Both the position numbers and the translations under genes were made by a program. A stretch of 64,000 nucleotides of DNA, taken from positions 620,001 through 684,000 of the forward strand of contig NZ_CP041638.1 in assembly GCF_007197775.1 (NCBI RefSeq), in the 5' to 3' direction. The notes under the pieces were generated by a model, which made no database searches, was not told the origin of the DNA, and saw only the letters and a program-made list of their open reading frames with translations. Numbering within the stretch: position 1 is the first letter of the stretch; the number at the start of each line of letters is the position of its first letter. The DNA comes from Thalassotalea sp. PS06 (GTDB lineage: Bacteria; Pseudomonadota; Gammaproteobacteria; Enterobacterales; Alteromonadaceae). Below are positions 1 through 64,000 of this stretch, piece by piece.

Positions 1-343
1 GATTGTTTATGCGAGGTGCTAAATCAATGTTATGGGCAACCAACAGCGTCTGGGTATCGGTTAATCGGATAATGAACCTTTGGTGTCTACTGCCTTTATT
101 ATCATCGCTAAGTACTCTTTCTACCTTACCTTGCGCCTGAACCTGCAAGTCCCCTTGACGGTTTTGGAACGCTTGCTCAATTGCTTCAATGCCAGCCCCT
201 CTGTTTGTTAATTCAACAGGTTGCTCTCTAGGAGTGTCGGGCTGATTAGTGGGGCTTGGTTGATTAATAACGTAAGCAACAATAAAAACAAGAATAACGC
301 CGGTAATAACATTTTTACTGGATAGGTTTTTGTTTCGAGGCAT
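1..343 (-). CDS. DUF3465 family protein, 3' end outside the window
   Basis: The reverse strand is open from the ATG at 341-343 to the window edge (about 114 codons). The N-terminus has one hydrophobic segment (about residues 12-26) that could be a signal anchor, then a polar linker. A domain follows with the motifs GKVERVLSDD, GSRHQRFI and LLVAHNIDLAPRI, which I recognise as DUF3465, a family of small bacterial proteins with an OB-like nucleotide-binding look but no firm function. The C-terminus is missing because of the window edge, not because of a mutation. No function is assigned beyond the family name. Confidence 0.75.
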   Translation of the reverse strand, partial: MPRNKNLSSKNVITGVILVFIVAYVINQPSPTNQPDTPREQPVELTNRGAGIEAIEQAFQNRQGDLQVQAQGKVERVLSDDNKGSRHQRFIIRLTDTQTLLVAHNIDLAPRINN

Positions 344-504
344 ATCAACTCACATCAGAGGTTAAAATATCGATAAATCTATAAGTGAAAAAATTCGAAC
401 CATTAGTTTAGTTCTTCTTGTTTGTGAAAAACAGTTAGATTGTTTACTCTAACTTTGCTTTCGAAATCTCCCCAGATTTTTCAAAGTATCATTTGGTTTT
501 TTAT

Positions 505-531
505 AGGGCATCTTTGATGCCCTTTTTTTTT
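505..531 (+). terminator. Rho-independent terminator with no obvious upstream gene
   Basis: GGGCATC (506-512), a TTT loop and GATGCCC (516-522) form a perfect 7-bp stem, extended by an A-T pair and followed by nine T residues. No plus-strand gene precedes it; 344-500 is AT-rich and non-coding. It may end a small RNA starting near 400-440, or act on transcripts from outside the cluster. Confidence 0.7.
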
Positions 532-534
532 GCA

Positions 535-806
535 CACGGACGTGCTTATCCTCCCGAACCATGGATGGTAGCAAGGGAGGGTTTATACACGGACGTGCTT
601 ATCCTCCCGTACCATGGATGGTAGCAAGGGAGGGTTTGCACAGGGATGTATTTATCCTCCCGTACCATGGATGGTAGCAAGGGAGGGTTTATACATGTAT
701 TTAGTCGGGATATTGTCATCCATGATATCCCTACATTCAATACGTCCATGTATTTCGTCGGGATATTGCCATCCATGATATCCCGACATTCAATACGTCC
801 ATGTAT
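535..806. repeat. Tandem 53-bp hairpin repeat array (five units, two stem types)
   Basis: The motif TTATCCTCCCG recurs at 546, 599 and 652, and GTCGGGATATTG-type sequence at 704 and 757, so all five units share a 53-bp period. The first three form a CCTCCC/GGGAGG stem around ACCATGGATGGT. The last two form a GTCGGGATAT/ATATCCCGAC stem (nine or ten pairs). Spacers resemble each other (RTACGTCCATGTATTT-like). The array begins directly after the T-run at 531. A 53-bp period shifts the frame, so it is not coding. Confidence 0.85.
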
Positions 807-1082
807 CTCTCTGAACGACCGGTGCTGGTTAACGCATTTCGGCATTTCCCCTAAAGGGATAGTGAAAAGCAGAGGTTACTATTTCAGCCTGGCCGGGCAG
901 GCGAGTCGAAACTCATTCTTAACCTATGAATCTTACATTTGTTGCACGACTTTGGTGCGGCTTCTTGTTTTTGGTGCGATAAATACATCGGATGGGATGC
1001 AAAAGGGGGGATATCGGGCTATTTAAATTGGCGCAAGATTTGCTTTAACTTAATGGAATTCCAATAACATAAATGACTTATT
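807..1082. other. Intergenic DNA between the 53-bp array and the LysR gene
   Basis: I see no credible gene, terminator or strong promoter in this stretch. The open frame crossing it begins inside the repeat array and shows no domain or coding signature. The LysR promoter presumably lies in the AT-rich last 80 bases. Confidence 0.5.
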
Positions 1083-1964
1083 ATGGCCGTTCAAACTCCT
1101 ATTCGTGGACTCAGATCTTTTTGTATTGCCGCTAAATGCTTAAGCTTTAAGCATGCTGCCGGGCAACTTTTTCTCACACCCTCTGCAGTTAGCCATCAAA
1201 TTAAGCAGCTAGAAGACCAGCTTGGCACCGACCTGTTCAAACGACAGACTCGGTCCATTGAGTTAACTAATGCAGGTAAACAGTTTTATAAGGCCGTCCA
1301 GCCAATTATTACTGACTTAGAAACAACGATTTCAGATTTTACCAATAATCAGCAAAATAAAACGATTACGGTTAGCTTACCTGAGTTTTTTGCAAGCGAA
1401 TTGTTTGTACCAAAACTGAGTGAGTGGACAGATGTTAATCCCGATATCAATCTACAGCTAGAGACGGCTAAAGCCGGCGCAACTTCAGCTCGTGGCGACT
1501 TAAGCGTCGTTCTGGCCAATGGCAAACCTAATGGCAGTATCGTTACCGAACTTTTCCCTTTGCGATATGTGCCAGCTTGTAGTAAAAAACTTTACCGAAA
1601 ATTTGCTCAGGATGGATTTCAGGCTTTGCAGAAAATACCTCTGATATTGCACCAGTCTCGTCCATGGTCCTGGCATCAATGGGCAGAAAGGGCTGGGGTT
1701 ATTGATTTTGACCCTAAACAAATTATTCAGTTTGACAGTATGTTTGGTCTGGCGCGAGCTGCACAACAGGGAATGGGTATTGCGCTAGTGCCAATGCCTA
1801 TTAGCCAAAGCTGGTTTCAGGAGCAACACCTGGTCCGGTTGTTTGAGCAGGAATTAGTGACCAATGATAAATACTTCCTGCTGCAACATGAAAACATTGA
1901 AAACTCCAAGGAATTGGAAACCTTTGCTTTGTGGGTAAAGCAGGCATTCTCAGAATACAGATAA
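1083..1964 (+). CDS. LysR-family transcriptional regulator
   Basis: The 293-residue protein has the standard LysR plan. An N-terminal winged helix-turn-helix covers about residues 6-65 (LRSFCIAAKCLSFKHAAGQLFLT, then SAVSHQIKQLEDQLG and LFKRQTR), and a periplasmic-binding-like effector domain covers about 90-290. The opening resembles the GcvA subgroup, but the ligand cannot be read from sequence. It stands alone: the nearest gene on either side is more than 200 bp away and is not divergently paired, so no target is suggested. A short GC-rich hairpin with TTTT follows the stop. Confidence 0.9.
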   Translation: MAVQTPIRGLRSFCIAAKCLSFKHAAGQLFLTPSAVSHQIKQLEDQLGTDLFKRQTRSIELTNAGKQFYKAVQPIITDLETTISDFTNNQQNKTITVSLPEFFASELFVPKLSEWTDVNPDINLQLETAKAGATSARGDLSVVLANGKPNGSIVTELFPLRYVPACSKKLYRKFAQDGFQALQKIPLILHQSRPWSWHQWAERAGVIDFDPKQIIQFDSMFGLARAAQQGMGIALVPMPISQSWFQEQHLVRLFEQELVTNDKYFLLQHENIENSKELETFALWVKQAFSEYR

Positions 1965-1978
1965 TTAACTAACCATAT

Positions 1979-2007
1979 GGGCTGCTTTTCATCATGGCGG
2001 CCCTTTT
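1979..2007 (+). terminator. Probable terminator of the LysR gene
   Basis: GGGCTGC (1979-1985) can pair with GCGGCCC (1997-2003), with one G-T wobble, and TTTT follows. It lies 14 bp after the LysR stop. The loop is 11 nt and the T-run is short, so strength is uncertain. Confidence 0.5.
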
Positions 2008-2207
2008 ACATAACGAAATCCCAGCTTTAACTACCAACAACTCCCAGTATGAATTTGCTATATCAAAGTACTTTAAAAGCTGAGTGAATTTAATTCACGT
2101 TATATCTACAACATTTTTCGTTTGTCAGATTTATACCTCTTTCACTAAAGTTGCATTGTTGCTATACGGCAACAGTTAATTTTTATCATTCCTGGGAGGA
2201 ATAAATC

Positions 2208-2729
2208 ATGTCAAAGAAAAAGAAATTCGCTTATCGTGCAATCCTGTTTTCTTTAATCACGGCGTCAGCGGCGTCAAACTCAGAAGAGCTTGCGGGACTT
2301 TCTGTCCTCGAGAAACCGTTTAAGGTTGCGGTAGTGAAAGATGCTCCTGGTAGCGATGCAATCGCTTCAGGTCGTTTGGATGCGGGGGCTGTTGAATTAA
2401 ATGCGGCGTTACCAGAGCAATCTCGTAACTATGAAAAATCGATGGGATTGTGTGCCTTGCACATTAAGACCCAAGAATATTTAACGGCGAAAACCGCCTG
2501 CAGTGAGGCGATATCCGCTATCTCTGGGTTAAATGAAAAGAATCGAACCTCTCAATACTTGTCGGCAATGGCATACAGTAATCGAGCGATAGTTCGTTAT
2601 TTTCTGGATGATACCTTAGGGGCGTTTACGGATATCAATAAAGCTCTGGAGCTAAGTGACGACGAGATTGTTATGGATAACCTGACACGTTTAAATGTCG
2701 CACACTTACGATCACAAGTTACCCCTTAG
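2208..2729 (+). CDS. Exported TPR-like protein
   Basis: The 173-residue protein has a basic start (MSKKKKFAYR) and a hydrophobic stretch ending near ASAASNSEE, consistent with Sec export. Residues about 75-165 hold helix pairs of TPR type (NYEKSMGLCALHIKTQEYLTA; YSNRAIVRYFLDDTLGAFTDINKALEL). A strong ribosome site, GGGAGGA, lies 8 bp before the ATG. It is monocistronic, with its own promoter region and a terminator downstream. The family looks like small periplasmic TPR proteins of Alteromonadales; the partner is unknown. Confidence 0.75.
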   Translation: MSKKKKFAYRAILFSLITASAASNSEELAGLSVLEKPFKVAVVKDAPGSDAIASGRLDAGAVELNAALPEQSRNYEKSMGLCALHIKTQEYLTAKTACSEAISAISGLNEKNRTSQYLSAMAYSNRAIVRYFLDDTLGAFTDINKALELSDDEIVMDNLTRLNVAHLRSQVTP

Positions 2730-2822
2730 TCGACTTATTTTTTGAAAATGGGCCCGCCATTAGGAGCGGTGCAAAGGTAAAAATAAGGAAAACTAAGGTT
2801 ACAACATGTCTGATCAACAACG

Positions 2823-2860
2823 AATGCGAATGGTTTATTAATAGACCATTCGCATTTTTT
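2823..2860 (+). terminator. Rho-independent terminator after the TPR gene
   Basis: AATGCGAATGGT (2823-2834) pairs perfectly with ACCATTCGCATT (2845-2856), with a 10-nt AT-rich loop and a T-run to 2860. It is about 95 bp after the TPR stop. A 12-codon ATG reading frame (2806-2841) runs into the stem. Confidence 0.75.
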
Positions 2861-2912
2861 ATTATCTCTTAACCATGTCTGCAAGGAATTTTATTTAGAC
2901 CTAAAATTGTTG

Positions 2913-3146
2913 CTACTCGGAATCCACAAAAAATTTGTTGTGTTGCAGGAATTGCTCCTCCAATGCGTCCAGCATTTCCTCATTTAATGGCTCATTGCTT
3001 TGCATTGGCTGTGAAATTTTATGATTTTCTTCTGCCCATTCGCCAAGGTCAATCAATTGGCAGCGTTTACAACAAAATGGGCGAAATTTATTCTCGCTAC
3101 ACCACACTACTTGCTTTTGGCAAGTGGGACAATTTACTGTTTTCAA
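2913..3146 (-). CDS. yacG: DNA gyrase inhibitor YacG, zinc-binding
   Basis: The 77-residue protein has the YacG zinc pattern: CPTCQK near the start and [14 protein letters not shown] at about residues 24-37. These four cysteines bind zinc in the family, which inhibits DNA gyrase by contacting GyrB. The acidic C-terminal half is typical. The start is TTG (3144-3146) with AGGAG six bases upstream. yacG usually follows zapD directly; here a two-gene insertion separates them by 2.9 kb. Confidence 0.92.
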
Positions 3147-3219
3147 TAGGTGCTCCTGATTGGTATCATGTTTTCATCCGCTTTAATGAATATTTTCAAT
3201 TGGTTTAACGGGTTTAGTA

Positions 3220-5166
3220 GTGTTTAAAGAAAGAAAAATAAACTGGTTTATAGTAGTTTTATCTGTGCTACTTATATTTTTCCCTCAATTTTTTGGCTTT
3301 CATAAAAGCATTTTCTCATTAGTTGATTCTACAACTTTAGTGTTGATAAATATATTGCTTATAAAGGTGCTGCTCATCTTACTGGGAAGAAGGGGGGTGT
3401 ATGTAGTTGTTCTGTTGGTTGGAGTTCAATTGATGTGGTTACAAGTTTCTTTTTTGTTCTATGAGCATTATAAGGGCTACATTTCAATTCGATCTTTGTT
3501 TATGTTTCAGGAATTTCTGATAGCAATTAAGCATTTTGGAATTTTACAACTTGCAATTGCGACAACTGCTCTTGTTTTAGTGTTCTTTATTGTCAGGAAA
3601 CTCTCTCAGCCTTTACACTTTAAATTCTCTCCTATTGCAACATCTGCAATCGTTGCTATTAATTTAACTTTGACAACATACACAATATCGATTTTTTCGG
3701 ATAAGGAGCGAATCAGCGACCCTCTAAACATCAATCAATTTCAACACTATAAATTTGAAGATGAAAACCCTATTATGTATTTAGCTAGAAGCGCACTGTT
3801 TAAAAATGAGCACGACATTTCAGCCGAAGATACATTATTAGCAAATTCAATTCTCCAGAATCCAGCTACTCGATTACCAGATAAATATAACTATTCAAAT
3901 TTTACAGAATTAATCGCTGCATATCCAAATCATGTATCTGTACCAGTGGAAGGAGATCCTTTCAAAGTAGTTCCAGTTGAAGCTAGAGAAACCGAAAATA
4001 AGCTAAACGTTATTCTTATAATCGCAGAGAGCTTACGAGCTTTTGAAGTTGGTCAAAACCAAAGAAAACAATCATTCACTCCAAATTTTAATCGCATTGT
4101 CAAAGAATCTGCTTCGTTTACTAATGCCTATAGCACGTCTTTATATACCATTAAATCAGAGCAATCGATACTATGTAGTAATTTGGATTTGAATATGGAA
4201 GTTCCATATTCGGTCAGGTATGGAGCTTTTAACGGTGATTGTTTACCAAACGTATTAACCAGGCAAGGATACAAAACGAAATTTTTTCATGGAAATGAGA
4301 TAGAGTTTTATAATCGTGGGGTGTTTCATCCTAGTCTTGGTTTCCAGGAGCTTATTGACTTAAATGCGATGCTTGCAACTTCCCCAGAATTAAATGATGA
4401 AATGATTGGATGGGGAATCAGTGATAAGGCTGTATTTAGGTACGCCCTAGCTGAGCTTGAAAACGAGCCTGAGCCGTTTTTTGCTCAAATTCTAACAGTC
4501 ACAAACCACAAGCCATTTAACTGGGATTATCAAGATGAATCCATAAATTCCTTACATATTGACAATGAAAATCCCGAATATAACGATTATGTCAAGGGGG
4601 TTACATATTTTGATCTGGCGTTAGGGGAATTTTGGGAAGAATTCGAGCGTTCACCTTTGTATCAGAATACACTGATTGTAATTACTGGTGACCATGGAGT
4701 ACCAGTTTATCCAAACCATCTCGTGGATGAGATAGAACAGCAAGACGCTTTATTTCAAACCCCTTTACTGTTTTGGCATTATGGTATCAATCCAAATCGT
4801 TCCCAAATATTAACAAGTCATCTTGATATAATGCCAACAATCTTGTCTATGTTGGGTTACAACAAGTCTATGTCAGTTATTGGCAGGCCTTTGTTAGGTG
4901 AATATGCTACAAATGTTGACAGAATAGTATTTAATCTTGGTTTCAACGACTATGCATTAAAATATGGGGACAGTAGTTGCTTTAATTCGCCTTCATATTG
5001 TGACAATTTCAGCGGGGAATGTTATGCCGATGAACGCTTTTTGTGTCGGTTGGCAGATCCCGAAGATGTGTCGAAAATCGAACAATCTAAGCACCTTATG
5101 AACTTTATGAAATTGCAAAAATTTATTGGGTATCCAAATTCTAATTTAGATAGTTTGACTCATTAG
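3220..5166 (+). CDS. LtaS/MdoB-like membrane phosphoglycerol transferase or sulfatase-fold enzyme
   Basis: The 648-residue protein has about five N-terminal membrane segments (roughly 9-27, 38-56, 60-80, 108-126, 140-160) and a large outward-facing sulfatase-fold domain from about residue 260. Visible metal-site elements are NVILIIAESLR (Glu270), the nucleophile region TIKSEQS (Thr310) and TGDHGVP (Asp491-His492). This plan fits LtaS/OpgB-type enzymes that move glycerol-phosphate or a related head group; phosphoethanolamine transfer is an alternative. The start is GTG with no clear ribosome site. The gene is visibly AT-rich, and its stop overlaps that of the convergent phosphodiesterase gene by 4 nt. 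Confidence 0.8.
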   Translation: MFKERKINWFIVVLSVLLIFFPQFFGFHKSIFSLVDSTTLVLINILLIKVLLILLGRRGVYVVVLLVGVQLMWLQVSFLFYEHYKGYISIRSLFMFQEFLIAIKHFGILQLAIATTALVLVFFIVRKLSQPLHFKFSPIATSAIVAINLTLTTYTISIFSDKERISDPLNINQFQHYKFEDENPIMYLARSALFKNEHDISAEDTLLANSILQNPATRLPDKYNYSNFTELIAAYPNHVSVPVEGDPFKVVPVEARETENKLNVILIIAESLRAFEVGQNQRKQSFTPNFNRIVKESASFTNAYSTSLYTIKSEQSILCSNLDLNMEVPYSVRYGAFNGDCLPNVLTRQGYKTKFFHGNEIEFYNRGVFHPSLGFQELIDLNAMLATSPELNDEMIGWGISDKAVFRYALAELENEPEPFFAQILTVTNHKPFNWDYQDESINSLHIDNENPEYNDYVKGVTYFDLALGEFWEEFERSPLYQNTLIVITGDHGVPVYPNHLVDEIEQQDALFQTPLLFWHYGINPNRSQILTSHLDIMPTILSMLGYNKSMSVIGRPLLGEYATNVDRIVFNLGFNDYALKYGDSSCFNSPSYCDNFSGECYADERFLCRLADPEDVSKIEQSKHLMNFMKLQKFIGYPNSNLDSLTH

Positions 5167-5990
5167 GATTCAGGGGGACTGGGTTGAATTATATCCGTAT
5201 ATATTTCGCTGATCCCCTTTTGCTGAAGATATTTAAATAAATTTAAATCGTTTATTGTATGTGAATAACTGGGAATGTTTAATTTATTCAATTCTTTAGG
5301 TAATGTCGTGTTAGCTCTGTACAGTGGCATAGTTACCGCAACTTTGTTATCAAATTGCTTGGCCCAGGATAGTACCGTTTTGTCATCTTCTTTGAATTTG
5401 TAAAGCGTCCAAATGACATAATTAAAGCCGATTTCCCTAACAGTATAAAAATCTTCTGGATTGTAGATTTGCGGAATAACTCTATCAGCTGCGTGTGGAA
5501 TACTGTTAAAAATCATCGTCAATGCTTCTAAGTTCCTTTCTTTCGCGTCAGTCACAAGAATAGTATCTGGATATTTTTTCATCCAATAAGAAAGTGATTC
5601 TAATGTACAGTTTTGAAACCGCCCTTTTTTTGAGTCTAACAAATAATTGAATTCTTCAAGGGTTAATTTTTCTTTTGTTCTATAGCCAAATATATCCTCA
5701 AAATTGCTAGTCCAATTGTGTAGGCAAACAAGTTGATCGTCTTTAGTAAAAGAAAAGTCTATTTCAAAATATTTAAAAGATTTTTCTGCGTTAACCTCTA
5801 GTGCTTGTATAGAGTTAGTGTATGACTGCCCTCCCACATTGCCGCCGGCGTGCGCTATTCGAAATACTGGAAATTCAGACTCAGGTATGGGGATATTTCT
5901 ATCTTTTATTTGCTGATATTCTGAATAAAGTATCAGACTTAACCCGAAAGAAGATAAAATTAATAATTTCAGTGAAATATTGTTAAACAT
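5163..5990 (-). CDS. Membrane-anchored glycerophosphodiester phosphodiesterase-like protein
   Basis: The 275-residue protein has a hydrophobic N-terminal anchor (about 7-22) and then a GDPD-type barrel. Key positions visible are FRIAHAGG (His47, replacing the usual HRG), FEIDFS (Glu76 and Asp78, metal ligands) and CLHNW (His91). The family hydrolyses glycerophosphodiesters. Its pairing with an LtaS-like transferase suggests trimming or recycling of phosphoglycerol groups at the cell surface; that link is inferred. It begins 21 bp after the end of zapD on the same strand, so it may be read through from the coaE-zapD transcript. Base composition is AT-rich like its partner. Confidence 0.75.
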   Translation of the reverse strand: MFNNISLKLLILSSFGLSLILYSEYQQIKDRNIPIPESEFPVFRIAHAGGNVGGQSYTNSIQALEVNAEKSFKYFEIDFSFTKDDQLVCLHNWTSNFEDIFGYRTKEKLTLEEFNYLLDSKKGRFQNCTLESLSYWMKKYPDTILVTDAKERNLEALTMIFNSIPHAADRVIPQIYNPEDFYTVREIGFNYVIWTLYKFKEDDKTVLSWAKQFDNKVAVTMPLYRANTTLPKELNKLNIPSYSHTINDLNLFKYLQQKGISEIYTDIIQPSPPES

Positions 5991-6011
5991 TAATTTATCA
6001 TCAAAGTCTAT

Positions 6012-6758
6012 TTAACACTTCGCTAATTTAAAGCTTACTTTGTCGTTGATATATTGCTGTCCTTTGCGCTCGCACAATTCCATAAATCGAATCGAATAAC
6101 GAAAATGATTACCACTTACGCTAGGGAAATAATCGACACTTTTGTTGAGCTTTACCCTAAGCATTTGTAAACCTTCACCGCTGTCCTGATAAAAACTGTT
6201 ATCTGATTCGATATTTTCAAATTCTGATCGTTGTCTGATAAATTTCAGGATCAGGGTTAACGCATGTTCAAGGCAGTTAATTTCGGCGAGCCAGCGATTA
6301 ATATCTTCGCGAATCAAAATAGGCGGTTGGTGGAACCAGAAGGTCAAGGCCGGAAGGTCGAAACCTGAATATGCGCCCTGAAGCGTAAATCGTTTTCTTA
6401 ATCCGTCCAAAAACTTATCATTTTTGAGCTCCGACCAAAGTGGGTTTTTGGAGCGAAAAATAGTCGATAACGCTTTCGCAGCATGCAGATTTTGTTGCAA
6501 CGTTTTATTGTCAACGTTTGGCGAGGTTCCCCAGGTTGTCAGGTTACGCTCCAGTTTTTCCAAATCTTTGATCAAATCACCACGGATATCATGGCGATCA
6601 AGGGTATCCAGAATCGCGAATAAAGCGTTAAAAAACAGAGGGTAACTATTTTCGAAGTCATCACCGAGTGATCCGTGCACCTGCTCGAACAATTGTTCCA
6701 GCCTCAGGTAGCTACGAATCCTCTCATTCATCGGATGCTCGTACAGTATCTCGGACAT
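6012..6758 (-). CDS. zapD: Cell division protein ZapD
   Basis: ZapD (YacF) bundles FtsZ filaments at the division ring. The N-terminus MSEILYEHPMNERIRSYLRL and the helical N-domain followed by a mixed C-domain (QPPILIREDINRW) match the family; 248 residues is the normal length. I chose the ATG at 6756-6758 rather than the in-frame TTG two codons upstream because family members begin at MSE/MTT just before the conserved YEHP motif. The gene lies downstream of coaE on the same strand, with a 252-bp spacer in which I see no feature. Confidence 0.92.
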   Translation of the reverse strand: MSEILYEHPMNERIRSYLRLEQLFEQVHGSLGDDFENSYPLFFNALFAILDTLDRHDIRGDLIKDLEKLERNLTTWGTSPNVDNKTLQQNLHAAKALSTIFRSKNPLWSELKNDKFLDGLRKRFTLQGAYSGFDLPALTFWFHQPPILIREDINRWLAEINCLEHALTLILKFIRQRSEFENIESDNSFYQDSGEGLQMLRVKLNKSVDYFPSVSGNHFRYSIRFMELCERKGQQYINDKVSFKLAKC

Positions 6759-7010
6759 ATGCAATTTTTTCTTATTATTCTTTTGGCGTATCTGGGGGAA
6801 ATAGCGCGATACTTACTAATTTAGTGCTTCTGATCCACACCTGATTTTAGTAACTTAACAATTTTTTAAACTAGGGGACAGTAAAAATTGTGCAAAAAGT
6901 GATAAATATGAAAAAAGATTCGAAACCTTTTAAATTTTTGAAGAAAAATTTACGCTGATCCTAACTCTTTGGGCTTTAAGGTTATTTTTATCGGAGAGCG
7001 GGTGGGGTTA

Positions 7011-7619
7011 TTACTCTTTTACGAGTAATTTTATAAATTCCCTATGCATACTCTCCACTTTAGAGAGCAATTGTTGTTGCTCTCCGGTGGTATTTTCAAT
7101 GACAAAGTCCGCATGTTTCAAACGTTCCTGACGTTCAACCTGTGAGGATATGATGGCCTCTACTTGCTCCCTGTTGTTGTTGTCTCTTTCGACTGTCCGT
7201 TTTATTTGTTCTTCGACGGACACGTCAATAACCAGCACTTTGTCGACTAATCGGTTAAGGCCGTTTTCGATTAGAAGAGGTGCCACTAACAGACAATACG
7301 GGCTTTTAGCCTGCTGACATTGTTCCAGCATTGATTTACGAATAAGTGGATGTAAAAGCGCATTCAGCCATTCTTTTGCCTTTTGGTCAGAAAAAACCTT
7401 AGTACGCAGCTTGGCACGGTTTAAAGACCCATCTGCCAACAGATAATCATTACCAAACTGATTCTTTATCTGGTTTAGCGCTTCAGAACCTTTTTCTACC
7501 ACTTGTCGGGCAACGATATCGGCGTCGATAATTTCGATGTCATATTGCTCAAATAAATTTGCGACCGTGGTTTTACCCGAACCTATACCGCCGGTCAGAC
7601 CTATGATTAATTCAGACAA
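7011..7619 (-). CDS. coaE: Dephospho-CoA kinase
   Basis: CoaE phosphorylates dephospho-CoA in the last step of coenzyme A synthesis. The P-loop GLTGGIGSGKTT is at residues 7-18, followed by the family motif IDADIVARQV and the lid-like region RTVERD. At 202 residues it has the family length. It lies 52 bp downstream of pilD in the pilABCD-coaE-zapD order common in gammaproteobacteria. Confidence 0.96.
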   Translation of the reverse strand: MSELIIGLTGGIGSGKTTVANLFEQYDIEIIDADIVARQVVEKGSEALNQIKNQFGNDYLLADGSLNRAKLRTKVFSDQKAKEWLNALLHPLIRKSMLEQCQQAKSPYCLLVAPLLIENGLNRLVDKVLVIDVSVEEQIKRTVERDNNNREQVEAIISSQVERQERLKHADFVIENTTGEQQQLLSKVESMHREFIKLLVKE

Positions 7620-7671
7620 ATTGGGTTCCTAATCAAATTTTAAGATATCACGCTGGCACTTTACGATTCGA

Positions 7672-8571
7672 CTATACCAGTAGTCCCATATACCAGGACC
7701 AGATATCTTCACCAAACAAAGCCGTTATCCAGCCAGCAATGGCGAGATAAGGACCAAACGGAATCGGTTTTGAACCTTCATGGTTTTTAAATACCATCAG
7801 TGCGATACCGATAACAGCACCTACTAAAGATGCCATTAATATCAGTAATGGCAGTAATGCATATCCAAACCATGCGCCAAATACCGCTACCAGCTTAAAA
7901 TCTCCAAAACCCATACCTTCCTTGCCGGTTATCAGCTTAAATAGCCAAAATATCGTGTACAAACTCATGTAGCCAGCAACGGCGCCCAGCACGGCCTGCT
8001 CAATATCTACAAACATGCCATTTAAATTTAATAGCAGACCTATCCATATCAATGGCAGAGTGATTTGATCCGGTAAAATCATCTTATCGAAATCAATCAT
8101 GGTTAACGCGACAAGACACCAGGTAAGCAAAAGCATAGCCAGGGCTTGCCAGGATACGCCATAGTGATAAGCGACATACAAAGACAACAATCCCGTTACC
8201 AGCTCAATGATTGGATAGCGAGGAGATATTGATGTTTTGCAGGAAGAGCATTTGCCACGCAGGAATATCCAGCTCACAACCGGAATATTCTCCCAGGGTT
8301 TAATTTTATGCTGGCATTTTGGGCAGGTAGACGCTGGGTGAATAAGGGTAATTTTTTCAGGTGCCTGTTGTTTTAGCGTTTTCTGGGTGTCTTTTGAAAG
8401 CTTGTCGGCGAGGAACTCGCAACATTCTTGATACCATTCGGCTTCCATCATTTTCGGTAAGCGTAAAATGACCACATTCAGGAAACTGCCAATCAGTAGA
8501 CCGAGAATTAACACGGCGACATAATAAACGTAAGGTAATTGTTCAAACAGGGTAATAAAATCGGAAAACAA
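7672..8571 (-). CDS. pilD: Prepilin peptidase / N-methyltransferase PilD
   Basis: PilD is the inner-membrane aspartyl protease that cleaves and N-methylates type IV prepilins. The zinc tetracysteine CPKCQH...CSSCK, the first catalytic Asp in TMIDFDKMILPD and the second in the GxGDxK-type motif GFGDFKL are all present, with about eight membrane segments. I place the start at a TTG (8569-8571) preceded by AAGGA at 7 bp. The longer in-frame ATG at 8625 would translate through a hairpin between pilC and pilD. The resulting 299 residues fit the family. Confidence 0.93.
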   Translation of the reverse strand: MFSDFITLFEQLPYVYYVAVLILGLLIGSFLNVVILRLPKMMEAEWYQECCEFLADKLSKDTQKTLKQQAPEKITLIHPASTCPKCQHKIKPWENIPVVSWIFLRGKCSSCKTSISPRYPIIELVTGLLSLYVAYHYGVSWQALAMLLLTWCLVALTMIDFDKMILPDQITLPLIWIGLLLNLNGMFVDIEQAVLGAVAGYMSLYTIFWLFKLITGKEGMGFGDFKLVAVFGAWFGYALLPLLILMASLVGAVIGIALMVFKNHEGSKPIPFGPYLAIAGWITALFGEDIWSWYMGLLV

Positions 8572-8589
8572 AATATAATCCTTAAAACA

Positions 8590-8619
8590 GAAAGGGTAAG
8601 CAACCGGCTTACCCTTTAT
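8590..8619. terminator. Hairpin between pilC and pilD
   Basis: AAAGGGTAAG pairs with CTTACCCTTT around a short loop (about 8590-8618). It may attenuate pilC transcripts before pilD or stabilise the pilC mRNA end. There is no long U-run on the reverse strand, so full termination is doubtful. Confidence 0.45.
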
Positions 8620-8642
8620 AGGCATACAAGATGTTGTGGAGG

Positions 8643-9890
8643 TTAGACAACCATACCAATTTGGAAAATAGGCAGGTACATGGCAATAATCAGGCCACCA
8701 ATCACCACACCTAACACCGCCATAATCATAGGTTCAAGCAGGGCAGTTAATCCGTCTACCGCATCATCAACTTCCTGTTCATAAACGGTCGCGACCTTGG
8801 CAAGCATATCATCCAAGGCACCAGATTCCTCACCAATGCTAACCATTTGAATAACCATATCGGGAAATACGTTTACATTTCGCATCGCAAGGTTCATTTG
8901 CATACCAGCTGCAACCTCGGTGCGAATTTCTCGTATAGCATCCCGGTAAACGGCATTACCGGAAGCACCGGCCGCTGATTCCAAGGCGTCAATTAATGGC
9001 ACACCGGCGGCAAAGGTCGTCGATAGAGTACGGGAAAATCGGGCAACAGCGGCTTTATCTAAGATCATCCCGATTACCGGTATTTTCAGTACTGCTTTAT
9101 CAACCTTATCGCGAAAATCCTGACTCTTTAAGTGCGCTTGCTTAAACAGGTAGCCAGCGATGAATAAGCCTGCCAACACAAAGTACCAGGAGGCCACCAT
9201 CATATCGGAAATACTCACTACGAAACGAGTAAATGCTGGCAGCTCCGCGTCAAAGCTTGCAAAAATATCAACAAAGGTCGGAACAACTTTTATTAACAAG
9301 ATAGAGGTCACGATTGCTGCTACCACGATAACCGCAATCGGATAGGTCATTGCCTTTTTAATTTTTGATTTAAGGGCTTCGGCTTTTTCTTTATAAAGAG
9401 CGATTCTATCGTAGATAGTTTCCAGAGCACCGGATTGCTCACCAGATTGTACTAAATCACAGTAGAGACCATCAAAATATTTTGGATGCTCACGCAACGC
9501 ATCGGAGAGCGGGATACCGGCCTGTACACGAGCACCTATTTCTCCCAGTAGCTGCTGCATAGCAGGTTTTTCGGAGCCTTTACCAATCATCTCAATGGAT
9601 TGCACTAAAGGCACACCGGCACCCAACATCGTCGCTATTTGTCGGGTCATAATGGCGATATCTTTGGGGACAATTTTTTTATTACCACCCCCCATGCCAA
9701 ATAACGGTTTTGGCTTCTTCTTATGCTTTAAAGGGGTGACACCCTGTGCTCGCAGTTGGGCCTTTAACTCACCGATATTGGAAGCCGACAGCTCCCCTTT
9801 AATTTTCTTGCCTTTGCGGTTTACCCCTTCCCAAATGAAGGTCTCCAGCTCTTTTACTTTTGGCGCTTTTTTTGCTGCAGTCACTGCCAT
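8643..9890 (-). CDS. pilC: Type IV pilus inner-membrane platform protein PilC
   Basis: The 415-residue protein contains two T2SSF (GspF) domains (about residues 80-205 and 285-405), each ending in membrane helices. Motifs include the GVPLVQSIEMIGKG and GVPLIDALESAAG platform signatures and SIGEESGALDDML. PilC forms the inner-membrane base on which PilB drives pilin extrusion. It follows pilB by 75 bp on the same strand. Confidence 0.96.
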   Translation of the reverse strand: MAVTAAKKAPKVKELETFIWEGVNRKGKKIKGELSASNIGELKAQLRAQGVTPLKHKKKPKPLFGMGGGNKKIVPKDIAIMTRQIATMLGAGVPLVQSIEMIGKGSEKPAMQQLLGEIGARVQAGIPLSDALREHPKYFDGLYCDLVQSGEQSGALETIYDRIALYKEKAEALKSKIKKAMTYPIAVIVVAAIVTSILLIKVVPTFVDIFASFDAELPAFTRFVVSISDMMVASWYFVLAGLFIAGYLFKQAHLKSQDFRDKVDKAVLKIPVIGMILDKAAVARFSRTLSTTFAAGVPLIDALESAAGASGNAVYRDAIREIRTEVAAGMQMNLAMRNVNVFPDMVIQMVSIGEESGALDDMLAKVATVYEQEVDDAVDGLTALLEPMIMAVLGVVIGGLIIAMYLPIFQIGMVV

Positions 9891-9965
9891 GGATAATTAC
9901 CTGTTATTCTCTTGTTGTTAGGGGGCAACTCAATTTAATACTTTCTGCGCTTTATTGTGTCGTGT

Positions 9966-11663
9966 CTATGCCGTAACCCTGCTGACTTCTGCAAGACTAG
10001 TGACACCTGCTTTTGCTTTTTGCAATGCCGATTGGCGAAGGTTGTTATAACCCTCCTGTTGGGCCTGATTGGCAATCTGCAGAGAGTTACCGCCCTGCAT
10101 AATAATTTCCGCAGTTTTTTCAGAAATTTTCATCACTTCGTAGATGCCGACTCGGCCTTTATAACCGGCAGTGCATTCCTCACAACCAACTGGTTTGTAT
10201 ATGATCAAATCGTTTAACTCTTCCGGTTTAAAGCCGATTTCCAGTAACGCCTCATCATTGACATGGTCTTCTTCTTTACAATGGTTACACAAACGTCTGG
10301 CGAGTCGCTGGGCAATAATCAGACTCACTGAACTGGCAACGTTATAGGAAGGCACCCCCATATTTAGCAAGCGGGTTAAGGTTTCTGCCGCAGAGTTAGT
10401 GTGCAGGGTAGATAATACTAAGTGACCGGTTTGCGCGGCTTTAATGGCGATTTCTGCGGTTTCCAAATCCCGTATCTCACCCACCATGACGATATCCGGA
10501 TCCTGACGCAGGAAAGATTTTAACGCTTCTGCGAAAGTCAACCCTGCCTTGTTATTGATCTGAACCTGGTTCACCCCTTCAAGGTTAATTTCTACCGGGT
10601 CTTCGGCGGTGGAGATATTGCGTTCTTCAGTATTGAGAATGTTCAAACCTGTGTACAGGGATACGGTTTTACCGGAACCGGTTGGACCGGTTACCAGGAT
10701 CATACCCTGAGGCTTACTGAGTGCCTCCAGATACATGGCTTTTTGTTGTTCTTCGTAACCGAGAATATCGATACCAAGTTTTGCGCTGGAAGAATCCAGG
10801 ATACGCATTACTACCTTTTCGCCCCACATGGTGGGCAGGGTGGAAACACGAAAATCGATAGCTTTATTCTTAGTAATATTTAGCTTTATTCGACCATCCT
10901 GAGGAACCCGACGTTCGGCAATATCGAGTTTCGACATAACTTTTAATCGGGCGGTTAACCGGCTGGCGAGGCCTACCGGTGGAGTGGCGACCTCTTGTAA
11001 CACCCCATCGATACGAAAGCGGATGCGAAACTTCTTCTCAAATGGCTCAAAATGTAAATCAGATGCGCCTTTTTTTATTGAATCAAGTAAGATTTTATTA
11101 ATATAAACAACGATAGGTGCATCATTTTCACCACCGGAGTCATCGTCTTTGTCTTCTGTTTCAGCAACGTCTATACCGCTGAGCTCTTCGTTATCAAGTT
11201 CGGTAATTTCTAGCGCATCCGCTTCGTTATCCAGGTAGGCTTCAATTTGCTTTTCAAGGCTGGAACGATCGACAAGTACGAATTCAGTGGTATGGCCGGT
11301 ATTGAACTGGAACTCTTCCAGTGCATCATGATTGGTTGGGTCGGATACGGCAATGTGAAGGACGCCTGCTCTAAGATAAAGTGGCATTGCGCGGTGTTTG
11401 ATAATTAGCTTTTGATTGCGCAGACCTTCAGGCAGGCTATCTAAGTCAAAATCTTTGATTTCGACCAGAGGGTAACCGAAACTCTTTGACAATGTTTTGG
11501 CAATCGTGTGTGAGTCAATCTTTAACTCATCGATAATATAATCGAGAATCGGCTGCTTGGATTGCTGACATACTTTAAAGGTGTCAGCTGCCTGTTGTTG
11601 ATCTATTAATTCTGTACGAACAAACTTTGATAATAAGTTAGATTGACGATGAAGTCCTTTCAT
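9966..11663 (-). CDS. pilB: Type IV pilus assembly ATPase PilB
   Basis: This hexameric cytoplasmic ATPase powers pilus extension. The 565 residues contain an N-terminal MshEN-type domain, then Walker A GPTGSGKT near residue 327, an Asp box ([12 protein letters not shown]), the His box ([12 protein letters not shown]) and a C-terminal CxxC pair region (RLCNHCKEE and [12 protein letters not shown]) that binds zinc. It lies 95 bp downstream of pilA, beyond a hairpin, so it is probably transcribed by partial read-through or from its own promoter. Confidence 0.96.
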
Positions 11664-11710
11664 AGATTTTATACCCCGGAAACTATGAAATCAGTGTACC
11701 TAATTTCAGG

Positions 11711-11746
11711 CATAAAAAAAGCCCCTTTTTTGAGGCTTTTTTTAAC
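11711..11746 (-). terminator. Terminator between pilA and pilB
   Basis: AAAAAAAGCC and GGCTTTTTTT arms (about 11715-11744) form a stem with poly-A on one side and poly-T on the other, so it can work on either strand. It lies just after the pilA stop and would insulate the highly expressed pilin from pilBCD. Confidence 0.75.
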
Positions 11747-11758
11747 TCTGTTCCGATA

Positions 11759-12181
11759 TTAACAAAGAGTAGTATCAGAACAAACACCAGCCCATGACAA
11801 TTGACCTGTTGTTGAGTTTGCCGTACCTGTTAGAGTATATGTTTCGCCGTCTAAACCACCATATGTAGCGGCGGTAGCCGTAATTGTATAACCGGTACCT
11901 GCTGCAGCTAACGCTACAGATGCTACTGCTGCCCCAGCTTCAGCGGAGGCTGCAGTTGGAAGACCTTCAGTACCTAAAGCTGTACAAGTACCGCCAGTTT
12001 GATGACAAACGTCAACTGAGGTCTTAATAGCTTGAGTAGCCATTACTACCTCGGTAAATGTAGCTTTCTTGGTGTAGGTTTGGTAAGCAGGAAGTGCTAC
12101 CGCTGCAAGAATACCGATGATCGCAACAACGATCATCAATTCGATTAAGGTAAAACCTTTGTTGTTTTTCATAGTTTTCAT
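11759..12181 (-). CDS. pilA: Type IVa major pilin PilA
   Basis: The leader MKTMKNNKG is followed by [18 protein letters not shown], the prepilin peptidase site (G/F, with Glu5) and the long hydrophobic helix. The C-terminal domain is Ala/Thr/Gly-rich, with a CHQTGGTC pair and a C-terminal CSDTTLC disulfide loop. I prefer the ATG at 12179-12181, which has GGA 8 bp upstream; the ATG three codons earlier (12190) is possible. Transcribed separately from pilBCD and lying next to nadC, as in many gammaproteobacteria. Confidence 0.94.
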
Positions 12182-12240
12182 GTTAAACATCCATTAACGT
12201 TATTTTTATGTTTAGGGGGCCTTTTCTAATATGCTTCAAA

Positions 12241-12270
12241 ATTAAATGGCTGTAAAACTTTTTTTAACAA
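12241..12270 (-). promoter_or_regulatory. Candidate sigma-70 promoter of pilA
   Basis: On the reverse strand TTGTTA (12265-12270), an 18-bp spacer and TTTAAT (12241-12246) fit a -35/-10 pair about 60 bp before the pilA start. I looked for a sigma-54 TGGCAC-N5-TTGC element, as in many pilA genes, and did not find one. Confidence 0.4.
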
Positions 12271-12482
12271 TAAATTAGCTTTTTTCCTTAAATACTGTTT
12301 ATTTGCTGAAAAAATACACGTTTGTTAATCAGGGAAAATTCTTTCCTCCATAAAAAACAATGAATATTAATAGCTTAGGTAACATTTTTTAACATTTGAT
12401 GAAACATTTATTGCACAAATATACAAACCTAAAATCGAGATGACAGCGCAGGACAAAGGGGCGCCGGAGACACTAATAGGGT

Positions 12483-12557
12483 GAGGACGCTGTCGTAGAG
12501 GATTTCATCGGTGAGGACTCCGTCGTAAAGGACTGCGTCGGGAAATACGTTGTCTAA
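12483..12557. repeat. 15-bp imperfect tandem repeat between nadC and pilA
   Basis: Five consecutive 15-bp blocks begin at 12483, 12498, 12513, 12528 and 12543, with the pattern GAGGACKCYGTCGTA. The first four are clearly related, and the strongest match is at 30-bp spacing. Read on the plus strand the array is open as degenerate pentapeptides (EDAVV, EDFIG, EDSVV, KDCVG) but has no start codon, so it is not called as a gene. The rest of 12271-12700 shows only the repeat described next. Confidence 0.6.
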
Positions 12558-12649
12558 GAGAGGCCTAGGGGAAATTAGGTTGGTTTGCTGTAAAAAGAGC
12601 TAACCCTGTTTTAAAGCGAACGCGATTTATCATGGCTAGCCTACTTGCC

Positions 12650-12718
12650 AAGATTTCTGCCGTCTGCCATCTGCAATCTGCCGTCTACTATGCGTTTTGT
12701 TTAAAAAAAACGCATAGA
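12650..12718 (-). repeat. CAGACGGCAG-type repeat and inverted repeat at the nadC 3' end
   Basis: CTATGCGTTTT and AAAACGCATAG (about 12688-12718) form an 11-bp inverted repeat containing the nadC stop. Immediately beyond it, in nadC sense, come degenerate AGACGGCAGA units (12657-12690) and then TCTTGGCAAG. The same order of hairpin, repeat and TCTTGGCAAG follows der at 55242-55338. Confidence 0.6.
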
Positions 12719-13567
12719 AAGGTCGACGGCTTTTATATGCTTAGTCAAAGCGCCTACTGAAATGAAATCGACACCGGCCTTGGCATATTGTTTCAACGTA
12801 TCCAGAGTCATATTTCCCGACACTTCTAACTTCGCTCGACCTTTATTAATTGCTACGGCCTGTTCGATCATTTCGGTGGTGAAGTTATCGAGCATGATGA
12901 TATCAGCACCAGCGTCGATACCTTCCTTAAGCTCATCGAGACTTTCTACTTCCACTTCTACGGTTTTTCCCGGGAAGTTATTTTTAGCAACCGCAATTGC
13001 CTGAGCGATGCCACCGCAGGCATTGACATGGTTTTCTTTAATTAGAAACGCATCAAACAATCCAATGCGATGATTATGACCACCGCCGCAGGTTACCGCG
13101 TACTTTTGCGCATTGCGCATACCGGGTATGGTTTTGCGGGTATCCAATAGACGAGTATTGGTATCTGCAATTTCTTTAACGTATTTTGAGGTAATGGTTG
13201 CTGTACCACTTAAAGATTGCAGAAAATTCAGCGCGGTTCGTTCCCCGGTAAGCAATAATCTGGCATTGCCTTTAATTTCACACAGGGTATTGTTTGCCTT
13301 AACAGCCTGGCCATCGTTAACAAACCAGGTAATTTCAGTATTCTCAATATTCGCCGCAGATTCATCGAGTTGACGAAATACCTCATTGACCCAAGCGACA
13401 CCGGCAATTACGCAATCTTCACGACAGATTATGGTGGCAACGGCGCTATGCTGTTCCGGGATTAAACTTGCGGTAATATCGTTTTCAGCGTCAGGAGTAC
13501 CGCCTAAATCCTCTGCTAATGCCAGTGTTACGCTCTGTTTGATTTCGTTTTCTAAGTGTTCCAGCAT
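12701..13567 (-). CDS. nadC: Nicotinate-nucleotide pyrophosphorylase (carboxylating)
   Basis: NadC converts quinolinate and PRPP to nicotinate mononucleotide in NAD synthesis. The 288-residue protein shows the family's N-terminal open domain and the barrel motifs [40 protein letters not shown] and LKENH-like IKENHV, with EVEVESLDE and MLDNF later. It lies between pilA and a retropepsin gene on the same strand, and its stop sits inside an inverted repeat. Confidence 0.96.
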
Positions 13568-13605
13568 AAATTACCTGTGCTTTTAAATGTACTACTGTGT
13601 TGTCA

Positions 13606-14133
13606 CTAATAGGTCTGTGGCACGGTTAGGTGAAGGTATTTGCCTTTTTGGCTAAATTCGAGTTGCTTCAATGCACTCATACCAAGCAGTATTTCCTGAC
13701 CGCTCATGCCCGGGTTAATATTGGCGCGCACATTATAAAGGTTTATATCCCCGATACTCAACTCATCGATTACCGTTGCATACACCCGAACTGTGCCATT
13801 AGCCGTCTGAACCATATGACTTCCCTGACGTTGAAGTCCATATCTATCAGCGATTTCCTGAGGAATTGATACGCTCGTAGCTCCAGTGTCGAGCATAAAC
13901 AATGCGTTTTCTCGATTGATGGTTCCGGCGGTAACATAATGGCCATAGCGGTTTCGCTCCAATACCACTTGCTTCGAACCACTTGCGGAAATTCTGTTTT
14001 CAGGATTTTGATTAGGGTTATAGTCGGCATCTAATTTTGTCTGAAAGAACCACACCAATAGAAGTAGTCCAATAATCCAGGCTAACCAAATCATCACTTT
14101 GCCGATTTTCTTGGTATCATCCTGTTGCTGCAT
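13606..14133 (-). CDS. Membrane-anchored retropepsin-like aspartic protease
   Basis: The 175-residue protein has one N-terminal membrane helix (about 13-31) and a single aspartic-protease half-domain with the catalytic motif LDTGATSVSIP (Asp82) and the hydrophobic-Gly motif ILLGMSALKQLEF. This is the clan AA family found in many proteobacteria; active enzymes are homodimers. The catalytic domain should face the periplasm. The gene is 38 bp upstream of nadC and may be co-transcribed with it. Substrate unknown. Confidence 0.85.
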   Translation of the reverse strand: MQQQDDTKKIGKVMIWLAWIIGLLLLVWFFQTKLDADYNPNQNPENRISASGSKQVVLERNRYGHYVTAGTINRENALFMLDTGATSVSIPQEIADRYGLQRQGSHMVQTANGTVRVYATVIDELSIGDINLYNVRANINPGMSGQEILLGMSALKQLEFSQKGKYLHLTVPQTY

Positions 14134-14410
14134 ATCACTCTCTCAATTGGTGGTTTAAAAAAAACGATACTACTGAAAATATTTTCTGTCATCAGTAATC
14201 GTACAACCGCTATAGAAACTTCCTCAACAGCATCAATAATACTGAATTTAAGAACATAATCCGTTTTCTTACACTATATATAGGGACAGAAATTTTCATC
14301 TCAATCGTTCATCTCATGCGCCTGCATCTGAGAAAACGCCATTTCAGTTGCACTAGAACTAAACAATAAGTATGGTGCGGGTATCCATAATCTGTGATTC
14401 CACTGTATTT

Positions 14411-14998
14411 ATGCCTGAATCTTACCAAATTGCTGATGGATTACTGGTTGATTTATCATCCTCTTCCGCAGCTTCACCTAACCAGACGTTTCGCCTGTGT
14501 GCCTCATCTTTTTGTGACGAACGCGAGAGCGATGATATCAGCTTGTTGGTGATTCATAATATTTCCCTGCCGCCAGGTCAGTTTGGCGGCAACTATATTG
14601 ATCAGTTATTTACCGGCTGCTTGAATCCGGATGAACACGAATATTTTCAGGAAATTTACCAATTGCGGGTGTCAGCTCATTGCCTGATTAAACGAACCGG
14701 TGAGATCGTGCAATATGTTCCTTTTGATAAACGCGCCTGGCACGCCGGGGTTTCATCGTTTAAAGGCCGTGATAAATGTAATGATTTTTCTATTGGTATT
14801 GAATTGGAAGGGTGCGATGATATTCCTTATACACAAGAGCAATACCAGGCCCTTGCCAATCTGACAAAAGCGATTCAAAAACAATACCCTGAGATTCTAA
14901 ATGAACACATTACCGGCCATTGTGATATCGCCCCTGGAAGAAAAACCGATCCTGGCGATAGTTTCGACTGGCAATATTATTTGTCCCTCCTTAGGTGA
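14411..14998 (+). CDS. ampD: 1,6-anhydro-N-acetylmuramyl-L-alanine amidase AmpD
   Basis: AmpD is the cytosolic zinc amidase that cleaves anhydromuropeptides during peptidoglycan recycling, so it also controls AmpC induction in species that have it. Motifs include LLVIHNISLPPGQFGG (zinc His), RVSAHCLIKR, RAWHAGVSSFKGR, FSIGIELEG and the C-terminal GHCDIAPGRKTDPG (zinc His and Asp). The frame is open from 14372; I prefer the ATG at 14411 because family members start with a short YxIxDG segment. Neither start has a clear ribosome site. Confidence 0.93.
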   Translation: MPESYQIADGLLVDLSSSSAASPNQTFRLCASSFCDERESDDISLLVIHNISLPPGQFGGNYIDQLFTGCLNPDEHEYFQEIYQLRVSAHCLIKRTGEIVQYVPFDKRAWHAGVSSFKGRDKCNDFSIGIELEGCDDIPYTQEQYQALANLTKAIQKQYPEILNEHITGHCDIAPGRKTDPGDSFDWQYYLSLLR

Positions 14999-15294
14999 AC
15001 AAAGATTGTAACTGGTATGAAGTTACAATTGTTTCTGGTAATCCTGACAATCTACTTGTAGAATTTTTGTTAATACCATTTACGATTTGATGCGGAACAT
15101 TCAACCAATATCGAAAACAGTAAGATGCTAATTCAATTAGTGAATTTGCGTGTTTAACAATTAGGCACAGAAATTTTCGGATTACTCTTATTCGTCCATA
15201 CTTAAAATGTCCAACAGACGCTTTGAATGGATCCCATTTCAATCTTGATTGTTATGTGAAAAAAGATACCAATAAAATATCAGTAGGTTTTTCA
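14999..15294. other. Unusually long ampD-ampE spacer with an inverted repeat
   Basis: ATTGTAACT and AGTTACAAT (about 15006-15030) form a perfect 9-bp inverted repeat after the ampD stop, a possible weak terminator. A reverse-strand open frame (14991-15242) covers most of the gap but has no recognisable domain and no ribosome site, so I treat it as chance or repeat-derived. ampD and ampE are often nearly contiguous, so this spacer may hold inserted DNA. Confidence 0.4.
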
Positions 15295-16140
15295 ATGACT
15301 TTAATTAGCTTGCTAATTGCTCTGGCTGCAGAGCGAATTTTACTCTCCAAATACTGGCAATTTAACTTTTACTTTGGCCAGTACGTTGGCTTTGCCCGAG
15401 GCTTTGTCTCCAAAGGAGAAATTAGCAAGAACGTGTTAAATATCACCGTTTTCGCGCTCCTTCCCGTCGCTATTCTTTCAATCATTCTTTGGTTATTCGA
15501 TAACAGCCTGATTCAATTCGTATTAGTTACCCTGATATTAATCGTTTGTGTCGGCAGCCAGAGAATTCGAGACAGTTACAAAAACTACTTGAATGCGGCA
15601 ATGCGAGGCGATCAAACTGCGGTAGCATTGCATCAGGACGAATTACAACAGGGGCAGAAATTTGAAGGTGAGAGTTTTGGGCAAACGCTTGTCTGGATGA
15701 ATTATCAATACTACATGGCGTTAATGCTGGTCTTTATATTTTTTGGTATTTTAGGCGTAGTCTTCTATCGAATCCTGGTAGCCGTAGCCAATCACAGCGG
15801 TGAAGTAGACGGCGAAAGTTTCCTGCCAGACACTGCCTCAGAGAACGCTCAGAAAATATTATTCTACCTTGATATCATTCCAAGCCGAGCCGTTGCCTTT
15901 GGTTACATGCTGGTAGGTCACTTCTCTAAAGCATCGACGCTGTGGCTGGAAGGGATGCTTAACTTTAAACAAAGCCCTCGCCAGTATTTATGTGAAGTCG
16001 CTGAAATCGCTGAAGACTATCAAATCGATGATGAAGATTGCACAGCCGAACCATGCTTGCTGGTCAGGTTGGCCAAACGAAATGTCCTGTTGTTGTTAGC
16101 AGCGACGGCGTTTATGACGATAGCCGGAGTGGCGAACTAG
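15295..16140 (+). CDS. ampE: AmpE, inner-membrane regulatory protein
   Basis: The protein begins MTLISLLIALAAERIL, the usual AmpE opening, with about four membrane segments and a cytoplasmic region containing DSYKNYLNAAMRGD. AmpE accompanies AmpD and is linked to beta-lactamase induction and cell-envelope signalling; its biochemical role is not settled. I use the ATG at 15295 (AGG 7 bp upstream) instead of the ATG at 15223, whose extra residues fit no family member. The last codons and stop lie in the first unit of a 17-bp tandem repeat. Confidence 0.9.
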   Translation: MTLISLLIALAAERILLSKYWQFNFYFGQYVGFARGFVSKGEISKNVLNITVFALLPVAILSIILWLFDNSLIQFVLVTLILIVCVGSQRIRDSYKNYLNAAMRGDQTAVALHQDELQQGQKFEGESFGQTLVWMNYQYYMALMLVFIFFGILGVVFYRILVAVANHSGEVDGESFLPDTASENAQKILFYLDIIPSRAVAFGYMLVGHFSKASTLWLEGMLNFKQSPRQYLCEVAEIAEDYQIDDEDCTAEPCLLVRLAKRNVLLLLAATAFMTIAGVAN

Positions 16141-16237
16141 CCGAAAACGCGAACTGGCCGAAAGCGCGAACTGGCCGAAAGCGCGAACTGGCCGAAAGCG
16201 CGAACTGGCCGAAAGCGCAAACTCTTCGCGTTTTCGG
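16132..16237. repeat. 17-bp tandem repeat inside a larger hairpin, overlapping the ampE stop
   Basis: The unit GCGAACTGGCCGAAAGC starts at 16132, 16149, 16166, 16183 and 16200, with a partial sixth at 16217. The first unit carries TAG, the ampE stop, where the others have TGG. CCGAAAACGCG (16141-16151) and CGCGTTTTCGG (16227-16237) are perfect inverted copies flanking the array, so the repeats look like an expansion within the loop of a former terminator. Confidence 0.85.
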
Positions 16238-16238
16238 A

Positions 16239-16346
16239 GGTGGAGTAGCAAACAAAGTTTGCTAAGGTGGAGTACGAAAGCTAGTTTCGTAAGGTGGAGT
16301 ATGAAACAGAGTTTCATATGGTGGATTGCGAAATTGGATTTCGCAG
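16239..16346. repeat. 27-bp hairpin repeat array with covarying stems
   Basis: Four exact 27-bp units start at 16239, 16266, 16293 and 16320, each with GGTGGA followed by a short hairpin. Stems are TAGCAAAC/GTTTGCTA, TACGAAA/TTTCGTA, TATGAAAC/GTTTCATA and TGCGAAAT/ATTTCGCA. Differences between units are compensated on the opposite arm. A related, decayed unit is at about 16885. Confidence 0.85.
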
Positions 16347-17000
16347 GGTGGAAGTGGTAGTCCTCTCCGCGACCTGCAATCTGTGTTTTACGTCAGCTTC
16401 GCGTAAGTGGAAATCTTTTCTCAAACCCTTTGGCTTAGATACCCTGTCGTAGCAGGGTATGACGAAACCAAGAGCCAATTTGGCAATTGGGGGTATCAAA
16501 GGCTATCTAATTCGAAGGTGGAAGTGGTAATGCCCTCCGCGACCTGCAATCTGTGTTTTAGGTCAGCTTCGCGCAAGTGGAAATCTTTTCTCAAACCCTT
16601 TGGCTTAGATACCCTGTCGTAGCAGGGTATGACGAAACCAAGAGCTAATTTGGCAATTGGGGGGTATCAAAGGCTATCTAATTCGAAGGTGGAAGAGGAA
16701 GGTGGAAGGGGTAATGCACTCCACGACCTGCAATCTAACTTTTACGTCAGCTTCGCGCAAGTGGCGCTCTTCTCTCTAACCTTTTGACTAAGGTACCTTG
16801 ACGTAGCAAGGTATGGCCAAATCAAAAGGCTGACTTATTGGCTAGGTGTATTAAAAGCTATCTAATTCGAAGGTGGAAGAGGAAGGTGGACTGCGAAATT
16901 GGATTGCGGAGGGTGGAAGTGGTAATGCCCTCCGCGATCTGAAGCCAAACCTTTTCTACACCTCAGCGTAAGTGTAGGCAACTGCCGCTAGCGCAACAAT
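16347..17000. repeat. Tandem repeats of about 170 bp with conserved internal hairpins
   Basis: Units start with GGTGGAAG at 16347, 16517, 16688 and 16872 (lengths 170, 171, 184 and a partial of about 130). Units 1 and 2 are nearly identical; unit 3 is diverged and has an extra GGTGGAAGAGGAA. Each of the first three has an inner hairpin, TACCCTG/CAGGGTA in units 1 and 2 and TACCTTG/CAAGGTA in unit 3, a compensatory C-G to T-A change. No reading frame is conserved between units. Confidence 0.85.
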
Positions 17001-17018
17001 TAACGCAAAAACTTTGTC

Positions 17019-17038
17019 ATCCCGGTGTCGACCGGGAT
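17019..17038. repeat. Short palindrome ATCCCGGT/ACCGGGAT
   Basis: ATCCCGGT (17019-17026) and ACCGGGAT (17031-17038) form a perfect 8-bp stem with GTCG in the loop, preceded by GTC. It resembles one end of the composite inverted element at 42324-42459. Confidence 0.6.
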
Positions 17039-17095
17039 CTCTACCTTTTGCTATCGCCAGTCGCAAGGTTCTGAATTTTGCTTCTCAGGAACTAA

Positions 17096-17252
17096 TACCA
17101 ATCCCATTAAAACTCACCCACAGGGAGTTAGTGAGAGGCCCATTTACTGCCCTATATATCATTAATATAGAATGACTAAATCAATAAAATCTATGTTGTA
17201 ACTGAACCTCGGCCCTAACTCTGAGTTGTGCACAAACTTAGTGGGATTGGTA
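17096..17252 (+). mobile_element. MITE copy 1, 157-bp internally deleted form
   Basis: It starts TACCAATCCCATTAA and ends TAGTGGGATTGGTA, with TAA directly repeated on both sides (17093-17095 and 17253-17255). Compared with the two 263-bp copies it lacks 106 bp between two TTTAAA-like sequences, as expected for deletion between short direct repeats. It lies between the ampE repeat island and the pdhR promoter. Confidence 0.85.
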
Positions 17253-17386
17253 TAAGTGTTTGAAGCTGATTTGCCAGAGTGCTAGAAATCGCGTTTGCTT
17301 TGCCCTGTCTAAGTCTATTCTCCCTACGAGGCACGAAAACTGAAATCCTAAACCTTCCTCCATTGTGACCTGAAACCCCTCTTTAT

Positions 17387-17401
17387 ATTGGTCTGACCAA
17401 T
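17387..17401 (+). promoter_or_regulatory. PdhR-type operator 1
   Basis: ATTGGTCTGACCAAT is a perfect palindrome matching the E. coli PdhR consensus ATTGGTNNNACCAAT. It lies about 200 bp before the pdhR start. Autoregulation by pyruvate-sensing PdhR is inferred from site and position. Confidence 0.7.
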
Positions 17402-17513
17402 GACTTCAGAGTGGAATATTTAGCAAAAATTATTGCCTGTCTAGTCCTCAATTTTTCGACAAAATTTTACATCAAAGAGATCTCGTGTTATGTTTTACCC
17501 TATATTTACCTAA

Positions 17514-17528
17514 ATTGGTAAGACCATT
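17514..17528 (+). promoter_or_regulatory. PdhR-type operator 2
   Basis: ATTGGTAAGACCATT matches the same operator with one deviation and lies 67 bp before the pdhR ATG, close to where a promoter would sit. Two sites 127 bp apart could allow cooperative repression of pdhR-aceEF. Confidence 0.7.
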
Positions 17529-17595
17529 TTACCATTAGTTTCCCGGTGATTGGGCGGCATTAGTAAGCTAAAAAAGACAGTATGAGGCGATAACC

Positions 17596-18369
17596 ATGGC
17601 TTTTAAAAAGGTACAACAGGCAAAGATATCCGATGTCATTGTTGAACATCTCGAAGCTATGATCCTCGAGGGTAGTCTTAAAGCCGGACAAAAATTGCCC
17701 CCTGAACGGGAATTGGCGGAGCAGTTTCAGGTTTCCAGACCATCTTTACGCGAGGCGATTCAAAAACTGGAAAGTAAAGAACTGGTATATCGTCGCCAGG
17801 GTGGCGGCACTTTTGTTAATGAACAGCTTTTGAGCGGCATGGGTGATCCCATGTTTGATTTGTTGGCAAAAAAGGGCGAATCGCAATATGACTTGCTTGA
17901 ATTTCGTCATGGTATCCAGGGGATGGCTGCATATTACGCAGCGATGCGCGGTACTAAAACGGATTTTGCCAATATCCAGCAAAAGTATGACGCCATGACC
18001 GATGCGCAAATTGAAAACACCGCGATTAGTGAAAATTTTCATGGTGAAGCGGTTGCCGTATTTGAGTTTTATCTGGCAATTTGCAACGCCTCTCACAATG
18101 CGGTGCTATTGCATTTGTCACGCTCAATGTCGACGTTATTGATTGATAATATTGAGAAAAACTTACAGGTGCTGGCAAAAAGGCCAGAAGTACCGGGCAA
18201 AATTGCCGAATACCGTAAACGCCTGTTAGAAGCCATTTTAAGTGGCGAACCGAATAAAGCATGGGGAGCCAGTCACAAAAATCTGGCTTACATCGAAGAA
18301 GTATTACTAAAACTTGGTGAAGAAAACAGCCGGGTTAAACGTTCTTTGAGACGATTACAAACCAGATAG
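17596..18369 (+). CDS. pdhR: Pyruvate dehydrogenase complex repressor PdhR
   Basis: This is a GntR/FadR-family regulator. The N-terminal winged helix (residues about 10-75) reads AGQKLPPERELAEQFQVSRPSLREAIQKLESKEL, and the helical FCD effector domain covers about 95-240. In relatives pyruvate releases the repressor from the aceEF operators. At 257 residues it has the family length. The start has GAGG 8 bp upstream. Its place directly before aceE and two matching operators make the assignment firm. Confidence 0.94.
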   Translation: MAFKKVQQAKISDVIVEHLEAMILEGSLKAGQKLPPERELAEQFQVSRPSLREAIQKLESKELVYRRQGGGTFVNEQLLSGMGDPMFDLLAKKGESQYDLLEFRHGIQGMAAYYAAMRGTKTDFANIQQKYDAMTDAQIENTAISENFHGEAVAVFEFYLAICNASHNAVLLHLSRSMSTLLIDNIEKNLQVLAKRPEVPGKIAEYRKRLLEAILSGEPNKAWGASHKNLAYIEEVLLKLGEENSRVKRSLRRLQTR

Positions 18370-18502
18370 AACACTGGTTTCACTCAAATTCTCAAAGACT
18401 TAATTTTTCATGGTGAAACTAAAGACAGTTGCTGATTTTCAACTATCTTTAATACAAAAAATTTCGCCGTATTTTTTTATAATTTGGAGTTAGAACATCG
18501 TT

Positions 18503-21175
18503 ATGTCTGAGATCCTCAACCACGATATCGATCCGCAAGAAACACAAGAATGGCTAGAGTCCATGGAAGCGGTGCTGGAGCAGGAAGGTCCTGAACGCGC
18601 CCATCAATTACTGGAAACCCTGATTGACCGAGCGCGCCGTGGCGGTACTCACTTACCATTTGATGCCACAACTGCTTATGTAAACACTATCCCTGCGGGT
18701 CAGGAACCAAACATGCCTGGTGATTTGACCATCGAAGCACGCATTCGCGCAGCAATTCGCTGGAATGCTTTGGTATTGGTATTACGAGCGTCTAAGAAAG
18801 ACCTGGAGCTTGGCGGTCATATCGGTTCGTTCGCATCTTCAGCAATGTTGTACGATGTAGGTTTTAACCACTTTTTCAAAGCGGCAACGGAAAAAGACGG
18901 CGGCGACTTTATTTTTGCTCAGGGTCACATCTCTCCGGGCATCTATTCACGCGCATTTGTCGAAGGTCGTTTAACCGAAGAGCAAATGAATAATTTCCGT
19001 CAGGAAGTAGACGGCAATGGCTTATCCTCATACCCGCATCCGCACTTAATGCCGGACTTCTGGCAGTTCCCAACGGTTTCCATGGGCTTAGGTCCATTAC
19101 AGGCCATTTATACGGCTCGTTTCCTTAAATATCTGACCGACCGTGGTATTAAAGATTGTTCCGGTCAGCGCGTATATTGTTTCCTGGGTGACGGTGAAAC
19201 CGATGAGCCAGAATCATTAGGTGCTATAGGCCTGGCTTCTCGTGAAGGCTTAGACAACCTTACTTTCATAATCAACTGTAACCTGCAACGTCTTGATGGT
19301 CCGGTTCGTGGTAACGGCAAAATCATCCAGGAACTTGAAGGTACTTTCCGCGGTGCTGGCTGGGAAGTTGTTAAAGTTATCTGGGGTTCGTATTGGGATG
19401 CTTTATTAGCTCGTGATACCTCAGGTAAGCTGTTGCAGTTAATGAATGAAACAGTTGATGGTGAATATCAGAACTGTAAAGCCAAAGGCGGCAAATACAC
19501 CCGCGAAAACTTCTTTAACAAATATCCAGAAACGGCAGCGCTTGTTGCCAATATGTCCGATGAAGATATTTATCGTTTGAATCGTGGTGGACACGATCCG
19601 GTTAAAGTCTATTCGGCTTATAAGAAAGCGATGGAAACCAAAGGCCGTCCAACGGTTATCTTGGCAAAAACCGTTAAAGGTTTTGGTCTGGGCGCTTCTG
19701 GTGAAGCACTGAATATTGCTCACAACGTCAAGAAAATGGATATTGAATCGGTTAAACAATATCGTGATCGTTTTAACATTCCGGTTAGCGACGAAGATAT
19801 TGCCGACTTACCATATTTTAAATTCCCGGAAGATTCCGCGGAATACAAATACATGCAAGAGCGCCGTGCGGCTTTAGGTGGCGCATTACCAGCTCGTTTA
19901 GAACAAGCTGAAGAAACCTTAGAAATACCTAAGTTAAGTATTTTTGATGCTATCTTGAAAGGCTCAAATGGTCGCGAAATTTCATCTACCATGACGTTTG
20001 TTCGTGTCTTGAATAGCCTACTTAAAGATAAGAAAATTGGTAAGCGAATCGTGCCAATCATCCCCGATGAAGCACGTACCTTCGGTATGGAAGGTCTGTT
20101 CCGTCAGGTAGGTATCTATGCCCATGAAGGGCAAAAATACGTACCTCAGGATGCCGACCAGGTTGCTTATTATCGTGAAGATAAAAAAGGTCAGGTTTTA
20201 CAGGAAGGTATTAACGAACTAGGCGCGATGGCGTCATGGGTTGCATCAGGCACCTCTTATTCCACTTGTAATACCACAACCATTCCATTTTACATCTATT
20301 ACTCGATGTTCGGTTTCCAACGCGTTGGCGATTTAGCCTGGGCTGCAGGTGATAGCCAGGCGCGAGGCTTCTTGCTAGGTGCAACTGCAGGAAGAACAAC
20401 CCTAAATGGTGAAGGTTTACAACACCAGGATGGTCACTCACACGTACAGGCAAACCTGATCCCTAATTGTGTCACCTATGATCCTACCTATGGTTACGAA
20501 GTGGCGGTCATCGTGCGTGAAGGTTTACGTCGTATGTATGAAGAAAATGAAAATATTTTCTATTACCTGACTCTGATGAATGAAAACTATGAGCACCCGG
20601 CTATTCCTGAAGGTGCAGAAGAAGGCATCATCAAAGGGATCTATAAGCTAGATACGGTTAAGCCGGGCAAAAAAGCGAAAGCCAATGTTCAGCTCATGGG
20701 CTCTGGTACTATCTTGATTCAGGTGCGCGAGGCAGCTCGTATTCTTGCCGAAGATTTTGGTATCTCTTCTGATGTTTATTCTGTGACCTCTTACAATGAA
20801 TTGGCTCGAGAAGGTCAGGAAGCGGCGCGTTTCAACATGTTGCACCCAGAAGCTGAACCTAAAGTTCCATATATCTCTTCAGTGATCACTAAAGATGCAG
20901 GCCCTGCAATTTCTGCAACTGATTATGTGAAAGCCTATTCTGACCAGTTACGTGCATTTATCGATACCGATTATCGCGTGCTTGGTACTGACGGTTTCGG
21001 TCGTTCGGATAGCCGTGCAAATTTACGTCGTCATTTTGAAGTTGACCACAATTACATTGTTGTTGCCTCGTTATACGAGTTAGCGCAACGCGGTGACATT
21101 GAAATGAGTATTGTAAGCAAAGCGATTGCTGATTTTGGTATCAACACCGATAAAATTAACCCGCTTTACGCATAA
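18503..21175 (+). CDS. aceE: Pyruvate dehydrogenase E1 component (homodimeric type)
   Basis: E1 decarboxylates pyruvate with thiamine diphosphate and transfers the acetyl unit to lipoyl-E2. The 890-residue protein matches the AceE length. The ThDP motif GDGETDEPES...NCNLQ is near residues 230-258, and HISPGIYSRAF, SYPHPHLMPDFWQFPTVSMGLG and GLQHQDGHSH are characteristic. It begins 133 bp after pdhR and is followed by aceF after 21 bp. Confidence 0.97.
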   Translation: MSEILNHDIDPQETQEWLESMEAVLEQEGPERAHQLLETLIDRARRGGTHLPFDATTAYVNTIPAGQEPNMPGDLTIEARIRAAIRWNALVLVLRASKKDLELGGHIGSFASSAMLYDVGFNHFFKAATEKDGGDFIFAQGHISPGIYSRAFVEGRLTEEQMNNFRQEVDGNGLSSYPHPHLMPDFWQFPTVSMGLGPLQAIYTARFLKYLTDRGIKDCSGQRVYCFLGDGETDEPESLGAIGLASREGLDNLTFIINCNLQRLDGPVRGNGKIIQELEGTFRGAGWEVVKVIWGSYWDALLARDTSGKLLQLMNETVDGEYQNCKAKGGKYTRENFFNKYPETAALVANMSDEDIYRLNRGGHDPVKVYSAYKKAMETKGRPTVILAKTVKGFGLGASGEALNIAHNVKKMDIESVKQYRDRFNIPVSDEDIADLPYFKFPEDSAEYKYMQERRAALGGALPARLEQAEETLEIPKLSIFDAILKGSNGREISSTMTFVRVLNSLLKDKKIGKRIVPIIPDEARTFGMEGLFRQVGIYAHEGQKYVPQDADQVAYYREDKKGQVLQEGINELGAMASWVASGTSYSTCNTTTIPFYIYYSMFGFQRVGDLAWAAGDSQARGFLLGATAGRTTLNGEGLQHQDGHSHVQANLIPNCVTYDPTYGYEVAVIVREGLRRMYEENENIFYYLTLMNENYEHPAIPEGAEEGIIKGIYKLDTVKPGKKAKANVQLMGSGTILIQVREAARILAEDFGISSDVYSVTSYNELAREGQEAARFNMLHPEAEPKVPYISSVITKDAGPAISATDYVKAYSDQLRAFIDTDYRVLGTDGFGRSDSRANLRRHFEVDHNYIVVASLYELAQRGDIEMSIVSKAIADFGINTDKINPLYA

Positions 21176-21196
21176 TTGACTAGTAAGGAAATATAG

Positions 21197-22882
21197 ATGT
21201 CAGATATACAAGAAATTCTAGTCCCTGATGTAGGCGGCGATGAAGTTGAAGTCATTGAGCTTTGTGTTGCCGTTGGCGATAGCGTCGAAGCCGAGGATGC
21301 ACTTGTTAGTGTTGAAACCGACAAAGCGTCTATGGACATCCCAGCTCCAATGGCGGGTGTTATCAAAGAGATTAAGGTAGATGTTGGCGCCAAGATTTCT
21401 GAAGGCGATTTAATCGTGTTAATGGAATCAACATCAGCTTCTGCTAGCGAGGAAAGCGCGCCAGCGCCTGTCGCTGAAGCAGCGCCCGAAGCGCCATCAG
21501 AGCCCGTAGCCAGTGCACCGGCTTCTGAGCCGGAGACTGCTCCGGCAGCAGCTAGTAAAGCGTCAGCAGTTATCGATGTTCATGTGCCTGATATTGGTGA
21601 AGATGGCGAAGTCGATGTTATTGAAGTGCTTGTCAGCCCAGGCGATGAGATTGAAGCGGAAGATGGCCTGATCACCCTGGAGACGGATAAAGCCACAATG
21701 GATGTGCCTGCACCTGAAGCGGGTAAAGTGGTTGCAGTTAAAGTTTCTGCAGGTGATAAAGTTAGTGAAGGCTCACTGATAATCACCTTGCAAACGGCTG
21801 GCAGTGCTGAGGCACCAGCTGCTCCCGCTACGTCTGCGCCAGAACCTGCGCCGGCCGTGAAAGAGCAAACCGTTGTTGCTGCACCTGCGGAAAAACCGCA
21901 AAAAGCGGCGCCGGTACCGCACCACCCAAGTGCGGGCCAATTACAAAGTAAAGGCAACATTTATGCATCCCCTTCAATTCGCCGTTTAGCCCGTGAATTC
22001 GGTGTTGATTTAACCCTGGTTAAAGGGTCGGGTAACAAAGGTCGTATTTTAAAAGAAGACGTTCAGTCGTATGTTAAATATGAGCTATCTCGTCCGAAAG
22101 CGACAGCAAGCAGCAGTGTTACTGGTGGTGCTGGTGGTCTTCAGGTTATCGCACAACCGAAAGTTGACTTCAGTAAGTTCGGTGAAGTGGAAGAGGTTGC
22201 GTTAACCCGTATCCAGAAAATCTCTGGCCCGAATCTGCATCGTAACTGGGTAACCATTCCTCATGTTACTCAATTTGACGAAGCCGATATCACTGATGTT
22301 GAAGCTTTCCGTAAAGAGCAAAACGTAATTGCTGAGAAACAGCAACTAGGTTTTAAAATTACGCCATTGGTATTTATCATGAAAGCCGCGGCCAGTGCGT
22401 TAAAAGCCTATCCGGTATTTAACTCAAGTTTGAGTGAATCAGGCGAAAGCTTGATTATGAAAAAATACGTACACATTGGTGTTGCCGTAGATACACCGAA
22501 CGGTCTTGTCGTTCCAGTTGTTCGCGATGTCGATCAAAAAGGCATTCATGAGCTTTCCAAAGAACTATTAGAAATTTCTAAGAAGGCTCGTGATGGCAAA
22601 CTTACCGCAAAAGACATGCAAGGTTCCTGTTTCACCATATCCAGCCTTGGCGGAATTGGTGGTACTGCGTTTACGCCAATCGTTAACGCGCCTGACGTTG
22701 CTATCTTAGGGGTTTCAAAATCAGAAATGAAACCTAAGTGGAATGGTAAAGACTTCGATCCTCGTCTGATGTTGCCTCTGTCATTGTCCTACGACCATCG
22801 AGTTATTGATGGCGCCGTAGCGGCACGGTTCAGCGTACATCTTTCGTCGGTAATGTCTGATATCCGTCAACTAATCTTGTAA
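21197..22882 (+). CDS. aceF: Pyruvate dehydrogenase E2 (dihydrolipoyl acetyltransferase), two lipoyl domains
   Basis: Domains in order: lipoyl 1 (residues 4-75, ETDKAS with Lys43), Ala/Pro linker, lipoyl 2 (about 125-198, ETDKAT with Lys165), second linker, E1/E3-binding domain ([16 protein letters not shown], about 255-290) and the acetyltransferase core ending in SYDHRVIDG (catalytic His534). E. coli has three lipoyl domains; two is common in other gammaproteobacteria. E2 forms the structural core of the complex. Confidence 0.97.
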
Positions 22883-22899
22883 TCATCGATTGCAAATTT

Positions 22900-22934
22900 C
22901 CCGGCTCCGTACAGAAAATGGTTACGGTGCTGGG
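22900..22934 (+). terminator. Hairpin after aceF
   Basis: CCCGGCTCCGTA (22900-22911) pairs with TACGGTGCTGGG (22923-22934) with one mismatch and one wobble. No T-run follows, so it may protect the aceEF mRNA end rather than terminate. Confidence 0.45.
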
Positions 22935-23010
22935 ATAACAGCGTCATAGATAGTATTTATTACCAATATTTGCCACTAATGTTGGCGAAAATTTGTTACA
23001 CAAGGTACAC

Positions 23011-23022
23011 TTGGCGCGCCAA
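23011..23022. promoter_or_regulatory. 12-bp palindrome TTGGCGCGCCAA upstream of lpd
   Basis: A perfect GC-rich palindrome in otherwise AT-rich DNA, about 150 bp before the lpd start. It could bind a dimeric regulator of the lpd promoter. A second short inverted repeat, CAGCCC/GGGCTG, lies closer to the gene (about 23131-23147). Confidence 0.3.
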
Positions 23023-23168
23023 ATTATTGTGTTTGGTTTTATGTTGTAAAGTTTCTAAGGAAAATTACAAATATCAAACGAAGCACGTTAAAAAATTAAT
23101 AAATTAAGCATCCCATTTGCTGTTATAAACAGCCCACAATGGGCTGATATTCAAAATTTGAGGTTAAC

Positions 23169-24599
23169 ATGAGTAACGATATTAAAACTCAAGTCGTTGT
23201 TTTAGGTTCTGGACCTGGTGGTTATTCCGCAGCTTTCCGTGCGGCTGATTTAGGTTTAGACGTAGTATTAATCGAGCGCTATTCATCTTTGGGTGGTGTA
23301 TGTCTTAACGTAGGTTGTATCCCTTCTAAAGCATTACTTCATGTTGCCAAGGTTATTGATGACGCCAAAGAAATGGCTGGTCACGGGGTTACCTTTGGCG
23401 AGCCACAAATTGATCTTGATAAAATCCGCAGCTGGAAAGAAAAAGTTGTTGGTCAGTTAACGGGTGGTCTTGCTGGTATGGCCAAGCAACGTAAAGTTAC
23501 TGTCGTTAATGGTTACGGTAAATTCACCGGTCCTAACAGCATCGCCGTAGAAGGTGACAAGGGTACGACAACGGTTAACTTTGATAATGCCATTATCGCT
23601 GCCGGTTCTTCTGTTGTTAACCTTCCGTTTATCCCTACTGACGATCCTCGTGTACTAGATTCTACTGGCGCACTTGAGCTAGAAGACGTACCAGGTGAAA
23701 TGCTGGTTCTTGGTGGTGGTATCATCGGTCTGGAAATGGGTACTGTGTACAGCACTCTTGGTGCAAACGTATCTGTTGTTGAATTTGCTGACCAGCTAGT
23801 TCCAGCAGCTGATGCAGACATCATGAAGATTTACACTAAGTACGTGAAAAACCGTTTCAACCTGATGTTATCCACTAAAGTGGTTGCCGTTGATGCCAAA
23901 GACGATGGCTTATACGTAACGTTCGAAGGTAAGAACGCACCTGAAGGTCAGGTTCGTTACGACAAGATCTTAGTTGCTGTTGGTCGTAAGCCGAATGGTC
24001 ATATGATCGATGCTGATAAAGCTGGCGTTAATGTTGATGAGCGTGGTTTCATTAACGTGACTAACGAATTACGTACTAACGTAAATCACATCTTCGCTAT
24101 CGGTGATGTTGTTGGCCAGCCAATGCTTGCTCACAAAGCCGTTCATGAAGGTCATGTTGCTGCTGAAGTTATCTCTGGTAAGAAGCACGTATTTGAACCT
24201 CGTTGTATTCCTTCTATCGCTTATACAGATCCTGAAATTGCATGGGTTGGTGTTACTGAGCGTGAAGCGAAAGAACAAGGCTTGAACTTTGAAGTGGCTA
24301 ACTTCCCTTGGGCGGCATCCGGTCGCGCAATCGCTTCAGCTCGTACCGAAGGCAAAACTAAACTTATCTTTGATAAAGAAAGTGGTCGTGTTCTGGGTGG
24401 TGCGATCATCGGTATCAACGCTGGTGAAATGCTAGGGGAAATCGGTTTAGCTGTAGAAATGGGCGCCGATGCGGAAGACGTAGGATTAACTATCCACGCT
24501 CACCCAACGTTGAACGAGTCTATCGGTATGGCAGCGGAAATCTTCGAAGGTTCCATCACTGACTTACCAAACGCAAAAGCGGTTAAGAAAAAGAAATAA
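23169..24599 (+). CDS. lpd: Dihydrolipoyl dehydrogenase (E3)
   Basis: This FAD enzyme reoxidises dihydrolipoyl groups of the 2-oxoacid dehydrogenases and the glycine cleavage system. FAD motif GSGPGGYSAAFRAADLG is at residues 13-29, the redox disulfide GGVCLNVGC has Cys45 and Cys50, the NAD site is GGGIIGLEMG, and the C-terminal HAHPTLNES carries the catalytic His. The 286-bp gap after aceF suggests its own promoter besides read-through. Confidence 0.97.
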   Translation: MSNDIKTQVVVLGSGPGGYSAAFRAADLGLDVVLIERYSSLGGVCLNVGCIPSKALLHVAKVIDDAKEMAGHGVTFGEPQIDLDKIRSWKEKVVGQLTGGLAGMAKQRKVTVVNGYGKFTGPNSIAVEGDKGTTTVNFDNAIIAAGSSVVNLPFIPTDDPRVLDSTGALELEDVPGEMLVLGGGIIGLEMGTVYSTLGANVSVVEFADQLVPAADADIMKIYTKYVKNRFNLMLSTKVVAVDAKDDGLYVTFEGKNAPEGQVRYDKILVAVGRKPNGHMIDADKAGVNVDERGFINVTNELRTNVNHIFAIGDVVGQPMLAHKAVHEGHVAAEVISGKKHVFEPRCIPSIAYTDPEIAWVGVTEREAKEQGLNFEVANFPWAASGRAIASARTEGKTKLIFDKESGRVLGGAIIGINAGEMLGEIGLAVEMGADAEDVGLTIHAHPTLNESIGMAAEIFEGSITDLPNAKAVKKKK

Positions 24600-24624
24600 C
24601 GTTTCTTATTGTTCTAATAAAAAG

Positions 24625-24650
24625 CCGGCGCCATGCGCCGGTTTTTTTTT
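24625..24650 (+). terminator. Rho-independent terminator of lpd
   Basis: CCGGCGC (24625-24631), a CAT loop and GCGCCGG (24635-24641) are followed by nine T residues. A strong canonical terminator 25 bp after the lpd stop. Confidence 0.92.
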
Positions 24651-24660
24651 AATAAGAAAA

Positions 24661-24682
24661 GAGGGCAGACTGCAGACAGCGG
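24661..24682 (+). repeat. CAGACGGCAG-type repeat after the lpd terminator
   Basis: GGGCAGACTGCAGACAGCGG lies 11 bp beyond the terminator T-run. It is a degenerate member of the repeat found behind der, nadC and the TonB-like gene, in the same orientation relative to its gene. Confidence 0.5.
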
Positions 24683-24747
24683 CCAAAAGAACCTAGACTT
24701 GAATACTATCTGTTGGCTTACCAATGCACTGAAAAATGCCATCTTTG

Positions 24748-25788
24748 TTACGGGGCGCTGGTTTGAATTTTGTCTAAGTATGGGCGAGTCAGCATAGTCG
24801 CAAAGATGATATAACCACAAGCCATCGCAACCTGAATGATACGGGTATAAAACTTTTCATCGGCATCAGCATTTCCAAGAGTCGCCGAAGAGACAAGAAT
24901 AATCACCGTTGTCATTCCCATCGCGTATAAGGGAGCAAGTGGCCGCTCGGAAAATATCAATTTCCCAAAAAATAAAAACAACAATAAAAATAACAAAATC
25001 AGAAAGCTGTATTGTGGCACCATGACTAACGTCGCATACATCAGCATCGCAAAGATACCACCGATGGTATTTCCTACTAACAGGGCTTTAGCTCCTTGAA
25101 TTCCAACCAGTAAATCTGGTTTTTGGGCGAGAATCGCGACAAATACCAATACCAGAATGGCATTGCTTAAATCCATAAGCAGAAACATGGAAAGTACCGG
25201 CATGATGATAATGGTCGACAAAAAGGCTAATTGTAATCGTGTTTGTTTTGGTAGGTTACGCTCTGCCTGCGCCGCTTTTTGCGCATTCACATAACTGGTT
25301 CCGGGTTTGTCGGGAATGATCTCATGGGCCATCATGGTAATCATTAGCGCCATTAAGCAGGAAAAAATAAACCCATAGGTTACTTCAATCACTACCGCTT
25401 GATGTAACAAAGCCAATAACGGAATAATGGTAAAGCCAATCAACAACATCGTGATAACAAATTCGTTGCCGCCGCTATGACTCCAGTAAGACAGCCAGAA
25501 AATCAATATCAGGGTAACCAGCATAAACACCACAGGGAAGGGCAGTAGGAATCGGGTAACTAAAATACCAGATGAAAAGGCGACGACGACAATCAGAAAA
25601 ATGTTGCCCAGAGTTTTAAAGGGAACTTTGGGTTTGTCGGTGGCTAAAAATTTTGAAGCCAGCACCGGGCAGAGAAATGCCAGTGGCCAATTAAAACCAA
25701 AAGCAATGGCAATAGCAGCGCCGAGGCCGACAACCAGGCGTATGGTACGAATGGTGTTTACCGGTTGCGACTCTAGATAAGAAAACAT
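24748..25788 (-). CDS. DUF2955 family membrane protein, FUSC/AaeB-like
   Basis: The protein of about 346 residues carries two blocks of hydrophobic helices (FNWPLAFLCPVLASKFL and later VLSMFLLMDLSNAILVLVFVAIL) separated by a soluble part, matching DUF2955, a relative of aromatic-acid exporters of the AaeB/FUSC type. I place the start at the ATG 25786-25788, 8 bp after the HlyD-like stop; a longer open frame (to 25899) overlaps that gene. Its tight coupling with a membrane-fusion protein suggests a two-part efflux pump across the envelope. Substrate unknown. Confidence 0.8.
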   Translation of the reverse strand: MFSYLESQPVNTIRTIRLVVGLGAAIAIAFGFNWPLAFLCPVLASKFLATDKPKVPFKTLGNIFLIVVVAFSSGILVTRFLLPFPVVFMLVTLILIFWLSYWSHSGGNEFVITMLLIGFTIIPLLALLHQAVVIEVTYGFIFSCLMALMITMMAHEIIPDKPGTSYVNAQKAAQAERNLPKQTRLQLAFLSTIIIMPVLSMFLLMDLSNAILVLVFVAILAQKPDLLVGIQGAKALLVGNTIGGIFAMLMYATLVMVPQYSFLILLFLLLFLFFGKLIFSERPLAPLYAMGMTTVIILVSSATLGNADADEKFYTRIIQVAMACGYIIFATMLTRPYLDKIQTSAP

Positions 25789-25795
25789 CAGCTTT

Positions 25796-26950
25796 CTAGT
25801 AAACATAAGACATGAAGCTGACCAGGCGCATGTAGAGTTTGCCGATGCTATTAAGGACAAAATTATCACCGGTATAGGTGATGACATCAGCCTGGCCACC
25901 TTCTCTGAGGTAACCTCTTACTCCTTCATCTTTAAAAGATATAACAACGATGAACCGCTGTGGGTCGCGCATCCAGCCCTTAGGTTTTTCCGGGGTTGAT
26001 AGTTCGCCAGGCTGAGTTTTATCAAAGCTCACGCCATAACCAACGGACTTTACCTGACCTTTAAACACTTTGCCTGGGGCGGAATCCAAAGCTATATCAA
26101 CTTCATCACCTTCTTTGATGTTTCCCAGGTTATTTTCCCGATAAGAAGCTTCAATCCAGGCAATTTCTGTAGAAATGAAGGTCATTATCTTTGCCCCGGC
26201 AGCAGCATAATAACCCACGTTTACCTTGGCATAGGAAACGACGCCATCATTGGGAGCGACAACTTTGGTGCGTTGTAAATCGAGACGAGCATCAGATAAC
26301 TGGGTTAACGCGGTTTGGATTGCCGGATTATCCTGGCCGGTAGCTCCGAGTTGTTGCTTGGCCTGTTCGTAGGCGGCCTGGGCATTAGCGATTTCTAACT
26401 CCGCTTGGGTCACCGTACCCCGAGTTTCATCCGCCTGTGCGGTTGAAATAATTCCCTGTTTTTCCAATGCAAAAATACGATCGGCATTTTCCTGAATGGT
26501 TTTTAAGTTAGCTTTGGCTTTTTCCAGAATCGCCAGTGCTGAATCTACATTTGCCGTACTAGCGCCAACATCTTGCCCAGCCTGCTCCAGGGCGGCTTCG
26601 GCTTTTTCAACAGCGAGTTCATAATCTCTGGGGTCAATCTCAAACAGTACTTCGCCTTTTTCAACCGGCTTGTCACCACCGACATGAATACGGGAAATTC
26701 GTCCGGAAACCTCTGGCACGATAGGAATGACAAATCCCCGTACCCTGGCTTGATCGGTAATTGGTGTTAATCTGTCTCCAGCCACGTACCAGATAAAGTA
26801 CAGCGCCGCGATGACCAGAATGATACGGGTCAGGCGATTAGCAAGATCCGGTTTCTGCTTTTCTGAGCTTTCAGATTTTGCAGTGTCTGCTAATTCTTTA
26901 TCAGCATCTTCATGTTGCTGTGGCTCTATACTGTGTTCGTCATTTGTCAT
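25796..26950 (-). CDS. HlyD/EmrA-type membrane fusion protein
   Basis: The 384-residue protein has one N-terminal membrane helix (about 39-58), a biotinyl-lipoyl half-motif GFVIPIVPEVSGRISRIHVGGDKPVEKGEVLFEIDP-like region, a long coiled-coil hairpin rich in Ala/Glu/Gln (about 105-220) and a beta-barrel domain. It would bridge the inner-membrane DUF2955 partner encoded 8 bp downstream to an outer-membrane channel. It resembles AaeA; the substrate cannot be read from sequence. Confidence 0.88.
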   Translation of the reverse strand: MTNDEHSIEPQQHEDADKELADTAKSESSEKQKPDLANRLTRIILVIAALYFIWYVAGDRLTPITDQARVRGFVIPIVPEVSGRISRIHVGGDKPVEKGEVLFEIDPRDYELAVEKAEAALEQAGQDVGASTANVDSALAILEKAKANLKTIQENADRIFALEKQGIISTAQADETRGTVTQAELEIANAQAAYEQAKQQLGATGQDNPAIQTALTQLSDARLDLQRTKVVAPNDGVVSYAKVNVGYYAAAGAKIMTFISTEIAWIEASYRENNLGNIKEGDEVDIALDSAPGKVFKGQVKSVGYGVSFDKTQPGELSTPEKPKGWMRDPQRFIVVISFKDEGVRGYLREGGQADVITYTGDNFVLNSIGKLYMRLVSFMSYVY

Positions 26951-27002
26951 CGATTGTTCGCTGTTTAGGTTTGCCTATTGGCAGAATGAGCAACTGCATA
27001 CC

Positions 27003-28115
27003 TTAATCGGAATAGGGTTTTTCAATTTGGACCGTAGAATGTTGCAACCAGTACATGGTTAGCTTGTAACCCAGAGCTAATACCACCGCACCTACAAACA
27101 GACCTATGATCCCCGATAACAGCATGCCACCAATCGCACCCAACAGAATCACTAACATCGGAATATCAATGCCGCGGCCAAGTAACATGGGTTTTAAAAT
27201 GGCGTCACTGAAACTTACTAATAACGCCCAAATCAGGAAAATCGTGGCTGGTGTTGTTGTCGTAATCGAAAAGTAATAAGCAGCGATAGGGCCAAGTACC
27301 AACAACGGCGGCAACTGCACGATAGCCAGAATTAACACCAACAATGCCCACACTCCGGCACCAGGAATGCCAGCGATAAACATACCGATACCAGCCAGCA
27401 AAGCCTGGATTACGGCGATACCAAGGATCCCTTGCGCAACCGAGCGAATCGTGGCGACCGAGTCCTGAATTGCCGCTTCGCCGTTCTCCGACATGATTCG
27501 GTTAAACACCAGGCGGCTGCCATAAAGACATTTTTCGTGGTTCACTAGCATCACCGCAGCAATCAGCAGTGAGACGATGAACTGCAGCACCGTCGCGCCA
27601 ATGCCAGCAATTGCACTAAATAAGGTTTCTGTGAGTGTTTTGAAGGCCTCTGAATGTTCAATGACAAAGGCTTCAAAGTTGGTCGAAGCATGCGCCCATA
27701 TCTGATAAACCTTTCCGCCGATAATTGGCCAGGATTTAACGGCCTCTGTCGGCTGAGGGACTGAGAAAGTTCCTTCTTTAATACTGTCAGAAACTGCTTG
27801 TGCGCTGTCTATGGTGGATGCTGAGATATTGATTGTGGGAACGACTAACAGTGCTAAACCCAGAATTGCGATGATAAATGCTGCCAGCTTAGGGCTATTA
27901 CCGAGAGCATTACTGATTTTGGCAAAAAACGGGTACAGGGCGATGGCGATAATGCCCCCCCACAATATTAGCATTATGAAAGGGCGCAGAATCGCACTGC
28001 ACCAAATAAGCACAATGAAAATAGCAGCAAGCTTAATTGCGGTATCAATCATTCTGCGCGTAAAAAGCAGATCTTGTAGCGATAGTTCTGATTGTTTGTT
28101 TTTCGGCTCAGTCAT
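27003..28115 (-). CDS. AI-2E family (PerM/YdiK-like) transporter
   Basis: The 370-residue protein has about eight membrane segments and the family motif region PGAGVWALLVLILAIVQLPPLLVLGP, with the conserved C-terminal LLGAIGGMLLSGIIGLFVGAVVLALGY. Members include TqsA, PerM and Na+/H+ antiporters, so substrate assignment is open. The start overlaps the end of the upstream ion-channel gene by 8 nt, which implies translational coupling. Confidence 0.88.
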   Translation of the reverse strand: MTEPKNKQSELSLQDLLFTRRMIDTAIKLAAIFIVLIWCSAILRPFIMLILWGGIIAIALYPFFAKISNALGNSPKLAAFIIAILGLALLVVPTINISASTIDSAQAVSDSIKEGTFSVPQPTEAVKSWPIIGGKVYQIWAHASTNFEAFVIEHSEAFKTLTETLFSAIAGIGATVLQFIVSLLIAAVMLVNHEKCLYGSRLVFNRIMSENGEAAIQDSVATIRSVAQGILGIAVIQALLAGIGMFIAGIPGAGVWALLVLILAIVQLPPLLVLGPIAAYYFSITTTTPATIFLIWALLVSFSDAILKPMLLGRGIDIPMLVILLGAIGGMLLSGIIGLFVGAVVLALGYKLTMYWLQHSTVQIEKPYSD

Positions 28116-28794
28116 TGTTTGCCTCGTTGTGGTGGGGGGTGCTCGTCATCCGCGCACCAACTAAACTTGCGACCATGATTGCCAGGTAAAACTGACCAAA
28201 GATGGCTTCCATATAAACCAGAAATTTGGTCATGGGTATTGATGGAGATATGTCGCCGAAACCTAAGGTAGTTATGGTGACAAAAGAGAAGTACATGAAA
28301 TCAGGTAACAATTGATACCATTGTAACTTGGCGCTAACGCCGTTGAATGCATTACCCGCATACAATTGTGCCAGGGTGTACAGAATCGCCCAGATCATTG
28401 CCATCATCATGTAAAGGCAAATAGAGCCAAGAATTTTGTTCCAGGTAATTGCCCCGGTAAACAATACTTGCGAAGCCGTTTTACGAGCGGTGATCAGGAA
28501 AAATATAAGGAGTAGAAATAAATGCAGATGCAATCTGTCTAAACTTTCGAGGAAATAGCTGGCCACGGATATGACGATGATAGCGATGGGAAAAATAATA
28601 CCGCGACGAACCAGATAGTTTTTATCATGCACGCCCCAGACTGCGACCAGCAAGGTTACAACCGTGGCTGACTGCATTAAACGCTGCATTGGACCTTCAA
28701 AGAACTGCTGTGCCAATGCCATACCAGCCAGCAGTAAAATTAAGGCGATAATTAAGTAGATAAAATTATCCTGATGAGAAATTTTCTTATTCAA
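28108..28794 (-). CDS. Two-pore-loop-type potassium channel protein
   Basis: The 228-residue protein has about six hydrophobic segments; the last two flank a pore loop with the selectivity filter TITTLGFGDISP. This is the Ion_trans_2 pattern of simple bacterial K+ channels, with no RCK domain. It is the first gene of the reverse-strand cluster and overlaps the AI-2E family gene by 8 nt. Confidence 0.85.
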   Translation of the reverse strand: MNKKISHQDNFIYLIIALILLLAGMALAQQFFEGPMQRLMQSATVVTLLVAVWGVHDKNYLVRRGIIFPIAIIVISVASYFLESLDRLHLHLFLLLIFFLITARKTASQVLFTGAITWNKILGSICLYMMMAMIWAILYTLAQLYAGNAFNGVSAKLQWYQLLPDFMYFSFVTITTLGFGDISPSIPMTKFLVYMEAIFGQFYLAIMVASLVGARMTSTPHHNEANND

Positions 28795-28981
28795 ATCAGA
28801 TGCCTGAAGTTAACCAAAACACCATCTATTAAAACTAGTCTAAAACTGCGTTAAATCCCAATTTATAAGGCGCTAAGTGGTTACTTTTGCGAAACTTTGT
28901 TATTGGAAATGGATGTTGCAACGTTGTTATATGTATAAATTAAATTTATAGCGGATATAATTTAAAGTTTTTGAAATGCGG

Positions 28982-29010
28982 TTCAGTTTAAAGGCCAATT
29001 CACGTATAAT
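28982..29010 (+). promoter_or_regulatory. Candidate acnB promoter
   Basis: TTCAGT (28982-28987), 17 bp and TATAAT (29005-29010) form a sigma-70 promoter with a weak -35 and perfect -10. The untranslated leader contains a CCCC...GGGG hairpin (about 29027-29045) just before the ribosome site. Confidence 0.6.
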
Positions 29011-29078
29011 GCCGCCAGCTTAAAAGCCCCTGAAGACTTCGGGGGTATTCCAGTATTTACTGAAGAGAGGAAAGCACT

Positions 29079-31676
29079 GTGCTTCAAGATTATCGTAAAC
29101 ACGTTGAAGAGCGTGCCGCTGAAGGCATCGTTCCTAAACCACTTGATGCGGAACAAGTTTCCCAGCTTGTAGAACTAATTAAAAACCCACCTGCCGGTGA
29201 AGAAGCGTTTCTTCTTGACCTAATTACTAATCGAGTACCACCGGGCGTTGATGACGCTGCCTATGTAAAAGCTGCATTCCTTGCTGCTGTTGCCAAAGGC
29301 GAAGCAAGCTCTCCAATTGTTGATGCTGCAAAAGCAACTGAATTACTCGGTACTATGCTAGGTGGATATAACATCCAGCCAATGATTGACCTGCTTGACG
29401 ATGCTGCAAATGCTGACATTGCGGCTCAAGGCCTATCAAAAACCTTGCTAATGTTCGATGCGTTTTATGACGTAAAAGAAAAAGCAGAAGCCGGTAATGC
29501 GCCAGCTCAGAAAGTGATGGAATCATGGGCGAACGCTGAATGGTTCTTAAACAAGCCAGCCGTTGCTGAGAAAATCACCGTTAAAGTATTTAAAGTGACT
29601 GGTGAGACAAACACCGATGACTTATCTCCGGCACCTGATGCATGGTCGCGTCCGGATATCCCTCTGCACGCAAAAGCGATGCTGAAAATTGGCCGCGATG
29701 GTATCAATCCTGATGACGACGGTACGGTTGGTCCTATCAAGCAAATCGAAGAACTTCAACAAGACGGTATTCAGTTAGCGTATGTTGGTGACGTAGTAGG
29801 TACAGGTTCTTCACGTAAGTCGGCAACCAACTCTGTGCTTTGGTTCATGGGTGAAGATATCCCTCACGTTCCAAACAAGCGTGGTGGTGGTGTATGTCTT
29901 GGCGGTAAAATCGCACCTATCTTCTACAACACCATGGAAGACTCTGGTGCATTGCCAATTGAATTAGACGTTCAGAAAATGCACATGGGCGATGTAATCG
30001 ATATCTTCCCATACGAAGGTGTGGTTAAGCGTTCTGGTACTGATGAAGTTATCTCTACCTTCGAACTAAGCCCGGTACTTCTTGATGAAGTTCGTGCTGG
30101 CGGCCGTATCCCGCTAATCATCGGTCGTGGTCTTACTGGCCGTGCCCGTGAAGCGTTAGGTTTAGGTGAAACTGACTTATTCGCAAAACCAGTCGATGTT
30201 GCCGAATCTAGCAAAGGTTACACCTTAGCTCAGAAGATGGTTGGTAAAGCATGTGGTGTTGAAGGTGTTCGTGCCGGTCAATACTGCGAGCCGAAAATGA
30301 CTACCGTTGGTTCACAGGATACCACTGGCCCTATGACCCGTGACGAGCTAAAAGACTTAGCATGTCTTGGTTTCTCTGCCGATTTAACCATGCAGTCATT
30401 CTGTCACACATCTGCGTATCCAAAACCAGTTGACGTACAAACTCACCACACCCTTCCTGATTTCATCATGAACCGTGGCGGTGTATCTCTTCGTCCTGGT
30501 GACGGTGTAATCCACTCGTGGTTAAACCGCATGTTGTTACCAGACACTGTTGGTACTGGTGGTGACTCTCACACTCGTTTCCCTCTCGGTATTTCATTCC
30601 CGGCGGGTTCTGGTTTGGTCGCTTTTGCAGCGGCAACCGGTGTTATGCCTCTTGATATGCCTGAGTCAGTATTGGTTCGTTTTAAAGGCGAAATGAAGCC
30701 GGGTATTACCTTACGTGACTTAGTACATGCGATTCCTTACTACGGCATCAAAAACGGTCTGTTGACGGTTGAAAAAGCCGGTAAGATCAATGAATTCTCT
30801 GGCCGCGTTCTGGAGATTGAAGGTCTAAAAGGTCTGACCGTTGAGCAGGCATTTGAATTATCTGATGCATCTGCTGAGCGTTCAGCTGCAGGTTGTACTA
30901 TCAAGCTTGAAGAAGAAGCGGTAGCTGAGTACCTGGAATCTAACATCGTTATGCTTAAGTGGATGATCAGCGAAGGCTACGGTGATGTTCGCACTATCGA
31001 GCGTCGTATCAATGCTATGCAGGAATGGTTGGACAATCCATCATTAATGGAAGCTGACAGCGATGCCGAGTATGCCCACGTACTTGAAATTGATTTAAGT
31101 GAAATCAACGAGCCAATCGTTTGTTGTCCAAATGACCCAGATGACGCTAAGTTGCTTTCTGACGTTGCTGGCGACAAGGTAGACGAAGTATTCATCGGTT
31201 CTTGTATGACTAACATCGGTCACTTCCGTGCCGCAGGTAAGTTGCTTGAAAACTTCGGTGGCGTATTGAACACCCGTATGTGGGTTGCTCCACCAACGAA
31301 GATGGACCGCGACCAGTTAACCGAAGAAGGTTACTACTCAACTTACGGCAAGGCTGGCGTTCGTATCGAAACTCCGGGTTGTTCACTATGTATGGGTAAC
31401 CAGGCGCGTGTTGCTGAGAAGTCTACGGTACTATCTACTTCAACCCGTAACTTCCCGAACCGTCTTGGTAATGGTGCTAACGTTTATCTGACTTCTGCAG
31501 AACTTGCAGCTGTTGGTGCTATCGTTGGTCGTTTGCCTACCGTTGATGAGTACATGGAATACGCCAAGTTGATTGATGCAACGGCTGCGGATACCTATCG
31601 CTATCTGAACTTCCACAAAATGGATAGCTATACCAGCAAAGCCAAAGAAGTGGTTATTGCTCAAAACGTAGCATAA
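29079..31676 (+). CDS. acnB: Bifunctional aconitate hydratase 2 / 2-methylisocitrate dehydratase
   Basis: AcnB interconverts citrate and isocitrate in the TCA cycle with a 4Fe-4S cluster. At 865 residues it equals the E. coli protein in length and aligns along its whole course. An N-terminal HEAT-like domain ([16 protein letters not shown]) and swivel domain precede the catalytic domains. Cluster cysteines are in [10 protein letters not shown] and [12 protein letters not shown]. The start is GTG with AGAGG upstream. yacL lies downstream as in E. coli. Confidence 0.97.
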
Positions 31677-31685
31677 CCAGCAGAG

Positions 31686-31705
31686 GTATCGGTGCAATCC
31701 GATAG
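31686..31705 (+). terminator. Small hairpin after acnB
   Basis: TATCGG and CCGATA pair around a TGCAAT loop about 15 bp after the acnB stop. No T-run follows, so it may be an mRNA-end structure only. Confidence 0.35.
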
Positions 31706-31796
31706 CTCAAGGTACAAAGTGCGCAGAATTCAGAGTTCAGTGTTTATGCTAGATTCTGGATGCTGCGCATTTTTCCTTTTAAGTTTAATAAAACTC

Positions 31797-31861
31797 AACT
31801 CTGCCGTCTGTAGTCTGCCGTCTGTAGTATGATAAATAAACGCAATTAACGTTTATTTATC
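31797..31861 (-). repeat. CAGACGGCAG-type repeat and palindrome at the ancestral 3' end of the TonB-like gene
   Basis: GATAAATAAACG and CGTTTATTTATC (about 31831-31861) form a perfect 12-bp stem containing the ancestral stop codon (31857-31859). Immediately beyond it, in the sense of that gene, lie two CAGACGGCAGA units (31799-31827). This is the same order as behind nadC, lpd and der. Confidence 0.65.
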
Positions 31862-31969
31862 GCCTTTTAGCGACCCCTTCCATAAATTCACGAAAATACT
31901 TGTCTTTGCTGCTTTCCCCGCAGGCACTGACCGAGGCTGTTTTACCAAATTCATCATTGATAAAGCTTA
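31857..31969 (-). pseudogene. Severed 3' end of the TonB-like gene
   Basis: On the reverse strand this stretch reads SFINDEFGKTASV...EGVAKRR followed by TAA (36 codons). It is separated from the rest of the gene by the MITE at 31970-32232. Removing the MITE and one TTA copy joins it in frame to codon 216 of the gene at 32132-32881, giving a 252-residue ancestral protein. It has no start codon of its own. Confidence 0.8.
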
Positions 31970-32232
31970 TACCAATCACACTAAGTTTGTGCACAACTCA
32001 GAGTTAGGGCAGAGGTTCATTTACAACATAGATTTTATTGATATAGTCATTCTATATTAATGAAATATAGGGTCGTAAATGGGCCTCTCACTAACTCCCT
32101 ACGGGTGAGTTTTAAAGGCGTTTATCCCGCGTTACTGATTTTGACAATGGAATAACCATTCCCTGCAATCAAAGCCTTGTCTAAAAGCCTTTAAATTCTC
32201 ACTGAGTGAGCAATAATTTAATGTGATTGGTA
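31970..32232 (-). mobile_element. MITE copy 2, 263 bp, inserted in a coding sequence
   Basis: Ends are TACCAATCACACTAA and TTAATGTGATTGGTA, flanked by TTA direct repeats (31967-31969 and 32233-32235). It is the same length as the copy at 62537-62799 and in reverse orientation. It contains no transposase. One strand carries an open tail of about 28 codons ending in TAA that is now fused to the interrupted gene. Confidence 0.9.
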
Positions 32233-32881
32233 TTAAATCCGTTTCCTGATAACAATAGCCATCTCTTTTCTCAATGGTTTCATTACCGACAATCATGGTT
32301 CTTTCGCGGCGAATTTGTTCAGTGCTTTTGCGAACAATACTTTCTGGTACAGGTTCAGGTAATTCCTGAAATACCGAATAACCGTATTGACCCTTATTTG
32401 TTGGCGCAGACAACTCTCGATCTTTGCTGGCGTTTTGCTCTTGCAGCCCCTTAAACGGGTTGAATGTGGTTTTGGGCTTGTCTGCCGTTTGGATAACAGC
32501 GGACGATGACCGGCTCTCCTGATTCGAAGTCAGCGCTTTAGGCATTGATTGTTGTCGTTGTTCGTTTACATCCGATGGCAATGGCAGTGTTTCTTTGATT
32601 TCAGTATTTGTAGCGATAGTTTTCGCTTCTTCGGGAGAAGGGCTTTCGACTATAGCCTTGGTTTCTGGTTTAGCTATTGGTTTGGTTTCTGCAACATCAA
32701 CTTGTTTAATTTCTGGCTGATATAAATAACTTTCAATTTTTTGGGGCGCATCGGGAAGCAGGTCTTTATCGATGATGGTTGCCGGTTTTGGTAACAGAAA
32801 CAGCAAAACGATGACGTGCAAACACACCGCTGTCGTAAGCGGTAAAGCATAAGCTCTGTATGTATCCGTTTGTATTTTCAT
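32132..32881 (-). CDS. TonB/TolA-like membrane-anchored protein with MITE-derived C-terminus
   Basis: The first 216 codons are native: a cytoplasmic start, one membrane helix (about 12-30, ALPLTTAVCLHVIVLLFLL) and a long Pro/Lys/Glu-rich periplasmic stretch, as in TonB or TolA-type linkers. A region with ELPEPVPESIVRKSTEQIRRER follows, then GYCYQETDL. From residue 217 the sequence comes from the inserted MITE and ends in REWLFHCQNQ. The true C-terminus lies beyond the element (31857-31969). The function is unknown and the current product is probably altered or inactive. Confidence 0.7.
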   Translation of the reverse strand: MKIQTDTYRAYALPLTTAVCLHVIVLLFLLPKPATIIDKDLLPDAPQKIESYLYQPEIKQVDVAETKPIAKPETKAIVESPSPEEAKTIATNTEIKETLPLPSDVNEQRQQSMPKALTSNQESRSSSAVIQTADKPKTTFNPFKGLQEQNASKDRELSAPTNKGQYGYSVFQELPEPVPESIVRKSTEQIRRERTMIVGNETIEKRDGYCYQETDLIPITLNYCSLSENLKAFRQGFDCREWLFHCQNQ

Positions 32882-32987
32882 CTGTGTGCAGATCGTATTC
32901 CAGCAAATTCTCTGTTCAGACTATTAGTGACCAGAAAAGTTCTCGGTTAAACTATAGGAAGCATTTTTCATAAATATTAGATCGGTT

Positions 32988-33389
32988 ATGGAGTACGAAT
33001 TTAATCGCGACTTTATTGACGGTAGCCCAAAGGCAAAATTTTCATTTGGTCACGAAACTGTTGGTTTCTGGTTAGAGCAGGAAATTGGCCGCAATGTCAG
33101 TAAGTTGTCAGTAGTTCGCGAGCAATTGCAACAAATTATTAATGACGGCTATGGGCAATTGCAAATACCGGGCAAGGAATTTAGTTTAGAGGCGGATATT
33201 CAGGATGTGACGATAACCGCTAATGATGGTTTCGCTGATGCAACAAATCCTTCGGTAGATGAAGAGCCTGATGACGGGGCTGAACAACCCGATGATGAAT
33301 TTGAACAGGACCAAAGCTTTTCGTTCGCCCAGTGTGGTTTAGAAGATTTTGCTGATATGTTAGATTCGTGGCTTGAGTTTTTAAACTAG
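32988..33389 (+). CDS. yacL: UPF0231 family protein YacL
   Basis: The N-terminus MEYEFNRDFIDGSPKAKFSFGHETVGFWLEQEI matches the UPF0231 signature (FSxGHExxGxWL), and the C-terminal half is very acidic. The 133 residues fit the family. yacL is found next to acnB in E. coli too; here the interrupted TonB-like gene sits between them. Its biochemical role is unknown. Confidence 0.9.
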   Translation: MEYEFNRDFIDGSPKAKFSFGHETVGFWLEQEIGRNVSKLSVVREQLQQIINDGYGQLQIPGKEFSLEADIQDVTITANDGFADATNPSVDEEPDDGAEQPDDEFEQDQSFSFAQCGLEDFADMLDSWLEFLN

Positions 33390-33490
33390 AAGCGGATCCA
33401 TCCTTGATAAAAGTGCGTATAATAGCCGCATAAGAGGATGTCATTTAAGACATTGAATGCGCGCAGAAAACTAGAAAATTTGAGAACTTT

Positions 33491-34774
33491 ATGAGTAGTT
33501 TTAATAACGACTTTGAACAGCAATACACGCAAAGCAAACCGAAACGTTCGGTGATGGTTTATTTGGCTCCTGTAATGATTATCGTCCTTGGCTTTGTTGG
33601 CTGCAGCGGTTTGTCTGCCCTGGCGCAAAAACCCGAGAAAAAGCCAAGCCAGGTGCAATTACCCGTGGTAGACGTGGCCCAATTGCAAAAACGTGATGTT
33701 ACTTTCACGATTAGCAGTCAAGGCACAGTCATGCCCCACACCGAAACCTCTCTTATTTCCGAAGTTGCCGGACAAATCACCTTTGTTGCTAACAAAATGC
33801 GTGTTGGTGGCTTTTTCCAAAAAGGTGAAGTGTTGATGGAAATTGATCCTATCACCTACAAGGTCGGGGTTCTCGAAGCGCAATCACGTTTAGATGCTGC
33901 AAAGGCCACATTGGTGGAAGAAAAAGCCCGGGCTGATCAAGCCGAAGATGAGTGGGAATTGACCGGTAAGCCATTATCTTCGGCACCGGTTTTGGCCCTT
34001 CGTTTACCGCAGTTACAGCGTGCCCAGGCCGATGTCGAAGCTGCTGCAGCGGATTTACAGGAAGCTCAATTAAAGCTGAAACGTACCAAAATAATCGCTC
34101 CATACGACGCACTTGTGAAAGCCAAGTACGTTGATATTGGCCAGTATGTGGGAACCGGTACCCAATTAGTTGATACCTTCGCGGTAGATTACGCGGAAGT
34201 TCGCTTGCCCGTTAAGCAACAGGATATTGGCTTTATCAAGCTACCGAAAGTGAATCAGGAAGGCGATGAAACCAATACTGTGGTTATCTCTTCTCAACAG
34301 GGTTTAAGAACATTGCAGTGGGATTCGTTTATTTCCCGCTATGAAGGTGTTGTTAATGACCGTTCTCGTGTGCACTACCTGGTTGCTAAAATTAACGACC
34401 CTTATAATTTGTTAACCGAAGACCGCGATGCCGAATTGCGGATGGGAATGTTCGTAAGAGCCTCAATTAAAGGCAAAACTTATCCAGATATTACCGCAAT
34501 ACCAAGAAGCGCTATCCGTGGTGCCGGCCAGGTTCACTTAATCGACAAAGATAACAAGCTGAAAATCATCACCGTTGATGTCCTGCGCTCCGATAAAGAT
34601 TACGCCTATGTGCGCGGCGAACTCGTCGATGGTAGTCGCGTTATCACTACGCGTCTGGAAATGCCAATTCAGGGCATGGAATTGCGTGTTAACAGCGAAG
34701 AGCCTGATAAAACCGAAGCGACGGAAGCAGAAGTTGCCATTGCTAAACAATCCAGTTCACGGGTAGAACAATAA
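33491..34774 (+). CDS. RND efflux periplasmic adaptor (membrane fusion) protein
   Basis: The 427-residue protein has an N-terminal hydrophobic segment (about 22-40) anchoring it, then the barrel-sandwich half-motif TLISEVAGQITFVANKMRVGGFFQKGEVLMEIDP-like region, an alpha-hairpin (about 120-190) with Ala/Gln/Glu-rich helices, the second half-motif KIIAPYDALVKAKYVDIGQYV and a beta-barrel domain. A Cys at about 39 is near a poor lipobox, so lipid anchoring is uncertain. It ends 1 bp before the RND pump gene, so the two are coupled. Confidence 0.92.
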   Translation: MSSFNNDFEQQYTQSKPKRSVMVYLAPVMIIVLGFVGCSGLSALAQKPEKKPSQVQLPVVDVAQLQKRDVTFTISSQGTVMPHTETSLISEVAGQITFVANKMRVGGFFQKGEVLMEIDPITYKVGVLEAQSRLDAAKATLVEEKARADQAEDEWELTGKPLSSAPVLALRLPQLQRAQADVEAAAADLQEAQLKLKRTKIIAPYDALVKAKYVDIGQYVGTGTQLVDTFAVDYAEVRLPVKQQDIGFIKLPKVNQEGDETNTVVISSQQGLRTLQWDSFISRYEGVVNDRSRVHYLVAKINDPYNLLTEDRDAELRMGMFVRASIKGKTYPDITAIPRSAIRGAGQVHLIDKDNKLKIITVDVLRSDKDYAYVRGELVDGSRVITTRLEMPIQGMELRVNSEEPDKTEATEAEVAIAKQSSSRVEQ

Positions 34775-34775
34775 T

Positions 34776-37700
34776 ATGCAGCCGGTCGATGAGAAATTAA
34801 CCGGGATTATTGCCTGGTTCACTCGCAACAGTGTTGCTGCCAACTTGTTAATGGTGTTTATCCTGGTGATGGGAGTTTATTCCTATTTCACCATTACCAA
34901 GAAAATGTTCCCGGAATTTACCACCAATAGTATCCAGGTTAGTGTGGTGCATCCTGGTGCGGCGCCGGAAGATGTCGAACAATCGGTGGTGATTAAAATC
35001 GAAGATGTGCTGGAGAATATTAAAGGAATCAAGCGCATCACCTCGCAATCCCGAGAAGGTTTTGGTTCCGTCACCATAGAGATTAAAAATGGTTTCTCGT
35101 TGTCTGAAAAGCTGGATGAAATCCAGATGCAGATTAACACCATCCGAACCTTTCCTGATCAGATCGAACGTCCTTTAGTTGTCAAACAAGAATTTGAAGC
35201 CGATGTACTCTGGGTATCTGTCTATGGAGATATGGAGCGCCGTACCAGGCAGGAATTAGCCCAGACAATTCGTGATGAGATCATGTTACTACCGGAAGTG
35301 AATATTGCTTCAGTGGTAGGTAATCGCGATTATGAGATTAGCGTTGAGGTTTCAGAACTGACCCTGATTGAATACGGTCTGACGTTTGATCAAATCAGTC
35401 AGGCGATTCGCAGTTCTTCCCTGGATTTACCCGGGGGAACCATCAAATCTGCCGGCGGGTATATCCAGTTACGGACTGAGGGCCAGGCTTATACCGGCGA
35501 GGAATATGGAAATCTGGTACTAAGAACCGATCCCGATGGTACCCGGTTGTTGTTAAAAGATGTGGCGACCATCAGAGACGAATTTGTTGAAGGAGAGGGG
35601 TTTGCCAGGTTTGATGGTAAGCCTGCATCGAACATCCGCATTAAATCTACCGCTGATCAAAATGACCTGGCAATTGCCGAGGCAGTAAGAAAGTTTGTAG
35701 CCGACAAACGCGAAACCCTTCCTGAAGGCGTGTATCTTGATGTTTACGGAGATAGTTCATTTTACCTGTCTGAACGTTTGAGCATGATGTTAAACAACCT
35801 GTTGCTTGGTGCGCTTCTGGTTTTTATTGTTCTGACTTTGTTCTTGAGAATTCGCGTAGCGTTCTGGGTAATGGTAGGTATTCCTATCTGTTTCCTCGGC
35901 GCCTTTATGTTTATGCCTTTGCTAGGCGAATACTCAGTAACGGTGAACTTACTCAGTTTGTTTGCCTTTATCATGGTGCTCGGGATTGTCGTTGATGATG
36001 CGATTGTCATCGGTGAAAGCGTCTATTCTGAAATCCAAACCAGCGGCCACTCTCAAAACAGTGTTATTCGTGGTGCCCATCGCGTTGCAATGCCGGCCAC
36101 CTTTGGTGTACTAACTACCATTGCTGCTTTCTTGCCGATGATCTTTATCGATGTCGGCGCTGCAGCGTTTTTCAGGGCAATCGCCGTGGTCGTTGCCTTG
36201 TGTTTGATTTTCTCGATCATCGAATCGAAATGGATATTGCCAGCGCATTTGGCCCATATTAAATACAAAGAAATTGATCCTGAGAATGCCCATGTTATCC
36301 ATCGTATGCAATTGTGGTTCAAAAACTGGCTCGATAAGTTTATTAAAAACAGCTACAAAAATACCCTTGAGCTAGCCCTGCGTAATCGCTACAACACCCT
36401 TGCCACGTTTATCGCCATTCTGTTTGTTTCGATTGGCCTCGTTGCCGGGTCGTTGGTGAAAGTTGAGGTATTCCCGAATGTTCCAAGTGATTTTATTCAG
36501 GGGCAAATTACCATGGTCGACGGCACACCGCCGGAGCAGCGTAATCGTGCAATAGACGCGGTAATCGATGCCGCTTATCGCACTGCCGGGAAACATAGTG
36601 ATGAAGGTCAGTCATTTATCGATCACAGCATGGTCTGGACCCAGGGCGATCTTGGCGGTGGCATGTTCTTGGAATTGAACAAACCAGAATTTCGCGAGTT
36701 GAGTTCCTTTGAAATTGAGAAGCTCTGGCGCGAAGAAGTCGGCGATCTGCCGGGGGTGCGTGAATTACGTCTGTTTGCCGGCACCAACGCTGGTGGTGGT
36801 TCTGCACTGGAATTTCAGCTAACCGGTAAAAATGACGATGAACTTGAACTTGCGGCTTTGCAACTGCAGACACAGTTATCTGAATACGACGGTGTCTACG
36901 ATATCCGTAACTCCTTTAGTCGTGGCCAGGAAGAAATCAAGTTAAAGATAAAGCCAGCTGCAGAAGCTCTGGGCTTAACCTTAACGGATCTTGCCCGGCA
37001 GACTCGCCAGGCGTTTTATGGTGAAGAAGCGCAACGGATTCAGCGTGGCCGTGATGAGTTAAAAGTGATGGTTCGTTATCCGGAAGATGAGCGTCGTTCT
37101 CTGGCTGATTTGGAAAACATGTGGGTTCGCACACCTAGCGGTGACGAAGTACCATTTTTCCAGGTAGCTGATATCGAGCTTGGCCAAGGGTTCTCGCAAA
37201 TTACCCGCATCAATCAAAAGCGTTCAATTACCATCGCTGCGGAAATTGACTCTGCCAAAGTAGAATCGAGAAAAATTATCGAAGATGTGAATAACGAGAT
37301 TATTCCTGCGATTTTAAGCAAGTACCCAAGTGTCAAATACGGTATGGAAGGTGCAGGTAAAGAGCAGCAGGACTTGTTGGTGCAATTGGCGATCGCAACC
37401 ATGACATCGCTATTCCTGATTTACGGTCTAATTGCAATCCCCACCAAATCTTATATTCAGCCATTGATCATAATGTCGGTAATACCTTTTGGTATTATCG
37501 GTGCCATCTTTGGCCATATGGTACTTGGTAAAACTATTAACATGATGTCGATGTTTGGATTTATTGCGTTATCCGGGGTTGTCGTTAACGACAGTTTGAT
37601 TCTGGTCGACTTTATCAATAAAGCGAAAAATCAGGGCATGCGGTTATTTGATGTCGTCGTGAATGCCGGCATGCAACGTTTTCGCGCGATCTTATTAACG

Positions 37701-37916
37701 TCATTGACCACCTTCTTTGGTGTATTGCCGATTTATCTTGAGACTAGCCTACAGGCGCAGTTCATCATTCCAATGGCCATATCTCTGGGTTTCGGTATCT
37801 TATTTGCGACCGTGATAACTCTGTTCCTGATCCCTGCGTTATATTTGATTAAAGAAGACATCCAGAACATCCGATTATTCGGGCGAAGTGCGGCAAAACA
37901 ATTGGAAAACCAGTAA
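34776..37916 (+). CDS. RND-family efflux pump, inner-membrane component (HAE1-like)
   Basis: The 1046-residue protein has the RND duplication: a first helix, a large periplasmic loop, six helices, and the same again. TM4 carries GIVVDDAIVIGESV with the paired proton-relay aspartates, and the second half has GVVVNDSLILVDFIN. Proton-driven export across both membranes with the adaptor encoded upstream and a TolC-type channel encoded elsewhere is expected. The substrate is unknown. Confidence 0.95.
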   Translation: MQPVDEKLTGIIAWFTRNSVAANLLMVFILVMGVYSYFTITKKMFPEFTTNSIQVSVVHPGAAPEDVEQSVVIKIEDVLENIKGIKRITSQSREGFGSVTIEIKNGFSLSEKLDEIQMQINTIRTFPDQIERPLVVKQEFEADVLWVSVYGDMERRTRQELAQTIRDEIMLLPEVNIASVVGNRDYEISVEVSELTLIEYGLTFDQISQAIRSSSLDLPGGTIKSAGGYIQLRTEGQAYTGEEYGNLVLRTDPDGTRLLLKDVATIRDEFVEGEGFARFDGKPASNIRIKSTADQNDLAIAEAVRKFVADKRETLPEGVYLDVYGDSSFYLSERLSMMLNNLLLGALLVFIVLTLFLRIRVAFWVMVGIPICFLGAFMFMPLLGEYSVTVNLLSLFAFIMVLGIVVDDAIVIGESVYSEIQTSGHSQNSVIRGAHRVAMPATFGVLTTIAAFLPMIFIDVGAAAFFRAIAVVVALCLIFSIIESKWILPAHLAHIKYKEIDPENAHVIHRMQLWFKNWLDKFIKNSYKNTLELALRNRYNTLATFIAILFVSIGLVAGSLVKVEVFPNVPSDFIQGQITMVDGTPPEQRNRAIDAVIDAAYRTAGKHSDEGQSFIDHSMVWTQGDLGGGMFLELNKPEFRELSSFEIEKLWREEVGDLPGVRELRLFAGTNAGGGSALEFQLTGKNDDELELAALQLQTQLSEYDGVYDIRNSFSRGQEEIKLKIKPAAEALGLTLTDLARQTRQAFYGEEAQRIQRGRDELKVMVRYPEDERRSLADLENMWVRTPSGDEVPFFQVADIELGQGFSQITRINQKRSITIAAEIDSAKVESRKIIEDVNNEIIPAILSKYPSVKYGMEGAGKEQQDLLVQLAIATMTSLFLIYGLIAIPTKSYIQPLIIMSVIPFGIIGAIFGHMVLGKTINMMSMFGFIALSGVVVNDSLILVDFINKAKNQGMRLFDVVVNAGMQRFRAILLTSLTTFFGVLPIYLETSLQAQFIIPMAISLGFGILFATVITLFLIPALYLIKEDIQNIRLFGRSAAKQLENQ

Positions 37917-37938
37917 GAGTGACGGACGGTACGAAACA

Positions 37939-38613
37939 ATGAAAATAGTCTTGCTACATGGAATATTCATGAACCGTCTGATCATGGCGCCAATGGCGTT
38001 GCGTTTGGAAAAAATGGGCTGGGAAGTGGATAATTTGTCTTACCCCAGCACCAGCTCGGATAAACAGGTCTTGTTTGACACCCTGCAACAAGCGGTTGGA
38101 GCAGGTCCGGTAATTATGGTCGGTCACTCACTTGGTGGTCTGGTGATTCGCGATTTTTTAAATCATCGCAATATCGGCTCTGCTCAGGTGCCGTTAGTGA
38201 TTACCCTGGGTACACCCCATCAGGGTGCGACCATTGCCGAAGATCTGGCGAAACTGAATATTCAGGGCATGCTTGGCTCTTCACCACAGTTTGGATTATT
38301 GCCGAGCCATTATGAGCCTGAGTGGAATCTACCAAACAAACTCATTTCCATTGCTGGTAATCTTAAAATTGGTGCCAGGCCTCTGCTCGATAGAGTCTGG
38401 CGAGATGGTGTGGAAGAGTCTGACGGTACGGTAAGTGTTGAAGAAACCTGTATTGATGGTATGTCTGAACACATTTTGGTGCAGCAAACCCACACTTCAA
38501 TGGTTTACTCAAAGGATGTCATTAAGCTAATAGACAAACTAGGGCGAGAAGCGCTTGGTGCAGCCCCGTACCAGCGACCTGAGCACCCGATCAAACAGCT
38601 ATTAAAACGCTAA
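37939..38613 (+). CDS. Alpha/beta hydrolase, lipase-like
   Basis: The 224-residue protein begins MKIVLLHGIFMN, the first strand and oxyanion loop of lipase-type hydrolases. The nucleophile elbow GHSLGG places Ser near residue 64, an acid is probably in the RDGVEESDGTV region and a His near residue 185 (THTSMVY). I prefer the ATG at 37939 to the upstream ATG at 37888, which overlaps the RND gene. It may be co-transcribed with the RND pair; a functional tie is not evident. Confidence 0.85.
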   Translation: MKIVLLHGIFMNRLIMAPMALRLEKMGWEVDNLSYPSTSSDKQVLFDTLQQAVGAGPVIMVGHSLGGLVIRDFLNHRNIGSAQVPLVITLGTPHQGATIAEDLAKLNIQGMLGSSPQFGLLPSHYEPEWNLPNKLISIAGNLKIGARPLLDRVWRDGVEESDGTVSVEETCIDGMSEHILVQQTHTSMVYSKDVIKLIDKLGREALGAAPYQRPEHPIKQLLKR

Positions 38614-38664
38614 TCGCCATTAACTCACAAGGTTAAAATTGTTAAAGCAATTAGAGATCAACAT

Positions 38665-38802
38665 CTAGATCCCAGTAGTTCCCTCTCTCGAAGTCGTAAC
38701 AACAATATAACTGGGGTCATCGATCTCGCCGTCATCCATAGAGACCATGATATATCCACCATTCTCAAAGTACAGATATACATCACTGCCAGAGAATTCA
38801 CA
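38665..38802 (-). pseudogene. Possible gene remnant with no start
   Basis: The reverse strand is open for 45 codons ending in TAG (38665-38667), reading GSDVYLYFENGGYIMVSMDD and then EIDDPSYIVVTTSRE, a composition that looks coding and beta-rich. It begins right after a TGA and lacks a start codon or ribosome site. It could be the tail of a lost gene. The rest of 38614-38910 shows nothing else. Confidence 0.3.
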
Positions 38803-38910
38803 TCAATGGATAAATAGTAATATTAACTTAAGTAATTTAAGTAGCCTAATTCTGACATATGAACAGCAAACAGTCGACTGGCCCCTTTTTAGCTATCAAT
38901 TCTCCAAATT

Positions 38911-41001
38911 TTACTTGTAGCTAAGTTGTTCAAGTAAATATGCGTATGCAAGGCTACTGACCATAGCTCTTTGTTCATTGTTTGCTGCACCAGCGTGACC
39001 GCCTTCCATGTTTTCAAAGTACAGCACGTCATGTCCCATATCTTTCATTTTGGCGACCATTTTTCTTGCATGGCCAGGGTGTACTCTGTCATCTCTGGTT
39101 GATGTTGTGAAAAATACTTTCGGGTACTTAGTAGTTTTAGCAACATTGTGATAGGGGGAATAAGTTTTGATGTAGTCCCATTCTTCGGCAATGTCAGGAT
39201 CACCGAATTCGCCCATCCAACTTGCCCCAGCTAAAAGCTTGTTGTAACGCTTCATATCAAGTAAAGGAACTTGGCAGATTACAGCATTATACAAATCCGC
39301 TCTCCTGGTAAAGGTAGCTCCGACTAACAGGCCACCGTTACTGCCACCGTGAATACCTAGGTGTTTTGGACTGGTCACGTTGCGATTTATCAGGTCTTCA
39401 GCAATAGCTTCAAAATCTTCATAAGCTTTATGACGGTTTTGCTTTAAAGCAGCTTGGTGCCACTTCGGACCATACTCTCCACCACCGCGAATATTTGCAA
39501 GCACATAGATGCCGCCTTGCTCCAACCAATTTTTACCTATGGTTGCGGAATAAGAAGGCTGAAGAGAGATTTCAAACCCACCGTATCCATAAAGTAAAGT
39601 AGGATTTTTACCATCGAGCTTGGCATCTTTAGCCATGATTAAGAAATACGGTATCTTTGTGCCGTCTTTTGAAATTGCAAAGTGTTGTTTCGAAATGTAC
39701 TTGGATGAGTCAAATTTATGCGGAGCAGCTTTAACTTTTTCCACTTTTAAGTTTGAACCGCTTACCGTGTAAAGGGTTTCTGGTTCTAAAAAACTCTCGT
39801 AATAGACATAAAAATCATTTGTTTCACGGTTGGTGTTAAGCACATCTATAGAACCATTTGGGTCAAACTCTATTTGTTCTTTAATCCAATCGCCGTCTTT
39901 AGGGGTATAACGATATAACGTTTCTTTTACATCGTTCATGACTGTTACCAATATTGTAGATTTGGTAAAACTCATTGAAGACAAAAAGCTAGAGTCTGTT
40001 GGCTCGAAGAAGGTCTCAAAGTTAGGTTTCGCTACCAGCAATTTATCTAAGTTTGAGTAGATAACCTGCCCCTGTTTAAAGCCCTTCCAATCCGACTTAA
40101 GTTCGACGAAGATATTACCCTTGTAGATATCTTTAATTGTCGAATCGATAGGTAAGTCTAATGTGACTAATTTATTGTCTTGAAATAGGTGATACAAAAT
40201 TTCGTGGATGGTTTTATATTCGTATAGCAATTGGTAGTCTTTGTCTTGGTCATGGAGAGTATCACCCCATACACCAACTGATTTTTCACCAACCTCAAAA
40301 GCAGTTTTTGCCGATGTTAAAGGTGTTCCTCTGCTCCATTGTTTTACTATTCTTGGATAACCTGAATCAGTTAATGAACCTTCGCCAAAATCAGTGCCAA
40401 CAAAAATCTGGTCTTCATTTATCCAACTTATAATTGACTTTGCTTCTGGTAAGAAAAAACCGTCTTTAACAAATGACTTTGTAGCAATATCAAACTCACG
40501 CATCTCGACCGCATCTGCACCGCCGCGAGAGAGTGACACCATGCAGCGAAGATAGGTTGGGCGTAGGCAGTTCATACCCTTATAAACCCAATTCTCATTT
40601 TCTTTTTTTGCGAGTTCATCAATATCAAGAATAGTTTCCCATCTAGGGTTTTCTTTTTTGTATTCTTTTTGGGTTGTACGACGGAAAATCCCTCGAACGT
40701 GAGTTTCGTCCTTCCAGAAGTTGTACAAGTATTCGCTGTTACCTTTGGTAATAGGATGTGGAATTCGAGATTTATCATTTAGGATTGCGAGAGAATTCTC
40801 ATACAAACTTTTGTAGCTAGGGTGAGATTTTATTTGTTCTAAAGAGACCTCATTTTGCTTTTCCACCCAGGCTAACGCCTTCGCGCCTTCAACTTCCTCC
40901 AGCCATATATAGGGGTCTTCCATCTCTCCTGCTAATGCAGTGCCCCAAAGGCCAAATATTAAACTCATTGCTATTACTTTTTTAATAGTTTTCAATGCCA
41001 T
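38911..41001 (-). CDS. Secreted prolyl oligopeptidase family serine peptidase (S9A)
   Basis: The 696-residue protein has a Sec signal peptide (cut near ALAGE, about residue 24), the S9A N-terminal segment DPYIWLEEVEG...ALAWVEKQN, a beta-propeller region and a C-terminal alpha/beta hydrolase domain. The triad is visible as GIHGGSNGGLLVG (Ser near 553), TSTRDDRVHPGHA (Asp near 640) and EGGHAGA (His near 670). Enzymes of this type cut after proline in short peptides, here probably in the periplasm. Confidence 0.92.
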   Translation of the reverse strand: MALKTIKKVIAMSLIFGLWGTALAGEMEDPYIWLEEVEGAKALAWVEKQNEVSLEQIKSHPSYKSLYENSLAILNDKSRIPHPITKGNSEYLYNFWKDETHVRGIFRRTTQKEYKKENPRWETILDIDELAKKENENWVYKGMNCLRPTYLRCMVSLSRGGADAVEMREFDIATKSFVKDGFFLPEAKSIISWINEDQIFVGTDFGEGSLTDSGYPRIVKQWSRGTPLTSAKTAFEVGEKSVGVWGDTLHDQDKDYQLLYEYKTIHEILYHLFQDNKLVTLDLPIDSTIKDIYKGNIFVELKSDWKGFKQGQVIYSNLDKLLVAKPNFETFFEPTDSSFLSSMSFTKSTILVTVMNDVKETLYRYTPKDGDWIKEQIEFDPNGSIDVLNTNRETNDFYVYYESFLEPETLYTVSGSNLKVEKVKAAPHKFDSSKYISKQHFAISKDGTKIPYFLIMAKDAKLDGKNPTLLYGYGGFEISLQPSYSATIGKNWLEQGGIYVLANIRGGGEYGPKWHQAALKQNRHKAYEDFEAIAEDLINRNVTSPKHLGIHGGSNGGLLVGATFTRRADLYNAVICQVPLLDMKRYNKLLAGASWMGEFGDPDIAEEWDYIKTYSPYHNVAKTTKYPKVFFTTSTRDDRVHPGHARKMVAKMKDMGHDVLYFENMEGGHAGAANNEQRAMVSSLAYAYLLEQLSYK

Positions 41002-41131
41002 TTCTCCATTTTATAAAATATTACTGAGTACGGTCCGATTGAGGTTGAGAAGACCATCATGAGCGATTTATAGTCTTTCTCCTATTAATCGTTATCAACT
41101 AAGTCTGTGTGTTCAAGGTACTGGTTTTAAA

Positions 41132-42109
41132 TTAAGTATTAATTGATACACCTGCCTGCTTCAGAGACGCGTAAGCCATAAGCCCATTTGGGTCTCCAAA
41201 GGTTTCTAAGATTTCAAAATGATTATTGTCTTTGGCGACTAGTTCGCTGGCGTTCTTCCCGGCTTTTTGTAATGCATAAAACCATTCTTTAGATTGCCTT
41301 ATGAATTCGGGGCTCTCATTGGTTCCATAAGCGACTATGATCTGTTTGGCTTTCACCTTATCCACATGCCGTATTGGGCTAAGTCGCTCAATATCGTCTT
41401 CCAAAAAATTGACGTATTCATTGCGGGAAGAAAGGCTCACGGGATGCATTTCGTACATACCACTCACACAGAGAGCTTTATTTACAATAGTATCCGGCAC
41501 ACCATATTTATCCCAGTCAGCCACGAGCGCTGCGCCTGCCAAATGCCCCCCCGCGGAATGTCCAGACAAATATATTTCTTCGGGATCGCCATTGTGTTTT
41601 TCTGCATTCTTATATATCCACGCCAACGCTGTACATACATCTTCAACAACTGGCCCTAATCTGCCATTGGTTTCTAATACTTTTATGTAATCTGGCACGA
41701 CTAAATGTATCCCTGCGGCGTGAAAAACACGAGCCATGAATGCATTGTCGCGAGCTGTTCCAATTTTCCACGCTCCCCCATGCAGGTGTACGTGAATAGG
41801 CGCATTTGGCACTGGCGCAGGATACCAATCTAACCCTTGGTGAGACAAGGAACCATATTGAAGCCGAAAAGGTTCACCAATAGCTTTAAGGGTTTCTGCG
41901 TTTTTCACCCCTAAACGTTTATAAACTTCTTTAATATTGGATGCCCAATAACCTTGGTTGTATGCAGCGTCCAATTCTTCCTCTGTGTAATCCAGGAAAA
42001 TCTTTTTTTGGTTGACACTCCACGCAGGAAATCCAATTAGAGCAGTGGCTAGAAGAGCAGTGCTTGAACCTAAAAAACGCCGTCTTGTTTGTTGATTTTT
42101 ATTCATCAT
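41132..42109 (-). CDS. Tat-exported alpha/beta hydrolase (esterase/arylformamidase-like)
   Basis: The N-terminus MMNKNQQTRRRFLGSSTALL is a twin-arginine signal, so the folded enzyme is probably exported by Tat. The hydrolase domain has HGGAW near residue 109 (oxyanion hole), GHSAGGH near 183 (nucleophile Ser) and NNHFEI near 297 (His). The pattern fits BD-FAE/kynurenine-formamidase-like esterases. It lies 130 bp upstream of the peptidase gene on the same strand; the substrate is unknown. Confidence 0.87.
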   Translation of the reverse strand: MMNKNQQTRRRFLGSSTALLATALIGFPAWSVNQKKIFLDYTEEELDAAYNQGYWASNIKEVYKRLGVKNAETLKAIGEPFRLQYGSLSHQGLDWYPAPVPNAPIHVHLHGGAWKIGTARDNAFMARVFHAAGIHLVVPDYIKVLETNGRLGPVVEDVCTALAWIYKNAEKHNGDPEEIYLSGHSAGGHLAGAALVADWDKYGVPDTIVNKALCVSGMYEMHPVSLSSRNEYVNFLEDDIERLSPIRHVDKVKAKQIIVAYGTNESPEFIRQSKEWFYALQKAGKNASELVAKDNNHFEILETFGDPNGLMAYASLKQAGVSINT

Positions 42110-42323
42110 ATCCTGCCATTTATAACTTTTCCGTCCTCACGCATTAGCGATACAAGTCGTGAATTTATTTCAAGCTATTCATGTGGTTAAAGTGTTTATT
42201 AAATATAGGTCGAGATTGTTACGATTGCTCTTATTGGTATAATTTTGTAATTTAAGTGAGTAATCAGGGACTGTAATGAGCGAGTCTGAGTCATTTAATC
42301 TCCCACTTTCTTTTTATTATGCA

Positions 42324-42459
42324 CCGTCATCCCGTACTTGATGCGGGATCTCCTATCGCATGCTGTGATCGTGTTTATTTCAACCCCTTAGTTTAAGAAC
42401 TACGTAAACAAGTCTCAGTATACCGAAGGGAGGTCCCGTGTCGGAGCACGGGATGACGG
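42324..42459. repeat. Composite inverted-repeat element, 136 bp
   Basis: The ends CCGTCATCCCG and CGGGATGACGG are perfect inverted copies. Each end also folds on itself (ATCCCG/CGGGAT around TACTTGATG; CCCGTG/CACGGG around TCGGAG). The interior (about 70 bp) is AT-rich and non-coding. It resembles mobile hairpin elements widely seen in bacteria; half of a similar structure is at 17015-17040. Confidence 0.65.
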
Positions 42460-42499
42460 AATAAATAAACGAAATTGCGTATGACTCTGGCTGGCACAA

Positions 42500-42900
42500 C
42501 GGTCATTCGGAGCCACCTCAAATACGATGTATATAAAGTGCATCACGCCGATGTCGCAATTGATAAGCTTGCTTTCATTCATTATCCACCCACCAATATC
42601 ACCTTTCAGTGATAACGGAATGTCTAGCGTAGGACACCAAGCGGGGTTCCTGACTTTTCCGTAGAAGCAAAGTGGTAATCGCTTATCACGGGACTACCAT
42701 TTTTCGCTAATTGTAGGGTTACTTTAGTTGAGTCTGTTCCGCTTGTACCAGCGGATTTGCGAATAACGAACGCACTAGCCTAATTTCCATATGGCTGAGT
42801 GTTTTTGATATTTTCGAAGCCAAAAATTCGTAAAACTCCGTAGTATTCCTGAAATCCACTTGTTTTATCTTCAGATTTGGATTTATCAACAGCTATTGAA
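42500..42900 (-). pseudogene. Decayed coding-like region upstream of glnK
   Basis: On the reverse strand a stretch near 42625-42770 reads ASAFVIRKSAGTSGTDSTK and LQLAKNGSPVISDYHF, interrupted by stops, and upstream sequence reads RIFGFENIKNTQPYGN in an adjoining frame. This looks like an eroded protein gene, but I do not recognise a family. The remainder of 42110-43010 holds only the inverted element at 42324. Confidence 0.3.
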
Positions 42901-43015
42901 TTTCTAGCCGATTTTTCACTTCTTGACTGAGAATCTCATATCGAGTGACAGATCCCAAAACCGTGACGGTGCGTTAGCATCGCCACGCAACCCTGCACAT
43001 GGATTGCACTTTTAT

Positions 43016-43032
43016 TGCACTGTTGTGGTGCG
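43016..43032 (+). promoter_or_regulatory. NtrC-type enhancer site upstream of glnK
   Basis: TGCACTGTTGTGGTGCG matches the NtrC consensus TGCACYNNNNTGGTGCA at all but the last base. It is centred about 80 bp upstream of the sigma-54 -12 element, a usual enhancer distance. Confidence 0.75.
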
Positions 43033-43093
43033 TCAAAATGGTGAGGAATTACATTGCTGCTCTATCGCCCTGATTTATTGGGCTTCAAAAAGT

Positions 43094-43108
43094 TGGCACG
43101 GCACTTGT
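43094..43108 (+). promoter_or_regulatory. Sigma-54 promoter of glnK-amtB
   Basis: TGGCAC (43094-43099), five bases and TTGT (43105-43108) match the -24/-12 elements of RpoN promoters. Together with the NtrC site it implies induction under nitrogen limitation. Confidence 0.8.
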
Positions 43109-43122
43109 AACGGTAGCACTAA

Positions 43123-43479
<357 letters not shown>

Positions 43480-43492
43480 CCGGGAGATAATA

Positions 43493-44734
43493 ATGGAAGA
43501 GTTAGCATCAGTATCAACAACAGTCTCCGAGTTGAGATTTGCACTAGATACTTTTTACTTTTTAATTTCAGGCGCGCTAGTTATGTGGATGGCTGCAGGT
43601 TTTGCAATGCTGGAAGCTGGTTTAGTTCGCTCTAAAAACACGACAGAAATACTAACTAAAAACATCTGTCTTTATTCAATTGCCTGTGTAATGTTCCTAT
43701 TGATAGGCTACAACATCATGTATGTTGATAATGTTGAAGGTGGAGTTTTACCTTCATTCGGAAGCTTGATTGGTACTCAAGCGAGTGATGCTGATCACTC
43801 TCTTGAATCTGATTTCTTCTTCCAGGTAGTTTTCGTTGCTACAGCTATGTCCATCGTTTCAGGTGCGGTAGCTGAGCGTATGAAACTTTGGTCTTTCCTC
43901 ATCTTCGCAGTAGTTCTTACTGGTGTTATCTACCCGGTTGAAGGTTACTGGACTTGGGGTGGCGGTTTCCTTTCAGAAGCTGGCTTCTCTGACTTTGCAG
44001 GTTCAGGTATCGTTCACATGGCTGGTGCCGCTGCAGCATTAGCGGGTGTAGTGCTTCTGGGTGCTCGTAAAGGTAAGTACGGTAAAAACGGCGAGATCTT
44101 CCCGATTCCTGGTTCGAACATGCCTCTTGCAACCTTAGGTACCTTTATTCTTTGGATGGGTTGGTTCGGTTTCAACGGTGGTTCTCAGCTAATGGTTTCT
44201 GATGCTGAAAACGCAACGGCGGTAGGTCAAATCTTCCTTAATACTAACGCTGCTGCGGCGGCTGGTGCGGTTGCTGCATTATTGCTTAACAAAGCAGTTT
44301 GGGGCAAAGCTGACCTTACGATGATTCTTAACGGTGCATTAGCAGGTCTTGTTGCTATCACTGCAGATCCTCTGTCTCCATCACCACTATTCGCTTCTTT
44401 AATCGGTGCTTTAGGCGGCGTACTCGTTGTATTCTCAATCGTTACTTTCGACAAGTTGAAGATTGATGATCCAGTAGGTGCTATCTCTGTTCATGGTGTT
44501 GTAGGTCTATTCGGTCTGCTAGCAGTTCCTTTCAGCAACGGTGATGCGTCTTTCGGCGCACAATTATACGGTGCTGCTGTAATCTTCGGTTGGGTATTCG
44601 CGGCGAGCTTCGTTGTGTGGATGATCCTTAAGAAGACTATGGGTATCCGTGTAACGGACGAAGAAGAGTACAACGGTGTTGATAAGTCAGATTGTGGTAT
44701 TGAAGCTTATCCTGAGTTCGTATCTCTTAAATAA
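43493..44734 (+). CDS. amtB: Ammonium transporter AmtB
   Basis: The 413-residue protein has 11 membrane segments with the Amt family motifs GYNIMYVDN, DFAGSGIVHMAGAAAALAG, WMGWFGFNGGS and SVHGVVGLFGLLA; conserved pore histidines lie in VHMAGA and VHGVVG. It conducts ammonium and is gated by GlnK. The C-terminal tail ending in GIEAYPEF, the usual GlnK-interacting end, is intact. It is co-transcribed with glnK. Confidence 0.96.
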   Translation: MEELASVSTTVSELRFALDTFYFLISGALVMWMAAGFAMLEAGLVRSKNTTEILTKNICLYSIACVMFLLIGYNIMYVDNVEGGVLPSFGSLIGTQASDADHSLESDFFFQVVFVATAMSIVSGAVAERMKLWSFLIFAVVLTGVIYPVEGYWTWGGGFLSEAGFSDFAGSGIVHMAGAAAALAGVVLLGARKGKYGKNGEIFPIPGSNMPLATLGTFILWMGWFGFNGGSQLMVSDAENATAVGQIFLNTNAAAAAGAVAALLLNKAVWGKADLTMILNGALAGLVAITADPLSPSPLFASLIGALGGVLVVFSIVTFDKLKIDDPVGAISVHGVVGLFGLLAVPFSNGDASFGAQLYGAAVIFGWVFAASFVVWMILKKTMGIRVTDEEEYNGVDKSDCGIEAYPEFVSLK

Positions 44735-44756
44735 TTGAAAATCTGTTTTTCGCGTT

Positions 44757-44783
44757 AAAGGAGCCTTTGGGCTCCTTTTTTTT
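44757..44783 (+). terminator. Terminator of glnK-amtB
   Basis: AAAGGAGCC (44757-44765) and GGCTCCTTT (44770-44778) form a stem with a short loop and continue into a T-run. Canonical and 22 bp after the amtB stop. Confidence 0.9.
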
Positions 44784-44857
44784 GTTCTAAAAATCTTATT
44801 CGAGAAAATAAGGCTGGGAAGCCGTATCAGCCTCTAGTATCTGGCAGGGGTTTCGTC

Positions 44858-44863
44858 TATAAT
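44858..44863 (+). promoter_or_regulatory. -10 element upstream of ndk
   Basis: A perfect TATAAT lies 40 bp before the ndk start codon. No good -35 is seen at 16-18 bp, so activator help or a lower-ranking -35 is likely. Confidence 0.45.
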
Positions 44864-44903
44864 TCGCGCCAAATTTTTAATATCTGTTTATTGAGGGCTT
44901 ATC

Positions 44904-45335
44904 ATGGCTATCGAACGTACTTTTTCTATCGTTAAACCAGATGCTGTTGCAAAGAATGCAATCGGCGCTATCTACAACCGTTTTGAGTCTGCTGGTCTTA
45001 AGATCATCGCTTCTAAAATGGTTCACCTTAGCCGTGAAAAAGCTGAAGGTTTCTATGCTGAACACAAAGAGCGTCCTTTCTTTGGCGCTTTGGTTGATTT
45101 CATGACTTCTGGTCCGGTTATGGTTCAGGTTTTAGAAGGCGAGAACGCTGTTCTTAAAAACCGTGAAATCATGGGCGCAACCAACCCAGCTGAAGCTTTA
45201 GCGGGTACTTTACGTCACGACTACGCCGAGTCTATCGACGAGAATGCTGTTCACGGTTCTGACGCTCTTGAGTCAGCTGCTCGTGAAATCGCATACTTCT
45301 TCAGCGACGAAGAAATCTGCCCTCGCACTCGCTAA
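44904..45335 (+). CDS. ndk: Nucleoside diphosphate kinase
   Basis: Ndk equalises nucleoside triphosphate pools by phosphate transfer through a His intermediate. The 143-residue protein begins [18 protein letters not shown] and has the active-site His117 in [16 protein letters not shown]. Length and sequence match the bacterial enzyme. It stands upstream of rlmN with its own terminator, a common order in gammaproteobacteria. Confidence 0.97.
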
Positions 45336-45389
45336 TTTGAGTGACTAGAAGAGATTGTCATTTTCAGACGGTGCTTCTAGAGGATAAGA

Positions 45390-45423
45390 AAGGATTTTGC
45401 CAGACCTTGGTAAAATCCTTTTG
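45390..45423 (+). terminator. Terminator of ndk
   Basis: AAGGATTTTGCCA (45390-45402) pairs with TGGTAAAATCCTT (45408-45420) with one G-T wobble, then TT. It lies 55 bp after the ndk stop; the T-run is short. Confidence 0.65.
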
Positions 45424-45582
45424 TCGTTTCTAAACGCCGAAAAATAACGCACGCTGAATCGTGTTGTTTTTAACCAAGATAGTACCTCCTGCTTACGATT
45501 TGCTTACATTTGCAAATTGTTTGATGAGGCTAAAATGTGTACAATTACCCCCGTTTTTATAACCTGAATATTTGAGTGTTTA

Positions 45583-46734
45583 ATGTCTGCCAATCCAGTT
45601 GAAATCCAGGAATCTGCGAGCCAGCCTAAGGTCAATTTATTGAATTTTGATCATCAGATGATGCGTGAGTATTTAGCCAGTATTGGCGAAAAGCCATTTC
45701 GCGCCGATCAATTGATGAAGTGGATTTATCATTTCGGTTACGATGACTTTGAAAAAATGACTAACCTCAATAAAGGGTTGCGTCAAAAGCTTGCGCGCCT
45801 GTGTGAAATTAAGGCTCCGGAAATCTCGCAAAAACAAGTCTCTAACGATGGCACCATTAAATATGCGTTAAAACTGGAAGGCGGTCAGGAAGTTGAAACT
45901 GTCTGGATCCCAGAAAATGGTCGTGCAACCTTATGCGTTTCCTCTCAGGTAGGCTGTGCCCTGGAATGTTCATTCTGCTCAACCGCGCAACAAGGTTTTA
46001 ACCGTAATTTATCGGTTTCTGAAATCATTGGTCAGGTATGGCGTGTTGCCAATGACATCGGCGCTACCCGTATTGCCGGTACTCGTCCTATTACCAACAT
46101 CGTAATGATGGGCATGGGCGAACCTTTATTGAATATGAAAAACCTTATCCCGGCACTGGACAACATGCTTAATGATCTGGCCTATGGCCTATCTAAGCGT
46201 CGTGTGACGGTAAGTACATCTGGTGTTGTACCGGCATTAGATATGCTTAAAGACAAGATTGATTGTGCGCTGGCTATTTCAGTGCATGCGCCAAATGACG
46301 AATTGCGTGATGTATTGGTGCCAATTAATAAGAAATATCCGCTAACAGATTTCCTTGCCGCCAGCCGTCGCTATATCGAAGGTTCAAAAGCAAATAAGCA
46401 GGTAACGGTTGAGTACGTGATGATAGATCACGTTAACGATTCTACCGATCAAGCCCACGAATTGGCGAAAGTATTAGAAGGTACACCAAGTAAGATTAAC
46501 CTTATTCCTTTTAATCCATACCCAGGCTCGCCGTATAAGCGTTCCAGCAATTCTCGCATTGATCGCTTTGATAAAGTTCTGCAATCCTATGGACTTACCG
46601 TTATCACTCGCCGTACTCGTGGTGATGATATCGATGCCGCTTGTGGACAGCTTGCCGGAGACGTTTTAGACCGAACCAAGCGTACCGGAAAAAAACAGAT
46701 GCAAGGCGATGCGATTTCGGTAAAAATGGTGTAA
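45583..46734 (+). CDS. rlmN: 23S rRNA A2503 / tRNA A37 C2-methyltransferase RlmN
   Basis: This radical-SAM enzyme makes 2-methyladenosine in 23S rRNA and some tRNAs. The 4Fe-4S cluster motif [19 protein letters not shown] (CxxxCxxC), the [11 protein letters not shown] motif and the C-terminal methyl-carrier cysteine in [10 protein letters not shown] are present. Its 383 residues match the family. It is the first gene of the rlmN-to-der run and ends 30 bp before pilW. Confidence 0.96.
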
Positions 46735-46764
46735 TTAGAACAATAACCCGATAAGGGCAGGAAG

Positions 46765-48108
46765 ATGCAAAAATCAGTGAAGATATTTTCTGCGATAGCG
46801 TTTGGTGCGATCACTTTGGTTGGCACTAGCGGTTGTGTTACGCAAAACTACGCAGAAGAAAAGCCGGTCGTTGATCGCGCTGTCGATGATCAACAAAAAG
46901 CAAAAACGCGGATCTCCCTGGCTCTGAGTTATCTGAACATGGGGAATATGGCTCAGGCAAAGTTCAATCTTGAGCGAGCCAAAGAATTTGCGCCCAAGTC
47001 CGTCGAAGTATATACCGCGTTCGCCCACTATTTTGAAGTGGTGAGTGAAGACGAACAGGCTGAACAAGCCTACCGAAAAGCATTATCGATTGAAGGCAAT
47101 GATGCCGACACCTTAAATAATTTTGGCGTGTTCTTGTGTAGACAGGAACGTGTCGATGAAGCCGAAAAATATTTCAAAGCTGCTATCAGAGTACCTAGTT
47201 ATCTTCGTATTTCGGAGACCTACGAAAATATCGCTTTGTGTCATTTGAAAATGAATAACTTTGGTAAAGCCGAAGATGCGCTGGAAAGAAGCCTCGCCCA
47301 TAGTCCGAATCGAGCCTCAGGATTATTGCAGTTAGCGCAGTTTAATTATGCTAAACGAGACTACGACCAGGCGGGTCTTTATATGAGCCGTTTCGAATTA
47401 GCAACGCGTCGTTTCACTCCGCAGGCTATGGCGCTGGCGTTTAAGATTCAGCAAAAGATGGGGAATGGGGAAATTGCTGAAAACTACGCAAAAATGCTGA
47501 TGAACATGTTCCCTGAGTCCGATGAAGCACAGCGATATCTTGAAGATGAGTTATCACGTATCGCTGAAGACAAGCTAGCGGATCGTTACTTTGCTTATGT
47601 GGTGAAAAAGTCGAACCCGAACACGTCGAATAAAAATATACTTGCCGTTAAGAAAGTGCAGCCTAAAGAACAGAAACCGACACCTGTCGTTGCCGCGGTA
47701 ATCACGCCAGCGACAACGCCAAAGGTTTTGCCTGCGGCACAAACCAGGGCTGAGCCTGACGTGCCAGCAAAGCCTGCTAAACAGGAAACGCCTGCGACAA
47801 CGCAGACTGTGGCCAATGCCACTACGCAAGTGGTTAGCGCTGCAAAACCTGCCAGCAAACCGAATAGTCAGGCGACCACTAAGGCGGTTTCTACAACGAC
47901 GCCAGTGGCAGCAAATGTAACGACAACTGCCACGCCATCTGCAGTCCCTATCGATGGACCAGTGCATATTGTCGCGAAAGGTGATAACTTGTACCGAATT
48001 TCATTAAAGTACAACATCACCATCAGCACCCTGCGACGCTGGAATGATCTGGTGGATGAGAATATAAATGTTGGTCAGGCGATTCGCCTGAGCCGACCCA
48101 AAAAGTAG
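46765..48108 (+). CDS. pilW: Type IV pilus stability lipoprotein PilW with C-terminal LysM domain
   Basis: The signal peptide ends in a lipobox LVGTSGC (Cys24). TPR repeats fill about residues 40-255 (LALSYLNMGNMAQAKFNLE, DADTLNNFGVFLCRQERVDEA), as in PilW/PilF, which helps the PilQ secretin assemble. A low-complexity Pro/Thr/Ala linker (about 300-395) and a LysM domain (HIVAKGDNLYRISLKYNITI to INVGQAIRL, about 400-444) follow. The usual protein of about 250 residues ends after the TPRs, so the peptidoglycan-binding tail is an extension. Confidence 0.88.
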   Translation: MQKSVKIFSAIAFGAITLVGTSGCVTQNYAEEKPVVDRAVDDQQKAKTRISLALSYLNMGNMAQAKFNLERAKEFAPKSVEVYTAFAHYFEVVSEDEQAEQAYRKALSIEGNDADTLNNFGVFLCRQERVDEAEKYFKAAIRVPSYLRISETYENIALCHLKMNNFGKAEDALERSLAHSPNRASGLLQLAQFNYAKRDYDQAGLYMSRFELATRRFTPQAMALAFKIQQKMGNGEIAENYAKMLMNMFPESDEAQRYLEDELSRIAEDKLADRYFAYVVKKSNPNTSNKNILAVKKVQPKEQKPTPVVAAVITPATTPKVLPAAQTRAEPDVPAKPAKQETPATTQTVANATTQVVSAAKPASKPNSQATTKAVSTTTPVAANVTTTATPSAVPIDGPVHIVAKGDNLYRISLKYNITISTLRRWNDLVDENINVGQAIRLSRPKK

Positions 48109-48127
48109 TCAGAGTTAACAGAATATT

Positions 48128-49225
48128 ATGAGCGAACAAAACCAACCTATTGATATCAGTGAAGATATCGAAGTAGTAGGGCCGGGACAAATGCTCCGGG
48201 AGGCCCGGGAATCGAGGGGCTTGAGTCAAAAAGACGTGGCTACGCATTTAAATTTCCGTCTGGCATTGGTTAATGAACTCGAGACGGAATCGTTTGATTC
48301 GGCGACGCCGACTACTTTTCTACGCGGATATTTACGCAACTATGCGAAGTTCCTCGGTCTTAATGAAAAAGACGTACTTGCGAGCTATGAGACGCTTGGC
48401 GTTGCCCGTCAGCAACGAGCTGAGATGAAGAGTTTTTCGCGAAGCACCGCTAAAAAAGCAGAAAACAAATTATTAATGGTTTCCAGCACAGTGATTGCCG
48501 CGTTAATGATTGGCGTTTCCGTGTACCATTTTATTATGGAAGATAGCGGAGAAACTCAGGTTGTTGGCTCTGGTTCAACGGTTGAAACCAAACAAGACGA
48601 TATTATTACCGGTAACGTCGATACGGACGAGGAGCTGCATAGCGAAGCGCCTGTTGCCGAGGCATCGGGTGAACGAGTTGCAAGCAACTCAACCAATTCC
48701 GAAATGGTCGCATTATCGGCCGTCTCCATTGACAATGATACGGCGCAAACTGGCGACAATGGTGTGGAGGCAATTCAACCTGAAGCATCCCAAGATAGTA
48801 ACGAAGTGATGCAGGAAGAAACATTAGCATCGGTAGCCGTTATCAATGCTGAGCCGGCTAATAGCAACGACGTTTCAGCCTCTGATGAGGAAAGCCTTGC
48901 CTCAGCAGTTACCGGTCAGATTCCTGCAGCTGACACGCAAGCCGATCTCCAGCCTGTATTGCAGGCGGAATTAAAGTTCGTATTTAGTGGTGATTGTTGG
49001 GTAAATATCTTTGATGCCGATGGCAACCGATTAGCCTGGGGTATTAAGAAAAACGATTACGTGATGACATTGACAGGCAAGCCTCCTTTTAATGTTACTT
49101 TAGGCAAACCAGAGCTGGTACAGATGTCGTATCAGGGAGAAAACGTTTCTCTGAGCCAATATAAAGTTGGCCAGATAGCAAAAATGCTAGTCCCTGAGCC
49201 TGTTGTTGAAGAAGCTGCCGAATAA
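48128..49225 (+). CDS. rodZ: Cell-shape protein RodZ
   Basis: RodZ links MreB to the rod elongation complex. The 365-residue protein has an N-terminal helix-turn-helix (about 18-80, LREARESRGLSQKDVATHLN), a basic juxtamembrane patch, one membrane helix (about 115-137), an acidic low-complexity periplasmic linker and a C-terminal DUF4115 domain (about 280-355, FSGDCWVNIFDADGNRLAWGIKK). It lies between pilW and ispG, as in many gammaproteobacteria. Confidence 0.94.
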   Translation: MSEQNQPIDISEDIEVVGPGQMLREARESRGLSQKDVATHLNFRLALVNELETESFDSATPTTFLRGYLRNYAKFLGLNEKDVLASYETLGVARQQRAEMKSFSRSTAKKAENKLLMVSSTVIAALMIGVSVYHFIMEDSGETQVVGSGSTVETKQDDIITGNVDTDEELHSEAPVAEASGERVASNSTNSEMVALSAVSIDNDTAQTGDNGVEAIQPEASQDSNEVMQEETLASVAVINAEPANSNDVSASDEESLASAVTGQIPAADTQADLQPVLQAELKFVFSGDCWVNIFDADGNRLAWGIKKNDYVMTLTGKPPFNVTLGKPELVQMSYQGENVSLSQYKVGQIAKMLVPEPVVEEAAE

Positions 49226-49266
49226 ATCGCCAAGCGCATTTAACACGTTAAATTAATAGACAAAAC

Positions 49267-50382
49267 ATGTTTACAGAAAATCCTATAAAACGTCGCAAAT
49301 CCACGCAGATTATGGTGGGTAATGTACCGGTTGGCGGCGATGCACCAATTTCGGTGCAATCTATGACCAATACCCTAACCACCGATGTAGCAGCAACGGT
49401 CAGGCAGATCCGCGATCTGGAAAACGTTGGTGCTGATATTGTTCGTGTATCGGTGCCTACTATGGACGCCGCCGAAGCGTTTAAGCAAATCAAGCAACAG
49501 GTAAAGGTACCTTTAGTTGCGGATATTCATTTTGACTACCGCATTGCCCTGAAAGTTGCCGAATATGGCGTAGACTGTTTACGTATCAATCCCGGCAACA
49601 TTGGCCGTGAAGACCGTATACGTGCCGTAGTCGATGCCGCTCGAGATAAAAATATCCCAATCCGTATCGGTGTTAACGGTGGGTCACTAGAACGAGACCT
49701 TCAGGAAAAGTATAAAGAGCCAACGCCTGATGCATTATTGGAGTCAGCACTTCGCCACGTCGACATTTTAGACCGCCTGAACTTCGATCAGTTTAAGGTG
49801 AGTGTCAAAGCTTCCGATGTGTTTTTAGCAGTCGGCGCCTATCGCCTGTTAGCAAAGCAAATCGATAACCCGTTGCACCTTGGAATTACCGAAGCCGGTG
49901 GTTTTCGCTCAGGGGCGGTAAAATCATCCGTAGGGTTAGGAATGCTATTGGCCGAAGGCATTGGCGATACCCTGCGGGTATCCCTGGCTGCTAACCCAGT
50001 AGAAGAAATCAAGGTAGGCTTTGATATTTTAAAATCTTTGCGCTTACGTTCCCGTGGCATCAATTTTATCGCTTGCCCAAGCTGCTCACGTCAGGAATTT
50101 GATGTCATTTCTACAGTAAATGCTCTGGAGGAGAGGCTCGAAGACATACTCACACCAATGGATGTTTCCATTATTGGTTGTGTGGTCAACGGTCCAGGTG
50201 AAGCGACGGTTTCCGATCTTGGTTTAACCGGCTCTAATCGAAAGAGTGGCTTTTACTTAGATGGGGTTCGTCAAAAAGAACGTATCGATAACACCGACAT
50301 CGTCAATCAGTTAGAAAAGAAAATTCGCGCCAGAGCGGATTTGTTATCCGAACAACGCAAAATCGACATTAAAGAACTGTAG
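49267..50382 (+). CDS. ispG: 4-hydroxy-3-methylbut-2-enyl diphosphate synthase IspG
   Basis: IspG performs the next-to-last step of the MEP isoprenoid pathway with a 4Fe-4S cluster. The 371 residues include [21 protein letters not shown] and cluster cysteines in [12 protein letters not shown] and GCVVNGPGE. Length matches E. coli IspG. It begins 41 bp after rodZ. Confidence 0.97.
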
Positions 50383-50393
50383 GGCGATAAGGT

Positions 50394-50422
50394 TTTACGT
50401 TTGTCGCTGATTTGCCTATAAT
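50394..50422 (+). promoter_or_regulatory. Candidate hisS promoter
   Basis: TTTACG (50394-50399), 17 bp and TATAAT (50417-50422) fit a sigma-70 promoter about 50 bp before hisS, giving hisS-yfgM-bamB an internal start within the longer run. Confidence 0.6.
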
Positions 50423-50470
50423 GCCGCCCTTGTGGCGAATTTACCAACAAAGATTTAAGAGAATATTCGA

Positions 50471-51751
50471 GTGAGTAAAGCTATTCAAGCCATTCGTGGA
50501 ATGAACGATTGTTTACCGGGCGAGACAGAGAAATGGCAACGGGTTGAACAGGTATTGCGCAAGGTTGCCAGTAATTATGGCTACTCGGAAATTCGCATGC
50601 CGGTGGTGGAATCCACTGCACTTTTCAAACGTGGTATTGGTGAAGTAACTGATATTGTTGAAAAAGAAATGTATACCTTCGAGGATCGTAATGGCGATTC
50701 TCTAACCTTGAGACCGGAAGGTACAGCCAGTTGTGTGCGTGCCGGTAATCAGCATGGCCTGCTTTATAACCAGGAACAGCGTCTGTGGTATATGGGGCCA
50801 ATGTTCCGTCATGAACGTCCGCAAAAGGGGCGTTATCGACAGTTTCATCAGTTTGGTCTGGAAAGCTTCGGTATTGGTAGTGCCGATATTGATGCTGAAG
50901 TCATTATTTTGAGTGCTCGCCTATGGCGGGAACTTGGCATCGAAGAATTTGTCACACTAGAGCTAAACTCGCTAGGCTCGAATGAGGCTCGTGCAGAATA
51001 CCGTCAGGCTTTAGTTGAGTTTTTGACTCAGCACCAAGAAAAGTTAGATGATGACTCACGCCGTCGTATGCATTCGAATCCGCTTCGCGTTTTAGATAGC
51101 AAGAATCCTGATGTTCAGGCGTTGTTAGTTGATGCTCCTAAGCTTTCCGAGTACTTAGATGCTGAATCAGCCGAGCATTTTGCCGACGTTTGTAAGCGTC
51201 TGGATGCTGCAGGGATTTCTTATCGCTTAAATGATAAGTTGGTTCGTGGTTTGGATTATTACAACCGCACGGTTTTCGAATGGGTAACCGAATCTCTGGG
51301 TGCTCAGGGGACTGTGTGTGCCGGTGGTCGTTATGATGGCCTGGTAGAGCAGTTGGGTGGTAAAGCTACTCCGGCAGTAGGTTTTGCACTGGGCATTGAG
51401 CGCCTGGTATTGCTATTGTCGAGTCTGGATAAATTTAACGATCTACGTCCCGCAGCAGATGTTTACGTAGTGAGCATGGGTGATGCAGCAGAAATGGCGG
51501 CGTTATCTCTGTCTGAACAATGGCGAGATGCCGTACCAGGTATTCGCATTCAGACTCACTGTGGTGGTGGAAAATTCCAGAAACAGTTAAAGCGCGCCGA
51601 TAAATCCGGTGCCGAGATCGCCATAATTCTAGGCGAATCTGAAGTAGAACAACAAACAGTGACCGTAAAATATTTACGGCAACAAAAAGAACAAGTCAGC
51701 CTGCCTTTTGAGCAAGTCGCAGTGCTGTTAACGAATTTATTAGAAGGGTAA
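50471..51751 (+). CDS. hisS: Histidyl-tRNA synthetase
   Basis: This class II synthetase charges tRNA-His. The 426-residue protein has motif 1 near the N-terminus, motif 2 [19 protein letters not shown], histidine-specific loops ([14 protein letters not shown] and AGGRYDGL) and motif 3 [10 protein letters not shown]. The start is GTG. It is 4 bp from yfgM, so the two are translationally coupled. Confidence 0.97.
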
Positions 51752-51755
51752 CGTT

Positions 51756-52394
51756 GTGGAAATTTATCAATCTGAAGAACAACAAGTAGAAGCAATTAAG
51801 AAGTTTTGGAAAGATAACGGTAATTCCATTATCGCTGGTCTGGTAATCGGATTAGGGGGCTTTATCGGCTTTAACTATTACCAAAATAGCCAAATCGAAG
51901 CGATGGAATCCGCTTCTAGCCAGTATCAGCAAAACATCGAAGTGATGAATACTAACGGTGAAGAATTCCGCACCAACAGCAAAACGTTTATCAACGAGCA
52001 TAAAGATTCAAGCTATGCCTCGTTCACCGCACTTGCGTTGGCAAAAGATGCGGCATCACATGGTGATTACAAAGAAGCTGAGAAGCAACTTAGCAGTGCT
52101 GCCGAACTTGCACCAAGCGAAGAAGTTAAAGCTATCGCTCAGCTGCGTTTGGCACGTGTGCAAATTCAACAAGAGAATATCGACGCAGCACTAGCAACGT
52201 TAGCGAAACCTTTCCCTGAAAAGTTCGCGGCAACCGTAGCTGAAACGAAAGGTGATGCCTACCTGTTAAGCGGCGACAAGCAACAGGCGCGCAGTGCGTA
52301 TCAATCTGCGGTTGTTGCAGGTGGTTTGGAATCAAGCCCGCAATTACAAATGAAACTGGACGATTTAGCGATTGCCGTAAACGTTGCTGGTTAA
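51756..52394 (+). CDS. yfgM: YfgM, ancillary SecYEG/BAM-linked TPR membrane protein
   Basis: The 212-residue protein has one membrane helix (about 24-45, SIIAGLVIGLGGFIGFNYY) and periplasmic TPR-like repeats, the YfgM plan. YfgM associates with the Sec translocon and periplasmic chaperones in E. coli. The start is GTG. Its place between hisS and bamB supports the call. Confidence 0.92.
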   Translation: MEIYQSEEQQVEAIKKFWKDNGNSIIAGLVIGLGGFIGFNYYQNSQIEAMESASSQYQQNIEVMNTNGEEFRTNSKTFINEHKDSSYASFTALALAKDAASHGDYKEAEKQLSSAAELAPSEEVKAIAQLRLARVQIQQENIDAALATLAKPFPEKFAATVAETKGDAYLLSGDKQQARSAYQSAVVAGGLESSPQLQMKLDDLAIAVNVAG

Positions 52395-52409
52395 TTTGAG
52401 GGAACTGGT

Positions 52410-53612
52410 GTGAAAAACCTGAACAAAAAATTATTAAGCACCATGCTGGCAACATCCTTGCTGTTTGGTTGTGCCTCTGATGATGACGAAGAAGATACCA
52501 GTACGCTGGTTGCTGAACTTACCGAAATCGATGCGAAGTTTACCCCAGAAGTGTTGTGGGAACAGTCTACGAAAAAAGGTGTTCAGCATTATTTTTCGCG
52601 CTTAAACCCAGTTGTTGCTTATGGCAAAGTGTTTACTGCCGAACGTCTTGGTGAGGCTTATGCTTTCGACCAGGAGACCGGTAATAAACTTTGGGAAATC
52701 GATTTAAGCGATATCGAAGGCACCCGTGGGTTCTTTGATGACCGCGAGACTGCACGTATTTCCGGTGGCGGTGTCGCTGGGTACAACATGGTTGTCTGGG
52801 GCAGCGAGAATGGTATTGTCTACGCCCTTGACCAGGAAACTGGTGAGTTATTGTGGCAGGCAAAAGTGCCAGGGGAAGTGATTTCTAACCCAGCACTGGA
52901 AGCCAATATGGTTCTGGTTAATACCGTTTCCGGGTCTTTAATCGCCCTGGATGCACAAACGGGTGAAGAAAAGTGGAAAGCGGATCAAAGTGTCCCGCCA
53001 TTGACGTTGCGTGGCGCAAGTGGCGTTGTTGGTAGTTCTGGTGGTGCATTTATTGGTAACGCTAAGGGTGAAGTCGTTGTTTATATCGTTGATAGCGGCC
53101 AACAGGGCTGGGCGACTGAAATTGGTGAGCCTTCAGGAGCTACCGAATTACAACGCATCGTTGATGTTGATGTAACACCAGTTGTTTTTGGCGACAAGCT
53201 TTACGGTATTTCTTCTAATGGTAATCTGGCAGCCCTAGACCTTCGTTCGGGGCGTGAAATCTGGAAACGCAAATATTCATCTTATCGACAGCTAACCGTC
53301 GATGGGAATCAGATTTTCGCTACCGATGACAAAGGCCATATTTACGCCTTAAACCGCAACGACGGGACTGAGATGTGGAGTCAGTTATCATTTACTAACC
53401 GTGACACTACTGGTGCTGTGAGTGTTGGCGATTATGTTGTCGTTGGTGATGTTGAAGGCTATTTGCATTGGTTAAGCAAAACTGATGGTACTATTGTAGC
53501 CCGATATCGAGTCGATAACAGTGCCATCTATGTAACGCCAGTGGTGAGTGAGGGTCTTATATACGCACAGTCACGTGACGGTGAACTGCAGGTTATCAAA
53601 ACCCCAGAGTAG
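52410..53612 (+). CDS. bamB: Outer-membrane assembly lipoprotein BamB
   Basis: BamB is the beta-propeller lipoprotein of the BAM complex. The signal peptide ends in SLLFGC (lipobox), followed by an acidic stretch and PQQ-like blades (DQETGNKLWEIDL, DQETGELLWQAKV, DAQTGEEKWKAD, RSGREIWKRKYS, RNDGTEMWSQL). 400 residues is normal. The start is GTG, 15 bp after yfgM. Confidence 0.95.
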   Translation: MKNLNKKLLSTMLATSLLFGCASDDDEEDTSTLVAELTEIDAKFTPEVLWEQSTKKGVQHYFSRLNPVVAYGKVFTAERLGEAYAFDQETGNKLWEIDLSDIEGTRGFFDDRETARISGGGVAGYNMVVWGSENGIVYALDQETGELLWQAKVPGEVISNPALEANMVLVNTVSGSLIALDAQTGEEKWKADQSVPPLTLRGASGVVGSSGGAFIGNAKGEVVVYIVDSGQQGWATEIGEPSGATELQRIVDVDVTPVVFGDKLYGISSNGNLAALDLRSGREIWKRKYSSYRQLTVDGNQIFATDDKGHIYALNRNDGTEMWSQLSFTNRDTTGAVSVGDYVVVGDVEGYLHWLSKTDGTIVARYRVDNSAIYVTPVVSEGLIYAQSRDGELQVIKTPE

Positions 53613-53700
53613 ACTCTGAACCCGTTGTTTAACATCGGGTTTTATAGGAAAAGCAAATTTTTGCCAAAGGCAATAAAAGCCAAAGTTTGCTAAAGTTATC

Positions 53701-53740
53701 AGCGGCCCCGTAAGTTTTACGGGGCCGCTATTATTTTATT
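53701..53740 (+). terminator. Terminator of bamB
   Basis: AGCGGCCCCGTAA (53701-53713), a GTT loop and TTACGGGGCCGCT (53717-53729) form a perfect 13-bp stem followed by ATTATTTTATT. It separates bamB from der. Confidence 0.85.
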
Positions 53741-53761
53741 AAGATTATTTTTGAGGTAGCC

Positions 53762-55240
53762 ATGCTTCCTGTTGTTGCTCTGGTTGGGCGGCCTAATGTA
53801 GGTAAATCAACTCTTTTTAACCGTTTAACCAGGACTCGAGATGCACTTGTGGCAGATTACCCGGGCCTTACCCGCGATCGTCAATATGGACAGGCGGAAG
53901 TCGAAGGGCAAGCTTTTATTGTCATCGATACCGGTGGTATCGTCGGCAATGAGGAAGGTATTGATGCATTGATGGCGGAACAATCGCTTATGGCCATTGA
54001 TGAAGCTGACGCGGTATTGTTTTTGGTTGACGCAAGGGCGGGTTTAACTTCTGCGGATGAATCGATTGCCGATTACCTTCGTAAGCAAAGCAAAAAAGTC
54101 TTTTTAGTGGCGAATAAAATTGATGGCATCGACGCAGATTCTGCGGTGGCTGAATTTTATCATCTGGGACTTGGCGACACCGTTCATCAAATAGCTGCGG
54201 CACATAACCGAGGTGTAACCCAATTATTAAACCTTGCTTTGGCGCCACATATCGATGGTTTGGCGCACAGCGATGACGACGAAAATTCTGACCTTGATCA
54301 CGACTACGATTCAGGTGTGCACCTGGAAGAAGGTGAAGAGTTTGATGACAGTGAAGAAACCGCTCAAGACGACAAAATCAAGCTGGCGATCATCGGTAAA
54401 CCAAATGTTGGTAAATCGACTCTGACTAACCGCATTCTCGGTGAAGAGCGTGTGGTTGTTTATGATATGCCTGGCACAACACGCGACAGTGTGTACATTC
54501 CCATGGAACGAGGTGATCGCGAGTACACCTTAATTGATACCGCAGGTATTCGTCGCCGTAAAAATGTTACCGATGCCGTTGAAAAGTTTTCGGTTATTAA
54601 AACCCTGCAAGCGATTGAAGATGCCAACGTCGTATTATTGGTTATCGATGCCAGAGACGGCATAACCGACCAGGATTTATCCTTATTAGGATATGTTCTT
54701 GAATCCGGTCGCTCGCTAGTGTTGGTTGTCAATAAATGGGATGGTCTTGATAATGATATTAAAGACCGTGTTAAATCCGAGCTTGATCGTCGCTTAGGTT
54801 TTATCGACTTTGCCCGATTACACTTTATTTCCGCCCTTCACGGTACTGGTGTCGGACATTTGTTTGAATCGGTGGAAGAAGCATTTGATTCAGCAACCCG
54901 TCGCACATCAACGGCAATGCTGACTAAAATCATGGATATGGCGGTCTTTGATCACCAGCCGCCAATGGTGAATGGCCGTCGTATCAAACTAAAATACGCC
55001 CATGCTGGTGGCTATAATCCGCCAATTATTGTAATCCACGGCAATCAGGTGAATGCTCTGCCGCAATCCTACAAGCGTTATTTGATGAACTATTTCCGCA
55101 AAGCGCTAAAAATTATGGGGACACCAATTAAGGTAGAATTCAGAGGCACCTCTAACCCATTTTCGAATAAGCGCAAGCTCACCTACACAGAGCAAAAAAA
55201 GCGTGCAAGGGCTACGCAGGGTTATAAAACTAAAGATTAA
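53762..55240 (+). CDS. der: Ribosome-associated GTPase Der (EngA)
   Basis: Der has two tandem GTPase domains and is needed for 50S subunit maturation. The 492-residue protein shows [12 protein letters not shown] (G1, domain 1) and [12 protein letters not shown] (domain 2), DTGG/DTAG G3 motifs and NKID/NKWD G4 motifs. A very acidic linker (about 170-205) joins the domains, and a KH-like C-terminus follows. Length and order are typical. Confidence 0.97.
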
Positions 55241-55241
55241 C

Positions 55242-55288
55242 AACGAACGTAAAAAAGGCTGCAGTTTGCAGCCTTTTTTACGTTCGTT
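55242..55288 (+). terminator. Long perfect hairpin terminator of der
   Basis: Arms 55242-55263 and 55267-55288 are perfect 22-bp inverted copies around a GTT loop; the inner part is AAAAAAGGCTGCA/TGCAGCCTTTTTT. The poly-A/poly-T placement allows termination on both strands, here for der and any transcript passing xseA. Confidence 0.9.
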
Positions 55289-55303
55289 CGGCAATAGATG
55301 AAA

Positions 55304-55338
55304 GATGACAGACGGCAGACTGCGGATATCTTGGCAAG
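55304..55338 (+). repeat. CAGACGGCAG-type repeat after the der terminator
   Basis: GACAGACGGCAGACTGCGG followed by ATATCTTGGCAAG lies 16 bp after the der hairpin. The tail TCTTGGCAAG also follows the nadC copy. The order of gene, hairpin, repeat and tail is conserved. Confidence 0.65.
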
Positions 55339-55347
55339 ACAGAAATT

Positions 55348-55398
55348 GGGGTCACATCTTGAATTGTGCAATGGTTTGCAAAATTCAAGATCTGACCC
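55348..55398. repeat. REP-like palindrome GGGTCA.ATCTTGAATT
   Basis: GGGTCACATCTTGAATT (55349-55365) and AATTCAAGATCTGACCC (55382-55398) are inverted copies with a single mismatch. From memory, sequences like this accompany REP-associated tyrosine transposases in marine gammaproteobacteria; no transposase lies nearby. Confidence 0.55.
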
Positions 55399-55408
55399 GA
55401 CTCATTCG

Positions 55409-55425
55409 TAATGTGATTGGTATTA
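55409..55425 (+). mobile_element. Solo right end of the TACCAATC MITE
   Basis: TAATGTGATTGGTA followed by TTA matches the right end of MITE copy 2 and the family's target duplication. No left end is found within 300 bp, so this is a remnant or a chance match of about 14 bp. Confidence 0.4.
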
Positions 55426-55503
55426 CATCGCCGCGACTGAAAAAGAGACCAGTAAGGCTAGAAGCAAAATAAAAAGTAATGCACGTTTCATGCTATTAAG
55501 CAT
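55423..55503 (-). CDS. Possible 26-residue hydrophobic peptide
   Basis: The reverse strand from ATG 55501-55503 reads MLNSMKRALLFILLLALLVS and ends in FSVAAM. It is one membrane segment after a basic start. Its stop codon is the TTA next to the MITE end. It resembles very short type I toxins in form, or it could be a signal-peptide stub of a gene cut by the element. There is no clear ribosome site. Low confidence. Confidence 0.3.
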   Translation of the reverse strand: MLNSMKRALLFILLLALLVSFSVAAM

Positions 55504-55531
55504 AGATAGCACAAGCCCTGCCGGCAACGTA

Positions 55532-56884
55532 TTAGTCAGATTGTTTATTTAACACCTTCGCCTGAACGTGTCCATCGCTAAACTGTACGTTTATTTCCCT
55601 GCCAACGTCAGTACTTGCAACGGAGCGAATAATATTGCCCGCTTCGTCTCGGGTAATACTGTAACCTCGGGCGATGGTTGCCAGAGGGCTGACAATATTC
55701 AGGTTATGGGCGATATTTGCCAGCGCCATCCGGCTTTTATCCTGAGTGGCGAGCATTGCCGTTCGCAATCGATTATCGAGAACCTGTAAGCGCGTCCTAT
55801 TCAGTGGCAATGATGAGGCAGGCGACAGCTTGTCTAACTGCACTTGCAAACGTTCAAACCTAAGCTGTTTTTGTTGCAATTGATTGAGCAGTGCCATGGA
55901 CAGGCGTTGTTGTAAATCATCCGCCAATTGTTGCTGTTTTTGCAGCTGCTGTTGCGGATGAGTAAGAGCAAGACGATGTTGCAGTCTTTCCTGTAGTCGT
56001 TGTAAACCGAATAGCTTTTGCTTGGCAATATGACTGAGGCGTTGCTGATAGTGCTTTAATTTATCGAATAACGCTTTGTTGTCTTTAGTTACTATTTCTG
56101 CAGCCGCAGATGGTGTTGCCGCGCGCATATCGGCAACGTAATCGCTGAGGCTGACATCGACTTCGTGACCTACGGCACTGATCACCGGAATTTCACAGGC
56201 AAAGATAGCACGAACCACGACTTCCTCATTAAATGACCAGAGATCTTCGAGAGAACCGCCACCTCGGCCGACGATCAACACATCACATTCGTCACGAAGA
56301 TCGGCAACCTCGATAGTTTCAGCAATTTGCTCGGCAGCACCATCACCCTGAACCAGAGTCGGGTAGATAATTACCTTAACACCTGGGTTTCGACGTTTCA
56401 TTACCGTTAGAATATCGTGTACAGCAGCGCCGGTTGCCGAGGTGATTACCCCAACAGTGCGAATCGATTCAGGAATCGGCTGTTTGTATCTTTGATCAAA
56501 TAACCCCTCCTGATGCAGTTGAGCTTTCAGTTGCTCGAATTTTTGCCGGAGTAAACCTTCTCCGGCATCTTCCATTTGTTCAATAATTAATTGGAAATCA
56601 CCGCGAGGCTCATACAAAGTCACCTTTGCCTTTACCAGAACCTGTTGGCCGTTCGCCGGCTTTATTCTGACATGACGATTATTGCCCCGAAACATCGCGC
56701 AGCGCACCTGAGCTTTACTATCCTTTAACGATAGATACCAGTGTCCGGAACCGGCAGCAAGAAAGTTAGAAATTTCGCCGCATAGCCATAACGTGCGCAT
56801 TTCCGATTCTAACAGGAATCGTACCTTTTTGGTCAGTTCGCTAACCTGCAATATGTGGCGTTTTTGCTGATAATTCGGTGTCAT
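55532..56884 (-). CDS. xseA: Exodeoxyribonuclease VII large subunit
   Basis: XseA with XseB degrades single-stranded DNA in repair. The 450-residue protein has an N-terminal OB-fold (LTKKVRFLLESEMRTLWLCGEISNF), the catalytic domain with GVITSATGAAVHDILTV, VGRGGGSLEDLW and SAVGHEVDVSLSD, and a long Gln-rich coiled coil at the C-terminal side. It is divergent from guaB, a frequent gammaproteobacterial arrangement. Confidence 0.96.
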   Translation of the reverse strand: MTPNYQQKRHILQVSELTKKVRFLLESEMRTLWLCGEISNFLAAGSGHWYLSLKDSKAQVRCAMFRGNNRHVRIKPANGQQVLVKAKVTLYEPRGDFQLIIEQMEDAGEGLLRQKFEQLKAQLHQEGLFDQRYKQPIPESIRTVGVITSATGAAVHDILTVMKRRNPGVKVIIYPTLVQGDGAAEQIAETIEVADLRDECDVLIVGRGGGSLEDLWSFNEEVVVRAIFACEIPVISAVGHEVDVSLSDYVADMRAATPSAAAEIVTKDNKALFDKLKHYQQRLSHIAKQKLFGLQRLQERLQHRLALTHPQQQLQKQQQLADDLQQRLSMALLNQLQQKQLRFERLQVQLDKLSPASSLPLNRTRLQVLDNRLRTAMLATQDKSRMALANIAHNLNIVSPLATIARGYSITRDEAGNIIRSVASTDVGREINVQFSDGHVQAKVLNKQSD

Positions 56885-56937
56885 GATAAATTTTTGTTAA
56901 GTTTTGGTAGTTTTATCGATCAAATTCAAAAATTAAG

Positions 56938-56966
56938 TTTACTGCGCGGATGTAAACCGTTAAAAT
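56938..56966 (+). promoter_or_regulatory. Candidate guaBA promoter
   Basis: TTTACT (56938-56943), 17 bp and TAAAAT (56961-56966) give a moderate sigma-70 promoter about 40 bp before guaB, in the xseA-guaB divergent spacer. Confidence 0.5.
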
Positions 56967-57006
56967 CCGACCGCAATATTTTAATCACTTTAGGTGAGAT
57001 GTTGCC

Positions 57007-58476
57007 ATGCTAAGAATCGCTCAAGAAGCCCTGACATTCGACGATGTACTGCTCGTACCTGCCCACTCGACTGTCTTACCCCACACCGCAAATCTTAAAA
57101 CCAAATTAACCGAAAAGATAGAACTTAATGTGCCAATTTTATCTGCATCCATGGATACAGTTACCGACGCACGTTTAGCCATTGCTCTTGCTCAGGAAGG
57201 TGGTTTAGGTTTTATCCATAAAAACATGACCGCTGAACAACAAGCTGCGAATGTTCGCCAGGTTAAGAAGTTCGAGAGTGGTATCGTCAGTGATCCGGTA
57301 ACCGTTGGTCCTGATATGAGCATCGGTGAAGTTCGTAAACTGGCTGATGAACTGAAATTTTCAGGTTTCCCTGTTGTCGATGCTGACAATAATTTGGTGG
57401 GTATTATCACCGGTCGCGATATGCGTTTTGAAACTAACTCTGAAAAGCCGGTTTCAGAATTGATGACCAGCAAAGATCGGTTAATCACGGTAAAGCCAGA
57501 TGCAACCCGTGAAGAAATCTTAAACCTGATGCACACCAATCGTATCGAAAAGATCCTAATGATCAATGACGATTTTGAGTTGGTGGGTATGATCACCGTT
57601 AAGGATTACCAAAAAGCGGAAAGCAAGCCAAACGCCTGTAAGGATGAGTTCGGTCGCTTACGTGTTGGTGCCGCTGTTGGCGTTGGTGCTGGTACCGATG
57701 AGCGTATCGCCGCATTAGTTGCCGCTGGTGTTGATATTCTGCTGATTGATACCTCTCACGGTCATTCACAAGGGGTTATTGATCGCGTTAAGAAAACTCG
57801 TGCTGAATATCCTGACTTACAAATCGTTGCTGGTAACGTTGCAACTGCTGAAGGCGCTAAGGCCCTGGCTGAAGCCGGTGCCAATGCCGTTAAAGTCGGT
57901 ATCGGCCCAGGCTCAATCTGTACTACCCGTATCGTAACCGGTTGTGGTGTACCACAAATTACCGCGATTTCTGAAGCCGTTAAAGGTGTTGCAGGTCTTA
58001 ATGTTCCAATCATTGCTGATGGTGGTATTCGTTTCTCTGGTGATATCGCTAAAGCTCTTGTTGCTGGTGCTCACTGTGTCATGGTTGGCAGTATGCTTGC
58101 CGGTACCGAAGAAGCGCCGGGTGAAGTTGAACTGTATCAGGGCCGTTACTACAAGTCTTACCGTGGCATGGGCTCTTTAGGTGCAATGAACCAGAAAGAA
58201 GGCTCAAGCGATCGTTATTTCCAAAAAGCCGATGAAGCCGACAAGTTGGTACCTGAAGGTATCGAAGGTCGCGTTGCTTATAAAGGGCCAATGGCGGCGA
58301 TCATCCACCAACAAATTGGTGGTATTCGTTCAGCAATGGGCTTAACCGGTTGTGCAAGCATTGATGAAATGCGCACTAAGCCACAGTTCGTGAAGATTAC
58401 TGCTGCTGGTATGGGGGAATCACATGTTCACGATGTCACCATTACCAAGGAAGCGCCTAACTATCGATTAGGCTAA
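57007..58476 (+). CDS. guaB: Inosine-5'-monophosphate dehydrogenase
   Basis: GuaB oxidises IMP to XMP in GMP synthesis. The 489-residue protein has a barrel split by a CBS pair (about 93-205, [18 protein letters not shown] and [18 protein letters not shown]) and the catalytic loop [11 protein letters not shown] with Cys305, the same number as in E. coli. The flap region [20 protein letters not shown] is intact. It is followed by guaA. Confidence 0.97.
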
Positions 58477-58481
58477 GAGAA

Positions 58482-58506
58482 TGGGCCCGCAAGGGCCTAT
58501 TTTGAT
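58482..58506 (+). terminator. Weak hairpin between guaB and guaA
   Basis: TGGGCCC and GGGCCTA pair around GCAA with one wobble, followed by TTTTGATT. It may reduce guaA expression relative to guaB. Confidence 0.4.
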
Positions 58507-58565
58507 TGTACCTGTTTACAAAATTTTGCTGTGAAAAACAGCCAGCTTACTAAGAGAAGAGACGA

Positions 58566-60143
58566 ATGAGTCAAGATATTCATGATCATCGAATATTAAT
58601 ATTGGACTTCGGTTCCCAATACACCCAGTTAATTGCCCGTCGCGTGCGCGAAATTGGTGTTTATTGTGAGCTTTGGGCCTGGGACGTAACCGAAGAGCAA
58701 ATCCGTGAATTTAATCCATCAGGGATTATCTTAGCGGGTGGCCCGGAATCTGTTACCGAAGCAAATTCACCACGGGCACCGGAATATGTATTTAATGCAA
58801 ATGTTCCGGTATTAGGGATTTGTTATGGTATGCAGACCATGGCAGAACAGCTTGGTGGTAGCGTTGAAAGTTCTGAACATAAAGAGTTCGGTTACGCGGC
58901 AGTAGAAATCATCAAAGAGTCTTCATTGTTTAAGCTTATTGAAGATAGCATCGGCGCTAATGGCAATGCGCTTTTAGATGTGTGGATGAGCCACGGCGAT
59001 AAAGTTTCTGACATTCCCGAAGGCTTTACTACCATTGCCCAGACACCAAGCTGTAAATATGCAGCAATGGCGAACGAAGATAAGCAATTTTACGGCGTTC
59101 AATTTCACCCGGAAGTTACTCATACCAAACAGGGTAAGCGTATTCTTGAGCATTTTGTTATCGATATCTGTCATTGTGAAAAGCTTTGGACACCAAGCTC
59201 TATCATCGAAGATGCTATCGACAAGATGAAGCAACAAATCGGTGATGATGAAGTGGTACTTGGTCTGTCAGGTGGCGTTGATTCTTCCGTTGTTGCCATG
59301 CTGTTGCACCGCGCAATTGGTGACAAGCTTACCTGCGTATTCGTTGACAACGGCTTGCTTCGTCTCAACGAAGGCCAGCAGGTCATGGATATGTTTGGTG
59401 ACCACTTTGGTTTGAATATCGTCCATGTTAATGCCGAAGACCGATTTCTTGACCGTCTTGCTGGCGTTGATGAGCCGGAAGCAAAACGTAAGATTATCGG
59501 TAATGTTTTCGTTGAAGTATTCGACGAAGAAGCGAGTAAACTTGCGAACGCTAAGTGGTTAGCACAGGGTACGATTTACCCAGACGTTATTGAATCAGCA
59601 GCGTCGAAAACCGGTAAAGCTCATGTGATTAAGTCGCACCACAATGTGGGGGGCTTGCCAGAAGATATGGAATTAGGTTTGGTTGAGCCGCTACGTGAAC
59701 TATTCAAAGATGAAGTTCGCAAAATTGGTTTAGAGCTGGGTCTTCCATATGACATGCTTTATCGTCATCCATTCCCGGGGCCAGGTTTAGGTGTTCGTGT
59801 TCTTGGCGAAGTTAAGAAAGAATACTGCGATTTGTTGCGTCGTGCTGATGCGATCTTCATTGAAGAGCTACACAAAGCCGATCTTTATCATAAAGTCAGC
59901 CAGGCATTTACGGTATTCTTGCCGGTACGCTCTGTTGGCGTCATGGGCGATGGTCGCAAGTATGACTGGGTTGTTTCCCTGCGTGCGGTGGAAACTATCG
60001 ACTTTATGACGGCACACTGGGCACATTTGCCTTACGATTTCTTGGGTCTGGTTTCAAACCGAATCATTAACGAAATCGATGGTATTTCCCGTGTTGTTTA
60101 CGATATCTCAGGTAAGCCACCTGCGACTATCGAATGGGAATAA
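58566..60143 (+). CDS. guaA: GMP synthase (glutamine-hydrolysing)
   Basis: GuaA aminates XMP to GMP. The 525-residue protein has a class I glutaminase domain with GICYGMQ (Cys86) and [10 protein letters not shown], an ATP pyrophosphatase P-loop [11 protein letters not shown] and a C-terminal dimerisation domain ending in KPPATIEWE, the standard end. It is encoded 89 bp after guaB. Confidence 0.97.
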
Positions 60144-60168
60144 GTAATTAATTACACAGTACCAAATG

Positions 60169-60195
60169 AAAAGGCCCGCTTGATGCGGGCCTTTT
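60169..60195 (+). terminator. Terminator of guaBA
   Basis: AAAAGGCCCGC (60169-60179) and GCGGGCCTTTT (60185-60195) form a perfect 11-bp stem with a 5-nt loop ending in T residues. It can also serve the convergent barrel-protein gene. Confidence 0.88.
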
Positions 60196-60252
60196 ACGAT
60201 CTGGTGTATCGCCTAGAGCGAACGGCTCGTTAATAATTATTAGTCTAAATCG

Positions 60253-61056
60253 TTAAAACTGGTACCCAAATCTTAGATGTACCGCACCGTCGGTATAGTC
60301 GTCGTCACCCCAATCGGATTTGCTTACTACCCCTTCAACGCCCCAACCAAGGCCACTGCTAAATCGCTGCTCAATTGCCAGGTTTGCTCCCAGCATATGG
60401 CCATCGACGCCGTAACTAAACAGGTAATCGGGTTGCTCTCGAAAACTTAAGTAGCCGTCACCCTGAGCATCGGCAATCTGAACGAAAGGTCCGCCATAGA
60501 CGATGGTACGTTTTGATAATCGCCTACCGATGATGTAGGCGATATCATAGGTTTTGGTTTCGGTTTTCCAGTTAACGCCTGAGTTTGAATCTTCAAAAGA
60601 CTCGTAACCGATGGCGATCGCTTGTGATACATTACCTGTGCCTGACTGATCTTCATGGGCACCGTAAAACTGATATTTTAACGATATTTTATTGCTATCG
60701 CCGCCACTGACAATAACCTCAAACCCTTTTCCTACACTCACTGAACCTTCGATCCGTAAATCCGCTTCTCCATCATTGTCATTGACATCGGCAGTTGGTC
60801 TGAAACAAGGAGAAAAACAATTACCATTCTCATCTGGTCCTTCGCCGCGTGACAATATATCTGATTGCAGATCCGACAAAACCACTACACTTCTGGTAGC
60901 CGTACTCATATTGACTTTTACATCGAATGGCTTGGAATTAACCTCTGGGCTTTGAAACCGGGTTTTCCCCATGGAAACTTCAGGCGTGGTAGTCGAAAGA
61001 CATGCGGTGGTAAGCATTAGCAAAGGTGCTAATGACAGAAACTTTAAATACTTCAT
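60253..61056 (-). CDS. Outer-membrane beta-barrel protein with lipoprotein-type signal
   Basis: The 267-residue protein has a signal ending in LMLTTAC (lipobox), then alternating polar/hydrophobic strands and a terminal RFGYQF with C-terminal Phe, typical of BAM-inserted barrels. An unusual CFSPC pair is at about residues 80-84. I chose MKYLKF (ATG at 61054-61056, AGGGA upstream) over the ATG two codons earlier. Function is unknown; it looks like the porin-family/OmpW-like group. It resembles the barrel at 63450-63965 only in the final strands. Confidence 0.7.
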   Translation of the reverse strand: MKYLKFLSLAPLLMLTTACLSTTTPEVSMGKTRFQSPEVNSKPFDVKVNMSTATRSVVVLSDLQSDILSRGEGPDENGNCFSPCFRPTADVNDNDGEADLRIEGSVSVGKGFEVIVSGGDSNKISLKYQFYGAHEDQSGTGNVSQAIAIGYESFEDSNSGVNWKTETKTYDIAYIIGRRLSKRTIVYGGPFVQIADAQGDGYLSFREQPDYLFSYGVDGHMLGANLAIEQRFSSGLGWGVEGVVSKSDWGDDDYTDGAVHLRFGYQF

Positions 61057-61340
61057 AATCATCCCTAATAGATAACAACTGGCTCTTCTAAGCCAACAAC
61101 GTGCAAAGAATATACAAAATGTAGCGTGAAAAATAAACCTATATTTTTTAATGACTTATTTGCGTTGGATGCCTTTGGGCAGAAAAGGAGCAGACAGTTA
61201 AGGAGACAAATAAGCAGCGAATAAAATACTTAAATCAGCTCTTTACCTAAACCATAGTTGAGGTTTTAGCATGGCGTCATTCTATCAATAACGTCCTGAT
61301 ATCCCAGGCAATATTTACGTTGAAATACAAGGACAATGCC

Positions 61341-61727
61341 ATGTTACATCTCGAACATATAAACCTAGTCGTCAAAGATTTACCTTCCACATTAGTTTTC
61401 TATCAAGCCGCTTTTCCCCATTGGTCAGTAAGAGGTGGTGATAGTGACACCTGGTATGGTACCCAACGAAACTGGATTCGTTTCGGGGACGATTATCAAT
61501 ACTTAACGTTTAACGACCATGGTCAGGGTAACAATCGCGACCTGACCTCCAGTCAACTGGGTCTTGTCCACTTCGCATTTGTTACCTCTGATCTTTGCGC
61601 ACTCATTTCACGCCTTGGTGCCGATGACCCGTTTCGACGCCATGTTTATTTTATCGACCCAAGCGGTTATGAAGTTGAATTTGTTGAGTACCTAAGTGAC
61701 TTACCGTCTGAGCGAAACCGCTACTAG
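61341..61727 (+). CDS. VOC superfamily (glyoxalase/bleomycin-resistance fold) protein
   Basis: The 128-residue protein starts MLHLEHINLVVKDLPSTLVFYQAAFP, the classic first VOC repeat with a metal His (LEHINLVV), and ends with HVYFIDPSGYEVEFVEY (metal Glu). I chose the ATG at 61341, which has AAGGA 7 bp upstream; an in-frame TTG at 61320 is less likely. Substrate is unknown. A ribosome-site-like AGGAGAGAAGG follows its stop, leading into the flavodoxin-like remnant. Confidence 0.85.
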   Translation: MLHLEHINLVVKDLPSTLVFYQAAFPHWSVRGGDSDTWYGTQRNWIRFGDDYQYLTFNDHGQGNNRDLTSSQLGLVHFAFVTSDLCALISRLGADDPFRRHVYFIDPSGYEVEFVEYLSDLPSERNRY

Positions 61728-61737
61728 GAGAGAAGGT

Positions 61738-61982
61738 ATGGAAGTGAATAAATAAACGATACATTAATATTGCTGGCGAGCAGCCATGCGAATGGTAATA
61801 CCGGCAGATTAGCGAGGCAGGTCGCCAAGGATATCAAGGCGCCAATCATCGATATTAACGATTTTAAAATTCGCCCATATTGCTATGACAATCTCAATCA
61901 AAATGATGGTTCTATGGAGTTGGTTGATTTGTGTCTTTGCTATCAGCAAATCGTGTTTGCATCCCCTGTGTATTGGTATTAG
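61738..61982 (+). pseudogene. Broken NAD(P)H-dependent oxidoreductase (flavodoxin-like fold)
   Basis: ATG GAA GTG (61738) has a strong ribosome site but stops after five codons. A frame offset by one base then reads NDTLILLASSHANGNTGRLA through to IVFASPVYWY, where it stops. The NGNTGRLA phosphate loop and ASPVYWY motif are those of flavin reductases that continue for about 100 more residues. Both a frameshift at the start and loss of the 3' part are evident. It lies 10 bp after the VOC gene, suggesting a former operon. Confidence 0.65.
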
Positions 61983-61993
61983 GTTTTCTGGGT

Positions 61994-62149
61994 TCAGATA
62001 AACGGTACCAGTATCGTTAACTGTACCGATAAAAAATTGTTGTCAAACACAAAATTAACGGCGCGATTAGGGTAGGTCGTATTATCGATTAACAGGGTAG
62101 GCGGTTCAATTGCCATCACTTCACATTGCAGAGCGAAAATTTTTCGCAA
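61994..62149 (-). CDS. Possible small hypothetical ORF
   Basis: The reverse strand is open from a TTG at 62147-62149 for 51 codons, reading CEVMAIEPPTLLIDNTTYP and VNFVFDNNFLSVQLTILV, which looks protein-like. There is no clear ribosome site and no family I recognise. An internal ATG (about 62119-62121) could be the start. It may be a remnant. Confidence 0.25.
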   Translation of the reverse strand: MRKIFALQCEVMAIEPPTLLIDNTTYPNRAVNFVFDNNFLSVQLTILVPFI

Positions 62150-62210
62150 ATAAGGGAGTTGTTAAGTGATTGATAGTTCTGGCTATTTTTCCAGAGCCTG
62201 TTTTAATTCA

Positions 62211-62456
62211 CTATCTGCAAGAATAACCTTCGACTAATTTATCCGCCTGCTGATAGCTTTCGGCAGTTACGTTGTTTAGAAAATCCCTAGCCTGAGGTTG
62301 CAGGACGAATGCTGCCGGCGCTTTTTCCTGTAACTTTGCATTGGCAAAGAACTTCGGCCGCTTTTGAACTTCCTGACTTTGCTCAAAAGCGATAGCCGAT
62401 AAGGAAAAACTGATAAATAAGCTAACAATTAGATAGGCGAAACAAGGATTCAGCAT
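62211..62456 (-). CDS. Small exported protein of unknown function
   Basis: The 81-residue protein starts MLNPCFAYLIVSLFISFSLS and has a signal cut near AIAFEQ. The mature part is polar with QKRPKFFANAKLQEKAPAAF and a lone Cys near the end (GYSCR). The ATG at 62454-62456 has GGAG 5 bp upstream; the longer frame to 62480 is not needed. No family recognised. It lies just before the MITE on the opposite strand. Confidence 0.55.
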   Translation of the reverse strand: MLNPCFAYLIVSLFISFSLSAIAFEQSQEVQKRPKFFANAKLQEKAPAAFVLQPQARDFLNNVTAESYQQADKLVEGYSCR

Positions 62457-62536
62457 CTTCGCTCCAAAATGATGTGGCAATAAAACCTTTATTTTAACCG
62501 AATTACACTTTCCTGTTCGGGCAATCGATGCAATTA

Positions 62537-62799
62537 TACCAATCCCATTAAATTATTGCTCACTCAGTGAGAATTTAAAGGCTTTTAGACAAGGCTTTGA
62601 TTGCAGAGAATGGTTATTCCATTGTCAAAATCAGTAACGCAGGATAAATGCCTTTAAAACTCACCCGTAGGGAGTTAGTGAGAGGCCCATTTACTGCCCT
62701 ATATTTCATTAATATAGAATGACTATATCAACGAAATTTATGTTGTAACTGAACCTCTGCCCTAACTCTGAGTTGTGCACAAACTTAATGGGATTGGTA
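62537..62799 (+). mobile_element. MITE copy 3, 263 bp
   Basis: Ends are TACCAATCCCATTAA and TTAATGGGATTGGTA, flanked by TTA direct repeats (62534-62536 and 62800-62802). The sequence matches copy 2 along its length with scattered differences. It has no transposase. It ends about 35 bp before the GST start, so it may affect that promoter. Confidence 0.9.
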
Positions 62800-62834
62800 T
62801 TATGTGGGGATGTAAACGATTGAGGATTTTACCA

Positions 62835-63413
62835 ATGGATTTATATGGTTCAACCACATCACCCTTTGTGCGCCGCACCAGGTTGCTGTCAGCTGCAAAA
62901 TTAAATAATGCCCTAACTTTTCATGATATGGATATTTTTGATGCAAAAGGCCGGGAGTTACTTACTCGCCATAACCCAACGCTGAAAGTGCCATTTGTTG
63001 TTGATGGTGAGCAGCATATTTACGACTCGCGGGTAGTTTTTCGTTATTTAACTGAAAAATATGCTCTTGAACCATTAACCTGGCCGCAGGAAAATCAATT
63101 GACGCTAATTGATGCTGCCAGTGATTCCTTAGTAGAAATTTTACTGTTAATGCGAAGTGGCATCGACCCATCGCAAAATGCTCTGTTTTTTAATCTGCAA
63201 CGTGAGCGGTTAACGCAAATATTTGCCGAACTGGAAAAGCAGGTTGAGCAGGGCGAGTACGATGATTGGAATTATCCAGCGATTTGTTTGTACTGTTTGA
63301 TTGATTGGGCGATGTTTCGCGAGTTAGTAGACTTCCTGCCTTATCCATCATTGGTCAGATTCCATGATACCCAAAAGCAACGTCCGGATGCGGTTGCTAC
63401 CGACCCCCGATAA
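62835..63413 (+). CDS. Glutathione S-transferase family protein (SspA-like)
   Basis: The 192-residue protein has an N-terminal thioredoxin-like domain (MDLYGSTTSPFVRRTRLL, then VPFVVDGEQHIYDSRVVFRYL with the Glu/Asp-Ser glutathione motif) and a helical C-terminal domain. I chose the ATG at 62835 with GAGGA upstream; the longer frame from 62775 would translate part of the MITE end. Whether it is a true transferase or an SspA-type regulator cannot be decided. Confidence 0.85.
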   Translation: MDLYGSTTSPFVRRTRLLSAAKLNNALTFHDMDIFDAKGRELLTRHNPTLKVPFVVDGEQHIYDSRVVFRYLTEKYALEPLTWPQENQLTLIDAASDSLVEILLLMRSGIDPSQNALFFNLQRERLTQIFAELEKQVEQGEYDDWNYPAICLYCLIDWAMFRELVDFLPYPSLVRFHDTQKQRPDAVATDPR

Positions 63414-63449
63414 AGTAGGGGCGATTACCCCCACTTTTCCAGGTATTGA

Positions 63450-63965
63450 TTAAAACTGGTAGCCAATATTGATTGCTGGCACCAGTTTATCGTCATATTC
63501 AGCATCCCGTGCCACCAAAGCGAAACCAATGGTAAATCCAGGCTCATTAATTCCGTTCATAAAGTACTGATAGCCGAGCCCTATGCCATAGATGGTTTTG
63601 CTTTCCGATTTATATGTACCATTGCTGGTTATTTCAGTACTGCTCTCTACTCCGGCTGTACCGATAAAGGTAGACATCGCATGATGCTTGCTATCAGGGA
63701 TTATCCAGTCGCTGTTTATCCAGCCTATACCAACACCGTATTTGCTGCCATAGGTGGAACTGTACCCGAAATACCCGAGTGATACATATTTAATATCGGT
63801 ATCCGATCTTAGTCCGTAGTTCGCTCCAATACCGCTATACATGGTTCCGTAACCAAGCCCAAGGGTCCAGTCATAGTCTTCGGCGTTTAATTGCGTATTT
63901 GCATAAGATTGAAATGACAATAAAGCCAGGATAACTGCCATTGCGGCAGACTTGATAGTTAACAT
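63450..63965 (-). CDS. Outer-membrane beta-barrel protein, OmpW/OmpA-like small barrel
   Basis: The 171-residue protein has a Sec signal (cut after SFQSYA) and a mature part of amphipathic strands rich in Gly/Tyr (GLGYGTMYSGIGANYGLR, SLGYFGYSSTYGSKYGVG) ending in INIGYQF. Both the size and the C-terminal Phe fit an eight-stranded barrel. I chose MLTIKS (ATG 63963-63965, AAGGA upstream). Function unknown. Confidence 0.75.
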   Translation of the reverse strand: MLTIKSAAMAVILALLSFQSYANTQLNAEDYDWTLGLGYGTMYSGIGANYGLRSDTDIKYVSLGYFGYSSTYGSKYGVGIGWINSDWIIPDSKHHAMSTFIGTAGVESSTEITSNGTYKSESKTIYGIGLGYQYFMNGINEPGFTIGFALVARDAEYDDKLVPAINIGYQF

Positions 63966-64000
63966 GAAATTTCCTTTTAAACGAATCCACAACTGTTTTT

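Follow-up and report, generated by a model that had tools for sequence, protein, structure and literature searches.

Bacterial REP sequences have been defined by a GT[A/G]G tetranucleotide together with a palindrome of variable base composition (PMC3686654), and individual REP families split into subfamilies carrying alternative complementary stem residues (PMC3733652). Their stems are usually 6-9 bp, head-to-tail dimers are described as rare in most genomes with tandem clusters on record, GTAG REPs often show G-T pairs, and REPs often sit 3′ of genes and may act as RNA (PMC3733652). In the REPtron Mb of Marinomonas, perfect short palindromes lie 2 bases from the GTAG (PMC8266576). The repeat family described here shares with the RAYT-associated GTAG/GTGG REPs of Stenotrophomonas (SMAG) and Marinomonas, as these are characterised in PMC3686654, PMC3733652 and PMC8266576, a GT[A/G]G tag with a short perfect palindrome 0-2 nt away, a high-copy intergenic distribution mostly 3′ of genes, alternative complementary stems and inverted pairs with their tags outward. 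It differs from them in its six-letter tag GGTGGA, in the 32 perfect stem types found under that one tag, in its head-to-tail runs, in inverted pairs that always combine a short with a long type, and in that no intact RAYT was found. REPIN and BIME elements (definitions in PMC3686654) likewise consist of inverted REPs that face outward across a spacer and recur in mosaics, whereas in the present family the two ends are of different type (17/17) and one end may consist of several head-to-tail units. Scattered, lineage-specific intergenic hairpins of divergent sequence are also known as repetitive hairpin elements of sponge mitochondria (PMC2800124); the likeness is one of description, the sponge elements residing in organelle DNA and their abstract naming no GT[A/G]G tag. 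Neither GGTGGA-tagged repeats nor Thalassotalea REPs are the subject of any of the top-ranked open-licence papers found.

The window analysed is a stretch of 64,000 nt (C1:620001-684000) from the single-contig 3.8-Mb genome of Thalassotalea sp. PS06, and positions given without a prefix refer to it. Four head-to-tail units of 27 bp, each arranged as GGTGGA + N + hairpin + N, occupy 16239-16346 on the forward strand. Unit 1 (16239-16265) consists of the tag (16239-16244), a free G, the stem TAGCAAAC/GTTTGCTA with loop AAA and a free A; unit 2 (16266-16292) of the tag (16266-16271), a free G, the stem TACGAAA/TTTCGTA with loop GCTAG and a free A; unit 3 (16293-16319) of the tag (16293-16298), a free G, the stem TATGAAAC/GTTTCATA with loop AGA and a free T; and unit 4 (16320-16346) of the tag (16320-16325), a free T, the stem TGCGAAAT/ATTTCGCA with loop TGG and a free G. 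Re-reading the sequence confirmed these four exact 27-bp units, their invariant GGTGGA and their arms as given in the preliminary description. All four stems are perfect hairpins of 7-8 bp, and the GTGG of the tag lies 2 nt from the start of the hairpin in every unit, which places a GT[A/G]G tetranucleotide next to a palindrome as in REPs. When the 108 nt were folded as single-stranded DNA, exactly these four hairpins were obtained (-23 kcal/mol, z -9.3, 0/200 shuffles as good).

The array is followed on the same strand by a 170-bp unit (16347-16516) that opens with a fifth GGTGGA tag, and by a second copy of it from 16517; these direct repeats, each opening with GGTGGA, match over 147 nt at 96% identity with a spacing of 170, and a diverged third copy can be seen by eye at about 16711. 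A decayed tagged unit resembling unit 4, with 5/7 arm positions paired, lies at 16885-16911 (forward strand) and is followed by another tag. Upstream, ampE (15223-16140, forward strand; Pfam AmpE 94.5 bits, cut-off 21) lies 99 bp 5′ of the array in the same orientation; gene names other than AmpE, such as rlmD, relA and ispF, are our own assignments, presumed from sequence. The interval before the array holds a 17-bp tandem repeat (16123-16237), whose start overlaps the ampE stop codon and whose end arm (16225-16237) is complementary to its first unit (16141-16153). Further downstream, a MITE-like element of ~160 bp (17095-17253) has the inverted ends ATACCAATCCCA / TGGGATTGGTAT, and one same-genus genome (L359) carries a sequence resembling it between rlmD and relA. 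We also noted by eye CGTC- or TGTC-tagged hairpins with stems starting AT at 16439-16464, 16609-16634 and 17015-17038; these resemble the CGTC REP superfamily (PMC3733652), in which case one mosaic would hold both REP types.

The window array is a member of a dispersed intergenic family of this genome. The pattern GGTGGA-N14-34-GGTGGA occurs at 158 places, against 89 for the reversed pattern, a control that is not independent because the arrays themselves contain AGGTGG; triple-tag arrays number 67 genome-wide, and their reversed control gave 0. With R1, a covariance model of the 25-bp unit, we obtained at least 113 matches, a lower bound since the search used strict filters and scored up to 132 candidates per genome. 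We inspected 100 of the 158 tag-pair places as listed, and the remaining 58 were partly reached through the R1 search. In total we collected 141 short tagged hairpins spread over 22 stretches, in which the invariance of the tag is by construction, GGTGGA having been the search term. In the typical unit a single unpaired base separates the tag from a hairpin of mostly 6-9 bp (within the range of about 6-13 bp and variable composition of REP palindromes), which has a mostly purine loop and is followed by one further unpaired base. A few of the units classed as long are likely to be chance hairpins, as one imperfect short stem also appears to be; units, runs and sites are interrelated rather than independent, so that the p values below are indicative. 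In some long-type units, for instance at L273:15435-15469, the loop was seen by eye to contain TCCAC, the complement of the tag's GTGGA, which might allow the two to pair.

We assessed pairing in a tandem set of 123 segments from 18 stretches, picked solely by their flanking tags and blind to pairing. Its 79 distinct units have Watson-Crick pairs at 517 of 553 arm positions, against 269 when right arms were permuted (sd 11; maximum of 1000 permutations 304), and 59 of them have perfect stems. The same hairpin family is present in Thalassotalea mangrovi, where 31 distinct units are paired at 201/217 positions against 114 (sd 7.5) after permutation. In gapless alignments of the 25-bp units (36 distinct, both species) and the 29-bp units (36 distinct), 96.4% and 97.6% of cells are paired, 58 and 45 cells are changed on both sides, and 6/7 and 5/7 pairs, respectively, change on both sides. 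Pairing, both-side-changed cells and the covariation score were each reached by 0/500 shuffles in both alignments, with slid controls far lower. The count of pairs altered on both sides exceeded shuffles weakly (26/500 for 25-bp, 46/500 for 29-bp units), and the number of further pair types was no better than in shuffles (291/500 and 500/500). The preliminary description had proposed from the window that stems differ while pairing is kept, with paired positions changing on both arms, and had suggested a covariation test on units from related genomes; run here on units of both species, the test extends that proposal to the whole genome and to a second species, and the arm changes are paired far more often than chance, the opposite of the outcome that would have spoken against it. 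For the covariation it had offered two causes, selection for the fold or a copying mechanism acting on both arms at once, either of which may apply.

Some arrays are clearly amplified: C1:2707298-2707535 holds near-identical units and C1:2923071-2923501 two units in alternation, as expected if a few ancestral hairpins had been copied by slippage and had then drifted, their pairing being inherited rather than maintained. However, drift would break pairing, which stands at nearly twice the permuted level, and both arms change together; as a full account, tandem amplification alone is therefore very improbable.

Requiring 6 or more of 7 pairs, we counted 56 distinct short stems, 32 perfect and 24 with one mismatch, in 22 stretches of this genome and three of T. 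mangrovi. All but two of the one-mismatch stems (22/24) are a single change away from a perfect stem seen elsewhere, five of them lying between two perfect stems, and 31 of the 41 single-pair differences between perfect stems are transitions, so the route between stems looks stepwise from these comparisons. Paired, stepwise and transition-rich arm changes (31/41) are also a property of hairpins maintained by template switching (PMC8794818), in which one arm would be re-copied from the other during replication and a point mutation become a paired change with no selection on the hairpin. This is the main rival to the reading we prefer, and we regard it as unlikely. The process is known to create and mend stems (PMC8794818), and the frequency of one-mismatch stems is in keeping with it, as are the absence of a wobble preference among mismatches and the TTT loops of two T. 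mangrovi 25-bp units where AAA is the commonest loop here, as loop inversion would give. Yet it is a mutation process and not a repeat family, and it leaves unexplained the fixed tag, the dispersal throughout one lineage, the 3′ location and the outward long/short pairs. Moreover, template copying that overran the stem would be expected to pair the flanks now and then, and the flanking bases pair in 1/81 units against 6.1 expected. Of the 81 distinct units, 63 start with G, yet in none is the stem followed by C, so it never extends there; in the permutation test this boundary reaches 0.3% for both species jointly and is clear only jointly, the values being 5% here and 25% in T. mangrovi. The first stem pair is T-A in 80/85. 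Loops of the 25-bp units are purine-rich on the tag strand (65/72 letters here, 22/33 in T. mangrovi), which argues that loop inversion is rare, although template copying without inversion would still be compatible.

Genes were taken as the longest ORFs of at least 80 aa, a heuristic definition. On this basis none of the 32 short runs in this genome lies inside an ORF, which, with the 141 short hairpins, matches the high-copy intergenic habit of REPs. Short runs lie 3′ of a same-strand gene in 26/32 cases (p 5e-4), most of them 10-120 bp past its stop codon, and 28/32 have the tag towards the nearer gene; there is no sense bias for the long runs here (8/16), nor a significant one for the T. 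mangrovi short runs (5/8 usable). Most neighbours are head-to-tail; inside runs, 151 neighbouring pairs share a strand, 124 of them in this genome and 27 in T. mangrovi, with gaps of up to 120 bp. Opposite-strand neighbouring runs up to 700 bp apart face with their tags outward in 17 cases (12 here, 5 in T. mangrovi) and inward in 2, the outward inverted arrangement of REPINs and BIMEs. All 17 outward pairs combine one short-loop with one long-loop run, two of them carrying identical short units that may be copies of one element. Within the window itself the head-to-tail array is the sole arrangement seen.

A position shortly downstream of stop codons would also suit arrays that are transcribed as mRNA 3′ ends, their hairpins being selected as RNA for stability, for processing or as a protein site, and REPs are often so placed and may act in this way (PMC3733652). 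Selection on a sense RNA should however make G.U mismatches outnumber A.C, which was not observed (4 G.U and 6 A.C, beside 14 others, in the 24 one-mismatch stems; 5 and 6 in the tandem set), whereas G-T pairs are frequent in published GTAG REPs (PMC3733652); with counts this small the result is a lack of support and not a disproof. The RNA fold of the window array also beats shuffles (z -5.8), yet its minimum-energy structure is not the four hairpins but one that joins units. No terminator-like site was found in 16000-17700, and a search of 14000-19000 with the Rfam 15 covariance models placed no family over the array, its single match lying elsewhere and below the gathering score. We consider an RNA function improbable as the explanation of the paired stems, more so than template switching.

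Thalassotalea mangrovi is the nearest relative seen: its RlmD shares 67% identity with that of the present genome, compared with 50-57% for those of 13 same-genus genomes. The proteins from ispF to rlmD are 64-96% identical between the two species and in broadly the same order, with some genes of the cluster inverted or reordered, for which reason 2 of 5 intergenic gaps were matched by one neighbouring gene. At the five matching gaps the short arrays have the same strand layout in both species, the tagged units numbering 40 in this genome and 25 in T. mangrovi, and only one hairpin core, next to relA and rlmD, is common to both. Between rlmD and relA this genome has a tagged gap of 418 bp; in 12 same-genus genomes the gap measures 8-185 bp and is tag-free, a thirteenth being left out because its rlmD frame is broken. 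The tag-free gap in these relatives, together with the matching layout, indicates that the element was gained in this lineage, after which place and strand were kept and stems turned over. In two comparisons (L273:8865-10053 with L090:6-1035, and L273:3619-4912 with L147:2547-4098) the genes between tagged arrays are inverted or reordered, as if inverted arrays had recombined; we take one of these genes to be YjbQ/UPF0047-like and one to be GIY-YIG-like.

Beyond these two species, the triple-tag pattern was found in 0/96 other relatives (14 from the genus, 43 from the family and 39 from the order). R1, with up to 132 candidates scored per genome, matched none of 14 same-genus genomes, and 3/44 others showed a single weak match apiece. 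The pattern does occur elsewhere, in at least 118 public genome stretches and 80 viral stretches, and among the 198 loci listed, runs of tagged hairpins were present only in three loci of T. mangrovi; the one or two stems present in each of four further loci we take as chance. Four-helix 23S_rRNA_IVP genes are present in three copies, one of which ends within a tagged unit whose hairpin encodes its last codons (L273:9194-9221), and an outward long unit 3′ of the four-helix gene occurs in T. mangrovi only. A link of the family with these genes was dropped, the stretches round the other two copies being free of tagged hairpins. A small secreted-looking ORF built of GEGKCGEGK repeats, which presumably resembles metal-binding peptide precursors, was noted at L044:256-588 on the reverse strand.

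In REPs a RAYT gene is flanked by cognate repeats, and such a gene is the one feature that we did not recover: this genome contains no intact RAYT above the Pfam Y1_Tnp cut-off, so that an active RAYT was rejected, and its sole Y1_Tnp relative falls just below threshold (22.1 of 23 bits) with no tagged hairpins found around it. The search was able to detect such genes, with Y1_Tnp matches in 36/59 genomes (this one included), 35 of them above the cut-off. By alignment, with the HUH and tyrosine motif positions being those we assume, the relative lacks the HUH histidines and the tyrosine. The alignment included ORFs from six of ten relative loci (L341-L346, passing a motif filter; L339, L340, L347 and L348 left out), and an intact H-x-H is missing in 3/6 of these genus relatives too, so the decay is not special to this genome. 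The RAYT family can be missing from some REP-bearing species (PMC3733652).

In sequence, structure and location the unit agrees with REPs, and we class the family as REP-like, most likely a REP family of the GTGG type. The preliminary description had known of no named family for the array, a view not supported by comparison with the literature, since tag, hairpin and location fit the REP definition (PMC3686654) and the subfamily pattern (PMC3733652). We call it a variant on account of its stem diversity, head-to-tail runs and long/short composites, and do not file it as a proven REP because of the missing transposase; it looks like a new, unusually diverse branch of known bacterial REP repeats.

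Pairing has been kept, the stem is bounded, the family has spread in one lineage and its arrays have grown locally in tandem. As the explanation we favour, with a probability of about 0.58, a GTGG-tagged REP-like family that dispersed in the lineage shared by T. mangrovi and the present species, its tag-plus-hairpin unit being copied as single-stranded DNA by a RAYT/TnpA_REP-type enzyme that ignored the stem letters. Such an enzyme, since decayed, lost or unrecognised here, would recognise the tag together with a hairpin of any stem sequence. Any paired stem would then be a valid substrate and unpaired ones would fall out of copying, so that stems would drift through paired forms; growth within a site may have come about by slippage or unequal recombination, giving the runs of identical or alternating units, and template switching might act alongside. 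Stem-agnostic copying of this kind is consistent with the 2-nt spacing of GTGG, the pairing over 56 stems and the unselected tandem set, the sharply bounded stem, the 3′-of-gene location, the outward short/long pairs, the gain at rlmD-relA and the single-stranded DNA fold. Against it stand the failure to find an intact RAYT in this genome, the prediction that pairing should decay after loss of the enzyme, when 59/79 distinct tandem units are perfect, and the lack of a significant sense bias in the T. mangrovi short runs or the long runs here. The evidence for mobility is indirect, a gap without an array in related genomes, at rlmD-relA, the one gap checked. More speculatively, and rather doubtfully, a single six-letter tag may license any hairpin whatever, the stems varying freely among dozens of pairing variants as tag, boundary, position and strand layout are held and with no intact RAYT found; either an unrecognised enzyme would read tag and hairpin shape, or replication would rewrite the arms and the tag mark where.

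Under a single tag the family offers a natural series of paired stems, complete with one-mismatch intermediates, within one genome and, at corresponding gaps, in a second species. Such a series makes two questions testable: how much stem divergence REP copying tolerates, and whether paired changes arise by selection or by template switching. It also carries the caution that covariation among repeat copies need not mean a functional RNA.
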